Source: Arthrobacter ramosus (GTDB taxonomy: Bacteria > Actinomycetota > Actinomycetes > Actinomycetales > Micrococcaceae). From it: DNA of 64,000 bases. The position numbers and the translations under genes are program-made. Shown in pieces: positions 1 through 64,000 of this stretch. The stretch is taken from positions 1,302,001 to 1,366,000 of the forward strand of contig NZ_BAAAWN010000001.1 of assembly GCF_039535095.1 (NCBI RefSeq). The letters are read 5' to 3'. Every line of letters begins with the position of its first letter. Positions within the stretch are counted from its first letter, which is position 1. Under the pieces are notes generated by a model. That model was not told the origin of the DNA. It saw only the letters and a list, made by a program, of their open reading frames with translations, and did not search any database.

Positions 1-65
1 GTTCGCTCCTGTCCGGAGTGTTGCTGTCTTACACCCCAGCTTCATTTCTTAGAGAAAGAGACCCG

Positions 66-1088
66 ATGGCTAACATCGTAATCAGATCCGACGAGGCCAA
101 TGCCGCTGCGACAGCGCTGACATTGGCCGCGAGAAACCACTCCGTCTGCCTCCTCACACTCGCTCTCGCGCCGGGGGAGCACGATTTCAGCTATTTCGGG
201 GAGCGACGCACACTTCCGCTCCGCAGGGTGGAGGAACTGGACCCATCGGCGCCGAGGGTGGGCATTGTCTTCGCCGAGGGAGAAGACATAAAAGCCGGCA
301 TCAGAAGTGTCGTGGGTTCAACGTCCCCAGATCTGCTGGTCATCATCGGCGGGGGCATCACAGCGGCTGTCGAATCCACGGAAGCGGCACAGAGTCTCGG
401 TTTCGACGTTTGCAGGATTCTTCTGGCGGGGGCCTTCCTTGTCGGGGGCAATGCCTCCGCGGTCAGGTCTGAGAAGCAAGGGGTATTGGCGGGCTTCCTG
501 GCTCCGGGAACGCCGGCGCCAGTGGTGGAGCTGGCTGAATCAACGTTTCCGCAGATTTCCATCGGCGACGCCTTCAGCGTGGCACTTTCGAGCGTCAACG
601 CGCTCTTCCACCTTCCTCCGATGATCCTGAACGCCATGAGCGTCGAGAGGGCCGACGACGTCCGATTCTATGTCGAAGGGTTCGGCGACAGCGTCTCCAG
701 GCTCCTGCTTGAGCTCGACGCAGATCGTCTCCGACTCGGTGCCGCGCTAGGCCGCGTCCTCGTGCCCATCGAGGAACTCAATGACAGATACAGTGGCGAT
801 GCTGACAAACACGGAACGACTCTCAGGGAAAAGGTCAACTCCCCGCTTTCCACCCAGTCCATCAAACTGCCCTCCAGCTTCCACCACCGGTTCCTGGCGC
901 ACGAATTACGGTCCACGTTCGCGCCGATGTCCGAACTGGCCGACGCACTGGGCGTTGATGTACCTACGATCAGGTCAGTCGTTAGACTCGGCGAAATCCT
1001 GCTGGGTTCCGAACTCGGGCCTGAGGCGCGGGCCGCGGCGGGCAAGTTCCTGGGCTTGATCGACGCGAAAGCGGATTCGGCCCGCTAA
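66..1088 (+). CDS. Opine (octopine/nopaline) dehydrogenase-like protein, degenerate nucleotide site
   Basis: This 340-residue protein resembles the octopine/nopaline dehydrogenase family in its C-terminal half. A segment around residues 180-240 holds NALFHLPPMILNAM and later FYVEGFGDSVSRL, matching the family stretch with the catalytic histidine and the helical substrate domain. Family members join an amino acid to a keto acid with NAD(P)H. The N-terminus has the strand-helix rhythm of a Rossmann fold but lacks the GxGxxG/A loop: the expected place reads IRSDEANAAA. It may therefore bind nucleotide poorly or have another role. I chose the ATG at 66 because GAGAAAGAG precedes it. A GTG at 18 would add 16 residues that do not look coding. 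It stands alone on this strand. Confidence 0.65.
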   Translation: MANIVIRSDEANAAATALTLAARNHSVCLLTLALAPGEHDFSYFGERRTLPLRRVEELDPSAPRVGIVFAEGEDIKAGIRSVVGSTSPDLLVIIGGGITAAVESTEAAQSLGFDVCRILLAGAFLVGGNASAVRSEKQGVLAGFLAPGTPAPVVELAESTFPQISIGDAFSVALSSVNALFHLPPMILNAMSVERADDVRFYVEGFGDSVSRLLLELDADRLRLGAALGRVLVPIEELNDRYSGDADKHGTTLREKVNSPLSTQSIKLPSSFHHRFLAHELRSTFAPMSELADALGVDVPTIRSVVRLGEILLGSELGPEARAAAGKFLGLIDAKADSAR

Positions 1089-1418
1089 CTGGCGGATCGG
1101 CGGCGACTCACGACAGGCCAAGACCGGCGCCGGCGGCCGGTTCATCATGGGGGTGCACTCCTCGTAAGCCGCCGGGTCATCAGTGATGGCCGGGGCGAGC
1201 GCTATGTCTCATCTTTGATCCGATCTATCCCCGAAGTTGCGGGCACGGGAGGGCTCGATGGAATAGTTGACGGACAGCTTCTTAGTCGACCCCGGTCAAA
1301 TAGCCACCTCTGGATCGCCGAGCGACAGGTCGGCGCCATGCCCCGGATCCGCGGGAGAGCGAAGATGCTCGGTGATTGGTTTGTGTTGGCGAGGCTTCCC
1401 CAAAGATAGGATCCAAAC
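1089..1418. other. Intergenic stretch, no gene seen
   Basis: These 330 bases hold no convincing gene on either strand. Only short overlapping frames without a ribosome site are present. The right end should contain the promoter of the protease gene that follows. Confidence 0.5.
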
Positions 1419-2249
1419 ATGATTCAACAGTTGCCAACGCGATTCTCGCCGTATTCTCTTAAGAGTGTTCGGATTCAAGTCCTGGATATCAACGGCACAA
1501 CCGTGCTTCAAGCTTCGGGTTTCCTCGTGTCGCACCACGGCAGCATGTGGTTGGTGACAAACGACCACGTTGTATCTGGATTCAACTTCGAAAGCCGACG
1601 GCCCCGGGAACGCGATCGAATATGGCTCGATTGGGCAGAGAACGGCAGTAGCCGTCCCAACAGGATTCGTGTGCATCTGCCGACGCCAGACGCTGAAGCG
1701 CCGGAAGCGTTGTTCGAAGAATTGAGTCCTGCCCGCATTGATATGGATCTCTACGATGCGAGCAAGAACGAGCTCTGGAAATCGGTCAAGAGTCCTCCAA
1801 CCAACGGGAGCCTATTAGCTGATGTGGTGGGCATTGAGATTCCGAAGGAAGAGCAAGAACGGCTTCCGTTGGCTGACTATTGCTATTTCTGGAACGGCGA
1901 GCACCCATACTTCGAAGTCACTGACCGTGTCTGGGTTGTCGGCTATCCGGCCTCCGTGGGCAAACACGTTCCAACAACCCCTATCTGGACAAGTGGTTCC
2001 GTAGCAAGCGAGCCAGAGATTGGATTGGATAGCCGCTTCTTCATTGACAGCAGGACGCGCCCAGGACAATCCGGATCGCCGGTTATAGTCCATAGGCAGT
2101 CGAGATACCTGGACGAGGCGGGTGGCCTCGGGGAAGAGCTTCCGGAAAAGGCGATCCTGTTGGGTGTATATAGTGGACGTACTGACGAGAAGTCGGATAT
2201 CGGTTCGGTCTGGAAGACAAGCGTGCTGTCAAGGATATTCAACGCATAG
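1419..2249 (+). CDS. Trypsin-like serine protease domain protein
   Basis: This 276-residue protein has the S1 (chymotrypsin/trypsin) catalytic triad in order: His in LVTNDHVVSG (about residue 50), Asp in LLADVVGIEIP (about 137), and Ser in RPGQSGSPVIV (about 217). There is no signal peptide or membrane segment, so a cytoplasmic location is likely. An acidic insertion of roughly 60 residues lies between the His and Asp motifs. AGGA lies about 8 bases before the ATG. Stand-alone cytoplasmic trypsin-like proteases of this size occur in bacterial stress and defence loci, but nothing next to this one identifies a substrate. The protease fold is clear; the role is unknown. Confidence 0.8.
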   Translation: MIQQLPTRFSPYSLKSVRIQVLDINGTTVLQASGFLVSHHGSMWLVTNDHVVSGFNFESRRPRERDRIWLDWAENGSSRPNRIRVHLPTPDAEAPEALFEELSPARIDMDLYDASKNELWKSVKSPPTNGSLLADVVGIEIPKEEQERLPLADYCYFWNGEHPYFEVTDRVWVVGYPASVGKHVPTTPIWTSGSVASEPEIGLDSRFFIDSRTRPGQSGSPVIVHRQSRYLDEAGGLGEELPEKAILLGVYSGRTDEKSDIGSVWKTSVLSRIFNA

Positions 2250-2340
2250 CCGGGCTAAATCCCCGGTTATTGTCGCAAAATCAGCTCTGTGCGGGAAATG
2301 GGGCATGGGCATGTGGCGACGTGATTGTTCCTCGCGAGTG

Positions 2341-2595
2341 TCATTCAGCCGTCTCGCCATAGGAGATCTTCGCTACGCCGTCGATCTGCTCGATGGTCAC
2401 TACGGCTGCTTGCATGGCTTTAGGCGAAGCTGTGAGCTTGAGGATGATGTCCTGGGATTTCTCGTTTAGAAAGGTTTCACCAAGCAGGTCCGCTTTCATG
2501 CTCAGAGCGACGTAGATCGGGCGGCTCGCTACAAGGCCGTCGCGGGAATGGAAGGCAGAGCCGACCGTTGGGCCCGGTGTATCGGTGATCTTCAT
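2341..2595 (-). CDS. Small hypothetical protein
   Basis: This 84-residue reading frame is soluble and looks coding (MKITDTPGPTVGSAFHSRDG at the start). It matches no family I recognise. The ribosome site is weak and the gene lies alone between the convergent ends of the protease and phosphodiesterase genes. The 257 bases beyond its start, up to 2852, show no other gene. Confidence 0.4.
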   Translation of the reverse strand: MKITDTPGPTVGSAFHSRDGLVASRPIYVALSMKADLLGETFLNEKSQDIILKLTASPKAMQAAVVTIEQIDGVAKISYGETAE

Positions 2596-2852
2596 AGATT
2601 GCGTGAGCTTGAAGATTACGATGTGGGCTGTTTGGGCTGCTTTGAGCTCCGCCGATGAAGCGCCCGGCTGTTAAGGGCGGGCGCTTGGCTGAGAGTTTGG
2701 GTCCCCGGCGTTGGGCGCCCGGCCGGGGGCGGGTTTTTCCAGCGCGCGTGATCCACATCAACCGCATTCCGGTACCCAGGTTTTAGTCGCTTTTCTCCTG
2801 ATCTGCAGAGCCTTTACCGGTAAGAAGTGGCCGCTGGTAGATCGACGTTCAG

Positions 2853-3635
2853 TTATACTCGTGCCGTGTTGGCCTCGGAGAATGTGGGGAAGAGCGAAGT
2901 GAACTCGTGGCTGGCCAGCAGCAGCCGGCGGGCATATTCGGGCAGGTTGGACGCGGACATGTCGACGTTCAACTCAACGATGCGTCGCACGTCTCCATGG
3001 TTTTCGAGAAGGGAACCAGCGACAAGGTAGCCCCCATCGTGCAGCTCATCGACGATGGGACGGGTCAATTGTTCCAATGGGATAAGGGCTACAGACGCAC
3101 CGAGCATTTTGATCACGTCGCGCCAGTTGGAGGTGACGTCGTGGGAGTGGAAACCGAGTCCCCTTCCCATTGGCGCGTCCCCCCACTCGTCGGCGAAGGC
3201 GCTCAACGTGAGTGAGTCGAAGCTCGTGAACAGGCAGCGCTGCAGGTCGCCTTCAGGCCGGTCCCGGAGGAACTTGGCTAGAGGACGTGCAGCGTCCGGG
3301 GCCTTGATTTCAACCTGTAGCAGCACCGTTGTCGCGTCTAGGGTTTCCTTGAGTGTGGGTACGCGCTGTCCCTCGCCGAGATCGACGCTTCGTACCTGCT
3401 CGAGCGTGAGTTCTTCCACGGGTGTGTGCAGGTGCGGGCTCGGCGCTGCGGCGGTGCGGGCGAGAGTCCGGTCGTGCAGAATCACGAGCTCGCCGTCGGC
3501 GGTTACTTTCACGTCGAATTCGATTTCGTCGACGCCGGCATGCTCTGCGCTGGCGAAACCGAGCAGCGTGTTCTCCGGTGCGCCGGCCATGTTGCCGCGA
3601 TGCCCGGCGAATACGAATGTGCGGTGTGTTGTCAT
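2853..3635 (-). CDS. ugpQ: Glycerophosphodiester phosphodiesterase family protein
   Basis: This 260-residue enzyme of the GDPD family should hydrolyse glycerophosphodiesters to sn-glycerol 3-phosphate plus the alcohol. Visible signatures are AGHRGNMAGAPENTLLGF (residues 8-25; the HR and E-N-T of the metal/catalytic site), EIEFDVKVTADGELVILHD (about 35-55; E, D and second catalytic His) and VEIKAPD (about 110). No signal peptide is present, so it acts in the cytoplasm on imported substrate. I chose the ATG at 3635, preceded by AGAGGAAC, rather than the upstream in-frame start. It is the last gene of the importer operon, 44 bases after the inositol monophosphatase. Confidence 0.9.
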   Translation of the reverse strand: MTTHRTFVFAGHRGNMAGAPENTLLGFASAEHAGVDEIEFDVKVTADGELVILHDRTLARTAAAPSPHLHTPVEELTLEQVRSVDLGEGQRVPTLKETLDATTVLLQVEIKAPDAARPLAKFLRDRPEGDLQRCLFTSFDSLTLSAFADEWGDAPMGRGLGFHSHDVTSNWRDVIKMLGASVALIPLEQLTRPIVDELHDGGYLVAGSLLENHGDVRRIVELNVDMSASNLPEYARRLLLASHEFTSLFPTFSEANTARV

Positions 3636-3679
3636 TAGGTTCCTCTGTTCAATCAAAAAGTGTGGGTGGGGGGGTGATA

Positions 3680-4477
3680 TCAGGTAAGCAGCGGGTCGAG
3701 TTCGTGTGCCAGCTGTGTGTTTGCGACCAGGAGCAGCTCAGAGGACGGTCTACCGCCTCCGAGTCCGCGGACGTCGGCGCCGGCTTGTGCGGCGATGAGA
3801 GTGGCCGCCGCATAGTCCCAGATAGGAAGGCCCCGGTGGAAGTACCCATCGATACGTCCCTCCGCGACGCCGCAGATGTCCAGGGCGGCTGTTCCGGCGA
3901 GCCGGAAGTCCCGGACCCGCAGGGCGCAGGCGTTGACGTCGCGGAGAACCAGCTCTCGTTTGCTGAGGTCGTACGGGAATCCGGTGGATACGAGCGCCTT
4001 CTCGAGCGGCACGTTCTCGTTGACGCGCAGCTCCACACCGTTGAGGTGCGCCGTGTGCCCGGCAGCGGCGGTGTACTCGGAGCCCAATGCCGGGGCGTAC
4101 ACGCACCCGGCGACCGAGATGCGGGTGCCGTCGGCCTGCTCGGTTGTCGCCGCGATGGATACAGCCCAGTAGGGCGAGCCATAGAGGTAATTCACGGTGC
4201 CGTCGATGGGATCGACAATCCAGATGATCCCGCTGCTGCCGCCGTCCGTTTGCCCGCTTTCCTCGCCGAAAAACCCGTCATCCGGGCGCGCGGTCCGCAG
4301 CCGGTCGCGGATGAGCGTTTCCACAGCAGTGTCGGCTTGCGTGACGATGTCCAGCTGGCTGGACTTCGTGGAGGCAACGCTGATTCCGTCGTTGCGCATG
4401 TTTGCGGCCAAGGCTCCCGCCTCCGTGGCGACGCTTCGGGCGATGGCGAGCAGTTCCAATGGATCGGTGTTCGTCAA
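3680..4477 (-). CDS. Inositol monophosphatase family protein
   Basis: This 265-residue enzyme of the lithium-sensitive Mg-dependent phosphatase superfamily shows the motifs FFGEESG (metal-binding Glu), WIVDPIDGTVNYLYG (metal-binding DPIDGT) and GLPIWDYAAATLIAAQAG (substrate/metal WDYAA). It should release phosphate from inositol phosphate or a similar sugar phosphate. The best start is TTG at 4477, with AAAGGAACC upstream. An in-frame extension to 4765 runs through the neighbouring permease and is not credible. Its place between an ABC importer and a glycerophosphodiesterase suggests it dephosphorylates a product of glycerophosphoinositol cleavage. The family also includes histidinol-phosphatases and sugar phosphatases, so the substrate is inferred. 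Confidence 0.85.
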   Translation of the reverse strand: MTNTDPLELLAIARSVATEAGALAANMRNDGISVASTKSSQLDIVTQADTAVETLIRDRLRTARPDDGFFGEESGQTDGGSSGIIWIVDPIDGTVNYLYGSPYWAVSIAATTEQADGTRISVAGCVYAPALGSEYTAAAGHTAHLNGVELRVNENVPLEKALVSTGFPYDLSKRELVLRDVNACALRVRDFRLAGTAALDICGVAEGRIDGYFHRGLPIWDYAAATLIAAQAGADVRGLGGGRPSSELLLVANTQLAHELDPLLT

Positions 4478-4551
4478 GGTGATTTCGGTTCCTTTTGCGT
4501 GGGTGGTGGGGACATGGTCGCCTGAGCAGGCAACTCGATGGGCGGCATGGA

Positions 4552-5376
4552 CTACTTCAATCCGCTTCGGGCAACGCTGGCGATGAATTGCTTTTGCAAA
4601 ATCAGGAAGATGATGATCATGGGTAGGGCGGCGAGCAAACCGGCGGACATCAACATGTTGTAGTCGGTGGTGCCGTAGCTGCTGCGGAGTTGGGCGATTC
4701 CGGGGCCGAGAGTGAGCTTGTCGATCGATCGGTTGACCACGATCGGCCAGAGCAGTTCTTTCCATTCCGAAAGCACGGTCAGGATCGCGACCGTGATGAT
4801 CCCGCCGCGGGCTAGAGGTATGACCATGGTGAACAGGATCCGCAGATGTGAGGCGCCGTCCACCCGGGCCGCTTCGATCAATTCCCGCGGGATGCCGCGG
4901 AAGAACTGATAGAGGAGGAACACCGCGAAGACGTCGAAGATCGATGGGAGGAACAAGGCGATGATGGTGTCGGTGAGTTTCATCCCCGAGATGATTGTGT
5001 AGTTCGGGATGATGAAGATGTCACCGGGCACCATGATCAACGCCAGGATGACGACGATGATGACGCGGGAACCGGGAACCTTGAGAACGGCAAGCGCATA
5101 GGCGGCGAGCGTGCCGACGACGAGAGTTCCGATCACCCGACCCGCAGAGGCGAGGATCGTGTTCATCAGGAGTGTCATGAACGGTATTCGGTCGAAGACC
5201 GCCTTGGCTCCATCGAGGGTGAGGGGGTCCGGGATCAGTTTCGGTGGGAGCGTGAGGGTCTGGCTTGTGGTCATCAGGGCGGTTGCGGCCATCCAAGCGA
5301 ACGGCGCCAGGGTCGCGAGGGCGACGACCGTGACGATGGCGTAGGTCCACCAGCGGGAGCGGCTCGTGAGAAGCAT
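4552..5376 (-). CDS. ABC importer inner-membrane permease, MalG/UgpE type
   Basis: This 274-residue protein has six predicted transmembrane helices and the permease EAA loop RELIEAARVDGASHLRILF (about residues 164-182), which contacts the shared ATPase. It belongs to the carbohydrate uptake (CUT1) class of MalG/UgpE permeases. Its ATG overlaps the stop of the partner permease as TGATG, and GAGGACGG supplies the ribosome site, so the two are translationally coupled. No ATP-binding subunit is encoded nearby. Many actinobacterial CUT1 importers borrow a common MsmK/UgpC-type ATPase from elsewhere. Confidence 0.92.
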   Translation of the reverse strand: MLLTSRSRWWTYAIVTVVALATLAPFAWMAATALMTTSQTLTLPPKLIPDPLTLDGAKAVFDRIPFMTLLMNTILASAGRVIGTLVVGTLAAYALAVLKVPGSRVIIVVILALIMVPGDIFIIPNYTIISGMKLTDTIIALFLPSIFDVFAVFLLYQFFRGIPRELIEAARVDGASHLRILFTMVIPLARGGIITVAILTVLSEWKELLWPIVVNRSIDKLTLGPGIAQLRSSYGTTDYNMLMSAGLLAALPMIIIFLILQKQFIASVARSGLK

Positions 5377-6338
5377 CAGCCGTCCTCCCCGTAGTGCACA
5401 AAGCGACGTTGCGCTCGGAACAGCACGAGCGAGATGACCATGATGATCACGAACAGCAACAGCGAAACCGCTGCGGCATAGCCGCGGTCGCCCATGTTGA
5501 GGAACGCGAGCTGATAGTAGTAATACACGGCTGTAATCCCATAGTTCACTGAGGCAGATTGATCTGGCGGCAGCAGGACGTAGACCACGTCGAATAGTTT
5601 CAGCGTGCCGATGATTGTGGTGAGGGTCACGAAGAACAGCGACGGGCTCAGAAGTGGCACCGTGATCGAGAAGAACCGGCGCACGGGCCCGGCCCCATCG
5701 AGAGTGGCAGCTTCGTAGACTTCCGAGGGGAGGTCCTGCAAGCCTGCATAGAGGATGATTGTCGGGACGCTGAACGACAGGAAGACCACGATTACCGTGA
5801 CGACAACCGTGAGACCAGCGGCACTTCCGAACCAGCTGACAGGTTTGGCGCCCAGCGCCTGGATGATCGCGTTGATGAGACCGTACTGGGTCTGGAACAG
5901 CCATCCGAAAAGCAGGATGGCCGCGGTCGGGAGTGTCACCGCTGGAAGAAAAATGATGGTCCGGAATGCCGTGGCTCCGCGGAAACGCCCCTGCATGAGC
6001 ACCGCGCACAGCAGCGAAACAATCACGACGGTGGGGGCGATGACGACGGTGAATTTGAAGGTGTTGATCAGCGCGATACCGAGCTGACTATCGGAGAACA
6101 TCCTGGTGTAGTTGTCGAGTCCGGTGAACCTCGCCGATCCGAACGCGCCGGCGTTATTGAACGACAGCCAGACGTTGTAGCCGAACCCGTAGAAACGGAA
6201 GACCAAGAGACCTGCGAGCAATGGAAGCAGGAAGAGGAATCCGATTCGTGCGTCTCGCCGGCCGAGCTTGCGCCGCCCCTGGGGGCGCCGCAAGCTCGGT
6301 TCGGCACTCTGGGAGCGCACGAGGGTGCGACTTGTCAT
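5376..6338 (-). CDS. ABC importer inner-membrane permease, MalF/UgpA type
   Basis: This 320-residue permease has a basic cytoplasmic N-terminal tail (about 30 residues) followed by six transmembrane helices. The EAA loop reads SEVYEAATLDGAGPVRRFF (about residues 203-221). It is the MalF/UgpA-type partner of the next permease. Its ATG overlaps the binding-protein stop by four bases (ATGA), and its own stop overlaps the next start, so the three genes form one tightly coupled transcript. Confidence 0.92.
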   Translation of the reverse strand: MTSRTLVRSQSAEPSLRRPQGRRKLGRRDARIGFLFLLPLLAGLLVFRFYGFGYNVWLSFNNAGAFGSARFTGLDNYTRMFSDSQLGIALINTFKFTVVIAPTVVIVSLLCAVLMQGRFRGATAFRTIIFLPAVTLPTAAILLFGWLFQTQYGLINAIIQALGAKPVSWFGSAAGLTVVVTVIVVFLSFSVPTIILYAGLQDLPSEVYEAATLDGAGPVRRFFSITVPLLSPSLFFVTLTTIIGTLKLFDVVYVLLPPDQSASVNYGITAVYYYYQLAFLNMGDRGYAAAVSLLLFVIIMVISLVLFRAQRRFVHYGEDG

Positions 6339-7633
6339 TTGCTCAGGAACGATTTGGTCAGCAGTCCGTCAGCCTTCTGCGCCGCCTGTTCGGCGGTCAG
6401 CGAGCCTGCGAAGAAGGGTGCGGTGGCCGTACTCTCGAGCTCCGCGAAGACCGCCCGTGTCGCAGGGAACTCCGTGGTCGTGCGCAGGTACTGGTCGGGG
6501 AGCATCTTGTTGAAAGTCTCCTGGAGCCCGGCGATTGAACTGTTCGCCTTGAAGTACGCCGCCTTGACGTCGCTGGAAAGATTGGCCGGCTGGGCCGCGC
6601 CGCCCTCGGCGTGCAGTTTGGCGCCCTCATCCGATGTCAGGTACTTGATGAGCTTCCATGCTTCGTCCTTGTGGGACGAGTTTGCGTTCATCACGTACGA
6701 GAGCCCGTTGGTGTCCGACGCGTGCGAGCCGTTGATGGAAGGGGTTGGAACCGCAACGAAGGTGCCTGCCGGTACGTTAGCCTTCGAGAGCAGGGAGAGG
6801 AGGTAGGAAGGAATTCTTGACATCCCGATGTTGCCCGCGATGAGCGAAGTCGGTGCGTTGAAGTCGCCGGAGTCCTTGACCGCAGGGATGAGTCCTTGGT
6901 CCTGCAGGTCTTTGACCTTCTTGAATGCCTCGATTCCCTGAGGCGAGTTCACTGTGCCTTTACTGTCTTGAACGACGGTGCCGCCGAGCGAGCGAATGAT
7001 GCTCGACACTGGACCGTTGAGAACGTAGCCGTAGTACATGGACGGCGCAGACGTTTTCGCCTTGAGTTCTCCGGCGATCCGGACCATGTCATCCCACGTC
7101 CAGTTAGCCGTCGGGACATCGGTCACACCGAGCTTCTTGAAGACCGCTGTGTTGTAGACCCACATCCACACGTCCTGGTCCTTGGGGATGCCGTACTGCT
7201 TACCGTCGAAGTTGTACAGGTTCGTGATCTGCTGCGGATACAGGTCCTTCAGCGTTAGGTTGTCACGCTTGATGTACTCGTCCAAAGGCTGGAGCGCGCC
7301 GCCCTTGACGTAGTAGGGCGCTTTCGAGCTCTGCCACATCACGTCCGGTCCGCTCCCAGCCCCGAGGGACGCATCGAGTTTCGTGTAGTACTGGTCTTCG
7401 GGGACCTGTTCGAGCGTGACGTGGATAGTCGGGTTGGCCGCCTGAAAACCGTCGATGGCCTTTTGGACGCCCGGCTTGTCGGTGGGGTTCCAGATCTGCA
7501 GGCTCAGGTTGACGGTCCCGCCACTCCCGGTGCTTCCGCTTCCGGCAGTGGGAGAACAACCCGTGGTGCCGACTAGCGCGGCTACACCTACGGCGGCGAC
7601 GACGAGGGCGCGCCGGCGTGTGAATGAGTGCAT
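6335..7633 (-). CDS. ABC importer extracellular substrate-binding lipoprotein (family 1)
   Basis: This 432-residue lipoprotein has a signal peptide: basic MHSFTRRR, hydrophobic core, then lipobox-like VGTTGCS with the lipidated Cys near residue 26. A Gly/Ser-rich linker follows, then a family 1 solute-binding domain with typical landmarks such as the early LQIWNPTDK and DVMWQSSKAPY. It is the first gene of the importer operon and gives substrate specificity. The downstream phosphodiesterase and inositol phosphatase point to a glycerophosphodiester, glycerol phosphate or inositol conjugate, but the ligand cannot be read from sequence. Its promoter carries a LacI-type operator. Confidence 0.92.
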   Translation of the reverse strand: MHSFTRRRALVVAAVGVAALVGTTGCSPTAGSGSTGSGGTVNLSLQIWNPTDKPGVQKAIDGFQAANPTIHVTLEQVPEDQYYTKLDASLGAGSGPDVMWQSSKAPYYVKGGALQPLDEYIKRDNLTLKDLYPQQITNLYNFDGKQYGIPKDQDVWMWVYNTAVFKKLGVTDVPTANWTWDDMVRIAGELKAKTSAPSMYYGYVLNGPVSSIIRSLGGTVVQDSKGTVNSPQGIEAFKKVKDLQDQGLIPAVKDSGDFNAPTSLIAGNIGMSRIPSYLLSLLSKANVPAGTFVAVPTPSINGSHASDTNGLSYVMNANSSHKDEAWKLIKYLTSDEGAKLHAEGGAAQPANLSSDVKAAYFKANSSIAGLQETFNKMLPDQYLRTTTEFPATRAVFAELESTATAPFFAGSLTAEQAAQKADGLLTKSFLSK

Positions 7634-7783
7634 GATTCCTGTTCTTCCTTTGAGTGGGTGGCGTTGGCGCCTTGCAGCTCAAGGCGCCGGATTGGTGCTA
7701 CTGGGCCGCGGTGGCCGCTGGCTCCGTCGGGATTAGGTCAGACCGGTGATTTTCCTCTGGCATCTCCAATACTCTCCCGCTCC

Positions 7784-7811
7784 ATTGTGGGAACGTTCCC
7801 GGTATGTGCAA
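7784..7811 (-). promoter_or_regulatory. Predicted promoter of the importer operon
   Basis: Reading on the minus strand, TTGCAC (7806-7811) and CACAAT (7784-7789) are separated by 16 bases, fitting a housekeeping sigma-factor promoter about 150 bases before the binding-protein gene. The 12-bp palindrome recognised as a repressor site begins inside the spacer and touches the -10 box. Confidence 0.5.
7789..7800. promoter_or_regulatory. LacI-family operator upstream of importer operon
   Basis: GGGAACGTTCCC is a perfect 12-bp palindrome with the central CG typical of LacI-family sites. Its 11-bp core GGGAACGTTCC recurs at 10885-10895, before the LacI-type regulator gene. Its position across the predicted promoter spacer would block RNA polymerase, so repression by that regulator is the natural reading. 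Confidence 0.75.
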
Positions 7812-7890
7812 CACTGTACACCCGAGGAAGTGTCGAACAACACAATTTTTCCTAACGGCCATGAAGTGTTCACGGGTTGTATGCGGCTCG

Positions 7891-7910
7891 TTCCGTGTGA
7901 TTACACGGAA
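7891..7910. promoter_or_regulatory. 20-bp dyad upstream of the phosphate transporter (operator or attenuator)
   Basis: TTCCGTGTGATTACACGGAA has perfect 8-bp arms around GATT and is followed directly by TTTTT. As RNA this would be an 8-bp hairpin plus U-run, the form of an intrinsic terminator, yet no plus-strand gene lies upstream for it to terminate. It sits 58 bases before the PiT transporter start. It is either an operator or a leader attenuator. The rest of the 335-base gap (7634-7968) holds the divergent importer promoter. Confidence 0.5.
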
Positions 7911-7968
7911 TTTTTCCGGCAGGCTCAATTCGGAGATGCGGCGGGAAGGTTCCCGTCAGGAGGTAGCG

Positions 7969-8925
7969 ATGGATCAGATAACGGTGATCCTTGCAGTTGT
8001 TTTCGCGGTCTTGGTCGGACGTAACGACGGGGCCCCCCTTGTTGCCCTCGCCATCCGATCACTGCATCAACGAATCTGGTGGCCGCCTCTTGTCCTGCTC
8101 ATCGCGATAGTTGGCGTACCCTTTTCCGGCGTTCACGGTGTTGCGAGCACGCTTGCGGAAATGTTCAGGGTTTCAACAGGGGGGTCCGGGTGGGGGTTGG
8201 CTGTTCTGCTTGTTTCGACGATCGCGACTCTCGTGGTCTCGACCGCGACCGGCATTCCCACGTCCATCACGCTTGCCCTTGTGGGGGCATCGGCCGGCGC
8301 GCAAGTAGCGGGCGGCGGGTTGGACGCTGGACGGGTTCTACGCGTGCTGCTTCTCGCGGCAGCCGGACCGGTGGCCGCCTGGATCCTTGCGCTGGTGGTA
8401 ACGAGGATTCTCACGTTGGCTCGCGGCCGGCACGTCGAGCGGGCAGTGCGGTGGCAGCAGGTCACCGGGTTCGTTGCCACCGCGATCGCATACGGTGCCA
8501 ACGACGGGCAGAAACTCCTCGCCGTTTTCGCCGTGCTGTTCGGTGCCGGCGCGACCGTAGCAGCTCAGGATCCTCGCGTTGTGCTTACGGTGGTCGGCTG
8601 CTTTGCCGCGGGGATCGTGGTTGGTCTAAGGCGCAGCGCCCATGCGCTTCGCCAGGGGGTGCTGCGCCCCAAGCCCTACCAGGTCGCCTCCACGCTGTGG
8701 TCCAGCGCGTCGGCAGTAATGCTCGGAGCTGTCGGAGGAGCACCGATGAGCATGACCCAATCCATCACTGGCGCGCTTATCGGCTCCGCCCCTCCCCGCG
8801 AATGGAGGCGCGTGCGCTGGGAACAATCACGCCGCATCGTGCTCGCGTGGGTGTGGACCCTCCCCGTTGCGGCGGTGATCGGTTGGGCGCTCACCCTGAC
8901 AATCACGCCTCTGGGCAACAACTAA
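7969..8925 (+). CDS. pit: Inorganic phosphate transporter, PiT family
   Basis: This 318-residue polytopic membrane protein of the PiT family imports phosphate with a cation. Two inverted family signatures are visible: GRNDGAPLVALAIRS near residue 18 and YGANDGQKLLAVFAVLF near 180, each with the conserved (G/A)-N-D-G core. About nine to ten hydrophobic segments are present. The start at 7969 has an ideal AGGAGG site 5 bases upstream. An in-frame extension to 7804 crosses the leader dyad and is unlikely. It forms an operon with the DUF47 gene 21 bases downstream, the usual PiT/PhoU-like pairing. Confidence 0.9.
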   Translation: MDQITVILAVVFAVLVGRNDGAPLVALAIRSLHQRIWWPPLVLLIAIVGVPFSGVHGVASTLAEMFRVSTGGSGWGLAVLLVSTIATLVVSTATGIPTSITLALVGASAGAQVAGGGLDAGRVLRVLLLAAAGPVAAWILALVVTRILTLARGRHVERAVRWQQVTGFVATAIAYGANDGQKLLAVFAVLFGAGATVAAQDPRVVLTVVGCFAAGIVVGLRRSAHALRQGVLRPKPYQVASTLWSSASAVMLGAVGGAPMSMTQSITGALIGSAPPREWRRVRWEQSRRIVLAWVWTLPVAAVIGWALTLTITPLGNN

Positions 8926-8946
8926 ACGGATCTCAAGGAGAAACTG

Positions 8947-9564
8947 ATGAAACACCTCATCCGCCGTCGCGCACAACGCAAGTCCACCCGCGACCTCCTG
9001 GCTCACCAGATCGATGTCACACTTGGTGGAGTCGCACTCGCTCTGGGGGCAATCGATACACCGGAAGGCCGTGCCGATGCCAGGGCATCCATGGCAGACA
9101 TCGAGCACCAGGGTGACAACGCCCGTGCCGAAGTCATCCGGGTGATGTCCTCCCGCGTCACTACGCACCTGGACCGGGAAGACCTTTACCGCGCTTCGCG
9201 GTCCATCGATGACGTGCTCGATAACACCCGTGACTTCGTTCGCGAGATGATCATGTGGCATGCGCATCCTGGCCAGCTTGCCACGACAGCGCTCGGCCAA
9301 ATCGTTGCGTCACTCAAAGAGCTGCGAGGCGCAGTTGCCAGTACCAACCCCGTGGACGTTCGCGAGAAGTGCCTGGCGGCCCGCAAGGAAGCCGGGCAGG
9401 TCCGCCGGACCTACCAGGAGGGGCTCGCGCTGATCTTCGGCAAGGAACTGAGCATGGACACGCTAAAGACGCGCGAGCTGCTCCGGCGCCTTGACGTGAT
9501 CGGACTAAGGCTCGCAGAAGGAGCCGACGCCCTCCTGGACGGTCTGATCAAACGCGCCATCTGA
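8947..9564 (+). CDS. DUF47 (PhoU-like) partner of the PiT transporter
   Basis: This 205-residue all-helical protein of the DUF47/PhoU-like family commonly sits beside PiT transporters and is thought to modulate phosphate uptake. The repeated helices include IEHQGDNARAEVIRVMSS and RSIDDVLDNTRDFVREMI, with the spaced acidic residues (E..D, D..D) that bind metal clusters in PhoU relatives. AAGGAGAAACTG precedes the ATG. It lies 21 bases after pit on the same strand. Confidence 0.88.
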   Translation: MKHLIRRRAQRKSTRDLLAHQIDVTLGGVALALGAIDTPEGRADARASMADIEHQGDNARAEVIRVMSSRVTTHLDREDLYRASRSIDDVLDNTRDFVREMIMWHAHPGQLATTALGQIVASLKELRGAVASTNPVDVREKCLAARKEAGQVRRTYQEGLALIFGKELSMDTLKTRELLRRLDVIGLRLAEGADALLDGLIKRAI

Positions 9565-9600
9565 ACACTCCGCTCTACCAGTGCTCAGCGCTACCCAGTG

Positions 9601-9634
9601 CTGGCGGAAGGGTACTCTCGCCCCCTTCCGCCAG
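9601..9634. terminator. Hairpin between convergent DUF47 and LacI genes
   Basis: CTGGCGGAAGGG (9601-9612) pairs perfectly with CCCTTCCGCCAG (9623-9634) around a 10-base loop. It lies 36 bases after the DUF47 stop in a convergent gap, the right place for a transcription end. There is no strong T-run, so it may be a weak or factor-assisted terminator. Confidence 0.5.
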
Positions 9635-9743
9635 GATCTTGCGCCCGGCCTATGTGCATTGCCGCGAAATTACACACGCCTTGAAAGGGGGTTGGCTGCC
9701 GCAGCATCTGCTCCAGGGCCGCGGCCATTGTCGGTGTTCGCCA

Positions 9744-10757
9744 TCATCTCCGCGGCGGCGCGGCAGTGCGGCCAGGCACCAGGACACCCGGGATTGCTGT
9801 GCGCTTCTCCGACGTCACACCGGCCTCGATCAATTCGATCACACGGTCGATGGCTGTTGTGCCAATTTCCTCAACCGGCAGCCGGAAACTCGTAAATCCG
9901 AAAAACGGCGCCGCCAAGGTACCGAAAGCGTCGTATCCGGTAACCGAAAGCCGCCCCGGAATTGGGATGCCTTGAACACGCAATTCCTCGAGAACATTCA
10001 CCATGGTGATATCAGAAGGACACATTAGGGCGGTGATGGCAGGATCTGCCAGGGTTTTCATCACAGCCAGACCCACCGGCGCGCGATACGCGTCCAACTC
10101 CATCACGTGAACAGTGACCCCCGACGCCTCGAGCGTTCGGATCATCGCCTGGCCGCGGGTGTACCCATTCGGGGACTCGTCGCTGGACATAAGTAGAACA
10201 GCCACGTTTCGGTGACCGAGCTTCACCACGTGCTCCGCGATCTGTCCACCTCCATCCTCCTCGTCGCAATGGACGCTCACGATGCCCTCGGCGTACTCCG
10301 CCCGTCCTGCCACGACGATCGGCACACGCTGTGCATAACGCACCAGATCTTCGCCGGGGAGCTGAGCCGACGACACGATCAACCCGTCCACGCGCAATGC
10401 GATGAGGGAACGCAATGCCTTCTGCGCGTCCTCAACGGTCAAGTCGTCAACACCGGTAACGGAGACCACCTCGTATCCGAATTTCGCCGCGCGGCGCTGC
10501 ATGGCTGCCTGCAGATACCCGTAGAACTGGGTGGTGGAGTCGCGAAGCACGACACCCAGCGTCATCGTCCGTTGCGACACCAGCCCCCGGGCCATTGCAT
10601 TAGGCACGTACCCGAGCAGATCCGCGGCTGCAAGAACCCGCTCCAGCGTCTCAGGACTGACATCGCCCTGGCCCAACAATGCACGCGAGACAGCGGACTT
10701 TGACACGCCGGCTTCACGGGCCACATCGATGATCGTTGGCGATCTCAGCTTGTTCAT
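9744..10757 (-). CDS. LacI-family transcriptional regulator
   Basis: This 337-residue repressor has the LacI helix-turn-helix (TIIDVAREAGVSKSAVSRAL, about residues 8-27), the hinge helix NAMARGLVSQRT (about 53-64), and a periplasmic-binding-protein-like effector domain. The start ATG at 10757 is preceded by GAAGGAAT. An in-frame extension to 10844 is not supported. A site with the core GGGAACGTTCC lies upstream of this gene and also in the promoter of the importer operon 2 kb away. It probably represses both itself and the importer/phosphodiesterase/inositol phosphatase genes, with the imported compound or a product as inducer. Confidence 0.93.
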   Translation of the reverse strand: MNKLRSPTIIDVAREAGVSKSAVSRALLGQGDVSPETLERVLAAADLLGYVPNAMARGLVSQRTMTLGVVLRDSTTQFYGYLQAAMQRRAAKFGYEVVSVTGVDDLTVEDAQKALRSLIALRVDGLIVSSAQLPGEDLVRYAQRVPIVVAGRAEYAEGIVSVHCDEEDGGGQIAEHVVKLGHRNVAVLLMSSDESPNGYTRGQAMIRTLEASGVTVHVMELDAYRAPVGLAVMKTLADPAITALMCPSDITMVNVLEELRVQGIPIPGRLSVTGYDAFGTLAAPFFGFTSFRLPVEEIGTTAIDRVIELIEAGVTSEKRTAIPGVLVPGRTAAPPRR

Positions 10758-10884
10758 CTTCGGATTCCTTCCCGGCAACCCTTTGCTTTCGCAGGGCCTG
10801 GTGTGACTGCATAGCGGCGAACACCGGCTGACCGGCCTTGGCACGGTTCCGCCGCCGCCAAAGGCACCGCATGTTGCCTCAGCC

Positions 10885-10895
10885 GGGAACGTTCC
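10885..10895. promoter_or_regulatory. Autoregulatory operator of the LacI-family gene
   Basis: GGGAACGTTCC matches 11 of the 12 bases of the palindrome at 7789-7800. On the minus strand it lies just downstream of a candidate promoter: GTGCAA (10927-10932), 17-base spacer, TAGGAT (10904-10909). This fits repression near the transcription start and links the regulator to its target operon. Confidence 0.7.
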
Positions 10896-10978
10896 ATGTG
10901 CCGATCCTAGCGGTACATCACCGCGGTTGCACGTTGGCTAGAATAGCTGTCGCGTTGGACGTCGACATGCGGCGAACT

Positions 10979-12985
10979 CTATGCGCCAGCGTCGACCCAG
11001 ACCTCGCCTGGCAGGACGCCTATGCGATTTAGCAAGGGCCTTCGGGCACGCTCGCGTTGAATCGCCCTGTTGACGGCGTGGAGAGTCTGAACGAAGTCAT
11101 CGGGGCTGCCTGTCAGAATTCGGCTGCTCAAGAGCGGATGGCCGTTGCCGGATCCTGAGACTTCGCGGATAAGTCTCCGCACAATCGGGGATTCATAGTC
11201 GGCCGCTTCGACTTGAACGGCTTTCAAATGCGGAATCCTCATCGGGATCAGGCTGGAGTAAAGGTCGAGCGCCTTCCCGTACCCTTCCTTTGCTAGTGCG
11301 ACCGGTTCGTGCGCCGCGAACTGCTCCGCACGTTCTTCCTGGGTCTTGGCGGCTTCCATGGGGTGTTGCAACAGCCACTCCTCGTATGTTTTGTTCGCCT
11401 CCTCCAGGAGGCGGGCGCTTTCGGTGAGCCCGGCCAGATAGGCAGCGGCTTCCGGCCGGGCTGCGGCGGCGGCCAGGTTCCTGAGGATTTCGAATACCTG
11501 CCACTTGTCCTGATATGTCTTTTCCCCGATCGAGAGATGTTCAACAAACAACGGCTTGAGTTCCTGGTAGAGCCTGTGGCTGGCCGATGGATCCTCGCAG
11601 ATGTAGGCAGGCTCGAGGACCTGGACAGCGTATTCGTGGTACTTGCCCTGGTGATCCCCTTCGAGGGTGAAGAGCTGTCGGACAGTGTCGTATCGGCCAG
11701 CTGTGAGTGCGGCGATCCCGGTCGCATAGAACAGACGCATCATCACGAGATTGTGCAGGTCGAGAACAACTGTAAGACCACTGGCCCGCGGGGCATCCGA
11801 GAAGTTCTGGATCTCACGAAGCACCCAATGGTCGCTCATCTCGTTCCCCCAGTATGCGGTGGCAGCCATGACCGACATGAGAGCAGCTGATGCTTCTTCG
11901 AGCCGGCTTCGCATGCCGTCATAGGCGCCGTTCGGGGACAAAGCCCCCGTGTAGCTAAGCAACAGGTCATCGTTTTGGTGTAGGCCGTCGGCCTCGCGCT
12001 TGAGAAGGTCATGAAGGGGGATTGCGGTGTACCGGCCCGAGAGCTCCAGCTTCGCCGTCGATACGAGCGTCGCCGCTGTCAGAGGATGCCTGGTTGCGGC
12101 CCTCTCGCGCAGCGCAGCGTACGCGTTGTACAACTCTCCAAGGGCTTGGTCCGCCGACGCCGCTATCCTGGCCGCCCCGATTTGCTCGGAAAGTTCGGCG
12201 CCTTCGTCAGTGAATGTACCGGGTTCGACCCAGTATGGGAGGTAGATCCGCCGGAAGTTCCGTTTGATGGCCGCTCTCAGTTGAGGGTCGTATCTTGCGG
12301 ACCAGCCGACGATCAGGAGGCCGTAGTCCTGCGCGATCCGGTCCAGGAATGCGTCGGCTTCGGGCGTGTATCTGTCCAGCTCAGACTCGGTGTTCCGCAT
12401 CTCCTCAGGGGCAAGATAGTCGCCGTGGAGGTGGACGACGACGGGCTTGCCTGTGTGAAGGGGAGGGAGCCCGGCCAGGTCGTTCTGGCCGCGGATCACG
12501 ACCGGAGTTACGGATTGCTCGCGCAGGGCGGCTTCCATCAGGTTGTCAAAGTTCAAGGTGATGACGACGTTGATGGCTCCTGCTGCCACCAGTCGGGCGA
12601 TGGCGTGATGAGCCGCCGTCGGTTGTTTCTTTCCCTCCTCTTTTTCGTCTGGTGTTGCTTCGAAATAGCCCCGCAAAAGTGACTGCCGGTCGTGCGGCAA
12701 AGGGGCCAGATGCTCAAGAACCCGCTCGTATGTTGGTTCCTGAGCGTATTCGTTTCGGTACCACGCCATCCGCTCATCGTCGGTCGCGCATGTAGCGTCC
12801 TTCACCACGGCCAGCTGCGACAGGAGGTCTTGAAGGACGTCCCAAGCCGAAGGGACCCCACTTCCAATGGAGATGCCGGCGCCGAGCACGACGGCGTAAG
12901 AGCCCGGTGTCGATGTCAGGGAGAACGCCAGACTGAGAAGTTCAGTATCGACAGCCTTCTGATCATTACTTGCCAACGGAGTCAT
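10979..12985 (-). CDS. SIR2-domain protein, probable NAD-consuming defence effector
   Basis: This 668-residue protein has an N-terminal SIR2-like fold: NAD-binding VVLGAGISIGSGVPS (residues 32-46), Asn in TLNFDNL (about 143-149), His in VHLHGDY (about 184-190) and LLIVGWSARYD (about 223-233). These are the NAD-site residues kept in SIR2 NADase effectors. The remaining 350 or more residues are helical, probably repeat-like, and could act as a sensor. SIR2 proteins of this layout kill or arrest infected cells by depleting NAD in several anti-phage systems. It lies immediately downstream of a Gabija pair on the same strand, 390 bases away. I do not recognise a dedicated partner, so it may be a one-gene system. 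No signal or membrane segment is seen. Confidence 0.85.
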   Translation of the reverse strand: MTPLASNDQKAVDTELLSLAFSLTSTPGSYAVVLGAGISIGSGVPSAWDVLQDLLSQLAVVKDATCATDDERMAWYRNEYAQEPTYERVLEHLAPLPHDRQSLLRGYFEATPDEKEEGKKQPTAAHHAIARLVAAGAINVVITLNFDNLMEAALREQSVTPVVIRGQNDLAGLPPLHTGKPVVVHLHGDYLAPEEMRNTESELDRYTPEADAFLDRIAQDYGLLIVGWSARYDPQLRAAIKRNFRRIYLPYWVEPGTFTDEGAELSEQIGAARIAASADQALGELYNAYAALRERAATRHPLTAATLVSTAKLELSGRYTAIPLHDLLKREADGLHQNDDLLLSYTGALSPNGAYDGMRSRLEEASAALMSVMAATAYWGNEMSDHWVLREIQNFSDAPRASGLTVVLDLHNLVMMRLFYATGIAALTAGRYDTVRQLFTLEGDHQGKYHEYAVQVLEPAYICEDPSASHRLYQELKPLFVEHLSIGEKTYQDKWQVFEILRNLAAAAARPEAAAYLAGLTESARLLEEANKTYEEWLLQHPMEAAKTQEERAEQFAAHEPVALAKEGYGKALDLYSSLIPMRIPHLKAVQVEAADYESPIVRRLIREVSGSGNGHPLLSSRILTGSPDDFVQTLHAVNRAIQRERARRPLLNRIGVLPGEVWVDAGA

Positions 12986-13375
12986 GTGCCAGCCCCTATT
13001 GCCCCTGGAAGGCCCGCCGGATGGAAGTAGCTTGATGGCTTGCGGGACCGGGGCCTACTGTACCAAGAAGGCGCGACAGGCAAGAGTACCTGTCGCAGAC
13101 AACCTCGAGCCGCGTATATTGTGAGCGTACAGGCGTGAGGAAGACGAAAGATATGCCCCATGGAAGGCCGAGAGGGCGAACGGCTCCGCGCCGAGCGAAC
13201 TGCCGGGCAAGACGTGAAACGGGAACGGCGACGAGGCGACATAACGAGCGCTTCGTAGTGGCCGGGAGTCACTAAGTGAGGCCAGCCCTAGCCGTGCGAC
13301 CAAGGCCATCCAACTCTGCCACAATCACCCCCGCGACCTGAAGAGCGCAAAACATTAGCTCACCAAATTGCCCGC
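12986..13375. other. Intergenic stretch between SIR2 and gajB
   Basis: These 390 bases show no convincing gene. Short frames on both strands lack ribosome sites and family resemblance. The right side follows the gajB stop without an obvious T-rich hairpin. The left side should hold the SIR2 promoter. Confidence 0.5.
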
Positions 13376-15205
13376 TTATGATTTGCCCATACCCGTCACT
13401 CGCTCCGCGAACGACAGGTATGGCGAAGGAGTCGTGACTCGCTGCCCGTATCGTGTCGTGCGGCGAAGTGCCCGTGTTAGAAGAAGAACCCTCCGTGCCC
13501 GAGTCACGGCAACATAGAAGGTCCGCAATTCGCTGGCTCGCTCACCGTCCGACTTTGCCCGAAAATCGGGGATCTGACCTTCATTCATACCGACGACCGC
13601 GACGGCACGGAACTCTCTCCCCTGAGATTTGTGGACAGTTAGGAGCTGTACTCCTTGCGTAGCCGAACCACGCTGACGACGCGAGCAAAAAAGGCGGAAG
13701 TCCGTCCAGGAACGCGAGTCGCGATCTACGTTGGCGTTGTAGTCCCGCCACGCCTTCTCGATCTCCTCGACGTCAGCGTTCCAGGAGGCGAGTTCGGAGG
13801 TGCTCGCGTCACTATCGCGGACCAACGCGCCCAGACTTTCGATGAACCGGCGCATGTCGGTTTCGTCAACAAGCTCTGCAAGGGCTGCGACGAGGGAATT
13901 GTCATGTGAACGGATCGTCGCCGCTATCTGCTCGCGAGACTTCAACGTCTCCGGGTCTTGATCGATCAGTCGAGCCAGTTGCCATTGAGGCGAAACATGT
14001 CGAGCAGCAGCGTTAAAGGCAATAAGCTCCAGCACTACCTTTCCGGCAAGTCCCTCCAACCAGTCTTCTGCATCACTGCTCGTCGAAAAAGCAATGTCTC
14101 TTTCTTCAAGCGCCTTGGCTATTTCGCGAAGCGCTGAAGCAGAGCGTCCGAGGATAGCGATATCTTCTGCTCGCATTTTGACTGACTCCCCGTCAGCGAC
14201 TGCATCCTTGGGAAGACCAAGTTGAAGGAGACCCTCCACCCAGTCGCTGATCTTCCGCGCTTCATCACTTTCGTCCGCTCCGGAGATAAATTCAATGGAC
14301 CCAGGCGCCGCGTGAGGCTCTGCAGGAGACTGGTCCTGCCCAAGTTCACCTGCGATCAACCTTGCAAGCGAGCTAATAATGGCCGCAGACCTAAAGTTTT
14401 CCGTCAACTCTATGATCTCTGCGTCGTACGAACGCGCGAAACGGTTGATTAAGTCCGGGTCGGCTCCCGCGAAGCTTATTATCGATTGCTTGTCGTCCCC
14501 GACAAGCATCACCGAGGGCCCTTCGCCGGGCGACCCAACCATGGCTGTAAGTAAACAATATTGCGCAGGTGTCAGGTTCTGAGCCTCATCGACTACGACA
14601 TGCGTGTAAGTGCGCACCAGCTGTCGACGAACGGACTTAAGGGCAAGTATTTCAAGGGCCGCATCAAGAAGGGCCGGATAGTCCAAGGCCGGGAGGCTGG
14701 CTAGAGCTCGGCGCCAGTCCTCGACCTCTGCAGTGTCAATCGCACGTGCACGGTTGATGTCGATTTTGCGTAACCGTTCAAGAGGATCTTCGGCGATTCC
14801 CAGCCCCTGGCTGCTCAGCCACTGATTCAGCAGCTCGACTCGATCCTCGTCACGGGTCAGGATTTCTGGTTCGATTGGCAAACCGATTCTGGTCGAGTGC
14901 TGACGAAGCAGTGAGTGAGCGAACCCATGAATCGTCTCGGTCGTAACTCGCTCAGATTCGGCCCCGGCACGCAATCGCAGGCGCTCCCCTAACTCCTCCG
15001 CAGCCTTGTTTGTGTAGGACAGTGCAAGGACGCGCCCAACGCCGTCCCGGGTTGTAAGGAGTCGTTGCACGCGTCGCGCCACAACCTCGGTCTTACCACT
15101 GCCAGCGCCAGCCAACACCACGATTGCCCCAGAGTCAGAGTCAATCGCCTTCTGTTGCAGGAGGCTCAGCGAGACATCGCTGGCCTCGTCTTCAAATCGC
15201 GACAT
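13376..15205 (-). CDS. gajB: Gabija protein GajB, UvrD/PcrA-like helicase
   Basis: This 609-residue superfamily 1 helicase shows Walker A VLAGAGSGKTEVVARR near residue 31, motif Ia LSYTNKAAEELGERL, motif II VVVDEAQNLTPAQY, motif III LVGDDKQSII, and late motifs LTVHKSQGREF (V) and TFYVAVTRARRVLLL (VI). In Gabija, GajB associates with the GajA nuclease complex and is needed for phage defence. The ATG at 15205 lies 14 bases inside the end of gajA, so the two are translationally coupled. The length is somewhat above the classic roughly 500-residue GajB. Confidence 0.9.
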   Translation of the reverse strand: MSRFEDEASDVSLSLLQQKAIDSDSGAIVVLAGAGSGKTEVVARRVQRLLTTRDGVGRVLALSYTNKAAEELGERLRLRAGAESERVTTETIHGFAHSLLRQHSTRIGLPIEPEILTRDEDRVELLNQWLSSQGLGIAEDPLERLRKIDINRARAIDTAEVEDWRRALASLPALDYPALLDAALEILALKSVRRQLVRTYTHVVVDEAQNLTPAQYCLLTAMVGSPGEGPSVMLVGDDKQSIISFAGADPDLINRFARSYDAEIIELTENFRSAAIISSLARLIAGELGQDQSPAEPHAAPGSIEFISGADESDEARKISDWVEGLLQLGLPKDAVADGESVKMRAEDIAILGRSASALREIAKALEERDIAFSTSSDAEDWLEGLAGKVVLELIAFNAAARHVSPQWQLARLIDQDPETLKSREQIAATIRSHDNSLVAALAELVDETDMRRFIESLGALVRDSDASTSELASWNADVEEIEKAWRDYNANVDRDSRSWTDFRLFCSRRQRGSATQGVQLLTVHKSQGREFRAVAVVGMNEGQIPDFRAKSDGERASELRTFYVAVTRARRVLLLTRALRRTTRYGQRVTTPSPYLSFAERVTGMGKS

Positions 15206-16955
15206 CAATTTTCCGGATCAATTCTTGTAGGGGGGTGGGCCATGCATGCCAGTCAGGGTGGCGATCGATAAGAGCGCGAGCCAAAAAAGTGCCCGAACTA
15301 CCCTTGAGCTTCTTCATTTGTTTCATCGTGTCGCCTGTAAGTCCTGGCTGAATGGCTCGACAGGCCGCAAGACACACTTCCTCGTCAAACGTCATAAGCA
15401 TGGTTTCTATTGCGCCAGCCACGGGAGTCCCGGAGTGGTCCATGCCGTTGATCCATATAACTTCGGGTGTGATCGTGGCGTGGGAATTCTGCAGCGTCCG
15501 AACTGCAGCAATCCCATCCTCATCGCTGTCAGCGAAGATAAAGCACGGTGTGTTAGTCATTGCCGAGAACTTCACCGCGGCGGAGGCAAGCTCGTTTGCC
15601 AAACTGCCGGGATCTACGACAGTGATTCCATGGGACTTCCCGCCTAGCGCATGGCGCAGCGCGACCGGCAGGAACGCGCGCTCGGTAGCTCCGTCTCCAA
15701 TGACCACGCAACTCGAAAATAGAAGCTCCCCAAAAGGCCTTTCCACAAGTCTTCGCAATTTCTCCATTTCTTGTTTATGGAGACTTGGTCGAAATGCACG
15801 ATGCACGGCCGTCCCATCGCTCGACGCTGGTCCGAGATCAATAATCCTCGTCGAGTCATTTGCAGTCTGAACCAGTCGGATCGAAGCGGGGTCGACTGAC
15901 GTAACCAGATGAGCCGAGTGGGTGCTCACAATTTTCTGCCCGCGCATACCCACCAAGAGCTCAGCTAGCTCCATTGCGGCCTGTGGGTGAAGGTGCGCCT
16001 CGGGTTCTTCCACGAGGGTAATCGGAGTTGGAGGGACAGCGCTTCCATCACGACCAAGCCGACGTTCGTACAAGACACCTTGCACTTGCAACGAGGACAA
16101 GCTCCGCGACCCCGCGCCATGAAAACGAATCGGAAGCGGCCCCGCACCCGTATCCAAATCAATGGAGATGAGCCGACCTAACTCTTCAAGGCTTGCAGGA
16201 AGGGGATTCAGCGCCGGAGAACCTACACTCCCTACGAGGGAGTGGAGTCTAGATAGTTCGTCGTCAACTGATTTAAGGGTTTGGCTGCCGGCAAGAATTT
16301 GTGCACTCAGCTGACCAAGCTGGGTCTCTAACGGTTCGCGTTGGTGTTCAGGAATTTCGAGATCTGAGAGTACCTTCCGGATACTTGATCCTTGTCTCCC
16401 TAACTCATCACGCAAGTCGCGTCCTGTGTTGATCAGGTCCACCGCGAAGGCCCTCCGTTGTCTAGTCGACAAGATGGTCGGCGATGTCAAGTGGTCCCAT
16501 TTGCTACTGACGGAGTCAAATATCAGAAAGAATGATTCTGCTCGTGCACCACCGCCCTCAGCAGAGCGGGCTATTCTCGTTCGCCAGGCAATTCGTTCGC
16601 GGAGCGGTGTCTCCTGGAGTACTTGCGTCCTATTTTCAAACAACTGTGTGAAATTAGATTCAAACTCTTCGTCATCTTCAGGTCGGGAAGGAGCGCCAGG
16701 TGAAACGATTACATCGATCTCCGGAGTGATATCTTTTCCAACAGAGAAGTCGTCAACCTCGGCGGGACGCCCGCCAAGCGCAACTTGCAAAGCAGAGATG
16801 ATTCTTGATTTTCCTGCGTTATTTCGCCCAGCCAGCACAGTGACGCGCGGCTCCAACTCGATCTCACAGAACTTAATCCCCCGAAAGTTCCGAATAATTA
16901 GCCGTTCGATGTAGGGGCCAGTTTGGCGCATATCGTCCGAGGGCACACCTGACAT
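15192..16955 (-). CDS. gajA: Gabija protein GajA, OLD-family ATPase with TOPRIM nuclease domain
   Basis: This protein of about 587 residues has an N-terminal ABC-type ATPase domain (IRNFRGIKFCEIELEP, then Walker A LAGRNNAGKSRII), a late Walker B/D-loop region ITLVEEPEAHLHPQA with STHSAHLV, and a C-terminal TOPRIM domain (CVVIGDGATERAFLPVAL and FIFADSDEDGIAAV with the DxD). This is the OLD-family GajA, a nucleotide-inhibited DNA-nicking enzyme of Gabija. I prefer the ATG at 16955 because GAGGG lies 9 bases before it. An ATG at 16964 is also in frame. It leads the gajA-gajB operon. Its base composition is more AT-rich than the flanking housekeeping genes, in line with transfer. Confidence 0.9.
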   Translation of the reverse strand: MSGVPSDDMRQTGPYIERLIIRNFRGIKFCEIELEPRVTVLAGRNNAGKSRIISALQVALGGRPAEVDDFSVGKDITPEIDVIVSPGAPSRPEDDEEFESNFTQLFENRTQVLQETPLRERIAWRTRIARSAEGGGARAESFFLIFDSVSSKWDHLTSPTILSTRQRRAFAVDLINTGRDLRDELGRQGSSIRKVLSDLEIPEHQREPLETQLGQLSAQILAGSQTLKSVDDELSRLHSLVGSVGSPALNPLPASLEELGRLISIDLDTGAGPLPIRFHGAGSRSLSSLQVQGVLYERRLGRDGSAVPPTPITLVEEPEAHLHPQAAMELAELLVGMRGQKIVSTHSAHLVTSVDPASIRLVQTANDSTRIIDLGPASSDGTAVHRAFRPSLHKQEMEKLRRLVERPFGELLFSSCVVIGDGATERAFLPVALRHALGGKSHGITVVDPGSLANELASAAVKFSAMTNTPCFIFADSDEDGIAAVRTLQNSHATITPEVIWINGMDHSGTPVAGAIETMLMTFDEEVCLAACRAIQPGLTGDTMKQMKKLKGSSGTFLARALIDRHPDWHAWPTPLQELIRKIDVAI

Positions 16956-17157
16956 CGCGTTCATCCCTCAAACATAGCTGCGAGTCGAGGGCACAAGTGC
17001 TTCCCGCGCCGGAACACTGACGCTATACCCTCTACTTCTCTTGCCTTTCACCCGTCGGGCAACCGGGAACTTCCTGTCGCGCGACTCGGCATGGTAGTGG
17101 AGATGCCGGTGAGCCGGTGGGGCGGGTGGTTCGGTAGCTGTCCGGCGCCGAGTCTGA

Positions 17158-17673
17158 TCACCATTGGATGCCTGCCTCGTCTGTGAGCGCGGCCATGACG
17201 GCGGCAGGTTCATGAAGGTGGTCGACGGGGCGGCGGTGGTCCGCGAACCACGTCGAGGGAGATGTCATCCAAAAGACGACGTCCTGGCCGTCCCAGCCGT
17301 ACTCACGGGCGATCTTCTTCAAGTCCTTCAAGAGCGGGCGCACTCTCATCGCCCCCTCACCGTCGGGTACGGGTTCAAACAGGAATCCCGGGTAGAAGGT
17401 CTCGCCACGATACCGGACCCCGAAATCTGCCATATCCGCGGCGTTCCCTGGTCCGAGGGCGGCCTGGGCTTCAGTCTCCGTGAGAAGCCCGAACTCCCGA
17501 CCGATTTGCTTCACCACGTTGATCGTGGCCTGAACCGCCCGGGCAAGCTGCGGAGAGACTTCGCCGGCCACGCTCTCCAAGGCGCGGAACAATACGGCGA
17601 TCGGTTCTACCGACTGGGCACGCTCGGTGTCGCCGGTCTCGTGCCGGTCGGAAGGTCCTGCAGGTGGGGCCAT
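17158..17673 (-). CDS. MbcA/ParS/Xre-type antitoxin-like protein, no toxin partner
   Basis: This 171-residue protein ends in a segment like the toxin-binding domain of MbcA/ParS/Xre antitoxins: VVFWMTSPSTWFADHRRPVD (about residues 130-149), comparable to the W-M-x-S-P and H-R-x-P pattern of mycobacterial MbcA. The middle holds YPGFLFEPVPDG, seen in related families. Antitoxins of this class normally neutralise RES-domain NAD-degrading toxins, but no RES protein is encoded next to it. It may be an orphan, or the partner may be elsewhere or decayed. The 296 bases upstream (17674-17969) show no gene. Confidence 0.6.
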   Translation of the reverse strand: MAPPAGPSDRHETGDTERAQSVEPIAVLFRALESVAGEVSPQLARAVQATINVVKQIGREFGLLTETEAQAALGPGNAADMADFGVRYRGETFYPGFLFEPVPDGEGAMRVRPLLKDLKKIAREYGWDGQDVVFWMTSPSTWFADHRRPVDHLHEPAAVMAALTDEAGIQW

Positions 17674-17969
17674 TGTCCGTTCCCTGTCATGCCAGAATGT
17701 GCCTTAATACGTGACGATAGACCATCCGTCCACGGGTGGAAAGCGCCGCGGTCTGCGCCGGGCGGCCCCATGCGGAGTTGTCTTGGCCGGGCCTTTCCCA
17801 GCCTGCTATGCCATCTTGTGACGCGCCGATGGTCCAGCTGCCGTCACGGATCCCCTCGCAATTAACGAGGAGCCCGCGCAGCCTCCACGAGTTGCCTTGT
17901 GCGGGTTCTGCGAGCATGCACTTCCCGCGCAATTGTGTTCGCCGATGACGTCCTGGGATTTGCTGAGCG

Positions 17970-18414
17970 TCAGTTGCCGCGGATGGGCAGAGGCACGTTC
18001 CGCAGCGGGGCATTGCCTGGCCATACGAGCACGCCCTCACCTTCGCGGGAGTTCTCCATGTCGATAACGCCCACTCGCGTAATGGTTCCGTCAGGAAGGG
18101 CAGCCGGTGGATGCTTCGTTGGTGCCAGTGCCCGCAGAAGAGGTGCGGCAGACGGGTCCGCATTTGCAGCCGCTGCGGGTGCCGGCACGGGGTTTGGCTG
18201 GCGAGGTGTCGGCCTCTTGGCCAGCTCCTCGGCATCCTTACGGGGTTTTGCCCGGTCTGGTCTCGGTTCCAGAAGCCGGAGGTGCGACTTGTATAGGCCC
18301 GAGGTCATCCGTCGTATCGGCGGTGAGATTCTTCACGTCGCGTTCATAGTCGGCGTCAACGGTGGCCCGGATGCGATGCACGTCGTCCCTAGTCAGGAAT
18401 GGTTTTTTCTCCAC
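17970..18414 (-). pseudogene. Frameshifted small gene of unknown function
   Basis: A GTG at 18414 has an excellent site (AGGGAGGGAAGATCA before it) and opens a 58-codon frame starting VEKKPFLTRDDVHRIRATVD that stops at 18238. Coding character then continues in a second frame to a stop at 17970, including DAEELAKRP and ITRVGVIDMENSREGEGVLV. The two pieces together would make roughly 148 residues. One indel near 18250-18270 explains this: either real decay or a sequencing error. I recognise no family. An alternative is that the 58-residue peptide alone is the product. Confidence 0.4.
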
Positions 18415-18429
18415 TGATCTTCCCTCCCT

Positions 18430-18638
18430 TCAGGGGAATACGCCTTGTCGAATGATCCGAAGTCGTCCGGGGAATGGGACCACCATCCGCAGGATCGTCC
18501 GTGGCCGTGCCCCTGGAAGGAATGTCTCGAACCCCTGAAGCCGCGGCAGCGAGTATCGGGAGTCATCGGGATGAACATCCGGCCCACTATCGCATGGTTA
18601 TTCCGGCCGCCGGCGGTATCGACGACAGCGTCTTCCAT
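18430..18638 (-). pseudogene. Frameshifted short reading frame upstream of the previous gene
   Basis: An ATG at 18638 opens MEDAVVDTAGGRNNHAIVGR. Within about 35 codons the coding-like signal moves to another frame that ends RLQGFETFLPGARPRTIL ... RIIRQGVFP at 18430, just before the ribosome site of the next frameshifted gene. The span is not a multiple of three, as expected for one indel. The combined product would be about 70 residues. The two broken frames lie in tandem, suggesting a decaying small operon. Confidence 0.3.
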
Positions 18639-18733
18639 GGCCACTAGCCTAGACCCTGATCGCCGCTCAACGAGTTGCTGCTGGCGTCCCGCGATCCGGC
18701 TTGTCCCACCGAACGCCATCGCAGCTGACAGGT

Positions 18734-18762
18734 CAATTGTGCAAAGGCGCTTTGCACAATTG
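18734..18762. promoter_or_regulatory. 29-bp perfect dyad upstream of the DUF3841 gene
   Basis: CAATTGTGCAAAG (18734-18746) and CTTTGCACAATTG (18750-18762) are perfect 13-base inverted arms around GCG. The A+T-rich arms stand out against their surroundings. The site ends 36 bases before the probable GTG of the DUF3841 gene and is not followed by a T-run, so an operator bound by a dimeric regulator is the best reading. Confidence 0.6.
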
Positions 18763-18798
18763 GCGACCTCTCTCGGTGTTTTCAGCGATGATATTGGT

Positions 18799-19461
18799 GT
18801 GTCGAGTTTTCCAATCAGCGAAGCCTGCCCTGCGGATGCCGTCCCGCCGGGGCGGATTGGCTACGACATTTCCGCCGACCAACTGCTTCTCCACACCCTT
18901 CAGAGCGAGGAAGCTTTCGATGCGCTCTGTTCGGCAGGTGTGCTCGTGTCTGATCCTTCCCGTATCGATCCTTTTCTTGTCGACGCCTACGACTGGCTCT
19001 ACCGGCAGATGGCAGCACGACTCACCACGGCCGGGGACGGGGCGATCTGGCTCTGGGCCCAGATCACCCGCCGTGATCTTGTGGACAGTTGCGGGCACTC
19101 CATCGGGCAGGTTCTGCTGACCTGCAAGGTGCCGCGGGAACGTGTGCTGCTGTCCCACTACGGCGACTGGCATTCGGTCCTGAACAAGTTCCCGCATATC
19201 CCCGAGCTCCGCGGCGAAAGCGATGAAGACAACACCGCATGCATGAATCGCAGGTACGACGATTTCGTGGCACGACTCAAGGCCGCAGGAGCCTGGGGTG
19301 CGGGAATCGCGGCCTGGCCGACGGATTTGAGGGCCGACGTCGAGCAGGGATGGGAAAGCATCTTTGACCCCGGGAACTACGGTCGTTTCGAGTCCTGGCA
19401 GGCCACAATGCACACACTGCGCGCGGAAGACATCGTGAAAGCCGTCAGAATCCGGCGCTGA
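18799..19461 (+). CDS. DUF3841-type protein
   Basis: This protein of about 220 residues resembles the DUF3841 family: an opening segment LLLHTLQSEEAFDALCSAGV, then DAYDWLYRQMAARL and IWLWAQITRRDL, the family's W-A-W-like core. The function is unknown. Similar proteins are scattered in bacteria and firmicutes as single genes. The start is uncertain. GTG at 18799 places it after the 29-bp dyad; TTG at 18760 lies inside the dyad; a longer frame back to 18445 crosses broken minus-strand genes. It is divergent from those frameshifted genes. Confidence 0.6.
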   Translation: MSSFPISEACPADAVPPGRIGYDISADQLLLHTLQSEEAFDALCSAGVLVSDPSRIDPFLVDAYDWLYRQMAARLTTAGDGAIWLWAQITRRDLVDSCGHSIGQVLLTCKVPRERVLLSHYGDWHSVLNKFPHIPELRGESDEDNTACMNRRYDDFVARLKAAGAWGAGIAAWPTDLRADVEQGWESIFDPGNYGRFESWQATMHTLRAEDIVKAVRIRR

Positions 19462-19589
19462 ACTTGCCGTCCCCATGAGTCCAGTTAAACGTCGCTGTCG
19501 CCGGTGGGGCTCCGCGTACGACCGGACCGGCTCGGCTCAATACTGGAATGGCCGCCCGTCACTACGCTGAAGCCACCGAAGATTCTCGA

Positions 19590-19781
19590 TCATCGCAGCG
19601 TCTCGAATTCTTCTTCGAGGGGGTCACCGCCGGGTCCGGCGTGGATGTTCACACCGTAACGGGCGCTTAGGCCGTCAACGTCGATGAGGCAATTGGCCTC
19701 GTCGGGCAGCCCATCCGAGGCCAGAGCGAACGATTCGCCGTGCTCATCCCGATGCAGCGTCAACTGTCGCTGGCCTCGCAT
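19590..19781 (-). CDS. Small acidic hypothetical protein
   Basis: This 63-residue frame contains DEANCLIDVDGLSARYGVNI and an acidic tail ending EEEFETLR. The amino acid make-up looks coding, but the ribosome site is poor and I know no family. It begins directly downstream, in its own direction, of the degenerate repeat at 19790-19860, which may serve as its promoter region. Confidence 0.35.
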   Translation of the reverse strand: MRGQRQLTLHRDEHGESFALASDGLPDEANCLIDVDGLSARYGVNIHAGPGGDPLEEEFETLR

Positions 19782-19789
19782 TGATGGGT

Positions 19790-19860
19790 CGATACAGCGC
19801 TATCGCTGTTGGACCTTTTATACGTCCTTACACATTTATCTTTTTTATACTTCCGGGGCC
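19790..19860. repeat. Degenerate ~70-bp AT-rich repeat, copy A
   Basis: This sequence aligns with 29399-29465 in the same orientation. Shared blocks include TGTtGGACCTTT, an AT-rich TATAcG.CCTT stretch, TTATCTTT and CTTCCGGG.CC, with small indels. The AT-rich character is unusual for the window. On the minus strand both copies precede a small gene, which suggests a related promoter region. A remnant of a mobile sequence is also possible. Confidence 0.5.
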
Positions 19861-19961
19861 TTGACCGGCGGGTGAAAGCAACTACCGTGGTCGGGCGCCC
19901 GGGCGGAAACGATCCCGGGCCGATCTCGAAGTGGGCATTGGGGATGCCCCGGCAAAGTTTT

Positions 19962-20861
19962 TTACGCCACGAGCCGGAGCGGTCGTTCGCCCAGGTGGAC
20001 GGTGATTTCCTGGCCCCAGGAGGCGGTGAGACGGTCCTCTTCCATGCCGTCACCGAAGACCACGAGTTGATCGGAGCCCACGGTGATCCGGAGTATCTCG
20101 CCCGCCTCCAAGGCGCCTTCCGTCAGGGAAATTCCCGTGATCGGGGAGGGCCAGGCCTCGCGGACGAACCACGCGAGCCGGGGATCCGTCGGGGCCGGCA
20201 GGGTGCGTCCTCCGCGTTCGAGGGCGATGGATGCACACCAGCCGGTGGCACCGGTGCCGGTGGAGACGATCAGCCCGGAGGAGGACTGGCGTTCGGTCTC
20301 CCCGTCGGGGGTCGTGAGCTGGTACCGGGCCGATTGGTGGGAGGAGTGGCCGATGAAGATTTCGTTGAGTCCGGAGAGTTCCTGGCCGTCGTCGAGCCGT
20401 GCCGTCACGGTGGCCAGCTCCCGGAAGGGAAGCCGCTCAATGTGCCCGGTCGGGGCAGCGCCTCGTAGTAGTTTGGCGGCGGCGTCGGGGGTGTGCCGGA
20501 CGAGGACTCCCGGGTTGATGCCCGGCTCGGGATTGATTCCGAGGACGGGCTGGCCGTTGAGGTATTTGGCGGTGTTGGCCACGAGTCCGTCCTGGCCGAC
20601 GACGGCGATGACGTCCTCGGCAGTGAAGAGGAAGCGGCTGAGGTCGTTGCGTTCGACGTCGGCGTGGCGCCATTCGGCCGGGACCGCGGCGCGGATGGTC
20701 GCCAGGGCCGTGGTGAGCCGGTCGTGGTGGTATTGGACGTCCTGGATGGTGCGGCCTCGGGTGCGGAGGAAGAATTCGGCCTGGCCGCGGGTGGCGTGCC
20801 GGTCCAGGAGTTCCTGCAGTTCGGTGCGCCGGCGGACGATGACGAGGCGGGGGTTGGCCAT
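19962..20861 (-). CDS. NAD-kinase-like (ATP-NAD kinase fold) protein
   Basis: This 299-residue protein resembles the ATP-NAD kinase fold. The nucleotide-binding region reads VVGQDGLVANTAKYL (about residues 87-101), where classical NAD kinases have GGDGT, followed by LGINPEPGINPGVL. The later GLIVSTGTGATGWCASIALE matches the NAD-kinase TPTGSTAY-like loop. It may phosphorylate NAD or a related nucleotide, or bind one as a regulator; the altered GGDGT motif leaves this open. It is 8 bases downstream of the SPFH gene, and both are divergent from an NrtR-type regulator with operator dyads in the shared promoter. That context points to NAD(P) metabolism. Confidence 0.75.
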   Translation of the reverse strand: MANPRLVIVRRRTELQELLDRHATRGQAEFFLRTRGRTIQDVQYHHDRLTTALATIRAAVPAEWRHADVERNDLSRFLFTAEDVIAVVGQDGLVANTAKYLNGQPVLGINPEPGINPGVLVRHTPDAAAKLLRGAAPTGHIERLPFRELATVTARLDDGQELSGLNEIFIGHSSHQSARYQLTTPDGETERQSSSGLIVSTGTGATGWCASIALERGGRTLPAPTDPRLAWFVREAWPSPITGISLTEGALEAGEILRITVGSDQLVVFGDGMEEDRLTASWGQEITVHLGERPLRLVA

Positions 20862-20868
20862 GACGGGC

Positions 20869-21942
20869 CTAGATCCCGGACCGGCCGGTGGCGCCGGACG
20901 CCGTCGCATTTCCGGCAGCAGGAACAACCCTGCTGGCAGGGTTCTGGAACAGTCCGGCGAGGGCGCCGCTGAGCAGGTCGGGGGTGATGGTGAGGTTGCC
21001 GATGCTGGGGAGGGATCCGGCTGCTTCGCGCAGGGCCAGTGCGAGCAGGGTCGCTTGTTCCATACCTGCGTAGACCTCCATGGTGGCTGCTTCGCGTGCG
21101 GCGGCCGCCTCGCCGACGAGGCGGATCTGGTTGGCTTCGGCGGTGGCGTTGATTCCTTGGCGTTCGGCCGCGGCCTGGGCCTGGATGAGGCCTGCGGCGG
21201 CTTTTTCCTCGGCGTCGCGCCGTGCGTTGGCGCCTTCCTGGGCGACCAGGTGTTCGCGGCGTGTGGCGAGTTCGATCTGGCTGGCCATTTCGTTCTCGGA
21301 TATGGTCCGTTCGCGTTCGACGGCGACGGCCCGGCGTTCGTACACGGCTCGGTCCGCTTCGGCCTGGAGCTGTTCACGGACGGGCGTCTGCAGGGCGCGT
21401 TCGACGTCGGACTCCGGCCGGACCGCGAGGACCTGCACGCCGAGGATTTCGATGCCGGTGGACGCCAGCCGTGTGTCCGCGCGGAGGGCTTCGGTCAGCA
21501 CGGTGCGGAGTTGGCTGACGCCGCGTTCGAGGGCCTGGGCGAGGGTGGTGGTGGTGATCTGGTCGATCGCGTGGCTTTGGCATAGCTGGCCGATGATCGT
21601 GGCGACCTGCTCCTTCCCGGTTGCCGGCGCCGGGCCTGCCCCGGGGCCGGCGGGTTGGAGGGCGAAGTCGAGCCGGGCGGAGACGGCCACGGGGTCGATG
21701 AAGCGGTAGGTCACGTTGGCCTGGACGCTTACGTCCTGGTGGTCGCGGGTGATGGCGTGGAAGAGCGTGGGCAGTTCCTGGTCATCGACGGGGACTTCGC
21801 TGAGTACGGAGTTCACCGGCCGGTACCAGAACGCCTGGCCCACCCCCTGGTGCCTGACCGTGCCTTTTTGCAGGTGGACGACGTAGCCGGTGGGGCTGCC
21901 CAGGAAGTGGCTGATCCAGGGGTAGCGCTTGATGCTGGCCAT
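20869..21942 (-). CDS. SPFH (stomatin/prohibitin/flotillin) domain protein
   Basis: This 357-residue protein has an SPFH/band 7 domain in its first 200 residues (for example ITRDHQDVSVQANVTYRFID and ILGVQVLAVRP). A long coiled coil rich in Ala, Glu and Arg follows (about 205-290), then a short C-terminal tail. There is no N-terminal transmembrane helix, unlike many stomatins, so membrane attachment would be peripheral. SPFH proteins form ring-like scaffolds. AGGAGAATCCC precedes the ATG. It is the first gene of a two-gene operon with the NAD-kinase-like protein and is divergent from the NrtR-type regulator. Confidence 0.88.
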   Translation of the reverse strand: MASIKRYPWISHFLGSPTGYVVHLQKGTVRHQGVGQAFWYRPVNSVLSEVPVDDQELPTLFHAITRDHQDVSVQANVTYRFIDPVAVSARLDFALQPAGPGAGPAPATGKEQVATIIGQLCQSHAIDQITTTTLAQALERGVSQLRTVLTEALRADTRLASTGIEILGVQVLAVRPESDVERALQTPVREQLQAEADRAVYERRAVAVERERTISENEMASQIELATRREHLVAQEGANARRDAEEKAAAGLIQAQAAAERQGINATAEANQIRLVGEAAAAREAATMEVYAGMEQATLLALALREAAGSLPSIGNLTITPDLLSGALAGLFQNPASRVVPAAGNATASGATGRSGI

Positions 21943-21966
21943 GGGATTCTCCTAACCCTTCTCATG

Positions 21967-21987
21967 TTGTCGTCAATATGACGATAA
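21967..21987. promoter_or_regulatory. Operator dyad 1 between SPFH and NrtR genes
   Basis: TTGTCGTCAATATGACGATAA is an inverted repeat with core GTCA...TGAC, the kind of site used by NrtR-family repressors. A second copy with the same arms lies 45 bases away. It is 25 bases before the SPFH start. Confidence 0.7.
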
Positions 21988-22011
21988 TCAAACGATAGGC
22001 TCGCCTTTGAT

Positions 22012-22032
22012 TTATTGTCAAGGTGACGATAA
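22012..22032. promoter_or_regulatory. Operator dyad 2 between SPFH and NrtR genes
   Basis: TTATTGTCAAGGTGACGATAA matches dyad 1 in length and arm sequence (TTRTYGTCA, 3-base centre, TGACGATAA). It lies 17 bases before the NrtR ATG, so the regulator probably controls both itself and the SPFH operon. Confidence 0.7.
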
Positions 22033-22049
22033 ATATCTAGGATGGAGCC

Positions 22050-22790
22050 ATGCCTAAGTCCTACCCGGCGCCAGCACGCTTCCCGGTCACCGTCGACGTC
22101 GTCGCACTCACCGTCTCCGAGGACGTCCTGAAGGTCCTGCTCATCACCCGCCTCATCGAGCCCTTCCGCGGCGCACTCGCCCTGCCGGGCGGCTTCGTGC
22201 TGGCCGGTGAAGACCTGATGACCGCGGCGGGCCGTGAACTGGCGGAGGAAACCGGAGTCGAGCAGATCCCGGGGTATTTGGAGCAACTGGGGAGTTACGG
22301 GCCGAAGGGGCGCGACCCGCGCGGGGATGTGCTCACCGTGGCCCACCTGCTGCTAGCACCAAACTTCCCCGTCCTGTCGGCCGGGAGCGACGCCGAGCAC
22401 GCCGCCTGGTACCCGGTCAGCCAGGTGCTGGAGGGTGAATTGAAGATCGCCTTCGACCACGAGCGCATCCTTGCCGATGCCTTGGAACGGGCGAAATCAA
22501 AGCTCGAATACTCGCCGCTCGGAGCGGCGTTCTGTGGCGAGGAATTCACCATCGCCCAGCTCCGTGCCGTCTACGAGGCCGTGTGGGGTACGCGGCTGGA
22601 CCCCCGGAATTTCCACCGCAAGGCCACGGGAACCCCCGGTTTCCTGGAAGACACCGGAAAGATGACGACGGGCGACGCTGGACGCCCCGCGGCGCTCTTC
22701 CGCCTCGCTCAGGTAGCCCGTCCCTCCGCGGGTCAACCGACTCCGACCGTGCTGAACCCGCCCCTTATGAGACCACGTGGTGATGCCTAG
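22050..22790 (+). CDS. nrtR: NrtR-type transcriptional regulator (NUDIX domain plus winged helix)
   Basis: This 246-residue protein joins an N-terminal NUDIX domain to a C-terminal winged helix (about residues 150-225, with FTIAQLRAVYEAVWG and NFHRKATG). The NUDIX box is GEDLMTAAGRELAEETGVEQ (about 52-71), close to the GX5EX7REUXEE consensus. This is the NrtR layout, in which the NUDIX domain senses ADP-ribose or related NAD metabolites. GGAG precedes the ATG. Two matching dyads in the divergent promoter are its likely operators, which places the SPFH and NAD-kinase-like genes under NAD-metabolite control. Confidence 0.88.
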   Translation: MPKSYPAPARFPVTVDVVALTVSEDVLKVLLITRLIEPFRGALALPGGFVLAGEDLMTAAGRELAEETGVEQIPGYLEQLGSYGPKGRDPRGDVLTVAHLLLAPNFPVLSAGSDAEHAAWYPVSQVLEGELKIAFDHERILADALERAKSKLEYSPLGAAFCGEEFTIAQLRAVYEAVWGTRLDPRNFHRKATGTPGFLEDTGKMTTGDAGRPAALFRLAQVARPSAGQPTPTVLNPPLMRPRGDA

Positions 22791-23011
22791 TCTTCACCCC
22801 CGACGCAAGCGGCGCTGACAGAAGGCCGCCTCGATCGAGGCCTTTCGGAACACTTTCGTTTGAGTCCCAAGTTGAGGGCATTGCCTTGACTGGCGGTCGC
22901 GTATTCTGATCCGGGCGGTATTGCTTATTGAATGAAGATTCGCCAACAGAGTTTCCTGAGGAGCTGCTAGAAGTTCTCCGCCTGCCAAGCAACTAGAGAA
23001 GGTAACCACCT

Positions 23012-24286
23012 TTGGATGAACGCCTCGAGTCGATGTATATTGTCACGGAATTCTTGGATCGTTACGGCAAAGAAATCGACTACTATGACCAGGTAGCTCG
23101 CATAGTCGCACGCAGACTCGAAGCGGCCCTCTCGGGCGCCGGTCTGCGTGCCATAGTGACCAGCCGCTCAAAGGACCTCTCGCGACTGCAGGACAAACTT
23201 AAACAGCGCAACGCCCGGAATCCTTACACTTCCGTCGCCGGTGTATATGCCGACATCGCTGACCTAGCTGGCGTGCGGGTGGCTCTCTACTTTCCGGGCG
23301 AGCGCGATCAAGTCGGGAAACTCATTACGCGACTCTTCGACGAATACGACTCGAAGCGCGAATTCCCTCTAGACGTCAACCATTCGGAAAACAGAAAGTT
23401 CTCTGGCTACTCCGCAGTGCACTATAGAGTACGGCTTAGATCTGGCGACCTTGAGGAGTCGGAACAGCGATACTCTGACGCCAATGTTGAGATCCAAGTT
23501 GCGTCAGTGCTCATGCACGCGTGGTCGGAGGTTGAGCATGACCTCGTCTACAAGCCCGAGGGAGCTATTTCGCCGCAGGAACACTCGTTGCTTGATCAGC
23601 TCAACGGACTGGTTCTCGCAGGGGAGATCAGCCTGGAGCAACTGCAAAAAGCAGGAGAGGCGCGGGTCGCGCAGGAAGGCCGCGCTTTTCAAAATCACTA
23701 CGACCTCGCTGCCCATCTTTTGAGTAAAGCGTCTTCATTGAATCTCGACGAGATCGACGATTCTGGGATGGGTCGAGTTGACGTCCTGTATTCCCTGCTG
23801 AGCGAATTAGGAAAGAATACACCCGAAGATTTGAAGCCCTATCTAAGGGAGATACACGGCCACCTTGAAAAACGACCTTTAGCCGAACAAATCATCGACG
23901 CCGTCCTTATTGAGGACCAAAGCCTCTACGAGAAATACCAGCGGATCCGCGAGAGAATCGTAGGAAAACCCACTGCGGCTGGTGACTCCGGCGAGGTCCA
24001 CAGGGAGATTGGCGCATTCCTGAGCGCCTGGGTCGAGTTGGAACGATTGCTCAGAGAGGTGACTCTAAAGGAGGAACGGGTCGGCGCAGGACTCTTCGAT
24101 CCTAAATGGTTCAGGAATAAAGGGGACAGTGGTCGAAAGACTTTGTTTGAACTTATGGAGTTAAGGAAGTTCAGGAATCGACTCGTACACGGGATCGATG
24201 CACCGTCAGAGGAGCAACTTCATGCTTCGACTGAAGGCGTGAGAGCGATCATCGACGAACTCGAAAAACCAGAGAACTCCGTCTAG
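23012..24286 (+). CDS. RelA/SpoT-type nucleotide pyrophosphokinase fused to a HEPN-like domain
   Basis: This 424-residue protein has an N-terminal RelA/SpoT synthetase-like domain: VTSRSKDLSRLQDKLKQR (49-66), IADLAGVRVALYF (82-94), SGYSAVHYRV (131-140) and EIQVASVLMHAWSEVEHDLV (160-179). It lacks the HD hydrolase and the TGS/ACT regulatory parts. The C-terminal 110 residues are helical and end in LRKFRNRLVHG, whose RNRLVH (388-393) matches the HEPN RNase motif R-x4-H. The fusion recalls toxic small alarmone synthetases used in phage defence, with a second potential RNA-cleaving domain. The TTG start follows AGAAGG; an in-frame TAA lies just upstream. A coding-like 22-codon tail ending at 22997 lies just before it, perhaps from a lost upstream gene. 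Confidence 0.8.
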   Translation: MDERLESMYIVTEFLDRYGKEIDYYDQVARIVARRLEAALSGAGLRAIVTSRSKDLSRLQDKLKQRNARNPYTSVAGVYADIADLAGVRVALYFPGERDQVGKLITRLFDEYDSKREFPLDVNHSENRKFSGYSAVHYRVRLRSGDLEESEQRYSDANVEIQVASVLMHAWSEVEHDLVYKPEGAISPQEHSLLDQLNGLVLAGEISLEQLQKAGEARVAQEGRAFQNHYDLAAHLLSKASSLNLDEIDDSGMGRVDVLYSLLSELGKNTPEDLKPYLREIHGHLEKRPLAEQIIDAVLIEDQSLYEKYQRIRERIVGKPTAAGDSGEVHREIGAFLSAWVELERLLREVTLKEERVGAGLFDPKWFRNKGDSGRKTLFELMELRKFRNRLVHGIDAPSEEQLHASTEGVRAIIDELEKPENSV

Positions 24287-24416
24287 TTGCGGTACGAAGC
24301 TGATGCGGCCACTCTAGTCTCACGATGACCACTTCGTACCCAGGCCGGTTACAGTCAACCTTGGGGGCCCGAAATCAGTGAAACCGCCAGAGTCGCCGAC
24401 CAATTTCTGGGTCCAT

Positions 24417-27400
24417 TTAGGAAGGCCGCTCTGAATCGCTGATCAAGGTGTCGACGCCGTACGCGCCGATCCTGAGCAGGTCATCGAGCACGTCCAAGAG
24501 AGCCGAGCGCTTGTCCGTCGAACGGGACTGCGCAAGCCCGCGGACGACCAGGCGTCCCACCTGTTGAGCGTCGCCGGCGGCGCCGGTGGATAGGTCCGCG
24601 GCTAAGGGTCCTAAGCTCCGGACGAACCTCTGGGCACAACGGAGGACGAGGCGGTCGATTCGATCTGGTGCCCGCTCGAGGGTGATCAGCAGCTGAGGGA
24701 GGGCGTGGACGAAAGCCGCAGAGCTGATGAGGTTCCCGACGATGCCTTCGTGGGGTTGGAGGCGGTGTCCGCGCAGAGCTATGGCCATTTCCGCTGCCGC
24801 CGCCTGAACGCCTTCCTGCTCGTCGTTCATCATGGCTCGCAATACGTCGGCCGCGGTTGCCGGGTCCGTTGTGTGGCTTAGTCGATATGCAGCCTCGTGG
24901 GCCGCGCCCGCCCGTGCCTCCGGATCGCGGCGGCCGAGGAGTGTGTCCAGATGGGCTCGGGCGCTCCATTCGAGCGCTGCGAGGACGGCGAGTCTTCCAC
25001 CCGCTTTCCGTGCCCCGGCACTACTGGCTTCGAGCATCCGGCCTATAAGCGGTTTGACCAGATCAGGGTCTTCGTAGCCCATGGCGACGAGCAGGCGAGT
25101 GACGGGTGGCGAGGCGAAAAGCGCATCTCCCGCGTCGATGAGCTTGGTGAATGCGTCGATGGCGGTGGATCGGGCGTAGCGCAAGGATGCGTGGATCAGC
25201 CGCGCGGTACAGGCTCGCACGGGAAGCGAGGGATCCCGGGCCAAGCGGGCCATAGCAGGCGCGGCGGCGACGGTGCGTGCCCCATCGATGTCGTGGGCGA
25301 CCAGGTCTGCAAGGACATCGACGAGGCTCCCGCGCGTGGTGCTCAGACCCCTCGTCCAGATGTCTCTTCCGGATTCGTCGTCCACCCTCTCCTCGCTCGT
25401 CGCCACGGCAGGTGGATCAGCCCTGACGGCTGCTGCTGCGGCAATTACCCTCCCGCAGAGAAGGTCGACGATGTCCAGTGGTGCTACCTTCAGGTGTGGC
25501 CTGAGAGCCATGCCAAGAAGCTGGTCGGTTTCCGCATGCCCGAGGGAAGCGATATGCCGTACGGCGGCAAACACCATGGACGGGTCGCCCAAGTCGCCGG
25601 CGGCGTTCAACCCCAGCAGGATCGCGTTCGCGTACGCGGGATGGGTCTCGTGAGTGAGCTGCAGAGCCAGTCGGGCGAACCGGTCCGGGTCCAACCGGGT
25701 CTGCTCTTGCAGAACCTGGGCCAGTTCGCCCGCGCCGCCTCGGAAAGGGAAAAGGGCTTCAAAGCCCTTGGAGTGCTTTCCCATGGCCCGCAGCCAGTTG
25801 CTGTCATCCATCCGGCCCGCAGCGTCGCTGGAGATCGGCGGCACGACAGTTCCCCGGATGATGGAGTCGGGCTTCGTGGGCTGGTTCATGCCATAGGCAC
25901 GTCTGAGCTCGCCCAGCCTGCGCCTGCCGACATCCGAGAGGCGATCCTCCTGCAAAGCGGACAGGAGACTGAATGCCGGGCGACCGGGCGACCTCCGTTC
26001 CCACTGGAATCTGAGTTCGCTGATCACCGTTTCGAGCTGGATGAACTGCTGGTCGGTCAGGTGCGGGCTGATCGCTGTCAGCAATTGGCGGGTGGTCCAT
26101 ACGCTGTCACTGTTGTTGCCGCAGAGGAGCCGGTGGCGACCTTCGAGGAGGACGGACGTAGCCATGTCGGCGTACTCGGGTCCATTCGATTTCAGGGCTT
26201 CGTAGAGGAGCCGCTGGGCACCCGCGTGCGGGTCTGCCGCAAGCGTCGCGAGGAGCGGGCGAATTTCTTCGGGATCGGTTACGGCCAGCTGGGCCAAGGC
26301 ATCGGAGAGGCTGGTGAAGATGAAGTCGTCAAGATCGGTATTCGACCCACGAAAGCTGAACGGATTGCAGAAGTGGGCGTCAGGAATCGGACCTTCGCCG
26401 GCCACCTCCGGGTCGGCGGTGGCCGCCATCACCTTCAACGCATACGGGAGGAACTTGTGGCAGAAGGGCAGGGGGTCTGCAGCTGCGATGTGGCGGACCA
26501 CCCCGGTGGCAAAGTAGTCGCTGCTCTTGAGCGACCCAATCCGACCGTTTGCATCGGGCTCCAGCGATCCGGGCCGATCAATGAGGAACGCGGACACGAG
26601 GTCCAGGCCAAGCTGCGGGTGCCTGGTTCCTGCTTGATTTGCCACGAACCAAAAGTCGGCAGAGTTATCGTCGAAGCACCCCTCGCGGATGCCCTGAAGG
26701 AGGACTTCGACCAGTCGTTGGCTGGCGCCCAGATCGGCGAAACGGACGATCCAACGCAGCCATGCCGGGTATTGTTCGGCATTCCGGTGATCTTGAAGGA
26801 CCACGGCGAGCCGATCGGGCATGGTCTTGGCCGCTGTCCCCATCAACTCCATGGCCCGTCTCTGATCCTCATGCCCTCCCTGCAGCCAGTCAGCGACGTA
26901 ACCGTCGGAATCAAGGCGTTCGAACCAGACGGGCGTGCGCGTGTGGTCCCAGAGCCGGGTCCTCAGTTCGGGGCTGTCCCGAGCGATTTCGACAGCCAAC
27001 CGGGCTTCGGAACTGTTCGGGTCAGTGAGGGCTCCGAGAACTCCTAGGCAGGCGTCTTTAATGTGGAATCGGATCTGATCGGATTCGAGGAGATCCGTCA
27101 CTTCATCGAGGAAGCGCTGTGGTTCCGAGGATCGCAAGTGGACAAGGATCTGACGGACCTGGCCTCTGCGGAAGAGCTCCTGCGGGTCCCCCCAAAGGAA
27201 GCCAAGGAGTGTCTGACCTCGGTTCAGCCACTGACGGGCGAAGGCATAGTCGAAGAACCCTTCATGGAAAAAGGCTATCCGGTCCCGGTCTCGTATGAGG
27301 ACCTGTTCCGAGACGAGAATCGACGCGTCGAGTGCAAGGTCCTCATCGTCCAGGACACCAAGCGGCACGGAGAGCTCCTGACGCTCGCTGATCACTTGCG

Positions 27401-28880
27401 CGACCCGGCCCACGACCTTGGCGAAGCGGACAGTCCGATTTTCACGACGCGTGCTCTGGAGCTTGCGTTCCCAGTACGCGTCGAAAAGTCGGAGACTGTT
27501 GACGAACCCGAGTGCGTTAGCTTCGTCGGCTATCGTGGCGAGCAGGGCCAGGTGCAGGGGCACACGCAGAATATCGCGCTGAAGGGGTGTCAACGTCGTC
27601 GCGGGCAGTCCAAAGTCTTCTACGGCTCGATCTACCTGTCCGTCTGACAGCGGTGGAATCGAAAGGACCGAGGTTCCTCGGCGATCTCTGAGGCGACGGA
27701 TCCTGTAGTCGTTCTCGACGTCGAACTGGCGGGTCACGAGAACCACATGCAGGTTTGGGATCGCAGCGGATTCAAGGACCAATTCTGCGACCACTTCGAA
27801 ATTGTCGGGAAGTCGACCGGACACGAGACTGACGGCATCGACCTGATCTACGACGAGGAACGCGGGATGACCGTCAGCGGCCGCGGCCAGCGCCGCGACG
27901 GGAGACATGCCCAGCCCGAGCTGTTCCCCGAGTGCTGCGGCCGAAGAGAGGGACCCGCAACGGTCGAGCCGAAACACCAGAACTGGCACCCCGTCTTCCA
28001 CCAGTTTCTGCGTTGCCTCGTGGAGCACTCCGGTCTTGCCGCCGCCTGCCACCCCGACGACGAAATGCGCCCTTTCGTCGGCCGTCATGAGGGAGCGGAG
28101 TTGATCCGCTTCTTCGCGGTGGATGACCGGCTGGATCAGCTGCGATCCGGTTTGGCCTATCCATTTGGCGGTCAGGTCGCTGACTTTGTCCGCGAGCCCT
28201 CGCTGGCTGGCTGCCAGACGGGAGCGGAGCCCATAGGAGTGCAAGGCGCCAAGGATCCGCTGTGCCGTGAGGTCACGGTCGAAGCTGTCGTCGAGAATTT
28301 CGCCAAGGACTGCCCTGCACTGGGCTCCCGGGCTCCCCTCGAGTAGCATCTCCGCAAACACGGCGTTGCTACCGGCGAGCTCGATCTCGTCAATGGTCCG
28401 AACGTAGATTCTGCCCAATATGCGGTACGCGTTTTCTGGACTGCCGTAGTGGTTCCCCAGCTTGACGAAGAGCGTGTTGGACTTCTCAGGCGGCGTGGTC
28501 AGGATGAACGAACTGTAGTCGCTAGAGTTCCGGATCTGGTCCGTCAGTTCCTGAAGCGGACGGAACGGGGTCATCGAGACGAAATGGTAGTCACGCCCCG
28601 CCTCCGCATGCAGGCGCGCTTTGTCCCAGACCCCCCGGCTGTTGAGCTGGCCATAGCTCCACTCGTTGGCAACGCCGACCTGTCGCTTGACCTGATGGGC
28701 CTCAACGGTACCGTCTGATCGCTTGAAGATGAACTCGACACCGGAGCCGAGTTCTCCTATCGGTTCGACCCGCACCGATTCGCCGCGGCCAGCCAAGACG
28801 TCGAGCATACGTGCCACGGTCCACGCGCCCTCATAACGGTTGCCGATCTTGTCAGCCTCACCGCCCGGTCGAGGGTTCAT
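24417..28880 (-). CDS. Avs-like defence protein: N-terminal nuclease-like domain, STAND NTPase, C-terminal helical repeats
   Basis: This 1487-residue protein begins with a PD-(D/E)XK nuclease-like domain (GNRYEGAWTVARML at 13-26, VEFIFKRSDGTVEAHQVKRQ at 48-67 with Q-V-K as the core). A STAND-type NTPase follows: Walker A VGVAGGGKTGVL (275-286), Walker B AFLVVDQVDAV (340-350). The last 900 or so residues are HEAT/armadillo-like helical repeats, for example ARAGAAHEAAYRLSHTTDPA. This three-part layout matches antiviral STAND (Avs/AVAST) proteins, where the repeats sense a phage protein and the nuclease then cuts DNA. CAGGAGAG precedes the ATG. A frameshifted small gene ends 20 bases upstream on the same strand. 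I cannot assign an Avs subtype. Confidence 0.8.
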   Translation of the reverse strand: MNPRPGGEADKIGNRYEGAWTVARMLDVLAGRGESVRVEPIGELGSGVEFIFKRSDGTVEAHQVKRQVGVANEWSYGQLNSRGVWDKARLHAEAGRDYHFVSMTPFRPLQELTDQIRNSSDYSSFILTTPPEKSNTLFVKLGNHYGSPENAYRILGRIYVRTIDEIELAGSNAVFAEMLLEGSPGAQCRAVLGEILDDSFDRDLTAQRILGALHSYGLRSRLAASQRGLADKVSDLTAKWIGQTGSQLIQPVIHREEADQLRSLMTADERAHFVVGVAGGGKTGVLHEATQKLVEDGVPVLVFRLDRCGSLSSAAALGEQLGLGMSPVAALAAAADGHPAFLVVDQVDAVSLVSGRLPDNFEVVAELVLESAAIPNLHVVLVTRQFDVENDYRIRRLRDRRGTSVLSIPPLSDGQVDRAVEDFGLPATTLTPLQRDILRVPLHLALLATIADEANALGFVNSLRLFDAYWERKLQSTRRENRTVRFAKVVGRVAQVISERQELSVPLGVLDDEDLALDASILVSEQVLIRDRDRIAFFHEGFFDYAFARQWLNRGQTLLGFLWGDPQELFRRGQVRQILVHLRSSEPQRFLDEVTDLLESDQIRFHIKDACLGVLGALTDPNSSEARLAVEIARDSPELRTRLWDHTRTPVWFERLDSDGYVADWLQGGHEDQRRAMELMGTAAKTMPDRLAVVLQDHRNAEQYPAWLRWIVRFADLGASQRLVEVLLQGIREGCFDDNSADFWFVANQAGTRHPQLGLDLVSAFLIDRPGSLEPDANGRIGSLKSSDYFATGVVRHIAAADPLPFCHKFLPYALKVMAATADPEVAGEGPIPDAHFCNPFSFRGSNTDLDDFIFTSLSDALAQLAVTDPEEIRPLLATLAADPHAGAQRLLYEALKSNGPEYADMATSVLLEGRHRLLCGNNSDSVWTTRQLLTAISPHLTDQQFIQLETVISELRFQWERRSPGRPAFSLLSALQEDRLSDVGRRRLGELRRAYGMNQPTKPDSIIRGTVVPPISSDAAGRMDDSNWLRAMGKHSKGFEALFPFRGGAGELAQVLQEQTRLDPDRFARLALQLTHETHPAYANAILLGLNAAGDLGDPSMVFAAVRHIASLGHAETDQLLGMALRPHLKVAPLDIVDLLCGRVIAAAAAVRADPPAVATSEERVDDESGRDIWTRGLSTTRGSLVDVLADLVAHDIDGARTVAAAPAMARLARDPSLPVRACTARLIHASLRYARSTAIDAFTKLIDAGDALFASPPVTRLLVAMGYEDPDLVKPLIGRMLEASSAGARKAGGRLAVLAALEWSARAHLDTLLGRRDPEARAGAAHEAAYRLSHTTDPATAADVLRAMMNDEQEGVQAAAAEMAIALRGHRLQPHEGIVGNLISSAAFVHALPQLLITLERAPDRIDRLVLRCAQRFVRSLGPLAADLSTGAAGDAQQVGRLVVRGLAQSRSTDKRSALLDVLDDLLRIGAYGVDTLISDSERPS

Positions 28881-28899
28881 CGAAATGCTCTCCTGAAGA

Positions 28900-29300
28900 T
28901 TAGCGGTCGGGGGCTCGGGTAAGGCGAGCGGCCTCCGGAAGTGCGCGTGTTAAGAAGTGTAGGCGAGGTAAGCGGCTGCGGTCGGAGAACCAGGCCGCCA
29001 AGGAGTGGGCATGCTTCCGGAACTCCACTGACTTGAGCTCGTGGAGGTCCAAGGTGATAGCCGGACACCCCAGTTGCCTTGCCGTCGGACAAGCGTCAGG
29101 GTCGTATCGCCCTCGACCGCGACCGGTTCCTTGCTCCGCAGGAAGATTTGACCTTTGTATGGTCCTGTTGAACGAACCGACCGCTTGGGGCCGAACCCAT
29201 CGATGTCCAAGTCGAAGGGGTGGCCGTTGCCCATGCGATTGGCTTCGATGGCCGCCGATACCCCGTTGCCCAAGGCTCCAAAGAACAGCGGCCACGACAT
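28900..29300 (-). pseudogene. Frameshifted small gene directly upstream of the Avs-like gene
   Basis: An ATG at 29300 opens MSWPLFFGALGNGVSAAIEA and stays coding-like to GNWGVR, near 29060. The signal then passes to another frame (ITLDLHELKSVEFRKHAHSL) and ends at a TAA at 28900. The span is one base short of a multiple of three, so a single lost base (a G in the CGGCT near 29060) would restore a protein of about 133 residues. It ends 20 bases before the Avs-like ATG, so the two would share a transcript. I recognise no family. A sequencing error is possible. Confidence 0.5.
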
Positions 29301-29658
29301 CACTTTCTGTAGGGAACAGAGCGGGTGCATCAGCCGTCGCTTTTCGAGCGCCAGTGAGCCAGCTGTGCTTTCGGCTTCCGGGCCGGGTTTGGGCGCGGCG
29401 ATCCAGGTTAGCCGTTGTGGGACCTTTCCTATATGCCTTTGTACTTATCTTTCATCTTCCGGGCCCGGATCTAGTAGGCGACCATCGAAGCTTTACCATT
29501 TCGCCGTCCACGGCCAAGGGTTGAGGCTGTCGAGACCTGAGGATCCGGCCCGATTCGTTCCGCAACCGTTCGGGACGTCCAGCGTCGGTCAGGAATTTTT
29601 TATCGGAACAGTTAGGTGCGGCATTTGTTGCACGGACTTATGTGAAGGAGTCAGGGGT
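29301..29658. other. Intergenic stretch with a degenerate repeat
   Basis: I see no gene in these 358 bases. They hold copy B of the AT-rich repeat and the probable promoter of the small gene and Avs-like protein. The right end follows the ApeA-like stop. Confidence 0.45.
29399..29465. repeat. Degenerate ~70-bp AT-rich repeat, copy B
   Basis: The partner of 19790-19860, 9.6 kb away in the same orientation. Shared blocks include TGTGGGACCTTT, CTTATCTTT and CTTCCGGGCCC. On the minus strand it lies about 100 bases before the small frameshifted gene that leads the Avs-like operon. Confidence 0.5.
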
Positions 29659-31116
29659 TCAAGCGTGGTCTTCGGGTTCGACCGTTGCCGCGTTTCGAAG
29701 GTCTGACAGTTGTTCCATGGATTCATATTGGCCCTGGATTAATGCCAGCCTGAAACCATCAGCGCCGACTTTCATTTTTATGGTGCGATCGTCAAAGCCG
29801 ATGGCTTTGAGCCAATGAGCTTCGAACAACATGGTGCAGATGAGGGTTGCGACGCGGGTCGCTCGAATGTCGGTTGTCAGGACGACTGACTCTTCGAGGC
29901 CGTGAGCCACGATGTTTCTTACCCGGGCAACATGTTTGGGCCAGTCGGTCTTGTTTATGAGGCTAGAAACAGGGTTTCCAACGCCTTGGTCAAGTCGTCT
30001 CAAGCGATCTTCCAGCGTGGGATTTCCCCGGTCGTTTAAGAACTTCCTTAGGTCGCGCCGGAGTCTGGAATTTCCTATGCCTGCGTCCTTCAACGCTTCG
30101 CTCACCTGCACGGCGATTGGCGTCTGTTCAGGTGCGGCCGCGTCCGGGTGTAGAACTCGGTCTAAGGACTCGACCATCTGGGCGGCCGTTGTGCACCGAA
30201 CGAGGTCCCCGGCGGCCCTGTGGCTGACCAGGCTAAGGTACTGATCCATCGGAAACTGGAGGCGTGGGACGGCATCAAATACTTTGGGAATCTGGACGGC
30301 GAAATCGAAATCATTTAGCGAATGCTTTGTCAGGACTCGCTGATCGGAGCTGGCAGCGCGCGGCGCGAACGAAGTCCTCATCGTGACCCACGAACTTGTG
30401 GGATCTTCGTGATCACCTTCGGTCTCCCATTGAGTGTTGGTCAGCCTAATGAAGGACAATCCAGAAAGTTGTCCGGTGGCGGAGACGACTAGGATTTCAA
30501 GTGGTTTTAGCCAATCGGTGAGTAGTCTTTCGATGGATATCGGTTCTGGGAAGTCCAACTCGAAGCGACTTGTGCTCTGAAGGGAAACGGCGACACCGGG
30601 GGTCGTCTCGGACGCAGACGTACAGACGAGGCGAATGGCCACTCCATTGTGCTCGGCTTCCAGAATCTGGTCGGGTTGGAGAACGATTGAGGTGACGTGA
30701 CCGTTGAGATCTCGATCGACCGTATGGCCTCTCCAACCCGTCCAGGAGTCTTGGTCCCAAAACTGGACTCGCACATTCGTGAAGTTCAGTTCGTCTTCGG
30801 AGAGCCACAATCCTTCGAACGTGTACTTCGGGTGGATGCGGCAGTCCATCAGCTCGTTCATGCTGAAAGAACCGGAGCGGTACCTGTTGCCGACGGCAGT
30901 GGTAGCTGTCCCAAAGACGTCACCGTGCAAAAGTTTGAACTCGCTGCTTGAGGCCTCGAAGTCAGCAGGGTGAAACGCGTCCCAAGAACTATGAAGCCGC
31001 AGTTCAGGCTGTCCGTTACTCAAGATCTCATAGGCGCCGTGAACAGGATGAATGCGTTCTGTATCCGAACTGCGAAACCACCTCGACGGGCGAACTGATG
31101 TTGGCGAAGTCGTCAT
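29659..31116 (-). CDS. apeA: ApeA-like HEPN anti-phage protein
   Basis: This protein of about 485 residues resembles ApeA. An N-terminal beta-rich domain (for example ELRLHSSWDAF and LLHGDVFGTATTAVG) is followed by a C-terminal helical HEPN domain with VARVRNIVAHG, where RNIVAH (about 400-405) is the R-x4-H RNase motif. ApeA proteins are single-gene anti-phage systems thought to cut RNA on infection. I chose the ATG at 31116, preceded by GGAAGAAAAG; ATG at 31128 and 31164 are in frame. It lies 75 bases after a 680-residue membrane protein on the same strand, which suggests a two-gene unit. Confidence 0.72.
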   Translation of the reverse strand: MTTSPTSVRPSRWFRSSDTERIHPVHGAYEILSNGQPELRLHSSWDAFHPADFEASSSEFKLLHGDVFGTATTAVGNRYRSGSFSMNELMDCRIHPKYTFEGLWLSEDELNFTNVRVQFWDQDSWTGWRGHTVDRDLNGHVTSIVLQPDQILEAEHNGVAIRLVCTSASETTPGVAVSLQSTSRFELDFPEPISIERLLTDWLKPLEILVVSATGQLSGLSFIRLTNTQWETEGDHEDPTSSWVTMRTSFAPRAASSDQRVLTKHSLNDFDFAVQIPKVFDAVPRLQFPMDQYLSLVSHRAAGDLVRCTTAAQMVESLDRVLHPDAAAPEQTPIAVQVSEALKDAGIGNSRLRRDLRKFLNDRGNPTLEDRLRRLDQGVGNPVSSLINKTDWPKHVARVRNIVAHGLEESVVLTTDIRATRVATLICTMLFEAHWLKAIGFDDRTIKMKVGADGFRLALIQGQYESMEQLSDLRNAATVEPEDHA

Positions 31117-31191
31117 CTTTTCTTCCATTGAGTTGGGTGAGTCGCTGAAACGAGTGAGAGGCAAAGGCGCCCCGCATTGCCCTTCGTGGGG

Positions 31192-33234
31192 TTAAGGCTC
31201 AGTAGTTACGTTGGATGGCGTCGGTAGCCCGGCTGGATCGGGGACCGGCGCGGACGGCAGATCGCTTGCAGTTTCGGGAGCATGATCCGGCTCAAATTGA
31301 ATGGGAGTAGGCCAGGCAAAGCCGCGCCTCATACTTGGAAGTGTCCGCGGGCGATGGCGCCACATCCATCCCGCAAACGATAGCAGCACAACAACGCCTG
31401 AGATCAGTCCCATCACGGCCCAAGGACCCCAGAACCCGAGGGCCGCAGCTTGCCGCAAGGGTGTGACGAGCCATTCGCCACCCATCCCCGGAGAAAGTGT
31501 TTTTACTGATTCGAGAAGCTGCCCGAGAGTAGGAATCCCCACTATGACAGCAACCACGGTTGCGGCGAGGGTTATCCACCACGAACGCCTTGCTGCCTTG
31601 GCGTCGCTGAGGGTCGAATGGGCCATACCAGCTAGGTCGAGTGCGGTCTCGATAGTTGGCCGGATTTGGTCCGCTCCGAGCTCCTGCAGAAGGTCTTTGA
31701 CAATCATTCGGGATTCGCCCGCACGAACATTTCCTTGTCGGAGTTCCGAGAACAGAAGAATTGCGTCTTTGTAGCGCTGCCGGAGCTTTCGTTCGCCGAG
31801 GGACATTCGAGCGACTTGCTCTTCCATTGCCTCCAGGCGTTTGTACAGAAGCAGCGCATACTCGATGACGAGGACCGTGTTGAGCTCCGAAATACCAAGG
31901 GGCGGCTCTCCTTCCCACTGGAAGTAAGCCGCTGACCCCAGACCAGTGAAGAGTGAATGGTCTGCTCGAAGCGAGTAATCTTGCGGATCTTTCACGTGGG
32001 CGGCGATTTGGGCGGGACTCGCCCTCAGCGCGATGCGGAGAACGTCTTCGCGATGCCGCGTGCGCCATTGGGCCGGTTCGCAGCATACGTCGGGCTTAAT
32101 GATCGCCAGCGGGTACAGAATCCAGCTGGAGCACCCCTGTCTCAGAGCGCCCATGACGGCGTAGAGGTTTGCGAAAACGGCCTCGTGCAGGGACACCGGA
32201 TGCGGGTGGTCGATACGTGCGCGACGAGCCCCAGCGTCCAGTTCATCGGCCCACTCCGTGACTCTGTCTTCCCATCCGCTTCCGACCAGGAGGGGTTCCG
32301 CGACCTCGGAGCGCACAATGCGCGGGGCATGGCCGCTCATGAGGTCGAGTACTTGGTCAGTTGTGAGTGGACCTTCGGTTCGGAGAGCGACGCTTAGCTG
32401 AACGGCTCCGCTTTCGTGGAGGAGCAGGCGCGGTTCGAAGACGACCTCCTGCTCAGCTTCCACCCCGGGGACCTTGAATTCGTGGTAGCTCTCCCGGAGC
32501 GCGACCCTGACGAATCGGTCCTCATTGTGGCTTCGGCCCCCGAAGAGGGTGGAATCGATAGCACGCTCGGCTGCGGAGACGAGTTGCTGGCCCAAAATCA
32601 GTTCCTCGGCTTCGTCGAGGGTCTTTTCAAGGCTGTAATCTTCGTTGTCTGACTCTGGATCTGAGGGAAGTGATTCCAAATCGGAGTCGTCTGGACGTGG
32701 AGCATCCGGGGTCGCGTCACCACCACTTTTGCTTTTGCGCACAAAACGGATGTTCGGGAGAACTTTCCAAATACCGAATATCGGGTGCTTGAGAATGAAG
32801 AACAGCAGGGGCAACAGTGTCTTTTTCGAAGACAGTTTTTCCAAGTCGGCAACCACTCGCGGGTACCATAGAGCCCGGAGATGAAGCAGGCCCAGTTTTG
32901 GGTGCCGCCAGGCAAATGAGAGACCGGCATCCCAGGTCGCCATCTTCGCTGCGTGCTGATAATCACGATTCATCGCTCGAGCGCGAAGCAAGCGGCCAGC
33001 CACTGGCCGCAGACGGTTGGGAACGCGGATTGCCGTCTCGGAAGGCCAAGCTGCAGCCAAGCCCAAGTCAGCGGCCAGCAGCTTCCTTGATGCCCTCACG
33101 ATGTCCATTCTCCGTGATAGCTGCGTTGTCAGCGTAAAGTGCACCGTGGCCGAGGCGAAATGCGCGTCGTGCTGAATCGGCTTTTTGTTTCTTGTCCGGT
33201 TCCATCTCTGGGTTCGCGTGGTTCCTGGCAGCAT
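31192..33234 (-). CDS. Unknown protein with two C-terminal membrane helices, paired with the ApeA-like gene
   Basis: This protein has up to 680 residues and I do not recognise its family. The first 180 residues are basic and helical. An acidic patch (about 195-225) follows, then a mixed region rich in Arg and Glu (about 225-540). Two transmembrane helices (roughly 550-572 with WWITLAATVVAVIVGIPTLG and 600-625 with AVMGLISGVVVLLSFAGWMW) and a Pro-rich cytoplasmic tail close it. The first 42 residues look doubtful; ATG at 33108 (MDIVRASRKL) is a likely alternative. Its position just upstream of an ApeA-like HEPN gene suggests a membrane sensor or effector in the same defence unit. Confidence 0.7.
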   Translation of the reverse strand: MLPGTTRTQRWNRTRNKKPIQHDAHFASATVHFTLTTQLSRRMDIVRASRKLLAADLGLAAAWPSETAIRVPNRLRPVAGRLLRARAMNRDYQHAAKMATWDAGLSFAWRHPKLGLLHLRALWYPRVVADLEKLSSKKTLLPLLFFILKHPIFGIWKVLPNIRFVRKSKSGGDATPDAPRPDDSDLESLPSDPESDNEDYSLEKTLDEAEELILGQQLVSAAERAIDSTLFGGRSHNEDRFVRVALRESYHEFKVPGVEAEQEVVFEPRLLLHESGAVQLSVALRTEGPLTTDQVLDLMSGHAPRIVRSEVAEPLLVGSGWEDRVTEWADELDAGARRARIDHPHPVSLHEAVFANLYAVMGALRQGCSSWILYPLAIIKPDVCCEPAQWRTRHREDVLRIALRASPAQIAAHVKDPQDYSLRADHSLFTGLGSAAYFQWEGEPPLGISELNTVLVIEYALLLYKRLEAMEEQVARMSLGERKLRQRYKDAILLFSELRQGNVRAGESRMIVKDLLQELGADQIRPTIETALDLAGMAHSTLSDAKAARRSWWITLAATVVAVIVGIPTLGQLLESVKTLSPGMGGEWLVTPLRQAAALGFWGPWAVMGLISGVVVLLSFAGWMWRHRPRTLPSMRRGFAWPTPIQFEPDHAPETASDLPSAPVPDPAGLPTPSNVTTEP

Positions 33235-33587
33235 CTACCTAGCCTAGGATGTACTCGCCTCCCCGCTACGCATTCGAGTCGACCCGGACTGAGGGGGCAT
33301 ATCCGCGAGAGATCTGAACGCGCAGAACTCGGATTCCGGAGTCTACCGTTAACCGTGTATATTCCTGATCCATTCGATCACGTCAGCGGCATTCGCATGC
33401 CTCCGGCGGGTCGTTATTTGTGCAGCGTCGAAGGAGAAACGTGGCACGGCGGGGCGATCGACAACCGCGCTGATTCGGGGACGGGTGGTTCCCCCCTGCT
33501 ACCTGCTACGGCCGGACATCGACGTCACTTCATGGCGAGAATGCCCGTACCAGCCCTTGGCAACGGTCTCTGGGGCATGATGGGTGC
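33235..33587. other. Intergenic stretch between divergent defence and repair genes
   Basis: I see no gene in these 353 bases. They should hold the divergent promoters of the membrane-protein/ApeA-like unit and the SRAP gene. No TCGAAC-N4-GTTCGA LexA box is visible. Confidence 0.45.
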
Positions 33588-34298
33588 ATGTGTGGACGTT
33601 ACGTGGTCGCCCGGGCGATCGGTGATCTTCTGGCTGCCTTCGACATCGAAGAGTCCTACGTCGATGAGTTGGAGCCTTCCTACAACGTGGCGCCGACTGA
33701 CACGGTTCCGCTGATTCTGGACCGGAGTTCGGGAGAGGGCGCCCCCGTGACGAGGAAGCTAGTGACCGCCCGGTGGGGTCTGGTGCCTTCGTGGGCCAAG
33801 GACCCCAAGGGCGGCGCGAGGCTCATCAACGCCAGGGTGGAAACCGTCACCGAGAAGCCTTCCTTCCGCAAAGCCGCGTCGGCCAGGCGCGGTCTGCTCG
33901 TCGGCAACGGTTACTACGAGTGGGAGAAATCGCCGGGCGGCAGAAAGATCCCAACCTACTTGCACGGCCTCGATGACGAGATCTTGGCTTTCGCTGCGTT
34001 GTTCGAGAACTGGCCGGATCCGTCCCTGCCGAATGATCATCCGGACAAGTGGCTTCGGACGGCCACCATCATCACGACGGCGGCGCCGGACGCGCTTGGG
34101 CATATCCATGACCGGACGCCGCTGATCGTGCCGCCGGAGATGTTTTCGGATTGGCTGGATCCGGAGACCACCTCCGAGGTCGATGTACGTGCGCTGCTGG
34201 ATTCCATGCCCGAACCACACTTGGTGCCTCGGGTCGTGAGCGACAGGGTGAATTCGGTGAGGAACAATGGCCCTGAGCTTATCCAACCGGCCGATTGA
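33588..34298 (+). CDS. yedK: SOS response-associated peptidase (SRAP, YedK/HMCES family)
   Basis: This 236-residue SRAP-domain protein crosslinks to abasic sites in single-stranded DNA and protects them. MCGRYV at the N-terminus provides the catalytic Cys2 after removal of Met. LINARVET (about residues 80-87), GYYEWEK and HIHDRTPLIV (about 170, where the family usually has HxRMP) are the other landmarks. The usual length is about 220-250. Two small genes follow closely on the same strand, the second an HNH nuclease, so this may be a DNA-damage operon. Confidence 0.93.
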   Translation: MCGRYVVARAIGDLLAAFDIEESYVDELEPSYNVAPTDTVPLILDRSSGEGAPVTRKLVTARWGLVPSWAKDPKGGARLINARVETVTEKPSFRKAASARRGLLVGNGYYEWEKSPGGRKIPTYLHGLDDEILAFAALFENWPDPSLPNDHPDKWLRTATIITTAAPDALGHIHDRTPLIVPPEMFSDWLDPETTSEVDVRALLDSMPEPHLVPRVVSDRVNSVRNNGPELIQPAD

Positions 34299-34304
34299 GG
34301 CAGA

Positions 34305-34472
34305 TTGCAGGATGTGGTGGTGGACGACGTGGAGCCGAAGTCTTTTGAGCTCACGGACGAGCAGGTCGCTCTTCTGCCTCCGTCCACGGGGGCCCAAGGC
34401 GAAAGTCCCCGCGAAAGCCGGCTGGCCCGAAGGTCGATCCTCCGGAGATGTTGGTCCCCAACGAGCAGATGA
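34305..34472 (+). CDS. Possible small protein between SRAP and HNH genes
   Basis: A 55-codon frame from TTG at 34305 (GTG at 34314 also possible) contains VEPKSFELTDEQVALLPPST. Its TGA overlaps a possible ATG of the HNH gene (ATGA). The acidic N-terminal part looks coding, the basic end less so. No family recognised. Confidence 0.35.
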   Translation: MQDVVVDDVEPKSFELTDEQVALLPPSTGAQGESPRESRLARRSILRRCWSPTSR

Positions 34473-34990
34473 CTGACGAAATGTGGGCTGCTTGGAACTG
34501 GCCTGCCGATCATGTCAGGCTACCCTCGGACAAGAGGACTGTGGCCTTGAGCTTGTGGCGCAGAGACGGGAACATCTGCCAGGTCTGCGGGTTGAAAGTC
34601 GACATTATCCTCCGCAACCGGCAACCGGCGATGGCAAGCGTGGACCACATTATGCCCCTGCGTCGCTACGCGCCGAAGTACGAAACCGATCGTCTGAACG
34701 TCTGGGGCAATGTCCGGCTGTTCCATCTTTGCTGCAACACCGCCCACGCCGACTTCGATGCAGAGTGGATTGCCGTCGCCGACGACCGGAAGATGCTGCG
34801 GTTGGCAGTTGAGCAATTCGAAACTACCGGCTCCTGGCTGCCTCCGAAGACCGGGTTCCTGCAGCTTGAAGCGCCGCTTGTGACCCCGGCTTGGCAAGAA
34901 GAAGCAACCAACGGGCGGCCAACCGGTTCCTTTGGTGAGGAGTGGACTACGCCGGAGTCGTCCGCAGGTCCGGGTGACCGGACAAAATAG
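34448..34990 (+). CDS. HNH endonuclease domain protein
   Basis: This protein of up to 180 residues has a zinc-coordinated HNH fold: CQVCG (about 41-45), the catalytic ASVDHIMPLRRY (about 60-71) and LFHLCCNTAH (about 92-101), which supplies the second Cys pair and the final His. Such proteins are nicking or double-strand endonucleases. ATG at 34448 and 34469 are both possible. The last 44 bases overlap the 3-prime end of the convergent dnaE2 gene. Its place after SRAP suggests a repair or defence role. Confidence 0.8.
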   Translation: MLVPNEQMTDEMWAAWNWPADHVRLPSDKRTVALSLWRRDGNICQVCGLKVDIILRNRQPAMASVDHIMPLRRYAPKYETDRLNVWGNVRLFHLCCNTAHADFDAEWIAVADDRKMLRLAVEQFETTGSWLPPKTGFLQLEAPLVTPAWQEEATNGRPTGSFGEEWTTPESSAGPGDRTK

Positions 34991-37900
34991 CCAGATCGTT
35001 CCAGGGCTCTGCCGAAGCCGGCCTCGGGAGGCTGAGGGTGCTGAGGTCCCAGGCGTTGCTGGCTTGGAGGGACATTCCGCGTGGGCCGGTGCGGCGGGTG
35101 GTTCCTTCGATGAGTAGCAGGTTCGTGGAGAAGAGGATCGGCGGGTCGACCTTTTCCTGGGCGTCGCTGAAGAAGGTGGCGTCGACGCAGCCGGTGCCGT
35201 CGTCGATGCTGATGAAGACGACGCGTTTGCCGCCGCGCATGGGCGGTGTCTGGGTGGCGACCCGGATTCCCGCGACGAGGACCTTGGAGCCGTTGCGCAG
35301 GTCCAGGAGGTCTTTGGCTTTGGTGACGCCGAGCCGGTCCAGGAGCGACTGGTAGGAGTCGACCAGGTGGTGGGTGACGTCCAGGGCCAGGATGTCCAGT
35401 TCTTCCCTGGTGATCTCCAGATCGGTCAGTTCGGGCATGGTGGCCTGGATGGTTGGTGCGTCGATGGCCGGGAGCGGGAGGGCGAGCTGGCCGGGGATGA
35501 CCTGTAGCCGTTTGGCGGTGCGGGTGGCCTGGTTTCGGGCGGCGATCGCCGGGCGCGTCCGTTTGCTCTGCCCGGTGTAGAGGGTGTCGAGGGCGCCGAC
35601 GAGGGCGAGGCTTTGGACGGTGGAGGCGCGGAGCCGTGCGCGTTCCTTCAAATCAGTCATGGAGTCGAAGGGCCCCTCGGTGACGATCCGGTGGATCTCC
35701 CTGGCCTGGATGCCTTTCACGTCGGCCAGGGACATGCGGATCCCCAGCCGCCCGTCCGGCGTCGGCTCGGTGACGTATTCGTCGGTCGAGCGGTTGACGT
35801 CCAGGGGCAGGATGGGGATGCCGAGGCGCCGGGCTTCGGCGACGAGCAGGCGTTTGGGGTACATGCCGGGGTCGTGGGTCCAGAGTCCGGCCATGAACTG
35901 GACGGGGTAGTGGGTTTTCAGCCAGGCCGACTGGAAGGTGGGTTTGGCGAAGGCGGCGCCGTGGGCGCGGCAGAACCCGAAGGACCCGAAACCTTTGACG
36001 ACGCCCCAGACCTTGTCGATCACCTCGGGCGTGTAGCCGCGCTCGAGGGCTTTCTCGTGGAAGAACTTTTCGACGCCGGGGAGGCGGTCCTCGTCGGACA
36101 GGAAGCGCCGGAGCACGTCGGCGTAGGCGAGCCCGCAGCCGGTGAACGTGTCGATGATCCGCATGAGCTGTTCGTGGAAGACCACGATCCCGTAGGTGTT
36201 CCGCAGGAAGGGTTCCAGGTCGGGGTGGAGCTGCTCGACGGTTTCCCAGCCGCCGCGCCGGTTCAGGAACGGTTTGACCATGTCGGCCTGCATCGGGCCG
36301 GGGCGGAAGAGGCTGATGTCGGTGATCAGGTCATCGAACACGGCCGGCTGGAGCTTGCCGACGAGTTCGCGCTGGCCCGGGGACTCGATCTGGAAACACC
36401 CCAGCGTGTGGGTGGAACGGATCAATTCGAAGGTCGGCTCATCATCCAGCGGCACCGCTTCAAGGTCGACGCTCTCGCCGGTGGTGCGTTTGATTTCGGC
36501 GACGGCGTAGGCCATGGCCGACTGCATCCTGACCCCGAGGACGTCGAGCTTGATCATGCCCATCGGGTCCATGTCGTGCTTGTCGTACTGGGACATCGGC
36601 AAACCCATCCCGGACGGCTGCACCGGGGTTCGGTCCAGGAGCGAGGTGTCGGAGAGGATCACCCCGCAGGGGTGCATGGAGATGTGCCGGGGCAGCCGGT
36701 CGAGCCTTTCGGTGATGTCCACCAGCAGGTCCAGCTGCCGGCTGCCTTCCACCCGTTCGGCAAGGTCCCTCAGTTCGGGTTTCTCCGCCATGGCTTCCCG
36801 GAAGTGGGAGGCGGAGAAGCGCCAGAGGTTCTTGGCGATCCCGTCAATGTCCTCCGGGTCCATGCCCAGGACCATGCCGGCGTCCCTTGCCGCGCCGCGG
36901 GCCCGGTAGCCGGACTGCATCGACATGAGCGTGACCCGTTCCGGGCCGAAGCGGGCGAAGATCTCGTGGTAGATGTCGTGCCGTCTCGCTGATTCGACGT
37001 CGATGTCCACGTCCGGGAGGGTCCGGCGCTCGGCGCTCAGGAACCGTTCGAAGAGCAGGTCGTGCCGGATCGGATCCACGAACGAAATGCCCAGCGCGTA
37101 GTTGACGAGGGACCCGGCACCGGATCCGCGGGCCGCGGAGCGGATGCCCATGTCCCGGATGAGCCGGGCGACCTCGGCCACGGTCAGGAAATAGGACGCG
37201 AACCCCAGATCGGCGATGGTGTCCATCTCCAGCCGCAACCGCGACTCCACGACCTCTAGTCCAGCGTGGCCGGAGCCGGTGTAGAGGGTGTTGACCCCTT
37301 CCCGGGCGCGTTCCCACAGCACCGCGAGTGGGTCGCCGGTGATGCCGATGATGGAGGCTTCGGGCATGACCGGCACCCCCCAGCCGGCATCGCTGACCGG
37401 GTCGATCCGGCACCGGTCCGCCAGGGCCTCGGTCTCGGAGAGGAGGGTTTTCGCGGCCGCGGCGCCGGCCTGCCCGACCGCGGCGATCTCCGCGGCAAGG
37501 GCGCTCATCATCGATCCGGGTTTGAGCCAGGCCTGGGCCGTTGGCTGGACCCCGGTCTCATCCAGGCGCCGCAACGCCCGGGCGGCATCCAGAATGTCGG
37601 CCGTGATCGCCCCATCCGGCAACACGTAACGGACCGCGTTCGTCAGTACCGCCTTCACCTGGGCCCTGCCGGCGAGGCGGAGCATCCTGGTCGCGTGGGT
37701 ATGGCTGAACGGCAGCCCGGGTGCGGACAGATGGGAGACGACCTCGACTCGGAGTGCCTCCGTGGGCAGGTGTCCGAGCCATTGCTCGATCAAGGCCATT
37801 CCGTCACCGCGGGACCCGACCTTGAGCCCGACGTCGGAGAGCGGCCCGAGCATCACCGTCCCCACAGGCTTGGCATCGGTGAGAAGGTGCGCGGCGATTT

Positions 37901-38240
37901 CCGCCCGGGTCACCGCGACGGTCTTGCGGGCGTGGGCGGCGGAGACCAGCCGGCACAGGGCCCCGTACCCGGCGCCCTGGTTGTGGCCGTGGGCCAGGAC
38001 AACGACCCGCCCGCCCACGCTTCCGTCAGCGTCCAGGACGGCGAGCTCCACGCCCAGGATCGGATCGATCCCGGCCGCGACACACGCGCCGATGTGTTTA
38101 GGGATCCCGTAGAGCCCGTCCCGGTCCGTCACTGCCAGGGCGTCTGCTCCGCCGGCCTTCGCCGCGGCCGCCAGGGTGTCCGGCCAGTCCACCCCATAAT
38201 GGGCGGAAAAGGCCGACGCAACGTGCAAATGGGTAAACAT
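34947..38240 (-). CDS. dnaE2: Error-prone DNA polymerase III alpha subunit, DnaE2/ImuC
   Basis: This 1097-residue C-family polymerase starts with a PHP domain (FTHLHVASAFSAHYGVDWPD), has the catalytic aspartates in LPDVDIDVESARRHDIYHEI (about 420-440), the fingers segment FRPGPMQADMVKPFLNRRGG, a helix-hairpin-helix region and a C-terminal OB fold (VLVAGIRVATQTPPMRGG). The length and divergent PHP fit DnaE2 rather than the replicative DnaE1. In actinobacteria DnaE2 does mutagenic lesion bypass with ImuA and ImuB, usually under LexA. Here DUF6504 precedes it by 9 bases, but imuA and imuB are absent locally. Confidence 0.95.
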   Translation of the reverse strand: MFTHLHVASAFSAHYGVDWPDTLAAAAKAGGADALAVTDRDGLYGIPKHIGACVAAGIDPILGVELAVLDADGSVGGRVVVLAHGHNQGAGYGALCRLVSAAHARKTVAVTRAEIAAHLLTDAKPVGTVMLGPLSDVGLKVGSRGDGMALIEQWLGHLPTEALRVEVVSHLSAPGLPFSHTHATRMLRLAGRAQVKAVLTNAVRYVLPDGAITADILDAARALRRLDETGVQPTAQAWLKPGSMMSALAAEIAAVGQAGAAAAKTLLSETEALADRCRIDPVSDAGWGVPVMPEASIIGITGDPLAVLWERAREGVNTLYTGSGHAGLEVVESRLRLEMDTIADLGFASYFLTVAEVARLIRDMGIRSAARGSGAGSLVNYALGISFVDPIRHDLLFERFLSAERRTLPDVDIDVESARRHDIYHEIFARFGPERVTLMSMQSGYRARGAARDAGMVLGMDPEDIDGIAKNLWRFSASHFREAMAEKPELRDLAERVEGSRQLDLLVDITERLDRLPRHISMHPCGVILSDTSLLDRTPVQPSGMGLPMSQYDKHDMDPMGMIKLDVLGVRMQSAMAYAVAEIKRTTGESVDLEAVPLDDEPTFELIRSTHTLGCFQIESPGQRELVGKLQPAVFDDLITDISLFRPGPMQADMVKPFLNRRGGWETVEQLHPDLEPFLRNTYGIVVFHEQLMRIIDTFTGCGLAYADVLRRFLSDEDRLPGVEKFFHEKALERGYTPEVIDKVWGVVKGFGSFGFCRAHGAAFAKPTFQSAWLKTHYPVQFMAGLWTHDPGMYPKRLLVAEARRLGIPILPLDVNRSTDEYVTEPTPDGRLGIRMSLADVKGIQAREIHRIVTEGPFDSMTDLKERARLRASTVQSLALVGALDTLYTGQSKRTRPAIAARNQATRTAKRLQVIPGQLALPLPAIDAPTIQATMPELTDLEITREELDILALDVTHHLVDSYQSLLDRLGVTKAKDLLDLRNGSKVLVAGIRVATQTPPMRGGKRVVFISIDDGTGCVDATFFSDAQEKVDPPILFSTNLLLIEGTTRRTGPRGMSLQASNAWDLSTLSLPRPASAEPWNDLAILSGHPDLRTTPA

Positions 38241-38249
38241 CAGGAGCTT

Positions 38250-38537
38250 CTAGCCGAGGATCCGGGCCAGCACCCAATCAGCGTCGTCACGGACCAGCTC
38301 GAACACCCGCTCCGCCGAACGGCCACGCCCGGAGGCCGTGATCCGCCACGTCTCCGTCTCCAGCACCTGCGGGCCGATGCCCTTCTGAATACGGGATTGC
38401 TCGACCCACCACGGGCGCCGGGTATAGAACCTCAGAGGGGTCTCGGTGCTCCGATACTGCCGGTCCCGCCACTCAAACCCCAGTGGGCAGCCGTCCGGAG
38501 TCGTCCGCACTACCACACGCTCATCAACATCCAGCAC
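38250..38537 (-). CDS. DUF6504 family protein of the DnaE2 mutasome cassette
   Basis: This 95-residue protein is short and basic with EWRDRQYRSTETPLRFYTRR and WRITASGRG, matching the small DUF6504 proteins commonly found between imuB and dnaE2 in actinobacteria. GTG at 38537 follows AGAAGG. Longer in-frame starts enter AT-rich non-coding sequence. Its stop is 9 bases before dnaE2, so the two are co-transcribed. The function is unproven. Confidence 0.75.
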   Translation of the reverse strand: MLDVDERVVVRTTPDGCPLGFEWRDRQYRSTETPLRFYTRRPWWVEQSRIQKGIGPQVLETETWRITASGRGRSAERVFELVRDDADWVLARILG

Positions 38538-38569
38538 TAGAACACACCTTCTAAGTGAAAAACTATTAA

Positions 38570-38585
38570 TAGAATATGCTTTCGA
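38570..38585 (-). promoter_or_regulatory. Candidate degenerate LexA (SOS) box
   Basis: On the minus strand TCGAAAGCATATTCTA matches 9 of the 12 fixed bases of the actinobacterial LexA consensus TCGAAC-N4-GTTCGA. It lies 33 bases before the DUF6504-dnaE2 operon, where SOS control is expected. Three mismatches make it tentative. The surrounding 38538-38800 is AT-rich with no gene seen. Confidence 0.4.
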
Positions 38586-38798
38586 CTCTATATGTCGCCA
38601 CCGACAGTTTGGGTCGCCGACCATTCTTGGTCTTGGAGGGCCCCGGGCAAGGGCAATCCCGCCTAGGAGTCGGCAGCGGACCCTTCTCACACCCGGACGA
38701 ATGCCGCCCAAGGTACGGGCTTCCGACATCCTTCCTCTGCGAGAATCAAGCGAACAGAAGCATCACTGGGACCAACTCGGCGATTACTGATCGGGCTG

Positions 38799-39071
38799 AT
38801 GAGCCCGAACGTCCATTCAAGGCCTGTGGTCGGGCCCCCGAGTATCCACGTGGGTGGGGTGGTAATACGAGATACGTCTGTATCTTGGGAGTTGCACGAA
38901 GGGGTTCAAGAGGGCCAACGATTCTGGTTCATTTTTGTACCGTCCCCGGATCGTGCCCGGAAAGATAACTTCCGCCTGATACGGACTCCCGAAGCCATCC
39001 GTTTCGTGAAAATGCGGGTAACTTCCACTTCGAATCGTCCCTACCTACCCGACGCAAAGGACATTTCTTGA
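38799..39071 (+). CDS. Small hypothetical protein coupled to the OGG-like gene
   Basis: A 90-codon frame contains SWELHEGVQEGQRFWFIFVP and DNFRLIRTPEAIRFVKMRV, clearly coding-like. Its TGA overlaps the next gene's TTG start (TTGA), so translation is coupled. The true start is unclear; ATG at 38799 or a GTG about 50 bases later. I recognise no family. Confidence 0.55.
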   Translation: MSPNVHSRPVVGPPSIHVGGVVIRDTSVSWELHEGVQEGQRFWFIFVPSPDRARKDNFRLIRTPEAIRFVKMRVTSTSNRPYLPDAKDIS

Positions 39072-39787
39072 GTAATCCCGCCGCGCCGGCTCCACTGATC
39101 GAGTGGCTCCGACCCCGGACACGCGAGGAAACTATCTTCAGCCACAAAGTCCTCGTGAATTTGGACTGGTGGAATCGACAGCCGGAACTGGCCGGTCAGC
39201 CTCTGGTGGGAACCCTCGAGGACAAATCGGTGACCACCGAGGGCAAGGCCTGGAGCAGCAGGGGGGATCTCTTCGAACTCGCAGCCGGGCCGGGAACCTC
39301 GGACACGCTGCCCCTTCTGTGGGCAGCCGTGGCGTGGGGAACGGGTACCCGGCATCGTCTCAACCTAAAGCGCATCGATGCCGTGTACCAAGACCGGCCC
39401 CGGGCCGAAGGTATCCTCCGCAGTGCTTACATTGCCGCCGCAAAGTCGGCGCGGGATGGATACACGTCCATGCGCGGGACGCGAAACACCAACGGGTTCA
39501 AGTTCCTTGGTCCGGCTTTCTTTTCAAAGGTTCTTTACTTCGCCGGTGCCGGCAATCCCGGCCATCCTTGCCTGATAGTGGACGACAGAGTTCTCGCCAC
39601 GCTGCGTGCGTGGGCAGGTCCGGAAGACAAACGGTTCAACTACAGGTACGGGTATCCCGTCTCGACCTACGAGTCTGCCGTCGATCTCATGCAGGAGTGG
39701 GCAAATACCGCAGCGGATAACCTGGGCCGCGAGGTCGCCGCAGATGAAGTTGAAAGGTGGGCCTTCGAGGTCAGCGGCCGGAAATGA
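39068..39787 (+). CDS. 8-oxoguanine DNA glycosylase OGG-like protein
   Basis: This 239-residue protein resembles OGG-like glycosylases: FKFLGPAFFSKVLYFAG (about 145-161) has the G-P-x-F-x-x-K-x-L-Y-F pattern with the candidate catalytic Lys, followed by PCLIVDDRVLATLRAW with the conserved Asp. It may excise oxidised guanine, although relatives of this group are poorly studied and often sit in defence or repair clusters. The start is TTG, overlapping the stop of the small upstream gene. Confidence 0.55.
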   Translation: MSNPAAPAPLIEWLRPRTREETIFSHKVLVNLDWWNRQPELAGQPLVGTLEDKSVTTEGKAWSSRGDLFELAAGPGTSDTLPLLWAAVAWGTGTRHRLNLKRIDAVYQDRPRAEGILRSAYIAAAKSARDGYTSMRGTRNTNGFKFLGPAFFSKVLYFAGAGNPGHPCLIVDDRVLATLRAWAGPEDKRFNYRYGYPVSTYESAVDLMQEWANTAADNLGREVAADEVERWAFEVSGRK

Positions 39788-39974
39788 TAGCCCCTCCCGT
39801 CCTCCGGGATGGAGCGCCGTGTTCCCATGAATGCGACCCTGCCTGCCGGCCCCGGCCTTAGATAGGCGGTATGAAAGATACAACGAGAAATGAGCGGCTC
39901 GGAAGTGAGCCCGACGTGTCCGCTGCATCAAGAAGCTGCAACAGGACCGGCACTCCGGAGAGGACCTCGATCCA

Positions 39975-41273
39975 GTGAACGACACTGACGACAGCACGGC
40001 GCCTAGACGTCACACGTACTCCGAGTTAATTCCGGAGAGTATCGAGCGAGCTCTCAGGCTGTGGAAGGCCATAGGTCGTGAGGAGTTCATTGGTCGTACC
40101 CGCTACAAGGAGTCGGCGCGCTATGTGGTGATGCATGACGGCCAAGCCGTAGATAGTAAGCCATTGGTAGCTATGGCATTTCAGCTTCAGTTCAATTGCG
40201 GCCAGGACGGCACTCCGCGATTGTCTGGCGGTCGGCAGACCGAAGAAATCCTCGGTCGTCTTGGGTTCGAGGTCACTGACCTTTGGGCCGATGGTTTTGA
40301 CCTGGAGCTTCCCAAGACTATTTCTCTAGGGCCAGAAACACAGTTCTGGTGGGCCACCCAGACCAAAAACTTCCAAGTGGTGTTTCCCGATCGCACACTC
40401 TGGGCGCCGCTGAAAGACGCCCTCGGACGACGACAATCGCACTGGTCGTCCCTAAGGAAGTCCAGGCCGGGCGACGTCGTTTTTCACTACGTCAGCCCGG
40501 TTGTCCGGGCCGTCAGCCGAGTCGTCACTACGCCGCGCGCTGCTCTAACCCCGAATGGATATGTGGAGGAGGCTAACACCGAGGGAACACTCCTGTTGGT
40601 GGAGCCGATTGCGGATACGAGTCTGGACTTTTCGGAAGCGGTGCAGATCATTGGTTCCGGCAATGGGCCAACAACCAGGGCGGGAAGTATCCGCCAGGGC
40701 TACTTTTTTGGACTCACAGGGGAGGAAGGGCAAGCGCTTCTCCGGGCGGCAGGACTGCAAATATTCAACGCGTCGCAGGAGACGTTGCCCGACAGTCACG
40801 GCGCTCCTGCCGACTACGAGACATTTCTCGAAACGGCGACTGATCGATACTCCGTAATTGCCATTCGCGCCGAACAGGCGTTCCTCCGGCGGCAACAGCT
40901 GGATATTCGCGGCAATGTCTGTTCTCTTTGCGGGCGAAAGCTACCGCCAGAGCTGTTGGTCGCAGCGCACATCAAGCCTCGTTGGGCGTGTAGCGAGCTT
41001 GAGCGAATGGACACGGCACACGTGGCGATGCTGGCGTGTCTCCTGGGTTGCGATGCGCTCTACGAGCTGGGAATCGTCGTGGTCGACCGTTATGGACGAA
41101 TAAATCCGGGAAAGGTTTTGCCAGGCGCCCCAGCCGACTTAATTGCCAACCTCACCGGCCGCAGATGTATCGCTCACGAGGCGCAAAACGCCGATTTCTT
41201 TGGTTGGCATCAACAACATCACGTCCGTGATCCGCGAATTAAGACACCTCGGAGCACCTCAACTGAATCCTGA
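39975..41273 (+). CDS. Modification-dependent (type IV) restriction endonuclease: ScoMcrA-like head, EVE domain, HNH nuclease
   Basis: This 432-residue protein has three parts. Residues 20-100 resemble the ScoMcrA N-terminal head (IERALRLWKAIGREEF and a DSKPLVAMAF segment). Residues 120-240 look like an EVE/PUA-fold reader of modified bases (TQFWWATQTKNFQVVFPDRT, then SRPGDVVFHYVSP). The last 130 residues are an HNH nuclease (CSLCGRKLPPELLVAAHIKP, then CLLGCDALYELGIVVVDRYG). The combination should cut phage or foreign DNA carrying modified cytosine or phosphorothioate. GTG start follows AGAGGACC. A decayed partial copy of its 3-prime end lies at 42011-42160. Confidence 0.85.
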   Translation: MNDTDDSTAPRRHTYSELIPESIERALRLWKAIGREEFIGRTRYKESARYVVMHDGQAVDSKPLVAMAFQLQFNCGQDGTPRLSGGRQTEEILGRLGFEVTDLWADGFDLELPKTISLGPETQFWWATQTKNFQVVFPDRTLWAPLKDALGRRQSHWSSLRKSRPGDVVFHYVSPVVRAVSRVVTTPRAALTPNGYVEEANTEGTLLLVEPIADTSLDFSEAVQIIGSGNGPTTRAGSIRQGYFFGLTGEEGQALLRAAGLQIFNASQETLPDSHGAPADYETFLETATDRYSVIAIRAEQAFLRRQQLDIRGNVCSLCGRKLPPELLVAAHIKPRWACSELERMDTAHVAMLACLLGCDALYELGIVVVDRYGRINPGKVLPGAPADLIANLTGRRCIAHEAQNADFFGWHQQHHVRDPRIKTPRSTSTES

Positions 41274-41456
41274 AAAGACTGTTGTCACCGGCACTCAACC
41301 CATGGCGGATGTCCGAATATGATGGCGAGCACATGGAAGTTTATCTGAGTTCAGATGAAATGAAGTTCCCTGCCAGGTTCCCTCTTTGGCGTTTTCAGAT
41401 GTACCGACCGGTTGCCATTGCTCTTGATCGATATATATACGGTCGAAGCAAAGCGT

Positions 41457-41972
41457 CTAAAGTGATCGGGCTTCGTGTGAAGAGCGTGTGCGCCACCCCC
41501 ACAAATGCTTCCAAGTTGGGTGCAGGAACAGTTTTATCAACCATGGTAGGGGAGAAGCTCCGGTACGCATTTCCTGCAACGCTCCGCTGCTGCTCCTTGT
41601 CCACCGGACGCCCGCGCTGTCAGTAAACGACATATGGACCTTCTCTCCTTCTTTATGACCATGGAGCGCCGATTGACTGATCTTCTGAGGCGCCACCAAT
41701 CTAGTGGGTCTAAACGATCTCTTGTCGCCGCTGCCCCACGTCAAAACCTCATAGATTGGAAGCACACTGTGATTTCTGACTATGCACATCATGCCTGGAA
41801 CCGGGCTCTCGTACGCTGCACCAACTTCGACCGTAATGGCGGCTGCTTGGGCACGGCGTTGATCGGCAACTTGACGACGATAGACTGCCGCGGCCACTAG
41901 GAACGCGCCGCCCGTTGCAACCGCTCCGGCCGCGGCCCCAGTCGCATTTATCCAATCCGTGATCTCACTCAT
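41457..41972 (-). CDS. Small membrane-anchored hypothetical protein
   Basis: This 171-residue protein has one N-terminal transmembrane helix (about 11-32, AAGAVATGGAFLVAAAVYRR) followed by a basic soluble region with ITVEVGAAYESPVPGMMCIV and MSFTDSAGVRWTR. Proteins of this type occur widely in Actinobacteria with no known role. It lies between the EVE-HNH gene and the fragment of its copy. Confidence 0.65.
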   Translation of the reverse strand: MSEITDWINATGAAAGAVATGGAFLVAAAVYRRQVADQRRAQAAAITVEVGAAYESPVPGMMCIVRNHSVLPIYEVLTWGSGDKRSFRPTRLVAPQKISQSALHGHKEGEKVHMSFTDSAGVRWTRSSSGALQEMRTGASPLPWLIKLFLHPTWKHLWGWRTRSSHEARSL

Positions 41973-42010
41973 GACTTGGACATTAGGTGAGAGGCAGGTT
42001 TTTCGCTAAT

Positions 42011-42160
42011 CGGGCTGGGAATCGTCGTGGTGGACCGCTATGGACGAATACCGGGAAAATTTGCCGGTGTGCCAAACAGTTGCCTTAGGCTGTGCTGGCA
42101 GGACACGGGCGAAGCAATTTGTGTCTGCCCCATTGGCAATCGGAGTTGTGTGAACCACCC
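42011..42160 (+). pseudogene. Decayed 3-prime fragment of an EVE-HNH nuclease gene
   Basis: The 50 bases from about 42014 match 41066-41119 of the EVE-HNH gene with only a few substitutions and a 3-base deletion, still encoding LGIVVVDRYGRI. Beyond that, homology fades and frames shift (later LAGRTRAKQF resembles the parental LTGRRCIAHE). It is followed by a plus-strand terminator, as the end of a former gene would be. Confidence 0.6.
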
Positions 42161-42212
42161 ACTTTTTGTGATGGGTCGAGACATCCTTCATGGATGAGTC
42201 GACTTATCGGTT

Positions 42213-42245
42213 ACACCCCGGTCTTCGGACCGGGGTGTTTTTCTT
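42213..42245 (+). terminator. Intrinsic terminator
   Basis: ACACCCCGGTC and GACCGGGGTGT form an 11-bp stem closed by TTCG and followed by TTTTCTTT. It is oriented for plus-strand transcription, downstream of the nuclease-gene fragment. Confidence 0.85.
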
Positions 42246-42296
42246 TATCCGGTAGGGTGCACCAGACCTCCGGAGCCAGCTGTTGCACGGGTTCGC

Positions 42297-43550
42297 TCAA
42301 CCGCACCAGCTGGGGAGGAAACCGGGAACGCTTTTCAGTACGGTGCCCGATTTCAAGTCCACGAGGTCGGTCCGCATGGGGGTCGGTTCGGGGAGGACGG
42401 GGTATTGGTCGCCGGCATATTGCGGTGCCGCTGTTTCGACGGCGAGGTAGTCGCTGGCCGGAGAGACACAGGTATCCAGGATGCGCGACCAGGCAGCGTC
42501 AGGCCGGTAAAGCACGCGCGAGCCGTTCTTGTCGGTGAGATTGACCAAAGAGGTCTCCTTCCCGGCGTCGAACTTTCTCACCACCTGCGCGTACTGGCCG
42601 GAACCGCCGAGGACCGAGGGCTGGCCCACGGTGGTAGTGGCGCTTTGGTTGTTCTCCGGGGGGACACCTCCCGCGAGGGTCGTCGGCGTGAGTGCACCGT
42701 TGGAGAGATTGAGGGTCGAATACCGTGGCGGGTCTATGCCCACCTTCAACCCCGGGTCGCTCACGGCAAGTTCGTTCGTGCTGGGGAATCCGAGGATTCC
42801 GGCATGCGTGCCCAAAGGCGAGACCTTGCCGGAGTCCAGCGGGTCAATGAGGAACATGGACTGGTCGTCTGCCTGTGCCACCAAGGTGGCCGCGTCGGGT
42901 ACAAAGCGCCAGTCCGTCGCTGTGACCGGACCGTGGATGCCCTGGACGGCCCACGGAGCCGAGGACGGTTTGTCGACGTCGTAGACGAAGAGTGTTTTCC
43001 AGTACTGGCCAGTGGCCGAAGAAGCGGTGAAAGTGAAGCCTATGAGGTGTTCGGCCCCTGCCGCATGAACGTTGGCCACCGTCCCCAGGCTTGGCAATGG
43101 AACAAGCGTTGGCGGGCCGCCGGTGAGGGGGACCATCTCAAGGGAGCTGGTGTTGTCCTCGTTGAGGGTGACGACGGCGAGGGCGGAGGGCAGGGCGGCA
43201 TACTCCTGGATGCGGGGGGCGCTGACAATGACAGTGCCCTGATCGCTGCCGGAGAGGCTTGTGCCGAGGATGGTGTCCGGCTTCTTCAGCCCTGAGTTGT
43301 CTTTGCCGGTGTCCCTCTGCAGGGTGTACAGCGCAAAGGCGGCAGGAGTGGCGGAGCGGGCGAGGGCCGAGGTGGAATTTGCGTGCGGCAGCTTCGAAAG
43401 GTTCGCTACCGTCAACCCGCCCGCGAGCACGGCAAGAATCGCGATGGTCCCGTAGAGGCGCCGGGCAAAACGGCGTCCAGCCAGCAGTTCTGCTGCGGCA
43501 GCAATCGCTGCAGCCCGTTTGGCTGAGACGGGACGGCCCTTAGTAGACAT
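42297..43550 (-). CDS. Membrane-anchored extracytoplasmic protein, propeller-like
   Basis: This 417-residue protein has one N-terminal transmembrane helix (about 31-50, RLYGTIAILAVLAGGLTVAN) and an extracytoplasmic domain with repeating segments such as LPSALAVVTLNEDNTSSLEM and TDWRFVPDAATLVAQADDQS, suggestive of beta-propeller blades. Function unknown. It overlaps the TIGR03943 gene by 11 bases and is the last gene of a three-gene operon. Confidence 0.7.
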   Translation of the reverse strand: MSTKGRPVSAKRAAAIAAAAELLAGRRFARRLYGTIAILAVLAGGLTVANLSKLPHANSTSALARSATPAAFALYTLQRDTGKDNSGLKKPDTILGTSLSGSDQGTVIVSAPRIQEYAALPSALAVVTLNEDNTSSLEMVPLTGGPPTLVPLPSLGTVANVHAAGAEHLIGFTFTASSATGQYWKTLFVYDVDKPSSAPWAVQGIHGPVTATDWRFVPDAATLVAQADDQSMFLIDPLDSGKVSPLGTHAGILGFPSTNELAVSDPGLKVGIDPPRYSTLNLSNGALTPTTLAGGVPPENNQSATTTVGQPSVLGGSGQYAQVVRKFDAGKETSLVNLTDKNGSRVLYRPDAAWSRILDTCVSPASDYLAVETAAPQYAGDQYPVLPEPTPMRTDLVDLKSGTVLKSVPGFLPSWCG

Positions 43551-44313
43551 AGGGCTGTGCCGGCTGTGTGGTGGGCTTGATGGAGTCCGGAATCAGAACG
43601 ATTGCCTCGCGACTGGCCGCGTTGGGGTTGGCGCGGAAGCTGCTGGTGACCGTGACCCAGCTATCGGTTTTGTATTCGTTTTGCCACCCGGGGTGATAAA
43701 CGGGAACGCCAATCGGCTGGGCATCAACAGCACAGCAGGTCACCACAAAACGGGTCACGAAAAAAACGTTTGGATCTGTCTTGTCCGCACTGACGAACCC
43801 GGTCACGGTGGCAGTCTTGTCGGCAAAAAAGTCCTGCCCTGCGCCGGACCGAAGCAACGATGCCCAGTCCCTCACCGTGAACGCGGAATAGTCTCCCTTG
43901 CCGGGCAGTGCGGGTGCTTTCAGGGTGAGGGCGGATGCTGAGCCGTTGAGGTCCCGCTGTGCAACAGTGGCAGTGGTAAGGGTCGACGGCGGCAGGATCA
44001 GCAAGGCGACGACGGCGGCGATGATGGTCAGCACGCTCCCGACAGGCCACAGCCAGCCCCATCGCGAACCGGGCTCATCGCCATGCTCGTGCTCGTCGCC
44101 GTGCTCGTGCCCGTCTTGGGCAGTTGGAGCAAAGGCGAAGGCCGCCAGGGCGAGCACTCCTGCGATCACCGCCATGATGACCGTGAACACGAAATACCGT
44201 GGATGGATATACAAGGCAAGCTGCCCTGACAGGCCCAGCCAGATCGTCGCTGTGAGGCCGATCAGGCTGAGGACCACGCCCTGCCACCGGCTCACGAGCC
44301 GCCTAATGACCAT
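43540..44313 (-). CDS. TIGR03943 family membrane protein (permease partner)
   Basis: This 257-residue protein has N-terminal transmembrane helices (about 9-60), a His/Glu-rich loop DGHEHGDEHEHGDEPGS (68-84) that could bind metal, another helix (about 90-110), and a C-terminal soluble domain with NVFFVTRFVVTCCAVDAQPI. TIGR03943 proteins are almost always encoded with a COG0701 permease, as here, where the start overlaps the permease stop by 11 bases. A role in metal handling is likely but unproven. Confidence 0.88.
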   Translation of the reverse strand: MVIRRLVSRWQGVVLSLIGLTATIWLGLSGQLALYIHPRYFVFTVIMAVIAGVLALAAFAFAPTAQDGHEHGDEHEHGDEPGSRWGWLWPVGSVLTIIAAVVALLILPPSTLTTATVAQRDLNGSASALTLKAPALPGKGDYSAFTVRDWASLLRSGAGQDFFADKTATVTGFVSADKTDPNVFFVTRFVVTCCAVDAQPIGVPVYHPGWQNEYKTDSWVTVTSSFRANPNAASREAIVLIPDSIKPTTQPAQPYVY

Positions 44314-45367
44314 AGTTGACCGCCAATCCGAGGACCGCCGCGCAAAGCGCCACCAGCAGGCTGAGCTGAAGGAGGGTTTTCGCGGTAAACGTGGTGCGCA
44401 TCAGGGCGAGCATTTTCACGTCGATCATGGGCCCGAAGACGAGGAAAGCCACGATGCCTCCGGGCATGAAGGTTGCCCCGAACGACAGGATAAAGAAGGC
44501 ATCCACGTTTGAGCAGATCGCAACGACGAAGGCCAGCAACATCAACGCCAGGACAGACCAGACGGGATTGCTGCCCAGGGCGACCAGCACTTCGCGGGAA
44601 ACGGCAACCTGGATCAGCCCTGCCATGCCTGCACCAACAAACAGGGCAGGCATCATTGCGCGCGTCTCCTGGGAGAACATCTGCACGCTGCGCCGCACCC
44701 TGCCGGCATCGCCGTCGTGGTGGTCTGCCAGCGAACATGTCTCCTGGAACCGGGCGGTCAGCAGCTCCCCGGGCCGCGGATGCCGGCTGTAGATCCAACC
44801 GACAAGGTTGGCGATGAAAAAACCGCCCAGGACACGGGAGGCCAGGATGCCGTTGTCCCAGCCAAACGCCTGCGCGGTGGTGACGATGGTTACGGGGTTC
44901 AGGATCGGTGCCGCAAACAGGAAAGTCATCGATTCCGCAACCGTGAGGCCCTTGACCACCAGACCGCGGGCCAGCGGAACATTGCCGCACTCGCAAACCG
45001 GCAGCAGCATTCCCAAGAGCGAGAGGACCAGCCTCCGCAGCACCGGGCTCCGGGGCAGGCGGCGGAGCAGCATGCCCTCCGGCAGCCAGACCTGGACGGC
45101 GATCGAGAGGACAATCCCGAGGAAAACGAACGGCAGGGACTCGACGACGACACTGATCGACAGCGTGGCAAAGTCGCGGGCGGCGTTGGGAAGCCCAAAG
45201 ACCTCCGGCGTCGATGGTGCCAGCACCCGCACGACCGCGAACAGTGCAATGAGGGCGAGGCCGACGATGAGACCGGCGGCAGACTTCGACGTGAAAGCAC
45301 GGGACGGGCTTCCGTGCTCGCGTTCCGGCTGTTCGCGTTTGTCGACTGCAGGCAACGTCACAGTCAC
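44303..45367 (-). CDS. COG0701 (UPF0718/ArsP-like) permease
   Basis: This 354-residue polytopic protein has eight or so transmembrane helices. The family signature is seen in LLPVCECGNVPLARGLVVKG (with CxCG) and LFAAPILNPVTIVTTAQAFG, and again in the second half. Relatives include ArsP and YraQ; the partner TIGR03943 protein suggests the metal-associated subgroup. It leads the operon. I looked for a Zur-type box upstream and found none. Confidence 0.88.
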   Translation of the reverse strand: MTVTLPAVDKREQPEREHGSPSRAFTSKSAAGLIVGLALIALFAVVRVLAPSTPEVFGLPNAARDFATLSISVVVESLPFVFLGIVLSIAVQVWLPEGMLLRRLPRSPVLRRLVLSLLGMLLPVCECGNVPLARGLVVKGLTVAESMTFLFAAPILNPVTIVTTAQAFGWDNGILASRVLGGFFIANLVGWIYSRHPRPGELLTARFQETCSLADHHDGDAGRVRRSVQMFSQETRAMMPALFVGAGMAGLIQVAVSREVLVALGSNPVWSVLALMLLAFVVAICSNVDAFFILSFGATFMPGGIVAFLVFGPMIDVKMLALMRTTFTAKTLLQLSLLVALCAAVLGLAVNYGH

Positions 45368-45706
45368 TCCTTACTCCTCGGACCCGGTCGGGGACACCGG
45401 AAGGGGCTGCGAAAACCGACTGTACACGCCGGTCACGTTTGCGACTAGCCTGTCAGCCCTACCGGTTTTCACGCCTGGCGTCGCTCCGCTACCCGATGCG
45501 CGGGACACCGGGAAGAAACCGAGTGGCGGGTGCGAAAGACAGGTAGCCGACACTCAAGCCGCTGTGTGGGAACGACAGTATTTTGGGGAGGGTCGACCAC
45601 CTGCGGGTGTGGGTGGCCGTCAGAGAATGCCCGTTCCGGTTTCGTTCGGGCCATATCCAGGCAGGACATGGGGGACGAACCGCATTTGTGAAACGAGTTC
45701 GGTCTT
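45368..45706. other. Intergenic stretch with divergent promoters
   Basis: These 339 bases separate the permease operon from the deacetylase gene. No gene, clear operator or Zur box is seen. Confidence 0.45.
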
Positions 45707-48241
45707 ATGAAACGATCCAGGCAGGGTGGCGCGCAATCCCAACAAACTTCTGCGGGGGCAGACCGGTGGACGGTTCCCTCGCTGCCCGAACGGGGCCGAA
45801 AGTGGAAAATCCTGAAGTCTCACTGGACCGGCGCTACGGCTATTGGCACCGTGGTACTTGTTCTGGCGGCATTCTTCAACGCGATCCTCTTGGCACCGGC
45901 AGCCCGGGCGGCCAGCCTCGTCACCGTGACCCTTACGTTCGATGACGCCCACCTCGATCAGATGGCGGCCGCGGCTTACATGAACTCCAAAGGCCTGCAC
46001 GGAACATTCTTCACTCCGTCAGGCTTTCTCAACTCTGACTCTTTGCACATGACAACTGCTCAGGCGCTCGCGCTTCAGTCAGCGGGAAACGAGATTGGGG
46101 GGCACACCGTTACCCACCCCGACCTCGCCCAGGCTGACACAGGCGAGGTTACCCGGCAGGTTTGCGATGACCGCACAAACCTGACAAACATGGGGTTGCG
46201 CGTAACGAACTTTGCGTACCCCTACGCCTCGTCAACCCCCGCCATCGAGACCATTGTTCAAAGTTGCGGCTACAACAGCGCCCGTGGATTGGGTGACATT
46301 GCCAGCCAGATTCCTGCTTCAGCCGGCATGCCCCTCTCCGAAACCATGCCGCCCGCTGACCCATATCTCACGAAGGCGCCGGATCAAATCGACAGCACGT
46401 GGACACTGCAGAACCTGAAGGACCTGACCCTCAAAGCCGAGCCCGGCGGCGGCTGGATGCAATACACTTTCCACCACATCAACGTCGCGAACAACCCGCT
46501 CAACGTGAGTACTGCAAACTTCAATGCCCTCATTGACTTCCTGGTGGCCGAGCAGGCCGCGGGACGGATCATTGTCAAAACCGTCGACCAGGTGATCGGT
46601 GGCACTGTCAAGACCAATCCGGCCGGCCCGCCGCCACCTGCGCCCATCACCTCCGGAAACCTTCTCCGTAATCCCGGTTTTGAGACCGCCGGCCCTGTCG
46701 CCGGAGGGGCGCCTTCGTGTTGGGTTCCGGGGGGCTACGGCAACAACACCTACACCTACAGCACGGTGACCGGGGCCCACACCGGGACTGCCGCCGAACA
46801 ACTGGTGATGACCACCTACCTGGACGGTGACGCCAAAATACTGCCACCGCTTGATACAGGCCAATGCTCTCCGACGGTGACGCCGGGCAAGAGATACACG
46901 ATGTCCGCCTGGTACAACTCGACGGCGAATACCCAATTCGAGCTCTACTACAGGCTGGGCCAGGGCAACTGGCAGTATTGGACGTCGAGTCCGCTCTATC
47001 CTCCTTCCGCGGCCTACACCCAAGTCACCTATACCTCTCCACCCGCGCCTGCCGGTGCCACCGCCATGACCATGGCCCTGACCCTTACCAGCTTGGGAAC
47101 GCTGGTTACGGACGACTACAGCCTGACGGAAGCGGTGCTACCGCCCGGCGCGTTCCAGCCCTTGACGCCGATGCGCTTGCTCGACACGAGGACGAGCAGC
47201 GGGCCGGTGGCTCCCAACGGGACCGTCTCATTCCAGGTCGGTGGAGTGAACGGAATACCGGCAAGCGTCTCAGCGGTGACGTTCAACCTGACGGTCGCGA
47301 ACTCAACTTCATTCGGGTTCGTCACGGCCTACGCCTCCGGTACTGCGAGACCTAACGCATCCAACCTGAACTATGACACGGGACAAATTGTCCCGAACAG
47401 CGTCACGGTTCCAGTCGGCGCGGACGGCAAGGTCACGCTGTACAACCAGTCCACCGGCACGGCACAACTGATCGCCGACGTTTCCGGGTACTACGTCGCA
47501 GGAACAGCGGCCGCCGCGGGGGCCTTCCAGCCGATCGCGCCAACCAGGTTCCTCGATACAAGGAACACCCCCACGCCCGTGGCTCCCAACGGGACCATTT
47601 CGGTCCAGGTTGGCGGCGTCAGCGGAATACCTGCAAACGTGTCGGCCGTGACCTTCAACCTGACGGTCGCCAACTCGACTTCATTCGGGTTTGTCGCCGC
47701 CTACGCCTCCGGAACCCTGAGGCCAAACGCATCCAACTTGAACTACGCCACAGGGCAAATCGTCCCGAACAGGGTGACGGTTCCGGTTGGGTCAGACGGC
47801 AAGGTCACGCTGTACAACCAGTCCACCGGCACTGCGCAATTGATCGTGGACGTCTCGGGATACTATCTGACAGGCGTTGCGACGCTCCCGGGCACGTTCG
47901 AGCCGATCGCCCCAACGAGGTTCCTTGATACAAGGAACACCACGGCGGTGCCAGGGGACGGAACAATCTCGTTCCAGGTAGGTGGTGTCGGCGGAGTCCC
48001 CGCCACCGCCGCTGCGACGATTTTCAACCTCACGGTCGCCAATTCGACGTCCTTCGGTTTTGTCACAGCCTATCCGTCCGGAGCACCACTCCCGAATGCC
48101 TCGAACCTGAACTACGCCACCGGACAGATTGTCCCTAATAGCGTCACTATCCCCATAGGACCAGATGGGAAGGTCAAGCTATACAACCGTTCCAGCGGCA
48201 CCGCGCAGCTCATTGCGGATGTCTCGGGCTATTTCCTCTAA
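45707..48241 (+). CDS. Secreted polysaccharide deacetylase with carbohydrate-binding module and three surface repeats
   Basis: This 844-residue exported protein has a signal anchor (about 43-70). A NodB-type deacetylase domain follows (about 72-280): TLTFDDAHLD with the metal Asp, GGHTVTHPDL with both His, FAYPYASST. A jelly-roll carbohydrate-binding module comes next (about 315-475; NLLRNPGFET). Three tandem repeats of about 120 residues (480-844) each begin near FxPxxPxRxLDTRxT and end ADVSGYY. It should deacetylate an N-acetylated polysaccharide such as peptidoglycan, chitin or exopolysaccharide at the cell surface. The last repeat ends the protein and there is no LPXTG signal. Confidence 0.88.
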   Translation: MKRSRQGGAQSQQTSAGADRWTVPSLPERGRKWKILKSHWTGATAIGTVVLVLAAFFNAILLAPAARAASLVTVTLTFDDAHLDQMAAAAYMNSKGLHGTFFTPSGFLNSDSLHMTTAQALALQSAGNEIGGHTVTHPDLAQADTGEVTRQVCDDRTNLTNMGLRVTNFAYPYASSTPAIETIVQSCGYNSARGLGDIASQIPASAGMPLSETMPPADPYLTKAPDQIDSTWTLQNLKDLTLKAEPGGGWMQYTFHHINVANNPLNVSTANFNALIDFLVAEQAAGRIIVKTVDQVIGGTVKTNPAGPPPPAPITSGNLLRNPGFETAGPVAGGAPSCWVPGGYGNNTYTYSTVTGAHTGTAAEQLVMTTYLDGDAKILPPLDTGQCSPTVTPGKRYTMSAWYNSTANTQFELYYRLGQGNWQYWTSSPLYPPSAAYTQVTYTSPPAPAGATAMTMALTLTSLGTLVTDDYSLTEAVLPPGAFQPLTPMRLLDTRTSSGPVAPNGTVSFQVGGVNGIPASVSAVTFNLTVANSTSFGFVTAYASGTARPNASNLNYDTGQIVPNSVTVPVGADGKVTLYNQSTGTAQLIADVSGYYVAGTAAAAGAFQPIAPTRFLDTRNTPTPVAPNGTISVQVGGVSGIPANVSAVTFNLTVANSTSFGFVAAYASGTLRPNASNLNYATGQIVPNRVTVPVGSDGKVTLYNQSTGTAQLIVDVSGYYLTGVATLPGTFEPIAPTRFLDTRNTTAVPGDGTISFQVGGVGGVPATAAATIFNLTVANSTSFGFVTAYPSGAPLPNASNLNYATGQIVPNSVTIPIGPDGKVKLYNRSSGTAQLIADVSGYFL
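47149..48238 (+). repeat. Three tandem ~365-bp coding repeats in the deacetylase gene
   Basis: Near-identical units at about 47149-47510, 47518-47870 and 47890-48238 share stretches such as CTTGATACAAGGAACACC and GTCACGGTTCC in the same phase. Each encodes a 117-122-residue beta-rich domain seen at the C-termini of actinobacterial surface proteins. The DNA similarity can promote repeat-number change. Confidence 0.85.
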
Positions 48242-48250
48242 CCAGGCGTG

Positions 48251-48284
48251 AAAACACCCCGGTCTTCGGGCCGGGGTGTTTTTT
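48251..48284. terminator. Bidirectional intrinsic terminator
   Basis: AAAACACCCCGGTC ... GGCCGGGGTGTTTT folds around TTCG with A-run and T-run on either side, so it can end transcripts from both the deacetylase and the minus-strand small gene. Its core is nearly identical to the terminator at 42213. Confidence 0.88.
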
Positions 48285-48353
48285 CTTTGCTTGTGTGTTC
48301 TTTGCCGGGGATTGTTGCCCGGGCCGGAGATTCGCTATTCCATTCCCAAGGTC

Positions 48354-48557
48354 TTAGTGGTTCGGACTCCGGGCTGCAGGCTCGTCATGCGAGCTGTCGA
48401 CGTTGTCCGCGGGACTTCCGGCTTCCCCGTCGCGATGTTTTGCGGCGCGTTTGGGATCAACCAGCCTCCGCCGCTGGTGTCCAAAGACCATCACAACGGC
48501 TACCAATGCGGCTCCGACGAGGACCATCACGACCCATATCCATTGTTGCCCGTCCAC
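48354..48557 (-). CDS. Small single-pass membrane protein
   Basis: A 67-residue frame starts at GTG 48557 after GGGGAG. It has one transmembrane helix (about 6-26, WIWVVMVLVGAALVAVVMVF) and a basic then acidic cytoplasmic tail. A longer frame to 48806 lacks a ribosome site. No family recognised; small proteins like this are common in Micrococcaceae. Confidence 0.55.
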   Translation of the reverse strand: MDGQQWIWVVMVLVGAALVAVVMVFGHQRRRLVDPKRAAKHRDGEAGSPADNVDSSHDEPAARSPNH

Positions 48558-48878
48558 GTTCTCCCCAATCTCAGCCCGTCGGCTGGGTCCGGCATTGTGC
48601 TGCGAAGGCCCTCGCCCCGTCTGCCTAGGCTGGGAGGGCGGGCCCGGTAAGGAGCCAGTCTTTCTCCTGATGGTTTGCGTAGGCGATGCACCGACCCCGG
48701 TTCTTGAAAAGCGGGTAGTCCATTCAGCAAGCCCCCTTGCTTTTTTGGCTGCGGCCCCTCGCCAGTCCGGGCCCAGTCGTTGCAATCCGCCCATCTGTTG
48801 TCGCATGGACGCTGTCCGACACGTTAGGACTGCGGGGAGTTGCTGTCTTGAGTAGTCCCTACTTGTTTTCGGGGATTC
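48558..48878. other. Intergenic stretch, no gene seen
   Basis: No convincing gene in these 321 bases. Confidence 0.4.
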
Positions 48879-49013
48879 CTACGCGACCGCTGTTCCGGTC
48901 CGTCGAGTGTTGTTGTTAACCAGTTCAAAAGAAAGGTCACGACGGCGGAATTCACCTTCGCGGTTCAGTCGCTCGATGTCCTCTTCCGTGCCGTGGCGGA
49001 GCTGATACGCCAA
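48879..49013 (-). CDS. Possible 44-residue protein after the acyl-CoA ligase gene
   Basis: A TTG at 49013, with AGGTGC before it, opens a frame containing HGTEEDIERLNREGEFRRRD and FELVNNNTRR. It looks coding and follows the ligase stop by 20 bases. Very short, and no family recognised. Confidence 0.25.
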   Translation of the reverse strand: MAYQLRHGTEEDIERLNREGEFRRRDLSFELVNNNTRRTGTAVA

Positions 49014-49033
49014 GCACCTGAGAAGCGGATCCC

Positions 49034-50593
49034 TCAGGAAACGGTGCTCCGGCGAAGCTCGCTTTTGCGGATCTTTCCGCTGGCCGTTCGTGGCATGTCG
49101 TCCACGAACACCACAGTCTTCGGGATCTTGTAGCGGGCCAGCCTGCCGGCCAGGTGCTCCTTGAGTTCGTCCTCGGTCAAAAGGGCTCCCTCGCGGAGCA
49201 CCACCACGGCGCGTGGCACCTCGCCCCACTTCTCGTCCGGCACGCCGATGACCGCTACGCTGCCCACGGCGTCGAGTTCACCGATCGCTTGTTCCACCTC
49301 TGCCGGGTAAATGTTCTCGCCGCCCGAGATGATCATGTCCTTGAGCCTGTCCGAGACGAAGACGAATCCGTCTGCGTCCTTGTAGCCCATGTCTCCGGAC
49401 TTGAACCAGCCGCCGTCCTCATACGATTCGGCAGTGGCATCGGGCCGGTTCCAGTATTCGTGGATGACGTTGGGACCCTTGATCTGGATTTCCCCCACCC
49501 CGCCCTGCCCGGCAAGGCCGCCTGCGACGTCGGCGATCCGGACGTCGCTGAAGAAGTGCGGGAGCCCGGAAGAGCCCGCTTTGTCCCGGGACCTGGCGGC
49601 GGGCAGCGTGGTGGCTCCCGGCGCCGTCTCGGTCATTCCGTAGCCGTTGGAGAAGTGCAGTCCCCGCGCCTCGTACGCTTCGAGGACGCGCAGGGGTACC
49701 GCCGATCCGCCGCAGGTCAGCTTGTTGAGGGAGCCGAGGTCCGACGTCGCCCAGGCCGGATGCTCGCAGAGCATCTGGTAGGTGGTGGGCACCCCGCTGA
49801 TGGTGGTGGCTCTGTGCTGCTCGATGAGCTCAAGGGTGCGTTGGGGATCGAACCTCGACTCCAGGACCACGGTCCCGCCCTTGAGAAGCGTAGGCAACAC
49901 TCCCATGTCGAGCGACGCTACGTGGAACATCGGCGAGATCATGAGCGCAACATCGCTGGAAGAGAAATCGAAGTCGACAATCACGTTGATGCAGTTCCAA
50001 GTGATGTTGCCGTGGGTCAGCAATGCACCCTTGGGGCGTCCCGTGGTTCCGGATGTGTAAAGGATCATGGCCCCGTCATCGAGCCCGATTTCCTCGTCCA
50101 GATGCAGGGGCGCTCCCGAGGCGACGACGTCCTCATAGTCCTCCGCCGCCGTCGGGGTTTCGCTTCCGGAAGCGGCGCTACAGTCGCCCGGGAGGGAATC
50201 GCCGACGACGACGCGCCGGCTCACGAGGGTGCCTTCCGCGCCGCTGGCCGCAAGACCGTTGAGGCTCGCGGAGTGGATCAGCGCAACGGCACCGCAGTCC
50301 TCAAGCTGGAAATTGATCTCCGGCGGCGCCAATCGGGTGTTGAGGGGCACGAAGATCGCGCCGAGCTGCCCACAGGCAAAAAGCGTTTCCAGGAAAGCGG
50401 GATGGTTTTCCCCGAGATAGGCCACCCTGTCGCCCTTGGCAACGCCCCCGGCTTTGAGGGCGTTGGCGAGCCTGTCCGATCGTTCCGCAAATTCCTCATA
50501 GCTGAGTCGGCGGTCTCCGGAGATCAGTGCAACCTTGCTTCCGGACTTCGGGCGGCGGCGCTGCAGCCACGAACCGATGCCAAAATTCTCCAT
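49034..50593 (-). CDS. Acyl-CoA synthetase (AMP-forming) of a catabolic operon
   Basis: This 519-residue ANL-superfamily ligase activates a carboxylic acid with ATP and CoA. The AMP-binding P-loop ILYTSGTTGRPKGALLTHGN lies at about residues 177-196; YGMTETAPG (about 319), DGGWFKSGDMGYKDADGF (about 394-411) and the C-terminal PRTASGKIRKSELR, with the adenylation Lys, are all present. The substrate is not evident. It is the last gene of a six-gene operon running down from 55.6 kb. Its ATG follows GAAAGGATC. Confidence 0.92.
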   Translation of the reverse strand: MENFGIGSWLQRRRPKSGSKVALISGDRRLSYEEFAERSDRLANALKAGGVAKGDRVAYLGENHPAFLETLFACGQLGAIFVPLNTRLAPPEINFQLEDCGAVALIHSASLNGLAASGAEGTLVSRRVVVGDSLPGDCSAASGSETPTAAEDYEDVVASGAPLHLDEEIGLDDGAMILYTSGTTGRPKGALLTHGNITWNCINVIVDFDFSSSDVALMISPMFHVASLDMGVLPTLLKGGTVVLESRFDPQRTLELIEQHRATTISGVPTTYQMLCEHPAWATSDLGSLNKLTCGGSAVPLRVLEAYEARGLHFSNGYGMTETAPGATTLPAARSRDKAGSSGLPHFFSDVRIADVAGGLAGQGGVGEIQIKGPNVIHEYWNRPDATAESYEDGGWFKSGDMGYKDADGFVFVSDRLKDMIISGGENIYPAEVEQAIGELDAVGSVAVIGVPDEKWGEVPRAVVVLREGALLTEDELKEHLAGRLARYKIPKTVVFVDDMPRTASGKIRKSELRRSTVS

Positions 50594-50633
50594 GACGATC
50601 CTTTCTGATTCCCAAGCTAGACCCTTCCCGGCC

Positions 50634-52001
50634 TCAAGGCCGGACGGTCTGCAAATCGTTGTTCTTCGGTTCCCGGGTCAACAGGATGAAGATGATGGAG
50701 ACGACGGACATCGCAGCCAGATAGAAGACCACCGAGGCGGTGTTCTGGCCCGAATCCTTGAAGATCTGGGCCACGATTCCCGGCGTGAAGCCCGCACCGA
50801 GGAGCGTCGCGAGCTGGTAACCGAGCGAGGCTCCCGTATAGCGGGAAGTGGTGCCGAACTGCTCGGACACGAAGGCGGCCAGTGGCCCGAAGAGCGTTGA
50901 GTGGATCATCAGGCCGACCGTGAAGGCGACGAAGACAAGGAGGATGTTGTTTGAGGACAACAGCTGGAACATCGGGACCAGATAGGCGATGAAGAGTACG
51001 AGACCGCCGATCATCACAGGTCTCCGGCCGAACTTGTCCGAGAGCCTGCCGCCAAGGATCACGAAGGCGATGGAGATGAAAGAAGCGGCCGCGAAGGCAT
51101 ACAGCACGCCCTGGCGGTCGGCGCCTTTGGAGACCGCGAAGGTGACCGCGAACGTTGCCAGCACCACCTGGAGCGCAAAACCGGCGGCACCTGCGAGTAT
51201 AGTGAAGATCAGGGTCTTGGGCCGGCGCAGCACCTGGAGGAGCGGGATGACGGGCTTCGTGGCGGCGCGGTTGTCCGCGGTCCTGGCCACTCTTTCCTGC
51301 TCTGCCGCCCTTTCCTGTTCGATGGCGGCTTGGAAGATGGGGCTCTCGGATACTTTCAGCCGGACGAACATGCCCACTGCGAGCAAGACAAACGAGAGCA
51401 GGAAGGGAACGCGCCAGCCCCAGGCAAGGAACTGGGAGTTTGGCAGGGCCGAGAAAGCGCCCATGATGAGGGTGCCGAGCACGGCGCCCGACGGCGCTCC
51501 CGCATTGACGAACGATGCCGCGAAGCCGCGTTTCCCCGATTCCGAATGCTCCAGAGCCATCAAGGCGGCTCCGCCCCACTCGCCGCCCACGGCGATGCCC
51601 TGGAAGACCCGGAGCACAACAAGCATCACGGCTCCCCACGGACCGGCCACCGAGGCGCCCGGGACCAGGCCGATCAGCGCGGAAGCCAAGCCCATAACCA
51701 ACATGGAGACGATGAGCATTCCCTTTCGACCCAGTTTGTCGCCGAAATGCCCGAAGATGACCCCGCCCAGCGGACGGGCCACGTATCCTGCGGCGAAAGT
51801 TCCGTAGGCGGCCACGACGCCCACCCAGTCGTCCATTCCCGAGAAGAAGACCTTGGGGAAGACGACTGCTGCGGCTGTGGCATAGAGAAGGAAGTCGTAG
51901 TACTCGATGGTGCTGCCCAGGTAGCTGGAAGCAATGACGGTGCGTGCTTCCTTGCGCTTGGTAGCCGCGTCCATGGATTGAAGCTGCGATATTTGGGACA
52001 T
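50634..52001 (-). CDS. MFS metabolite:proton symporter (MHS family)
   Basis: This 455-residue protein has 12 predicted helices. The N-terminal STIEYYDFLLYATAAAVVFP and the loop RPLGGVIFGHFGDKLGRKGM (about 76-95) are hallmarks of the MHS family, whose members import dicarboxylates, aromatic acids, shikimate or osmolytes by proton symport. It probably imports the acid degraded by the operon. AAGGAACAACG precedes the ATG. Confidence 0.9.
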   Translation of the reverse strand: MSQISQLQSMDAATKRKEARTVIASSYLGSTIEYYDFLLYATAAAVVFPKVFFSGMDDWVGVVAAYGTFAAGYVARPLGGVIFGHFGDKLGRKGMLIVSMLVMGLASALIGLVPGASVAGPWGAVMLVVLRVFQGIAVGGEWGGAALMALEHSESGKRGFAASFVNAGAPSGAVLGTLIMGAFSALPNSQFLAWGWRVPFLLSFVLLAVGMFVRLKVSESPIFQAAIEQERAAEQERVARTADNRAATKPVIPLLQVLRRPKTLIFTILAGAAGFALQVVLATFAVTFAVSKGADRQGVLYAFAAASFISIAFVILGGRLSDKFGRRPVMIGGLVLFIAYLVPMFQLLSSNNILLVFVAFTVGLMIHSTLFGPLAAFVSEQFGTTSRYTGASLGYQLATLLGAGFTPGIVAQIFKDSGQNTASVVFYLAAMSVVSIIFILLTREPKNNDLQTVRP

Positions 52002-52045
52002 CGTTGTTCCTTAAAGCAGGGGTGGGGGAGTGCCGCAGAAGCGGG

Positions 52046-52501
52046 CTATTTGTAGAAACGGGCGAGGAATTCGGCCACGACTGCGGGGCGTTCCTGGCCT
52101 TCGATTTCGATGGTGTTGGACACCTTGATCTGGGCGCCGCCCTTGACCTCGGTGACTTCGGCGATGGTGGCTTGCATACGGATACGCGCGCCCACCTTGA
52201 CCGGGGAGGTGAAACGGACCTTGTCCAGGCCATAGTTCACTTTCGTGGTCACGCCTTCGACGTCGAACAGCTCGCCCCAGAACGGGATGATGAGCGAGAG
52301 CGTGAGGAAGCCGTGAGCGATCGGGGCGCCGAACGGGCCGTCCTTGGCGCGTTCCGGATCGACGTGGATCCACTGCTCGTCTCCGGTCGCGTCCGCGAAC
52401 TTGTTGATCTGTTCCTGGGTGATTTCGCGGTATTCGGTGACGCCGAGGTCTGTTCCGGCGAGGGTGAGCAATTTGTCGAAGTCGACGACGAGATTGGGCA
52501 T
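52046..52501 (-). CDS. MaoC-like enoyl-CoA hydratase
   Basis: This 151-residue single hot-dog fold protein has the hydratase 2 motif FADATGDEQWIHVDPERAKD (about 35-54) with catalytic Asp and His, and GPFGAPIAHGFLTLSLI. It should hydrate an enoyl-CoA. AGGAGG precedes the ATG. It lies between the acyl-CoA dehydrogenase and transporter genes. Confidence 0.92.
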   Translation of the reverse strand: MPNLVVDFDKLLTLAGTDLGVTEYREITQEQINKFADATGDEQWIHVDPERAKDGPFGAPIAHGFLTLSLIIPFWGELFDVEGVTTKVNYGLDKVRFTSPVKVGARIRMQATIAEVTEVKGGAQIKVSNTIEIEGQERPAVVAEFLARFYK

Positions 52502-52543
52502 TGTTGCCTCCTGGTGGTTGTGGTGGGTGAAGAGAGTGTGGGG

Positions 52544-53770
52544 TTATCGGGTGAAGGCGCTCTCGCCCGTGAGTGCGCGCCCGACGATCAGGGCGTTGAT
52601 TTCGTGTGTTCCTTCGTAGGAGTAGACGGCTTCGGCGTCGGCGTGGAACCGGGCAACATCACTCTCGAGCGTGATTCCGTTGCCGCCTGCCAGCTCGCGG
52701 GCCAAGGCGACTGTTTCCCGCATGGCCAGGCAGCTTTGCATCTTGGCGAGCGCGGAGTCCTGGTCTCGGTAGACGCCGCGTGCCTGCTGTTCGGTCAGCC
52801 TGACCACGAGGGACAGGCTTGCCGTGAGGTTGCCAAGCATGCGGGCCAGCTTTTCCTGGACCAGCTGGAAGGAACCCAGCGGGCGGCCGAACTGTTGGCG
52901 CCCGCGGACGTAGCGGAGGGCTGCTTCGAAGGCGCCGGCCTGGATGCCGGTCGCGATCCAGGCGACATCAGAGCGCATGGCCCGGAGCATCGCCGCCACG
53001 TCCTTGAAGGAGTTCACGTTGTGCAGGCGCATGGATTCGGGGACCCGGACGCCGTCGAGCGTGATGTGGGCGTTTTGCATCATCCGCAAGGAGGTCTTCC
53101 GGTGGATCTTCTCCAAGTTCACCCCGGCTGCCTGGCGGTCCACGAGGAACGCCTTGACCTGTCCGTCCGCGACATCGCGGGCGAACACGGCCAGGACATC
53201 CGCCGTGGAGGCGCCCCCGATCCAGCGCTTCGCACCATGGAGCACCCAGTCATCGCCGTCGCGATCCGCGGTGGTGGAGAGTCCGCCGGCAATGTCCGAG
53301 CCGGATTCCGGTTCAGTCAGCGAGAAGACGCCCTTGAGCGAGAAATCGATCACACGCGGCATCCACTCGCGCTGCTGCTCCTCCGAGGCGCCCACCCGTA
53401 TGGCGGTGCGGAAGAGGCCGGCTTGCGCCGTATACCACGTAGCCAGCGAAGCATCCGTGCGGGCGAGTTCGAAGATCCTGAAGCCTTGGTAGATGCCCCG
53501 GGCAGGAGCATTGTTTGTGCCCGAGGTACCCGTCAGTTCCGCCGGTTCCATCAGGTCCAGATCGATGAGCGGCCGGGCCAACTGGGAAGGGAACTCGCCG
53601 CGCTCCCAGTAGTCCGCCAACAGTGGCTTCGCTTCGCGGTCCAGAAAATCGCGCAAGCGGCCCAGGACCCTGCGCTCGTCCCCGGTGAGGAGGGACTCGG
53701 CGTCGTAGTAGTCGCAGATGTCGTAGAGGCGCTCCGCCGCCCCTGGCTCCACGTGGGTTTCCAGGCTCAT
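52544..53770 (-). CDS. Acyl-CoA dehydrogenase, glutaryl-CoA dehydrogenase-like
   Basis: This 408-residue flavoenzyme has the acyl-CoA dehydrogenase motifs GVFSLTEPESGSDIAGGLST and AKRWIGGA. The C-terminal YSYEGTHEINALIVGRALTG carries the catalytic Glu, in the form typical of glutaryl-CoA dehydrogenases. RQQFGRPLGSFQLVQEKLAR fits too. It oxidises an acyl-CoA in the cytoplasm. The ATG is one base after the amidohydrolase stop, so translation is coupled. Confidence 0.9.
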   Translation of the reverse strand: MSLETHVEPGAAERLYDICDYYDAESLLTGDERRVLGRLRDFLDREAKPLLADYWERGEFPSQLARPLIDLDLMEPAELTGTSGTNNAPARGIYQGFRIFELARTDASLATWYTAQAGLFRTAIRVGASEEQQREWMPRVIDFSLKGVFSLTEPESGSDIAGGLSTTADRDGDDWVLHGAKRWIGGASTADVLAVFARDVADGQVKAFLVDRQAAGVNLEKIHRKTSLRMMQNAHITLDGVRVPESMRLHNVNSFKDVAAMLRAMRSDVAWIATGIQAGAFEAALRYVRGRQQFGRPLGSFQLVQEKLARMLGNLTASLSLVVRLTEQQARGVYRDQDSALAKMQSCLAMRETVALARELAGGNGITLESDVARFHADAEAVYSYEGTHEINALIVGRALTGESAFTR

Positions 53771-53771
53771 G

Positions 53772-54668
53772 TCAGCCGTCCAATCCGAGTAGGCGCACGG
53801 CGTTGTCCTTGAGGATCTTGGGCCGGACTTCGTCCTTGAGCGGGAGCTCGGCGAAGGCGGCCAGCCACTTCTGCGGCGTGATGAGCGGGAAGTCCGTGCC
53901 GAAAAGGACCTTGTCCTGCAGCACCGAGTTGGACATGCGCACCAGTGACTCGGGGAAGTATTTGGGGGACCAGCCGGAGAGATCGATGAACACGTTGGAT
54001 TTGTGCGTGGCGATGGAGTTGGCTTCATCCTGCCAGGGGACCGAGGGGTGGGCCATGATGATCTGCAGCCCGGGGAAGTCCGCGGCCACGGCGTCGAGCA
54101 GCAGCGGGTTGGAGTAGGCCAGCTTGATGCCGTAGCCTCCGGGCAGGCCGGCGCCCATGCCGTTCTGGCCGGTGTGGAAGATGGCCGGGAGGCCCAGCTC
54201 CTGCAGTGTTTCCCAGAGCGGATAGAACTGCTCGTTGGAGGGATCGAAGCCTTGCAGGCTCGGATGGAACTTGAAGCCCCGGGCGCCCAGGTCGATCGCC
54301 TGGTGCTTGGCGCCTTGGATGGCCTCGGCGCCGGTGCGTGGATCCACGCTGCCGAAGGGGATCAGAACGTCGTTGTTGCTGGCGGCTCCCGCGATCAGTT
54401 CGGGGATGCTGTTGGGCTCGTGCTTGAGCTGGGTGCGGGCGTCCACGGTGAAGACGACGGCGGCCATGTTCAGTTGCCGGTAGACCTCGGCGATCCGGTC
54501 CAGCGAGGGCGTGCGGTCCTCGGCCTTGAAGTACTTCGCGGAAGCTTCCGTCAGGGCCTGTGGCAGGGATTCGTGGCCGTGGCCGTCCACTTCGAGATGG
54601 ACGTGCATGTCGATAGCGTCAAGTTTCGAGGCGTCGATGCCGAGTTCGTAGCGCTGGGGTGCGGCCAT
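53772..54668 (-). CDS. Amidohydrolase family 2 metal-dependent hydrolase/decarboxylase
   Basis: This 298-residue TIM-barrel protein of the amidohydrolase_2 (ACMSD-like) group shows the metal motif IDMHVHLE (HxH, about 19-26), GFKFHPSLQG, IFHTGQNGMG, IIMAHPSVPW and FGTDFPLITP (metal Asp). Relatives decarboxylate or hydrolyse aromatic or keto acids. The ATG at 54668 follows the SDR stop by one base. The long upstream in-frame extension is a shadow of the SDR gene. Confidence 0.85.
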   Translation of the reverse strand: MAAPQRYELGIDASKLDAIDMHVHLEVDGHGHESLPQALTEASAKYFKAEDRTPSLDRIAEVYRQLNMAAVVFTVDARTQLKHEPNSIPELIAGAASNNDVLIPFGSVDPRTGAEAIQGAKHQAIDLGARGFKFHPSLQGFDPSNEQFYPLWETLQELGLPAIFHTGQNGMGAGLPGGYGIKLAYSNPLLLDAVAADFPGLQIIMAHPSVPWQDEANSIATHKSNVFIDLSGWSPKYFPESLVRMSNSVLQDKVLFGTDFPLITPQKWLAAFAELPLKDEVRPKILKDNAVRLLGLDG

Positions 54669-54669
54669 G

Positions 54670-55611
54670 TCAGCGGACCTGAGCCGCGGCGGCTTCGGGC
54701 TGCAGTTCCTCCGGGAGCGGCAGGAATTCCTCGCCGACGCTCTGGAGCTTGTCTCCGAACAACGGGCCGAAGTTCTCCACGAGGTCCTGGTAACCCCAAC
54801 CGCCTTCACGGTATTCGGTGGCGGCGGCTTCGGGGTGGGTCCATAGCTGGAGGCGGTCTCCGCCAGCGCCGATGGTCTGGCCGGTAATGCCGGCCGCTTC
54901 GTCGGAGGCGAGGAAGGCAATGAGCCCGGAAACGTCGTCGGCCGTTCCAAAGCCGAGCTCGTGGCGGAAGAAGCGCGGCATGGCCTCGCCGCGCTCGTCT
55001 GCCTCCACCGCTTTCCGGAAGTACGGGATGGTCTTGGTCATTGCCGTCGCGGCCACGGGAATGACGGCGTTGGCAGTGACGCCGGCCTTCTTCATCTCCA
55101 GTGCCCAGGTCCGGACCATGCCCACGATTCCCGCCTTCGCTGCAGCGTAGTTTGTCTGGCCGAAGTTGCCGCGCTGCCCGGTCGGGGAGCCGATGGCGAT
55201 GATGCGGCCGCCGATCCCGTTCTCCTTGAAGTAGCCGAATGCCTCGCGGGCGCACGTAAAGGTGCCGCGGAGGTGGACGTTGATGACCAGGTCGAAGTCT
55301 TCGTCTGTCATCTTCAGCAGGCTCTTGTCCCGCAGGATGCCGGCGTTGGTGACCAGGATGTCCAGGCGGCCAAATTCCGTGACGGCCGCCTCCACCAGCT
55401 GCTTCGCCGCTTCTGTGCTGCCTACGGGAGCGACGACGGCGACTGCCCGGCCGCCGTCGGCCTCGATGGTCCGGACCGCTTCGCCGGCCACCTCGGCGTC
55501 GACGTCGTTGATGACCACTGCCGCGCCCTGACGGGCGAGTTCCCGGGCGTAAGCCAGCCCCAGTCCCCGACCGCTTCCTGTGACAATCGCTACTTTTCCT
55601 GTCAGGCTCAT
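54670..55611 (-). CDS. Short-chain dehydrogenase/reductase (3-hydroxyacyl-CoA dehydrogenase type)
   Basis: This 313-residue SDR begins VAIVTGSGRGLGLAYAREL with the TGxxxGxG nucleotide loop. NAGI is at about 90, and the catalytic region reads IAIGSPTGQRGNFGQTNYAA with Tyr and Lys (YxxxK). The extended C-terminus resembles the bacterial relatives of the peroxisomal multifunctional enzyme, which oxidise 3-hydroxyacyl-CoA. It leads the operon; ATG at 55611 follows AAAGGAGC. A MarR-type gene is divergent. Confidence 0.9.
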   Translation of the reverse strand: MSLTGKVAIVTGSGRGLGLAYARELARQGAAVVINDVDAEVAGEAVRTIEADGGRAVAVVAPVGSTEAAKQLVEAAVTEFGRLDILVTNAGILRDKSLLKMTDEDFDLVINVHLRGTFTCAREAFGYFKENGIGGRIIAIGSPTGQRGNFGQTNYAAAKAGIVGMVRTWALEMKKAGVTANAVIPVAATAMTKTIPYFRKAVEADERGEAMPRFFRHELGFGTADDVSGLIAFLASDEAAGITGQTIGAGGDRLQLWTHPEAAATEYREGGWGYQDLVENFGPLFGDKLQSVGEEFLPLPEELQPEAAAAQVR

Positions 55612-55689
55612 CGCTGCTCCTTTGCTCGATACCCGTGCATCCAAGCCTTCGGCGTGGGATGCTGTTCTGTATCCATGAAAATACTTATA

Positions 55690-55704
55690 GTTGAAAATGT
55701 CAAC
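55690..55704. promoter_or_regulatory. Candidate MarR-type operator
   Basis: GTTGAAAATGTCAAC is a 5-5-5 inverted repeat in the divergent promoter. On the minus strand it contains TTGACA, a consensus -35 for the catabolic operon, so binding of the MarR-type regulator would repress it. Confidence 0.55.
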
Positions 55705-55734
55705 GATTGATTTTGAAGATTATTGGAGTTTGTT

Positions 55735-56205
55735 ATGACGATCGAGGCGCAGGACGAGCAACAGGCTGCCACGAAGGACCGGCTGGTCGCCGCTCCGATC
55801 AGCCAGGACGTGGGTTTCCTGCTGGCCAAGCTCCATGCAGGCGGATCGCTCGTGAACAACCGGGCGCTTGCTGAGTTCGACCTCAAGGAGCGCTCGTACT
55901 CAGTGCTGATCCTGGCCAACAGCGGCCTGGAGCCCACCCAGCGGGAGTTGGCGGACTTCCTCAGCCTTGACCCCAGCCAGATCGTCGCCTTGGTGGACGA
56001 GCTTGAAAAGCGGAAGCTCGTGGCCAGGGCGCCAGGCAAGCAGGACCGCCGGGCCAAGACGGTGACTGCGACGTCGAAGGGGAACCAGTTGCTTGCCCAA
56101 GCAGCCATTGCGGCCCGCCACGCGGAATCCGAAGTGCTGGCGGCGCTGGACGAGGGGGAAGCCGCCCAGCTCAAGGCACTGCTGCGGAAAGCGTTATGGG
56201 GCTAG
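55735..56205 (+). CDS. MarR-family transcriptional regulator
   Basis: This 156-residue protein has the MarR winged helix: SYSVLILANSGLEPTQRELA, SLDPSQIVALVDELEKRKLV and the wing PGKQDRRAKTVTAT with the DRR motif. The ATG at 55735 follows GGAG. It is divergent from the six-gene catabolic operon and is its likely repressor, released by the substrate acid or its CoA ester. Confidence 0.92.
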   Translation: MTIEAQDEQQAATKDRLVAAPISQDVGFLLAKLHAGGSLVNNRALAEFDLKERSYSVLILANSGLEPTQRELADFLSLDPSQIVALVDELEKRKLVARAPGKQDRRAKTVTATSKGNQLLAQAAIAARHAESEVLAALDEGEAAQLKALLRKALWG

Positions 56206-56331
56206 GCATTGTGGGGTTAATTTCCCCATCATCAGCGGCGTGACAGAGTTCACCCACGGCGTAGGACAGAACGGACTAACCGAAGCAGCGTATTCGTTGA
56301 TATAGACACCACCGGTTACAGGAGGTGCACG

Positions 56332-57330
56332 ATGAGTACGTTGCCGGAACAAGTATTTCCCGAGGACATCCCTGACGCCCCGTCGGATGACGAAGCCTTG
56401 GACGCCTACTCGCGGACAGTGATGCACGTCGCAGAGACAGTCACGCCGCATGTTGCAGCATTGGAGATGAGCAGCGCCCGCAGAAACGGCCAGGTCAGGA
56501 TCGGAAGTGGATCGGCCGTCGTGTTCACGGGGGACGGCTATATGCTGACCAACGCCCACGTAGTCTCGGGGCTCCGCTCCGGGCGGGCAATCTTCGCCGA
56601 CGGAACCCATAGCGACGTCGAACTCGTCGGTGCGGATCCCTTGTCCGATCTCGCAATCGTCCGCGGGCACCACACACCGCCGCCGGCCACCTTGGGCAAC
56701 GCGGAGTCGCTGCACGTCGGCCAATTGGTGATCGCCGTGGGTAACCCGCTGGGACTGGCAGGATCAGTGACCGCGGGCGTCGTCAGCGGCCTCGGACGCT
56801 CCATCCCGGTCAGGTCCGGCCGGCACAGCAGGGTCATCGAGGACGTCATCCAGACCGACGCAGCGTTGAACCCGGGCAATTCCGGGGGAGCCCTTGCCGA
56901 CACCAAAGGGCGGATTGTGGGGATCAACACCGCCGTGGCCGGTTTGGGCCTCGGACTTGCAGTACCCATCAACACCACCACCCAACGGATCATCGCCGCC
57001 CTGCTGAAGGACGGCCGGGTCCGCCGGGCATACCTTGGCTTGGTGAGCACCCCTATTCCGTTGGACGCGAGTGCGGTGATCCGGACAGGCCAGAAGGAAG
57101 CGCTGCGGGTGGTGGAAGTCATCGCCGGATCTCCGGCGGAGCGGGCAGGCCTGCTCGCGGGCGATCTGGTCCTCAGCGCACAGTCGCGGGCCGTATCCAG
57201 TGCTGAGAGCCTTCAAAAACTCTTGTTTTCGCAGGCCATCGGTGAGCCGTTCTTCCTGACGGTCCTCCGGGACGGCAAAATCCACGCGATTGTCGCCGTG
57301 CCCAGCGAAATGACTGACGCGGATTCATGA
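56332..57330 (+). CDS. HtrA/DegP-like trypsin-PDZ serine protease without membrane anchor
   Basis: This 332-residue protein has an S1C protease domain with the triad His in MLTNAHVVSG (about 80), Asp in LSDLAIVRG (about 110) and Ser in ALNPGNSGGALAD (about 183), then a C-terminal PDZ domain (ALRVVEVIAGSPAERAGLLA). No signal peptide or transmembrane helix is visible, unlike most actinobacterial HtrA proteins, so it is probably cytoplasmic. AGGAGGTGCACG precedes the ATG. It is single, followed by a terminator. Confidence 0.9.
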   Translation: MSTLPEQVFPEDIPDAPSDDEALDAYSRTVMHVAETVTPHVAALEMSSARRNGQVRIGSGSAVVFTGDGYMLTNAHVVSGLRSGRAIFADGTHSDVELVGADPLSDLAIVRGHHTPPPATLGNAESLHVGQLVIAVGNPLGLAGSVTAGVVSGLGRSIPVRSGRHSRVIEDVIQTDAALNPGNSGGALADTKGRIVGINTAVAGLGLGLAVPINTTTQRIIAALLKDGRVRRAYLGLVSTPIPLDASAVIRTGQKEALRVVEVIAGSPAERAGLLAGDLVLSAQSRAVSSAESLQKLLFSQAIGEPFFLTVLRDGKIHAIVAVPSEMTDADS

Positions 57331-57361
57331 GGAGCCGGGGTCACGACGGAACCATTCAGCT

Positions 57362-57394
57362 AAAAAGCCGGGGCCACGATGGCTCCGGCTTTTT
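57362..57394. terminator. Bidirectional intrinsic terminator
   Basis: AAAAAGCCGGGGCC and GGCTCCGGCTTTTT form a strong stem around ACGAT with flanking A- and T-runs. It separates the protease gene from the convergent small gene. Confidence 0.85.
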
Positions 57395-57395
57395 G

Positions 57396-57536
57396 CTATT
57401 TCTTCCGCATCCTCAAATGGGCCACCGGATCCACGGCGGCGTCGGATTCGTGCTTGGCACGCTTCACTGCCCGTTTCTCCTTGATGGTCTTGATACTCTT
57501 TTTCGTCTCGTGCTGGTGCGGCGCTTTGTCAGGCAT
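57396..57536 (-). CDS. Small lysine-rich hypothetical protein
   Basis: This 46-residue protein is highly basic (KKSIKTIKEKRAVKRAKHES). AGGGAGCATGAC precedes the ATG at 57536. A longer frame to 57650 is not needed. Small Lys-rich proteins like this recur in Arthrobacter relatives; function unknown. Confidence 0.6.
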   Translation of the reverse strand: MPDKAPHQHETKKSIKTIKEKRAVKRAKHESDAAVDPVAHLRMRKK

Positions 57537-57650
57537 GTCATGCTCCCTAACTACGGATCTTCCCTGAAGATCCTGCAAAGAGGGTCCTGAAAGGCCCTCT
57601 CCTTGTAAGTTACGCCTGTTTCGGTTGAAAGCAACCGAACGCCCGAGCAA

Positions 57651-58025
57651 CTAGGCTTCGGAAGCCGGGACGTCCACAATGCCCACGAACCGTGAGCCGA
57701 TTCCTTCGTACTCGCTGCGGACCTCTCCGGGCAGGATTCCGGGAACCTCGCTGTTCCGGTGGTGGCCGCAGAAAACGTAGGTGAACTCCGGCCACCATTT
57801 CTTGGGACGGGCAGCCTCGGTGTAGCCGCAGACGACGCAGCTCAGGTGCACCCACACAGGACGCTTGCCGGTGCGGTTGGCGCGGGATTGGACGAGCCAC
57901 TGCGGTGGATTGTCTTGCAGCTCGCTCAACTCGGCTTTTGAAAGCCTGGCGGGGATGCCGTGGCGTTGGGCCATTTCCATCGAAATATCAAGGGCCAGTG
58001 CGGCGTCACGTCTGCTAATCACCAT
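57651..58025 (-). CDS. Hypothetical protein with a Cys-rich C-terminal half
   Basis: This 124-residue protein has RLSKAELSELQDNPPQWLVQ (about 27-46), which recalls the small DUF5997 proteins of Micrococcales, followed by SCVVCGYTE and VFCGHHRN, a possible zinc-binding ribbon. Function unknown. The family link is weak. Confidence 0.6.
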   Translation of the reverse strand: MVISRRDAALALDISMEMAQRHGIPARLSKAELSELQDNPPQWLVQSRANRTGKRPVWVHLSCVVCGYTEAARPKKWWPEFTYVFCGHHRNSEVPGILPGEVRSEYEGIGSRFVGIVDVPASEA

Positions 58026-58105
58026 TCAACGATACGGGAATTTCGCCGTGGCAGGATCGGGCAGGAATCCGGACGGGAGCGGACGAGCAGGCGTAGGCTG
58101 TGCTC

Positions 58106-59551
58106 ATGACCGACGCAGCGGCCCTGCTGCCAAGCACTCCGCTCCAAAAGCGGGTCCTTGTTGTGGCTATTGTGGCTTCCTTCATCGCCATTTTGGATGG
58201 CTTCGTGGTGAACCTCGCGCTCCCCGCGATTGGCCGCGAACTGGGTGGTGGACTTGTTATCCAGCAATGGGTGGTGGATGCCTACCTTTTGACCCTGGGT
58301 GCGCTGATCCTGGTCGCCGGATCCCTCTCCGACCACTTCGGCCGCGCCCGCATCCTCGAATGGGGACTCGCCGGCTTCACCCTCACCTCCGTCACGTGCG
58401 GTCTCGCCTGGAACGGGGAGGTGCTGGTGGTATCGCGGGCCCTGCAAGGGATCGCCGGTGCCCTGCTTGTCCCGAGTTCGCTGGCCATGATCGTCACGTT
58501 CTTCTCCGGGCCCGCGCAGTCCAAAGCCATCGGCCAATGGTCCGGCTGGACCAGCGCGGCTGCCATCGTCGCCCCGCTGATCGGCGGCGCATCGGTCGAC
58601 CTGCTGTCCTGGCGCGTCATCTTCTTTATCAATGTGATTCCGGCCGTCGCCGTCTGGCCGATCCTCGCCGGGCTGCGGAAGTCCGATGCCGCCACGGACA
58701 CAAGCAAGAAGATCGACTACCTTGGCGCGTTCCTGGCCATGGTGGGACTCGGTGGCCCGGTCTACGCTTTCATCGAACAAGGGCGCATGGGCTGGAGCAA
58801 CATGGTGGTCTGGATGCCGCTCGCCGTCGGAGCCGTTGGCCTGGTCCTCTTCCTGATCCACGAAGCCAGGACCCCGGAACCAATGCTGCCCCTACGGCTC
58901 TTCGGCATCCGTAATTTCGGTTGGGGAAACATCGCCACGCTGGCCATTTACGGCGCCCTGTCCCTCGGCTTCTTCGCCGTAGGCATCTACTTGCAGCAAG
59001 TGGGAGGGATGAAAGCGACTACTGCGGGCATCGCGTTGCTCCCCGCGACGGTCCTCCTGATGCTCACGGCCTCATTCTTCGGCGGACTCGCGGGCAAGTA
59101 CGGTCCGCGGTGGTTCATGACGGCCGGGCCGTTCATCTGCGGAATCGGTTTTCTCATGACCTTGGCCGTCCAGGAGCCCTTGAACTACTGGACGCAAGTG
59201 CTGCCCGGGCAGATCGTCTTCGGGATCGGCCTCAGCACCTTGGTGGCGCCCCTCACCGCCGCTATCCTCGGCGCGGTGCCCACCGAAGAGGCAGGGATCG
59301 GCTCCGCAGTGAACAACGCCGTGGCCCGCATCGCGGGCTTGATCTGCATCGCATTTGCCGGACTCATCATCGGCCCGGTCTTCAGCCGCCAGGGTCTCAT
59401 GAATGCCGTGGTGGTCACCGCCGTGCTGTTCTTCCTCGGGGCGGCGGCATCCGCCGTCGGGATCCGGAACCCGGTGCTGGGCCCTGCGGTGATGGACTCT
59501 CCGGAAGGTCCAGCGCCCGACGACGGCGGGACGGCTGCCCAGCGCGCCTGA
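58106..59551 (+). CDS. MFS exporter, DHA2 (14-helix, EmrB/QacA) type
   Basis: This protein of about 481 residues has 14 predicted helices. Motif A reads VAGSLSDHFGRARI (about 70-84), motif C-like GWTSAAAIVAPLIGGASVD (about 150-168), and an early DGFVVNLALPAIGREL supports the DHA2 drug:proton antiporters. ATG at 58106 is used; GTG at 58100 is also possible. No dedicated regulator is next to it. Its substrate is unknown. Confidence 0.88.
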   Translation: MTDAAALLPSTPLQKRVLVVAIVASFIAILDGFVVNLALPAIGRELGGGLVIQQWVVDAYLLTLGALILVAGSLSDHFGRARILEWGLAGFTLTSVTCGLAWNGEVLVVSRALQGIAGALLVPSSLAMIVTFFSGPAQSKAIGQWSGWTSAAAIVAPLIGGASVDLLSWRVIFFINVIPAVAVWPILAGLRKSDAATDTSKKIDYLGAFLAMVGLGGPVYAFIEQGRMGWSNMVVWMPLAVGAVGLVLFLIHEARTPEPMLPLRLFGIRNFGWGNIATLAIYGALSLGFFAVGIYLQQVGGMKATTAGIALLPATVLLMLTASFFGGLAGKYGPRWFMTAGPFICGIGFLMTLAVQEPLNYWTQVLPGQIVFGIGLSTLVAPLTAAILGAVPTEEAGIGSAVNNAVARIAGLICIAFAGLIIGPVFSRQGLMNAVVVTAVLFFLGAAASAVGIRNPVLGPAVMDSPEGPAPDDGGTAAQRA

Positions 59552-59592
59552 ACAGTACTTTCCAAGACACCGGCTTTCCAGTCACAGCTTCG

Positions 59593-60306
59593 TCAGCGTT
59601 CCGCGAGGACGCAGCCTTCGTGGATGGTGTCCGTGGCTACCCACAACGCCGAAGTGACCTCATCAGCGAGATCGTAGTCGCGGCTGCCCGGACCTTTTCC
59701 GATCCGGACCACCAGCGCACCGCCGAACGGTTTGCGGCCAATCACCTGGACGCGGGCATCAAGGTCGATTTCCTCGGCGGACAGGTAGCGCAGCAGCTCC
59801 GGGTTTTCGTCGCTGATCCGGGTGATCTTCCCGGAATGGCCGTCGTCGAGCTCGATCATCCGGTGCGCATGCGGCAGGCTCACCGAACCGTCCGCAGCGG
59901 GGATGGGGTCACCATGGGGATCGCGTCCGGGGTTGCCCAGCTTGGCGGCCATGCGATCGATGAACGTGTCCGAGACAGCGTGCTCGAGCATCTCGGCCTC
60001 GTCGTGGACTTCATCCCAGCTGTAGCCCAGCTCCCTCACGAGGTAGGTCTCGATCAGGCGGTGCCGGCGGACCATGCCCAGGGCAAGCTGCATTCCCTGG
60101 GGGGTCAAGGTAATGGCGCTGTAGGGCTGGTGGTCCACCAGGCCTTGGTCCTTGAGCTTGCGGACCATCTCCGAGACGGAGGAATTGGCGACACCGAGCC
60201 GCTGCGCGAGCTGTGAGGACGTGATGGGTTTGTCCTGCCACTCCGTGAAGGAGTAGATGACCTTGACGTAGTCCTCGATCGAGGAGGAGGGCGCACTGGT
60301 CTTCAC
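59593..60306 (-). CDS. DtxR/MntR-family metal-dependent regulator
   Basis: This 237-residue protein has the DtxR winged helix (SIEDYVKVIYSFTEW, LAQRLGVANSSVSEMVRKLK), the metal/dimer domain (MVRRHRLIETYLVRELGYSW and DEVHDEAEMLEHAVSD, with the usual His, Glu and Cys-less site), and a C-terminal SH3-like FeoA domain. It should repress metal uptake when Fe or Mn is ample. GTG start after TTGGAACC. Confidence 0.9.
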   Translation of the reverse strand: MKTSAPSSSIEDYVKVIYSFTEWQDKPITSSQLAQRLGVANSSVSEMVRKLKDQGLVDHQPYSAITLTPQGMQLALGMVRRHRLIETYLVRELGYSWDEVHDEAEMLEHAVSDTFIDRMAAKLGNPGRDPHGDPIPAADGSVSLPHAHRMIELDDGHSGKITRISDENPELLRYLSAEEIDLDARVQVIGRKPFGGALVVRIGKGPGSRDYDLADEVTSALWVATDTIHEGCVLAER

Positions 60307-60335
60307 GGTTCCAAGCCTATCGTGAACCGGCCGAA

Positions 60336-61112
60336 TCAGACTTTCCGAGCCCGCCAGCTCTGGGTGAGATAGGGCAACGGGATGACCTCGCCCTCAGCGT
60401 GCCCGAGATGTTCGAAGAGGTACCACTGAAGATTGCCCATGACCTTGGCCCGGGTGGCGCGATTCGCCCTCAGATAGTAGCTGCGCGACTTCACGAGTTC
60501 GAGGATGTCGGCCGGAGTCACGGGATCCTCCCAACGCGTCAGGTGACTTTCGAGGCCGGCGAACTCCAGGCCCACCACAGGCCGGAAGTCCGGTTTGTGG
60601 ACATCGCCGGCATGCATGATGCGGGACAAGCGATGGACCCAGGGCACTGAAGTGTCCAGTTGGTTCCAGATCAAGCCGAAGACGCCCTGGGGTCGAAGGA
60701 TCCGGGCGATCTCGGTGCTGGCGGCGAGGGGATCGCACCAGTGCCAGGCCTGGGCAACGCTGACGACGTCGAATGCTGAGTCCGCCAGTCCAGTTGCCTC
60801 GGCCGTGCCCTTCAGGGCGACCACTTGTGGATGCGTTTTGCGCAGTTGGATGAGCATGTCCGTGGAAGGGTCCACTGCGGACACAGCCAGCCCGCGCTCG
60901 ACGAGGAGCGACGTGAACTTTCCGGTGCCGGCGCCGATGTCTGCCGCGTCCCGCGCACCTTCAGGCAGCAGCCAGTCTGCCGAATCCGCAGGGTAGCCGG
61001 GCCGGACACGGTCATAGTGTTCTCCGCCGTCCTGGAAACTCCGGCCGAGTTCAAGGCGCCGCTCCTCATAAAGCTTGGGGCCGGCTGACGTGCCTTTGGG
61101 TCGCGGGGCCAC
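60336..61112 (-). CDS. Class I SAM-dependent methyltransferase
   Basis: This 258-residue enzyme has motif I AADIGAGTGKFTSLL (about 57-71), acidic VSAVDPSTDML (about 78-88) and post-motif AFDVVSVAQAWHWCDP (about 112-127), typical of methyltransferase_11 enzymes. The substrate is unknown. GTG at 61112 follows AAGGAG. Confidence 0.88.
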   Translation of the reverse strand: MAPRPKGTSAGPKLYEERRLELGRSFQDGGEHYDRVRPGYPADSADWLLPEGARDAADIGAGTGKFTSLLVERGLAVSAVDPSTDMLIQLRKTHPQVVALKGTAEATGLADSAFDVVSVAQAWHWCDPLAASTEIARILRPQGVFGLIWNQLDTSVPWVHRLSRIMHAGDVHKPDFRPVVGLEFAGLESHLTRWEDPVTPADILELVKSRSYYLRANRATRAKVMGNLQWYLFEHLGHAEGEVIPLPYLTQSWRARKV

Positions 61113-61162
61113 GCAGGAACTCCTTCGTAGGACAGGAAAAATACCCTACGAATCTACCGCAA

Positions 61163-62587
61163 TCAGTCGGTGCTGCAGGGAGCGGCGCCCGCGGTCCCGG
61201 GAGTGTTGGGAGCCCACTCCGGGTAGCTTCGGTGGTCGTTCGCCGGGACCCACCGGCCGGCATCCACCACGTAGTCCCAGCCGAGGCCATTGCTCTTGAG
61301 CGCTTGGATGCCCGCGATGAGCCGGGTGGCGTCTTCCAAGCGCGAGCCCACGCCGAAACTGGCTCGAAGGGATCCGGAGGGAAGGCCGAGGCGCTTGAGC
61401 AGCGGGTGGGCGCAAAAGCGTCCGTCGCGCAGGCCAATGCCGTGCTCGGCCGCAAGGTAGGCAGCCACCAGTCCGGCGTCGTAGCCCTGGAGCGAGAAGT
61501 TCACGACGCCGATGGTGTCCTGGGGATCGGTGTCGCTGAAGATCTGGTGCACGGTCACGCCGTCGATCTCCTTGAGGCCCTCGACCAGATGCGAGCGGAT
61601 AGCGGCCTCGTGGGCGTGCCATTCATCGTGGTCGAGGCTGGCAATCACTTGTGTGGCCCGTGCGAGGGTGGCAGCGCCGAGCACGTTCGGGGAGCCGCCT
61701 TCGTGCCTGGCCGGTCCCGTGGCCCAGCTGACAGAGTCAAGGCGCGCCTCGCGGACGGCTCCGCCTCCGGCAAGGTGCGGTGTGCCGGCGTCGAGCCAAT
61801 CGGGGCGGCCCACCAGGACACCGGCGCCGAACGGTGCATAGAGCTTGTGCCCCGAGAAAACCAAGTAGTCGACATCCGCGGCGGCGATATCGATGCGGCG
61901 GTGCGGGGCGAGCTGGGCCGCGTCCACCACAATCCGCGCCCCGAATTCGTGGGCCAAGGCAGCGAGGTCCTTGATGGGCAGGATTTCGCCGGTCACGTTC
62001 GACGCGCCGGTGACAGCCAGGAGGCTGACGCCCCCGTGGGAGAGCGCCGTGCGGACATTGGACACGGTCTCGGACAACGTTCCCGCGGCAACGATGCTGC
62101 GGTGGGGGACGCCTTGCCACGGCAGGAGATTGGCGTGGTGCTCAATGTCCAGGTAAAGGACTTCGCCAAGGTGCCGACCGTCCTCAACCGGCAAGCAGCC
62201 GGCCAGCAGATTGAGGGAATCGGTGGTGTTGCGAGTGAAAATGACCGAATCGTCCGGCCGCCCGCCAACGAAGTCACGGACGATGTTGCGGGCGTTTTCG
62301 TAGACCGAGGTGCTGATCTGGGAGGCATAGCCTGCGCCGCGGTGGACGCTCGCGTAGTACGGCAGGATCTCGTTGAGGTACGCGGAAACCACGGTCAGGG
62401 CAGGTGCGGACGCGCCGTAGTCGAGGTTGGCGTAGCGGATGTGGCCGCCCTGGATCAAGGGTGCCTGCAACTCCGCGCCGGTGACCGCGGCCAGTGGGCG
62501 GGATGCCCGGGGGAGGGCTTCACCGCGCTGCTGTGCGGATTCGTTGTGCTGCGAAAGAGCCGGGGAAGTAAATGTCGCTGTGCTCAT
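61163..62587 (-). CDS. Aminotransferase class V-fold PLP enzyme (cysteine desulfurase-like) under SAM riboswitch
   Basis: This 474-residue PLP enzyme resembles the SufS/CsdA/isopenicillin-N epimerase group: HIRYANLDYGASAPAL near the start, FTRNTTDSLNLLAG (about 115-128), VVDAAQLAPHRRIDIAA (about 216-232) and the PLP-lysine in VDYLVFSGHKLYAPFGAGVL (about 234-253). It may release sulfur or selenium from cysteine-type substrates. A SAM-IV-type riboswitch lies between 62604 and 62737, directly ahead of the AGTGAGGTCCC site and ATG. SAM control ties this enzyme to methionine/cysteine sulfur supply. Confidence 0.88.
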   Translation of the reverse strand: MSTATFTSPALSQHNESAQQRGEALPRASRPLAAVTGAELQAPLIQGGHIRYANLDYGASAPALTVVSAYLNEILPYYASVHRGAGYASQISTSVYENARNIVRDFVGGRPDDSVIFTRNTTDSLNLLAGCLPVEDGRHLGEVLYLDIEHHANLLPWQGVPHRSIVAAGTLSETVSNVRTALSHGGVSLLAVTGASNVTGEILPIKDLAALAHEFGARIVVDAAQLAPHRRIDIAAADVDYLVFSGHKLYAPFGAGVLVGRPDWLDAGTPHLAGGGAVREARLDSVSWATGPARHEGGSPNVLGAATLARATQVIASLDHDEWHAHEAAIRSHLVEGLKEIDGVTVHQIFSDTDPQDTIGVVNFSLQGYDAGLVAAYLAAEHGIGLRDGRFCAHPLLKRLGLPSGSLRASFGVGSRLEDATRLIAGIQALKSNGLGWDYVVDAGRWVPANDHRSYPEWAPNTPGTAGAAPCSTD

Positions 62588-62603
62588 GGGACCTCACTCA
62601 AGA

Positions 62604-62737
62604 GGGACCCCTGCGTACAGGGGGTCCGCGCTTGCCGCATCCGTTCCGGACCGGCCGGGTCGTCACCCGGGGCACCCCGCCGCGATGGAGGGTTGCCGGC
62701 CAGCAAACCGGGGTTTCGCGCTGGCACTCGTGACCTG
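62604..62737 (-). ncRNA. SAM-IV-type riboswitch leader
   Basis: On the minus strand, GGTCACGAGTGCCAGCG (from 62735), AAACCCCGGTTTGCTGGCCG, GCAACCCTCCATCGCGG and GGGGTGCCCCGGGTGACGAC follow in the order and nearly the sequence of actinobacterial SAM-IV aptamers. A hairpin GGACCCC (62621-62627 complement) to GGGGTCC (62605-62611 complement) lies 3-prime, beside the ribosome site. It should lower expression of the class V PLP enzyme gene when S-adenosylmethionine is abundant. Confidence 0.85.
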
Positions 62738-62840
62738 TAAAGAGCGTAGGACACCGGCAAGGCTGGTTCCAACGTGACCCGGATTGTTAAGCGGATTATT
62801 ACACCGCCGGATAACTGTGCGTTCTGCCGAAGAAAAAGCA

Positions 62841-62868
62841 GCGGACGCCCCCAAAAAGGGGCGTCCGC
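62841..62868 (-). terminator. Intrinsic terminator after hisN
   Basis: GCGGACGCCCC and GGGGCGTCCGC form an 11-bp stem. On the minus strand it is followed by TGCTTTTTCTTC, 28 bases after the hisN stop, insulating hisN from the riboswitch gene. Confidence 0.85.
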
Positions 62869-62895
62869 CGTCGTTTGTTCAGTGAAGAGAGAGGA

Positions 62896-63708
62896 CTAGA
62901 GGAGGTCGTCGAGCTCGGGGTTGAGCCTCTTGAGGACCTCCGAGTGCAGGATCGAGTTGGTAGCGACGGCGTTTCCGCCGAAGGGACCATCCGCGCCGTC
63001 GAGGGACGTGAAGCGTCCGCCGGCTTCCGTCACGATCGGAACCAAGGCCGCCATGTCGTAGACCTGGAGTTCCGGCTCCGCGGCGATGTCCACGGCGCCC
63101 TCGGCCACGAGGCAGTAGGACCAGAAATCACCGTACGCACGGCTGCGCCAGACATCGTTCTCGAGGCCCAGGAAGCTGTCCAGCGAACCATGCTGCTTCC
63201 ACTCGGACAGCTCGGAGTAGGAAAGCGAGGCGTCTTCAAGCCGCGACACGTTGGAAACCTTCAGCCGGGTGGCTGCGGCCAGGGATCGGCCCATGTAGGC
63301 GCCCGAGCCCTTGGCCGCCCACCAACGCTTGCCGAGCGCCGGAGCGCTCACGAGCCCCACTACTACCTCGCCCTCGTCCACGAGGGCGATCAACGTAGCC
63401 CAGACGGGCACGCCGCGCACGAAGTTCTTGGTCCCGTCGATGGGATCGATGATCCAACGCCTTGAGCCGTGGCCCGTGCTGCCGAATTCTTCCCCGAGGA
63501 CGGCGTCGCGGGGGCGGGAACGGGAGAGCTGCCCGCGGATAGCTTCCTCGGCGGCTTTGTCGGCATCGGTGACGGGGCTCAGGTCGGGTTTGGTCTCGAC
63601 CTGGAGGTCCAGTGCCTTGAACCGCTCCATTGTCAGGGAATCGACGGAGTCGGCCAGGACGTGTGCCAGCCGCAGGTCGTCGTTGTAGCTCGAATCGGGT
63701 TGGGTCAT
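62896..63708 (-). CDS. hisN: Histidinol-phosphatase, inositol monophosphatase fold
   Basis: This 270-residue enzyme shows the Mg-dependent phosphatase motifs VLGEEFGS (about 71-78), [15 protein letters not shown] (about 86-100) and [16 protein letters not shown] (about 217-232; the family's WD becomes YD). Conserved position next to rsgA in Actinobacteria marks it as HisN, the last unassigned step of histidine synthesis in this phylum (histidinol phosphate to histidinol). The ATG follows GGAACC. Confidence 0.85.
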
Positions 63709-63799
63709 GGTTCCAAACTACCGTCTATTCGCCGGTGAGCCGGGGAGGTAGGACGGCAAGCGCGCAGGTAGTTGACCGTGCTGTTAATTGACCGGGCTA

Positions 63800-64000
63800 T
63801 TAATTGACAGTGCCCAGTTCCTTCGCCTCTTGGGCTTCCATGCGCGGGTCCGCGCCGAGGAGCCGGCGCAACGACGCCAAGCGGGCCGGGCCTGCCTCGC
63901 CGGCGTGGCCGTCAGCGACCCAGGAATCCAGTCCGCAGCGAACCGCGGAGGCATCGTGCTTGCAGCCTCGCTCGCACATTTCCGTTCCAGGTTCCAGATC
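63800..64000 (-). CDS. rsgA: Ribosome small-subunit GTPase RsgA, C-terminal end (cut by window edge)
   Basis: The last 66 codons of a minus-strand gene are present. The sequence includes CERGCKHDASAVRCGLDSWV and LASLRRLLG, which matches the C-terminal zinc-binding tail of actinobacterial RsgA (C-x3-C-x-H-like cluster). The stop is TAA at 63800-63802. The gene continues beyond the window. It is 91 bases upstream of hisN in the same direction. Confidence 0.7.
   Translation of the reverse strand, partial: DLEPGTEMCERGCKHDASAVRCGLDSWVADGHAGEAGPARLASLRRLLGADPRMEAQEAKELGTVN

Follow-up and report, generated by a model that had tools for sequence, protein, structure and literature searches.

The locus raises the question of what a single protein could achieve by carrying both a RelA/SpoT-type alarmone synthetase and a HEPN RNase motif. 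The window, i.e. the whole 64,000-nucleotide stretch of Arthrobacter ramosus DNA that was analysed, contains one such gene (Table 1), and a first-pass annotation had suggested that its product may make a toxic nucleotide and cut RNA, or that one domain may control the other as in CapRel-type fusions. This reading is supported by the analysis presented here. As far as can be judged from sequence, the protein consists of three domains, both catalytic sites are conserved, and there is no general partner gene. Two toxic activities in wide use, pyrophosphorylation of the synthetase type and RNA cleavage by HEPN, appear to be combined in a single conserved protein.

Table 1. Coordinates of the synthetase-HEPN gene, its domains and motifs, and surrounding genes in the window.
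Feature	Position	Strand	Remarks
Whole gene	23012..24286	+	424 aa from TTG; 417 aa with ATG 23033; stand-alone, convergent gene downstream
Synthetase (SYNTH/SAS-like) domain, residues about 8-218	23033..23665	+	
R52-x-K54, first strand	23165..23173	+	R52 aligned to CapRel R79 (ATP donor site)
D84-L-A-G-V-R89	23261..23278	+	R89 aligned to CapRel R116 (ATP donor site)
G-loop G132-Y133-S-A-V-H137	23405..23422	+	Y133 is the counterpart of CapRel Y155
E160-I-Q162-V-A164-S165	23489..23506	+	usual ExQxR Arg replaced by Ala
Middle all-helical domain, residues about 222-320	23675..23971	+	conserved; helices from predicted structure
Y306-E-K-Y309 (YxxY), end of middle domain	23927..23938	+	
HEPN domain, residues about 326-418	23987..24265	+	Pfam scans, predicted structure
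HEPN RNase motif R388-N389-R-L-V-H393	24173..24190	+	read in sequence
SIR2-domain protein and adjacent Gabija GajB/GajA pair	10979-16964	-	SIR2 protein matches PDC-S65, E 1e-135
DUF3841 protein in island	18445-19461	+	
NTPase, 1487 aa	24417-28880	-	STAND-like; weak C-terminal HEAT match; PDC-M54A match residues 253-553
ApeA homologue	29659-31164	-	ApeA_NTD1 and HEPN_Apea; second HEPN protein, 5.4 kb off
680-aa ORF adjoining ApeA	31192-33234	-	no Pfam/PADLOC match at E <= 0.01
DNA polymerase III alpha-like protein	34947-38240	-	

In the protein search, 2523 of the 7994 proteins scored reached E <= 1e-3; the alignments of the 120 that were listed span 91-100% of the query. The source names among these 120 are GTP pyrophosphokinase, ppGpp synthetase, RelA/SpoT domain protein, and in a few cases hypothetical protein. 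Only one listed relative (P0020) has a JGI name to which YutE/DUF86, a HepT-like family, is added. Because the names otherwise cover the synthetase only, the RNase half has mostly been overlooked. From 209 relatives matched in the genome collection 80 loci were kept, which stand under record titles of eight phyla. An open reading frame was found in 78 of them (the relatives in the following), while L020 and L067 had no matching frame and were viewed as lists of open reading frames only. Genes were called by an in-house ORF picker in these loci, many of which are short.

The synthetase domain is matched by RelA_SpoT (PF04607) at residues 51-183 with 52.7 bits (cut-off 27), the family is found at E <= 1 in all 75 members of alignment A2 including the window's protein, and an SAS fold is predicted for this part. 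The alarmone-synthetase motifs claimed earlier for the N-terminal domain are indeed kept, with R52, R89, and Y133 aligned to the CapRel residues whose roles are described in the accessible text of PMC9712102. R52 and K54 are present in all 77 relatives with letters at those columns, and D84, R89, Y133, H137, E160, and Q162 each in 78 of 78. The Arg of ExQxR is present in the aligned SAS and CapRel rows, but residue 164 is Ala in 77 of the 78 relatives and Gly in one. With this near-invariant Ala the substrate of the synthetase becomes a testable question. Small alarmone synthetases generally consist of one domain, an exception being actRel/DUF429 (Atkinson 2011, PMC3153485, accessible portion). 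Compared to RelQ/SAS1 and RelP/SAS2, the protein has two extra domains in addition to the Ala substitution, and the NCBIfam equivalog for RelQ/YjbM-type GTP diphosphokinases is matched with 33.9 bits, below its cut-off of 320. The PADLOC candidate PDC-S33 gives a weak match (residues 28-172, 34.6 bits), which is confined to the synthetase part and stops short of the middle and HEPN domains.

A HEPN-like part had been proposed for residues 190-424. This holds for the C-terminal end, where the HEPN domain is located, but not for residues 222-320 or so, which form a separate conserved domain. The R-x4-H motif noticed at the C-terminus is real. R388, N389, and H393 do not vary in A2 (75 of 75 rows) and are, together with F336 and W340, the only fully identical positions within residues 326-418. 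The orthologs retain it as well, with R388 found in 78, N389 in 75, and H393 in 77 of the 78 relatives. Moreover, R[NDH]...H occurs within the last 130 residues of all 121 listed proteins, and the window's own protein accounts for two of these. A chance origin of the motif is excluded by this conservation.

Concerning the fold, 57 C-terminal pieces (56 of the 77 in set A3 and the window's own) were compared to Pfam at E <= 1. HEPN_RiboL-PSP was matched by 24, HepT-like by 23, DUF4145 and HEPN_Cthe2314 by 16 each, and HepT-like_2 by 12 pieces. These five most-matched families are all HEPN (best E 7.1e-5) if DUF4145 is counted as such according to the available text of PMC3710099. Rarer matches were DUF6548 (nine pieces, best E 0.018), which is not known as HEPN, HEPN_Swt1 (four), HEPN_Apea (two), and the Csm6 HEPN (two). 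The A3 pieces were picked by the motif R[NDSR]...H, with L066 omitted, so that their invariant R and H are partly due to selection; the counts from A2 and the 78 loci were not picked in this way. Among the 75 full-length members, unselected for the motif, HepT-like was matched in 26 and DUF4145 in ten, and the non-HEPN family SPEF2_D5 in nine (best E 3.9e-4). The window's own C-terminal piece matched no HEPN family in Pfam, and the profile similarity to HEPN thus appears to hold for the family as a group and not for this piece alone. The C-terminus is predicted as a helical bundle (pLDDT 87). Foldseek with the HEPN piece gave no match at E <= 0.001 in the PDB and a viral library, and the VIA structure search returned mixed helical bundles; because structure matches are absent or mixed, they are taken neither to prove nor to refute a HEPN fold. 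Compared to PDB sequences, the C-terminal profile matched best the repeat protein 7rdr (E 0.0073), which has no single stretch over the threshold and was rejected as an artefact. The matches further down, which include the HEPN toxin 7ae9 (E 0.024), a BLOC-1-related protein (0.052), Ec2ApeA (0.074), and, in the range of E about 0.5-1.2, HepN toxins alongside EthR and a cysteine desulfurase, are weak and mixed. The RNase activity of the domain is putative. The protein resembles ApeA and further single-gene Abi proteins with HEPN in being a stand-alone defence-type protein that has this domain at its C-terminus. It differs from ApeA in the N-terminal part, and the two HEPN domains are only distantly alike: hhalign of the C-terminal profile with the window's ApeA aligned 16 columns at RN-x3-H only, with a probability of 1.8, which leaves close kinship without support.

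The middle of the protein is conserved better than the HEPN domain, with a mean pairwise identity in A2 of 58% for residues 186-320 compared to 36%. Beyond residue 188 the predicted structure contains helices only, and the structure search was largely confined to residues 5-215. No Pfam family was matched at E <= 1 by more than two of 31 middle-domain pieces. The PDB profile matches 4rv1 and 4hxt are engineered or de novo proteins without a single stretch over the threshold and were discarded as artefacts; the remaining PDB matches are weak. Pfam and PDB sequence searches gave no convincing match of the middle domain to a known family, and none to a known nucleotide-binding family. At its end the domain carries a YxxY motif, which is exact in 64 of the 75 A2 rows and 64 of the 78 loci, and present as a pair of aromatic residues or His in 72 of 75 and 74 of 78. 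In related proteins the ATP site is blocked by a YXXY motif sitting between the two arginines, as concluded from prediction and mutation for CapRel and from structure for ATfaRel2 (PMC9712102 and PMC11782079, in their accessible parts). Like CapRel, a fused toxSAS toxin-antitoxin and tRNA pyrophosphokinase that is activated by a phage protein, the protein is encoded by a single gene, has a putative C-terminal control part and the equivalents of R79, R116, and Y155, and shares HAW after the ExQ motif as well as the conserved YxxY. In contrast, CapRel has a pseudo-zinc finger where a helical middle domain is predicted here, and Y306-x-x-Y309 falls in a predicted helix. The resemblance is thus suggestive only. 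The motif may even be incidental because the helical domain is unlike the pseudo-zinc finger and a second YxxY is found at residue 22 in 46 of the 75 rows.

We tentatively favour, at somewhat short of an even chance, that the protein is a self-contained abortive-infection or growth-arrest enzyme in which a HEPN effector RNase is coupled to an active synthetase. At rest it would be silent, with the middle domain holding the synthetase shut, perhaps via Y306-x-x-Y309 as in CapRel, and preventing an active site from arising between paired HEPN domains. The protein would be opened by a trigger, probably one derived from a phage. The HEPN dimer would then cleave RNA, most likely tRNA or another RNA of translation, and the synthetase, now open, would consume ATP to transfer pyrophosphate to a nucleotide or to the 3' terminus of a tRNA. 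Through this double blow to translation the phage cycle would not be completed. The RNase and pyrophosphokinase activities, the autoinhibition, the trigger, and the targets are all parts that we infer, and we know of no activity, toxicity, or phage protection for any member of the family. A bolder version, a one-protein immune device with a new domain that couples a HEPN RNase mechanistically to an enzyme pyrophosphorylating nucleotides or tRNA, the RNase being gated in cis by the product of the synthetase or both activities striking the same RNA one after the other, is conceivable but rather doubtful. If the protein is active, a dual-effector or messenger-gated class would be added to anti-phage defence, and a one-gene system would be at hand to study the mutual control of alarmone enzymes and RNases.

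It could also be that the pyrophosphorylated nucleotide is a switch and not a poison: made by the synthetase, it would bind the middle domain and activate the HEPN RNase in cis. Both sites are intact, a well conserved middle domain is expected if it binds a ligand or couples the other two, and the Csm6 HEPN, which is among the families matched by the C-terminal pieces (two of 57), belongs to a protein that is switched on by cyclic oligoadenylate. However, the middle domain does not fall into a known nucleotide-binding family in the searches described above, and we are not aware of any other HEPN domain gated by an alarmone. We consider such a messenger unlikely.

That the gene is a stand-alone gene among defence genes, as proposed at first, agrees with the genomic context. 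It has no operon partner, a Nudix/NrtR gene lies 221 bp upstream, and the STAND-like large NTPase is convergent downstream. The SIR2 protein, Gabija, the PDC-M54A NTPase, and ApeA are all found within about 12 kb. The ORF next to ApeA is possibly an undescribed defence gene, and the DNA polymerase III alpha-like protein is presumably of the DnaE2/ImuC type. The third-position GC of the synthetase-HEPN gene is 0.60 compared to 0.80 and 0.84 for two upstream ORFs and 0.73 for the downstream gene, which fits acquisition; it is likewise low (0.54-0.62) in the Gabija and ApeA genes. Across loci, no neighbour family within 600 bp recurs in more than 11 of the 78, and these 11 are all Lachnospiraceae; an ABC-ATPase family occurs anywhere in 18 loci and within 600 bp in six. 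Because no neighbour gene is widespread, a separate antitoxin seems unneeded, and a general two-gene toxin-antitoxin pair is contradicted by the counts. The neighbours of six relatives matched 140 PADLOC families and controls from the same genomes 17 (93 proteins each), counted as model families and not as genes, the generic mad3 and mad8 matching three proteins in both sets. The six loci were hand-picked from the 80 for diversity, the gene itself and genes of more than 1400 aa were omitted, and the controls are 93 of 98 genes from six of nine stretches. Among the 25 shown of the 140 models are type I restriction, RmrA/T, PD-Lambda-5 A/B, and AriA, and the neighbour set also includes phage integrases. 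A phage-borne gene was considered and rejected, as none of the three matching phage records covers 80% of the query (none of one with P0118 as query). Among the plasmid records one of 20 does.

Instead of defence, the protein might serve as a resident stress-response factor, tying RNA cleavage to the nutrient or nucleotide status as part of the cell's own growth control. This would suit the ordinary, stable chromosomal neighbours in three clusters better than a travelling defence gene. In Lachnospiraceae an HhH-GPD repair gene adjoins in 11 of the 12 loci that hold one, in five loci of gut Bacillota type an AI-2E-type transporter is adjacent and YgjP is also found in such neighbourhoods, and in three Streptomyces loci the neighbours are a glutamine synthetase and a MerR regulator. 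In addition, a quick tree, which came with long-branch warnings, mostly follows the phyla, with ten changes of phylum label compared to a minimum of seven. The window's gene groups there with Actinomycetota rows (support 98), so that transfer between phyla is not demonstrated for it. The presence of the gene is, however, sporadic. Only one of 99 near relatives of the A. ramosus genome is positive at E <= 1e-20, namely the own genome, with 0 of 60 congeners, and six of 396 genomes of the phylum have any match at E <= 1e-12. Three of these matches, among them that of the own genome, extend over most of the protein, one of them in two pieces. Together with the defence island and the defence-rich neighbours of the six sampled relatives this argues against a resident factor, which we regard as quite improbable.

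Could the HEPN fold be merely a dimerisation or RNA-binding domain, and the protein a toxSAS with an unusual tail in which the synthetase is the sole toxin? The HEPN domain is the fastest-evolving part, as is often the case for sensing and binding parts, and one relative, L066 (2864-4192), has its HEPN His replaced by Tyr, with the synthetase residues intact. For the 25 closest of 54 pairs, which share rows and are thus non-independent, dN/dS is 0.00-0.14 in the synthetase, 0.00-0.15 in the middle domain, and mostly higher, 0.05-0.32, in the HEPN domain. All three domains are under purifying selection, and the HEPN domain drifts fastest with its motif fixed. Since dN/dS is well below one throughout, both enzymes appear to be retained for use. 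The near-complete retention of R and H despite the fast change is as expected of a catalytic site and makes a mere tail hardly probable, and L066 offers a natural test case for a synthetase-only function. P0122, L088, and L089 share only the synthetase part and have different tails. L028 (1706-3391) has about 120 added residues past the HEPN domain and matches only RelA_SpoT in Pfam. L083 (5983-7068), a synthetase relative on a Rhizobium plasmid, has no R-x4-6-H in its tail by eye, and among the few genes upstream one is annotated as CxC ATPase DNA modification system small protein.

HepT/MntA likewise pairs an R-x4-H HEPN RNase motif with a Pol-beta-type transferase, although in two polypeptides, and here the synthetase replaces the MNT. 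No MNT gene is adjacent in the window, the neighbours being the Nudix/NrtR gene and the large NTPase. That the synthetase acts as an antitoxin which modifies the HEPN domain and keeps it off, as could be imagined because RelA/SpoT and MNT enzymes both belong to the Pol-beta superfamily (PMC5512222, accessible text), is very improbable given that the Tyr modified by MntA in RX4HXY (PMC7641770, accessible text) is absent, with Tyr at H+2 in only one of 120 proteins, the window's own being in the set.

The first-pass annotation knew of no described system with this pairing, and none was found in the accessible text of open-licence PubMed Central papers, although a mention in Jimmy 2020 or Burroughs 2015/2020 is possible. 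The available text of the HEPN survey PMC3710099 does not contain SpoT or alarmone, and that of the RSH survey PMC3153485 does not contain HEPN. RelS-RelI was dismissed as a precedent since, according to the accessible part of PMC13284704, it involves a RelE/ParE RNase.

The gene start can be placed in two ways. The TTG is preceded by the Shine-Dalgarno-like AGAAGG, and the longest ORF starts upstream of the residue-8 column in 45 of the 78 relatives. Residue 8 itself, encoded by ATG 23033, is M, L, or V, all possible start codons, in 70 of 78, and this ATG may be the true start. The opposite-strand frame that was read is interrupted by stops. A promoter and terminator scan gave no signal above chance. 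It missed a 9-bp inverted repeat, GGTACGAAG / CTTCGTACC, which was read by eye at 24291-24299 and 24332-24340 between the two convergent genes and could possibly be their shared terminator.
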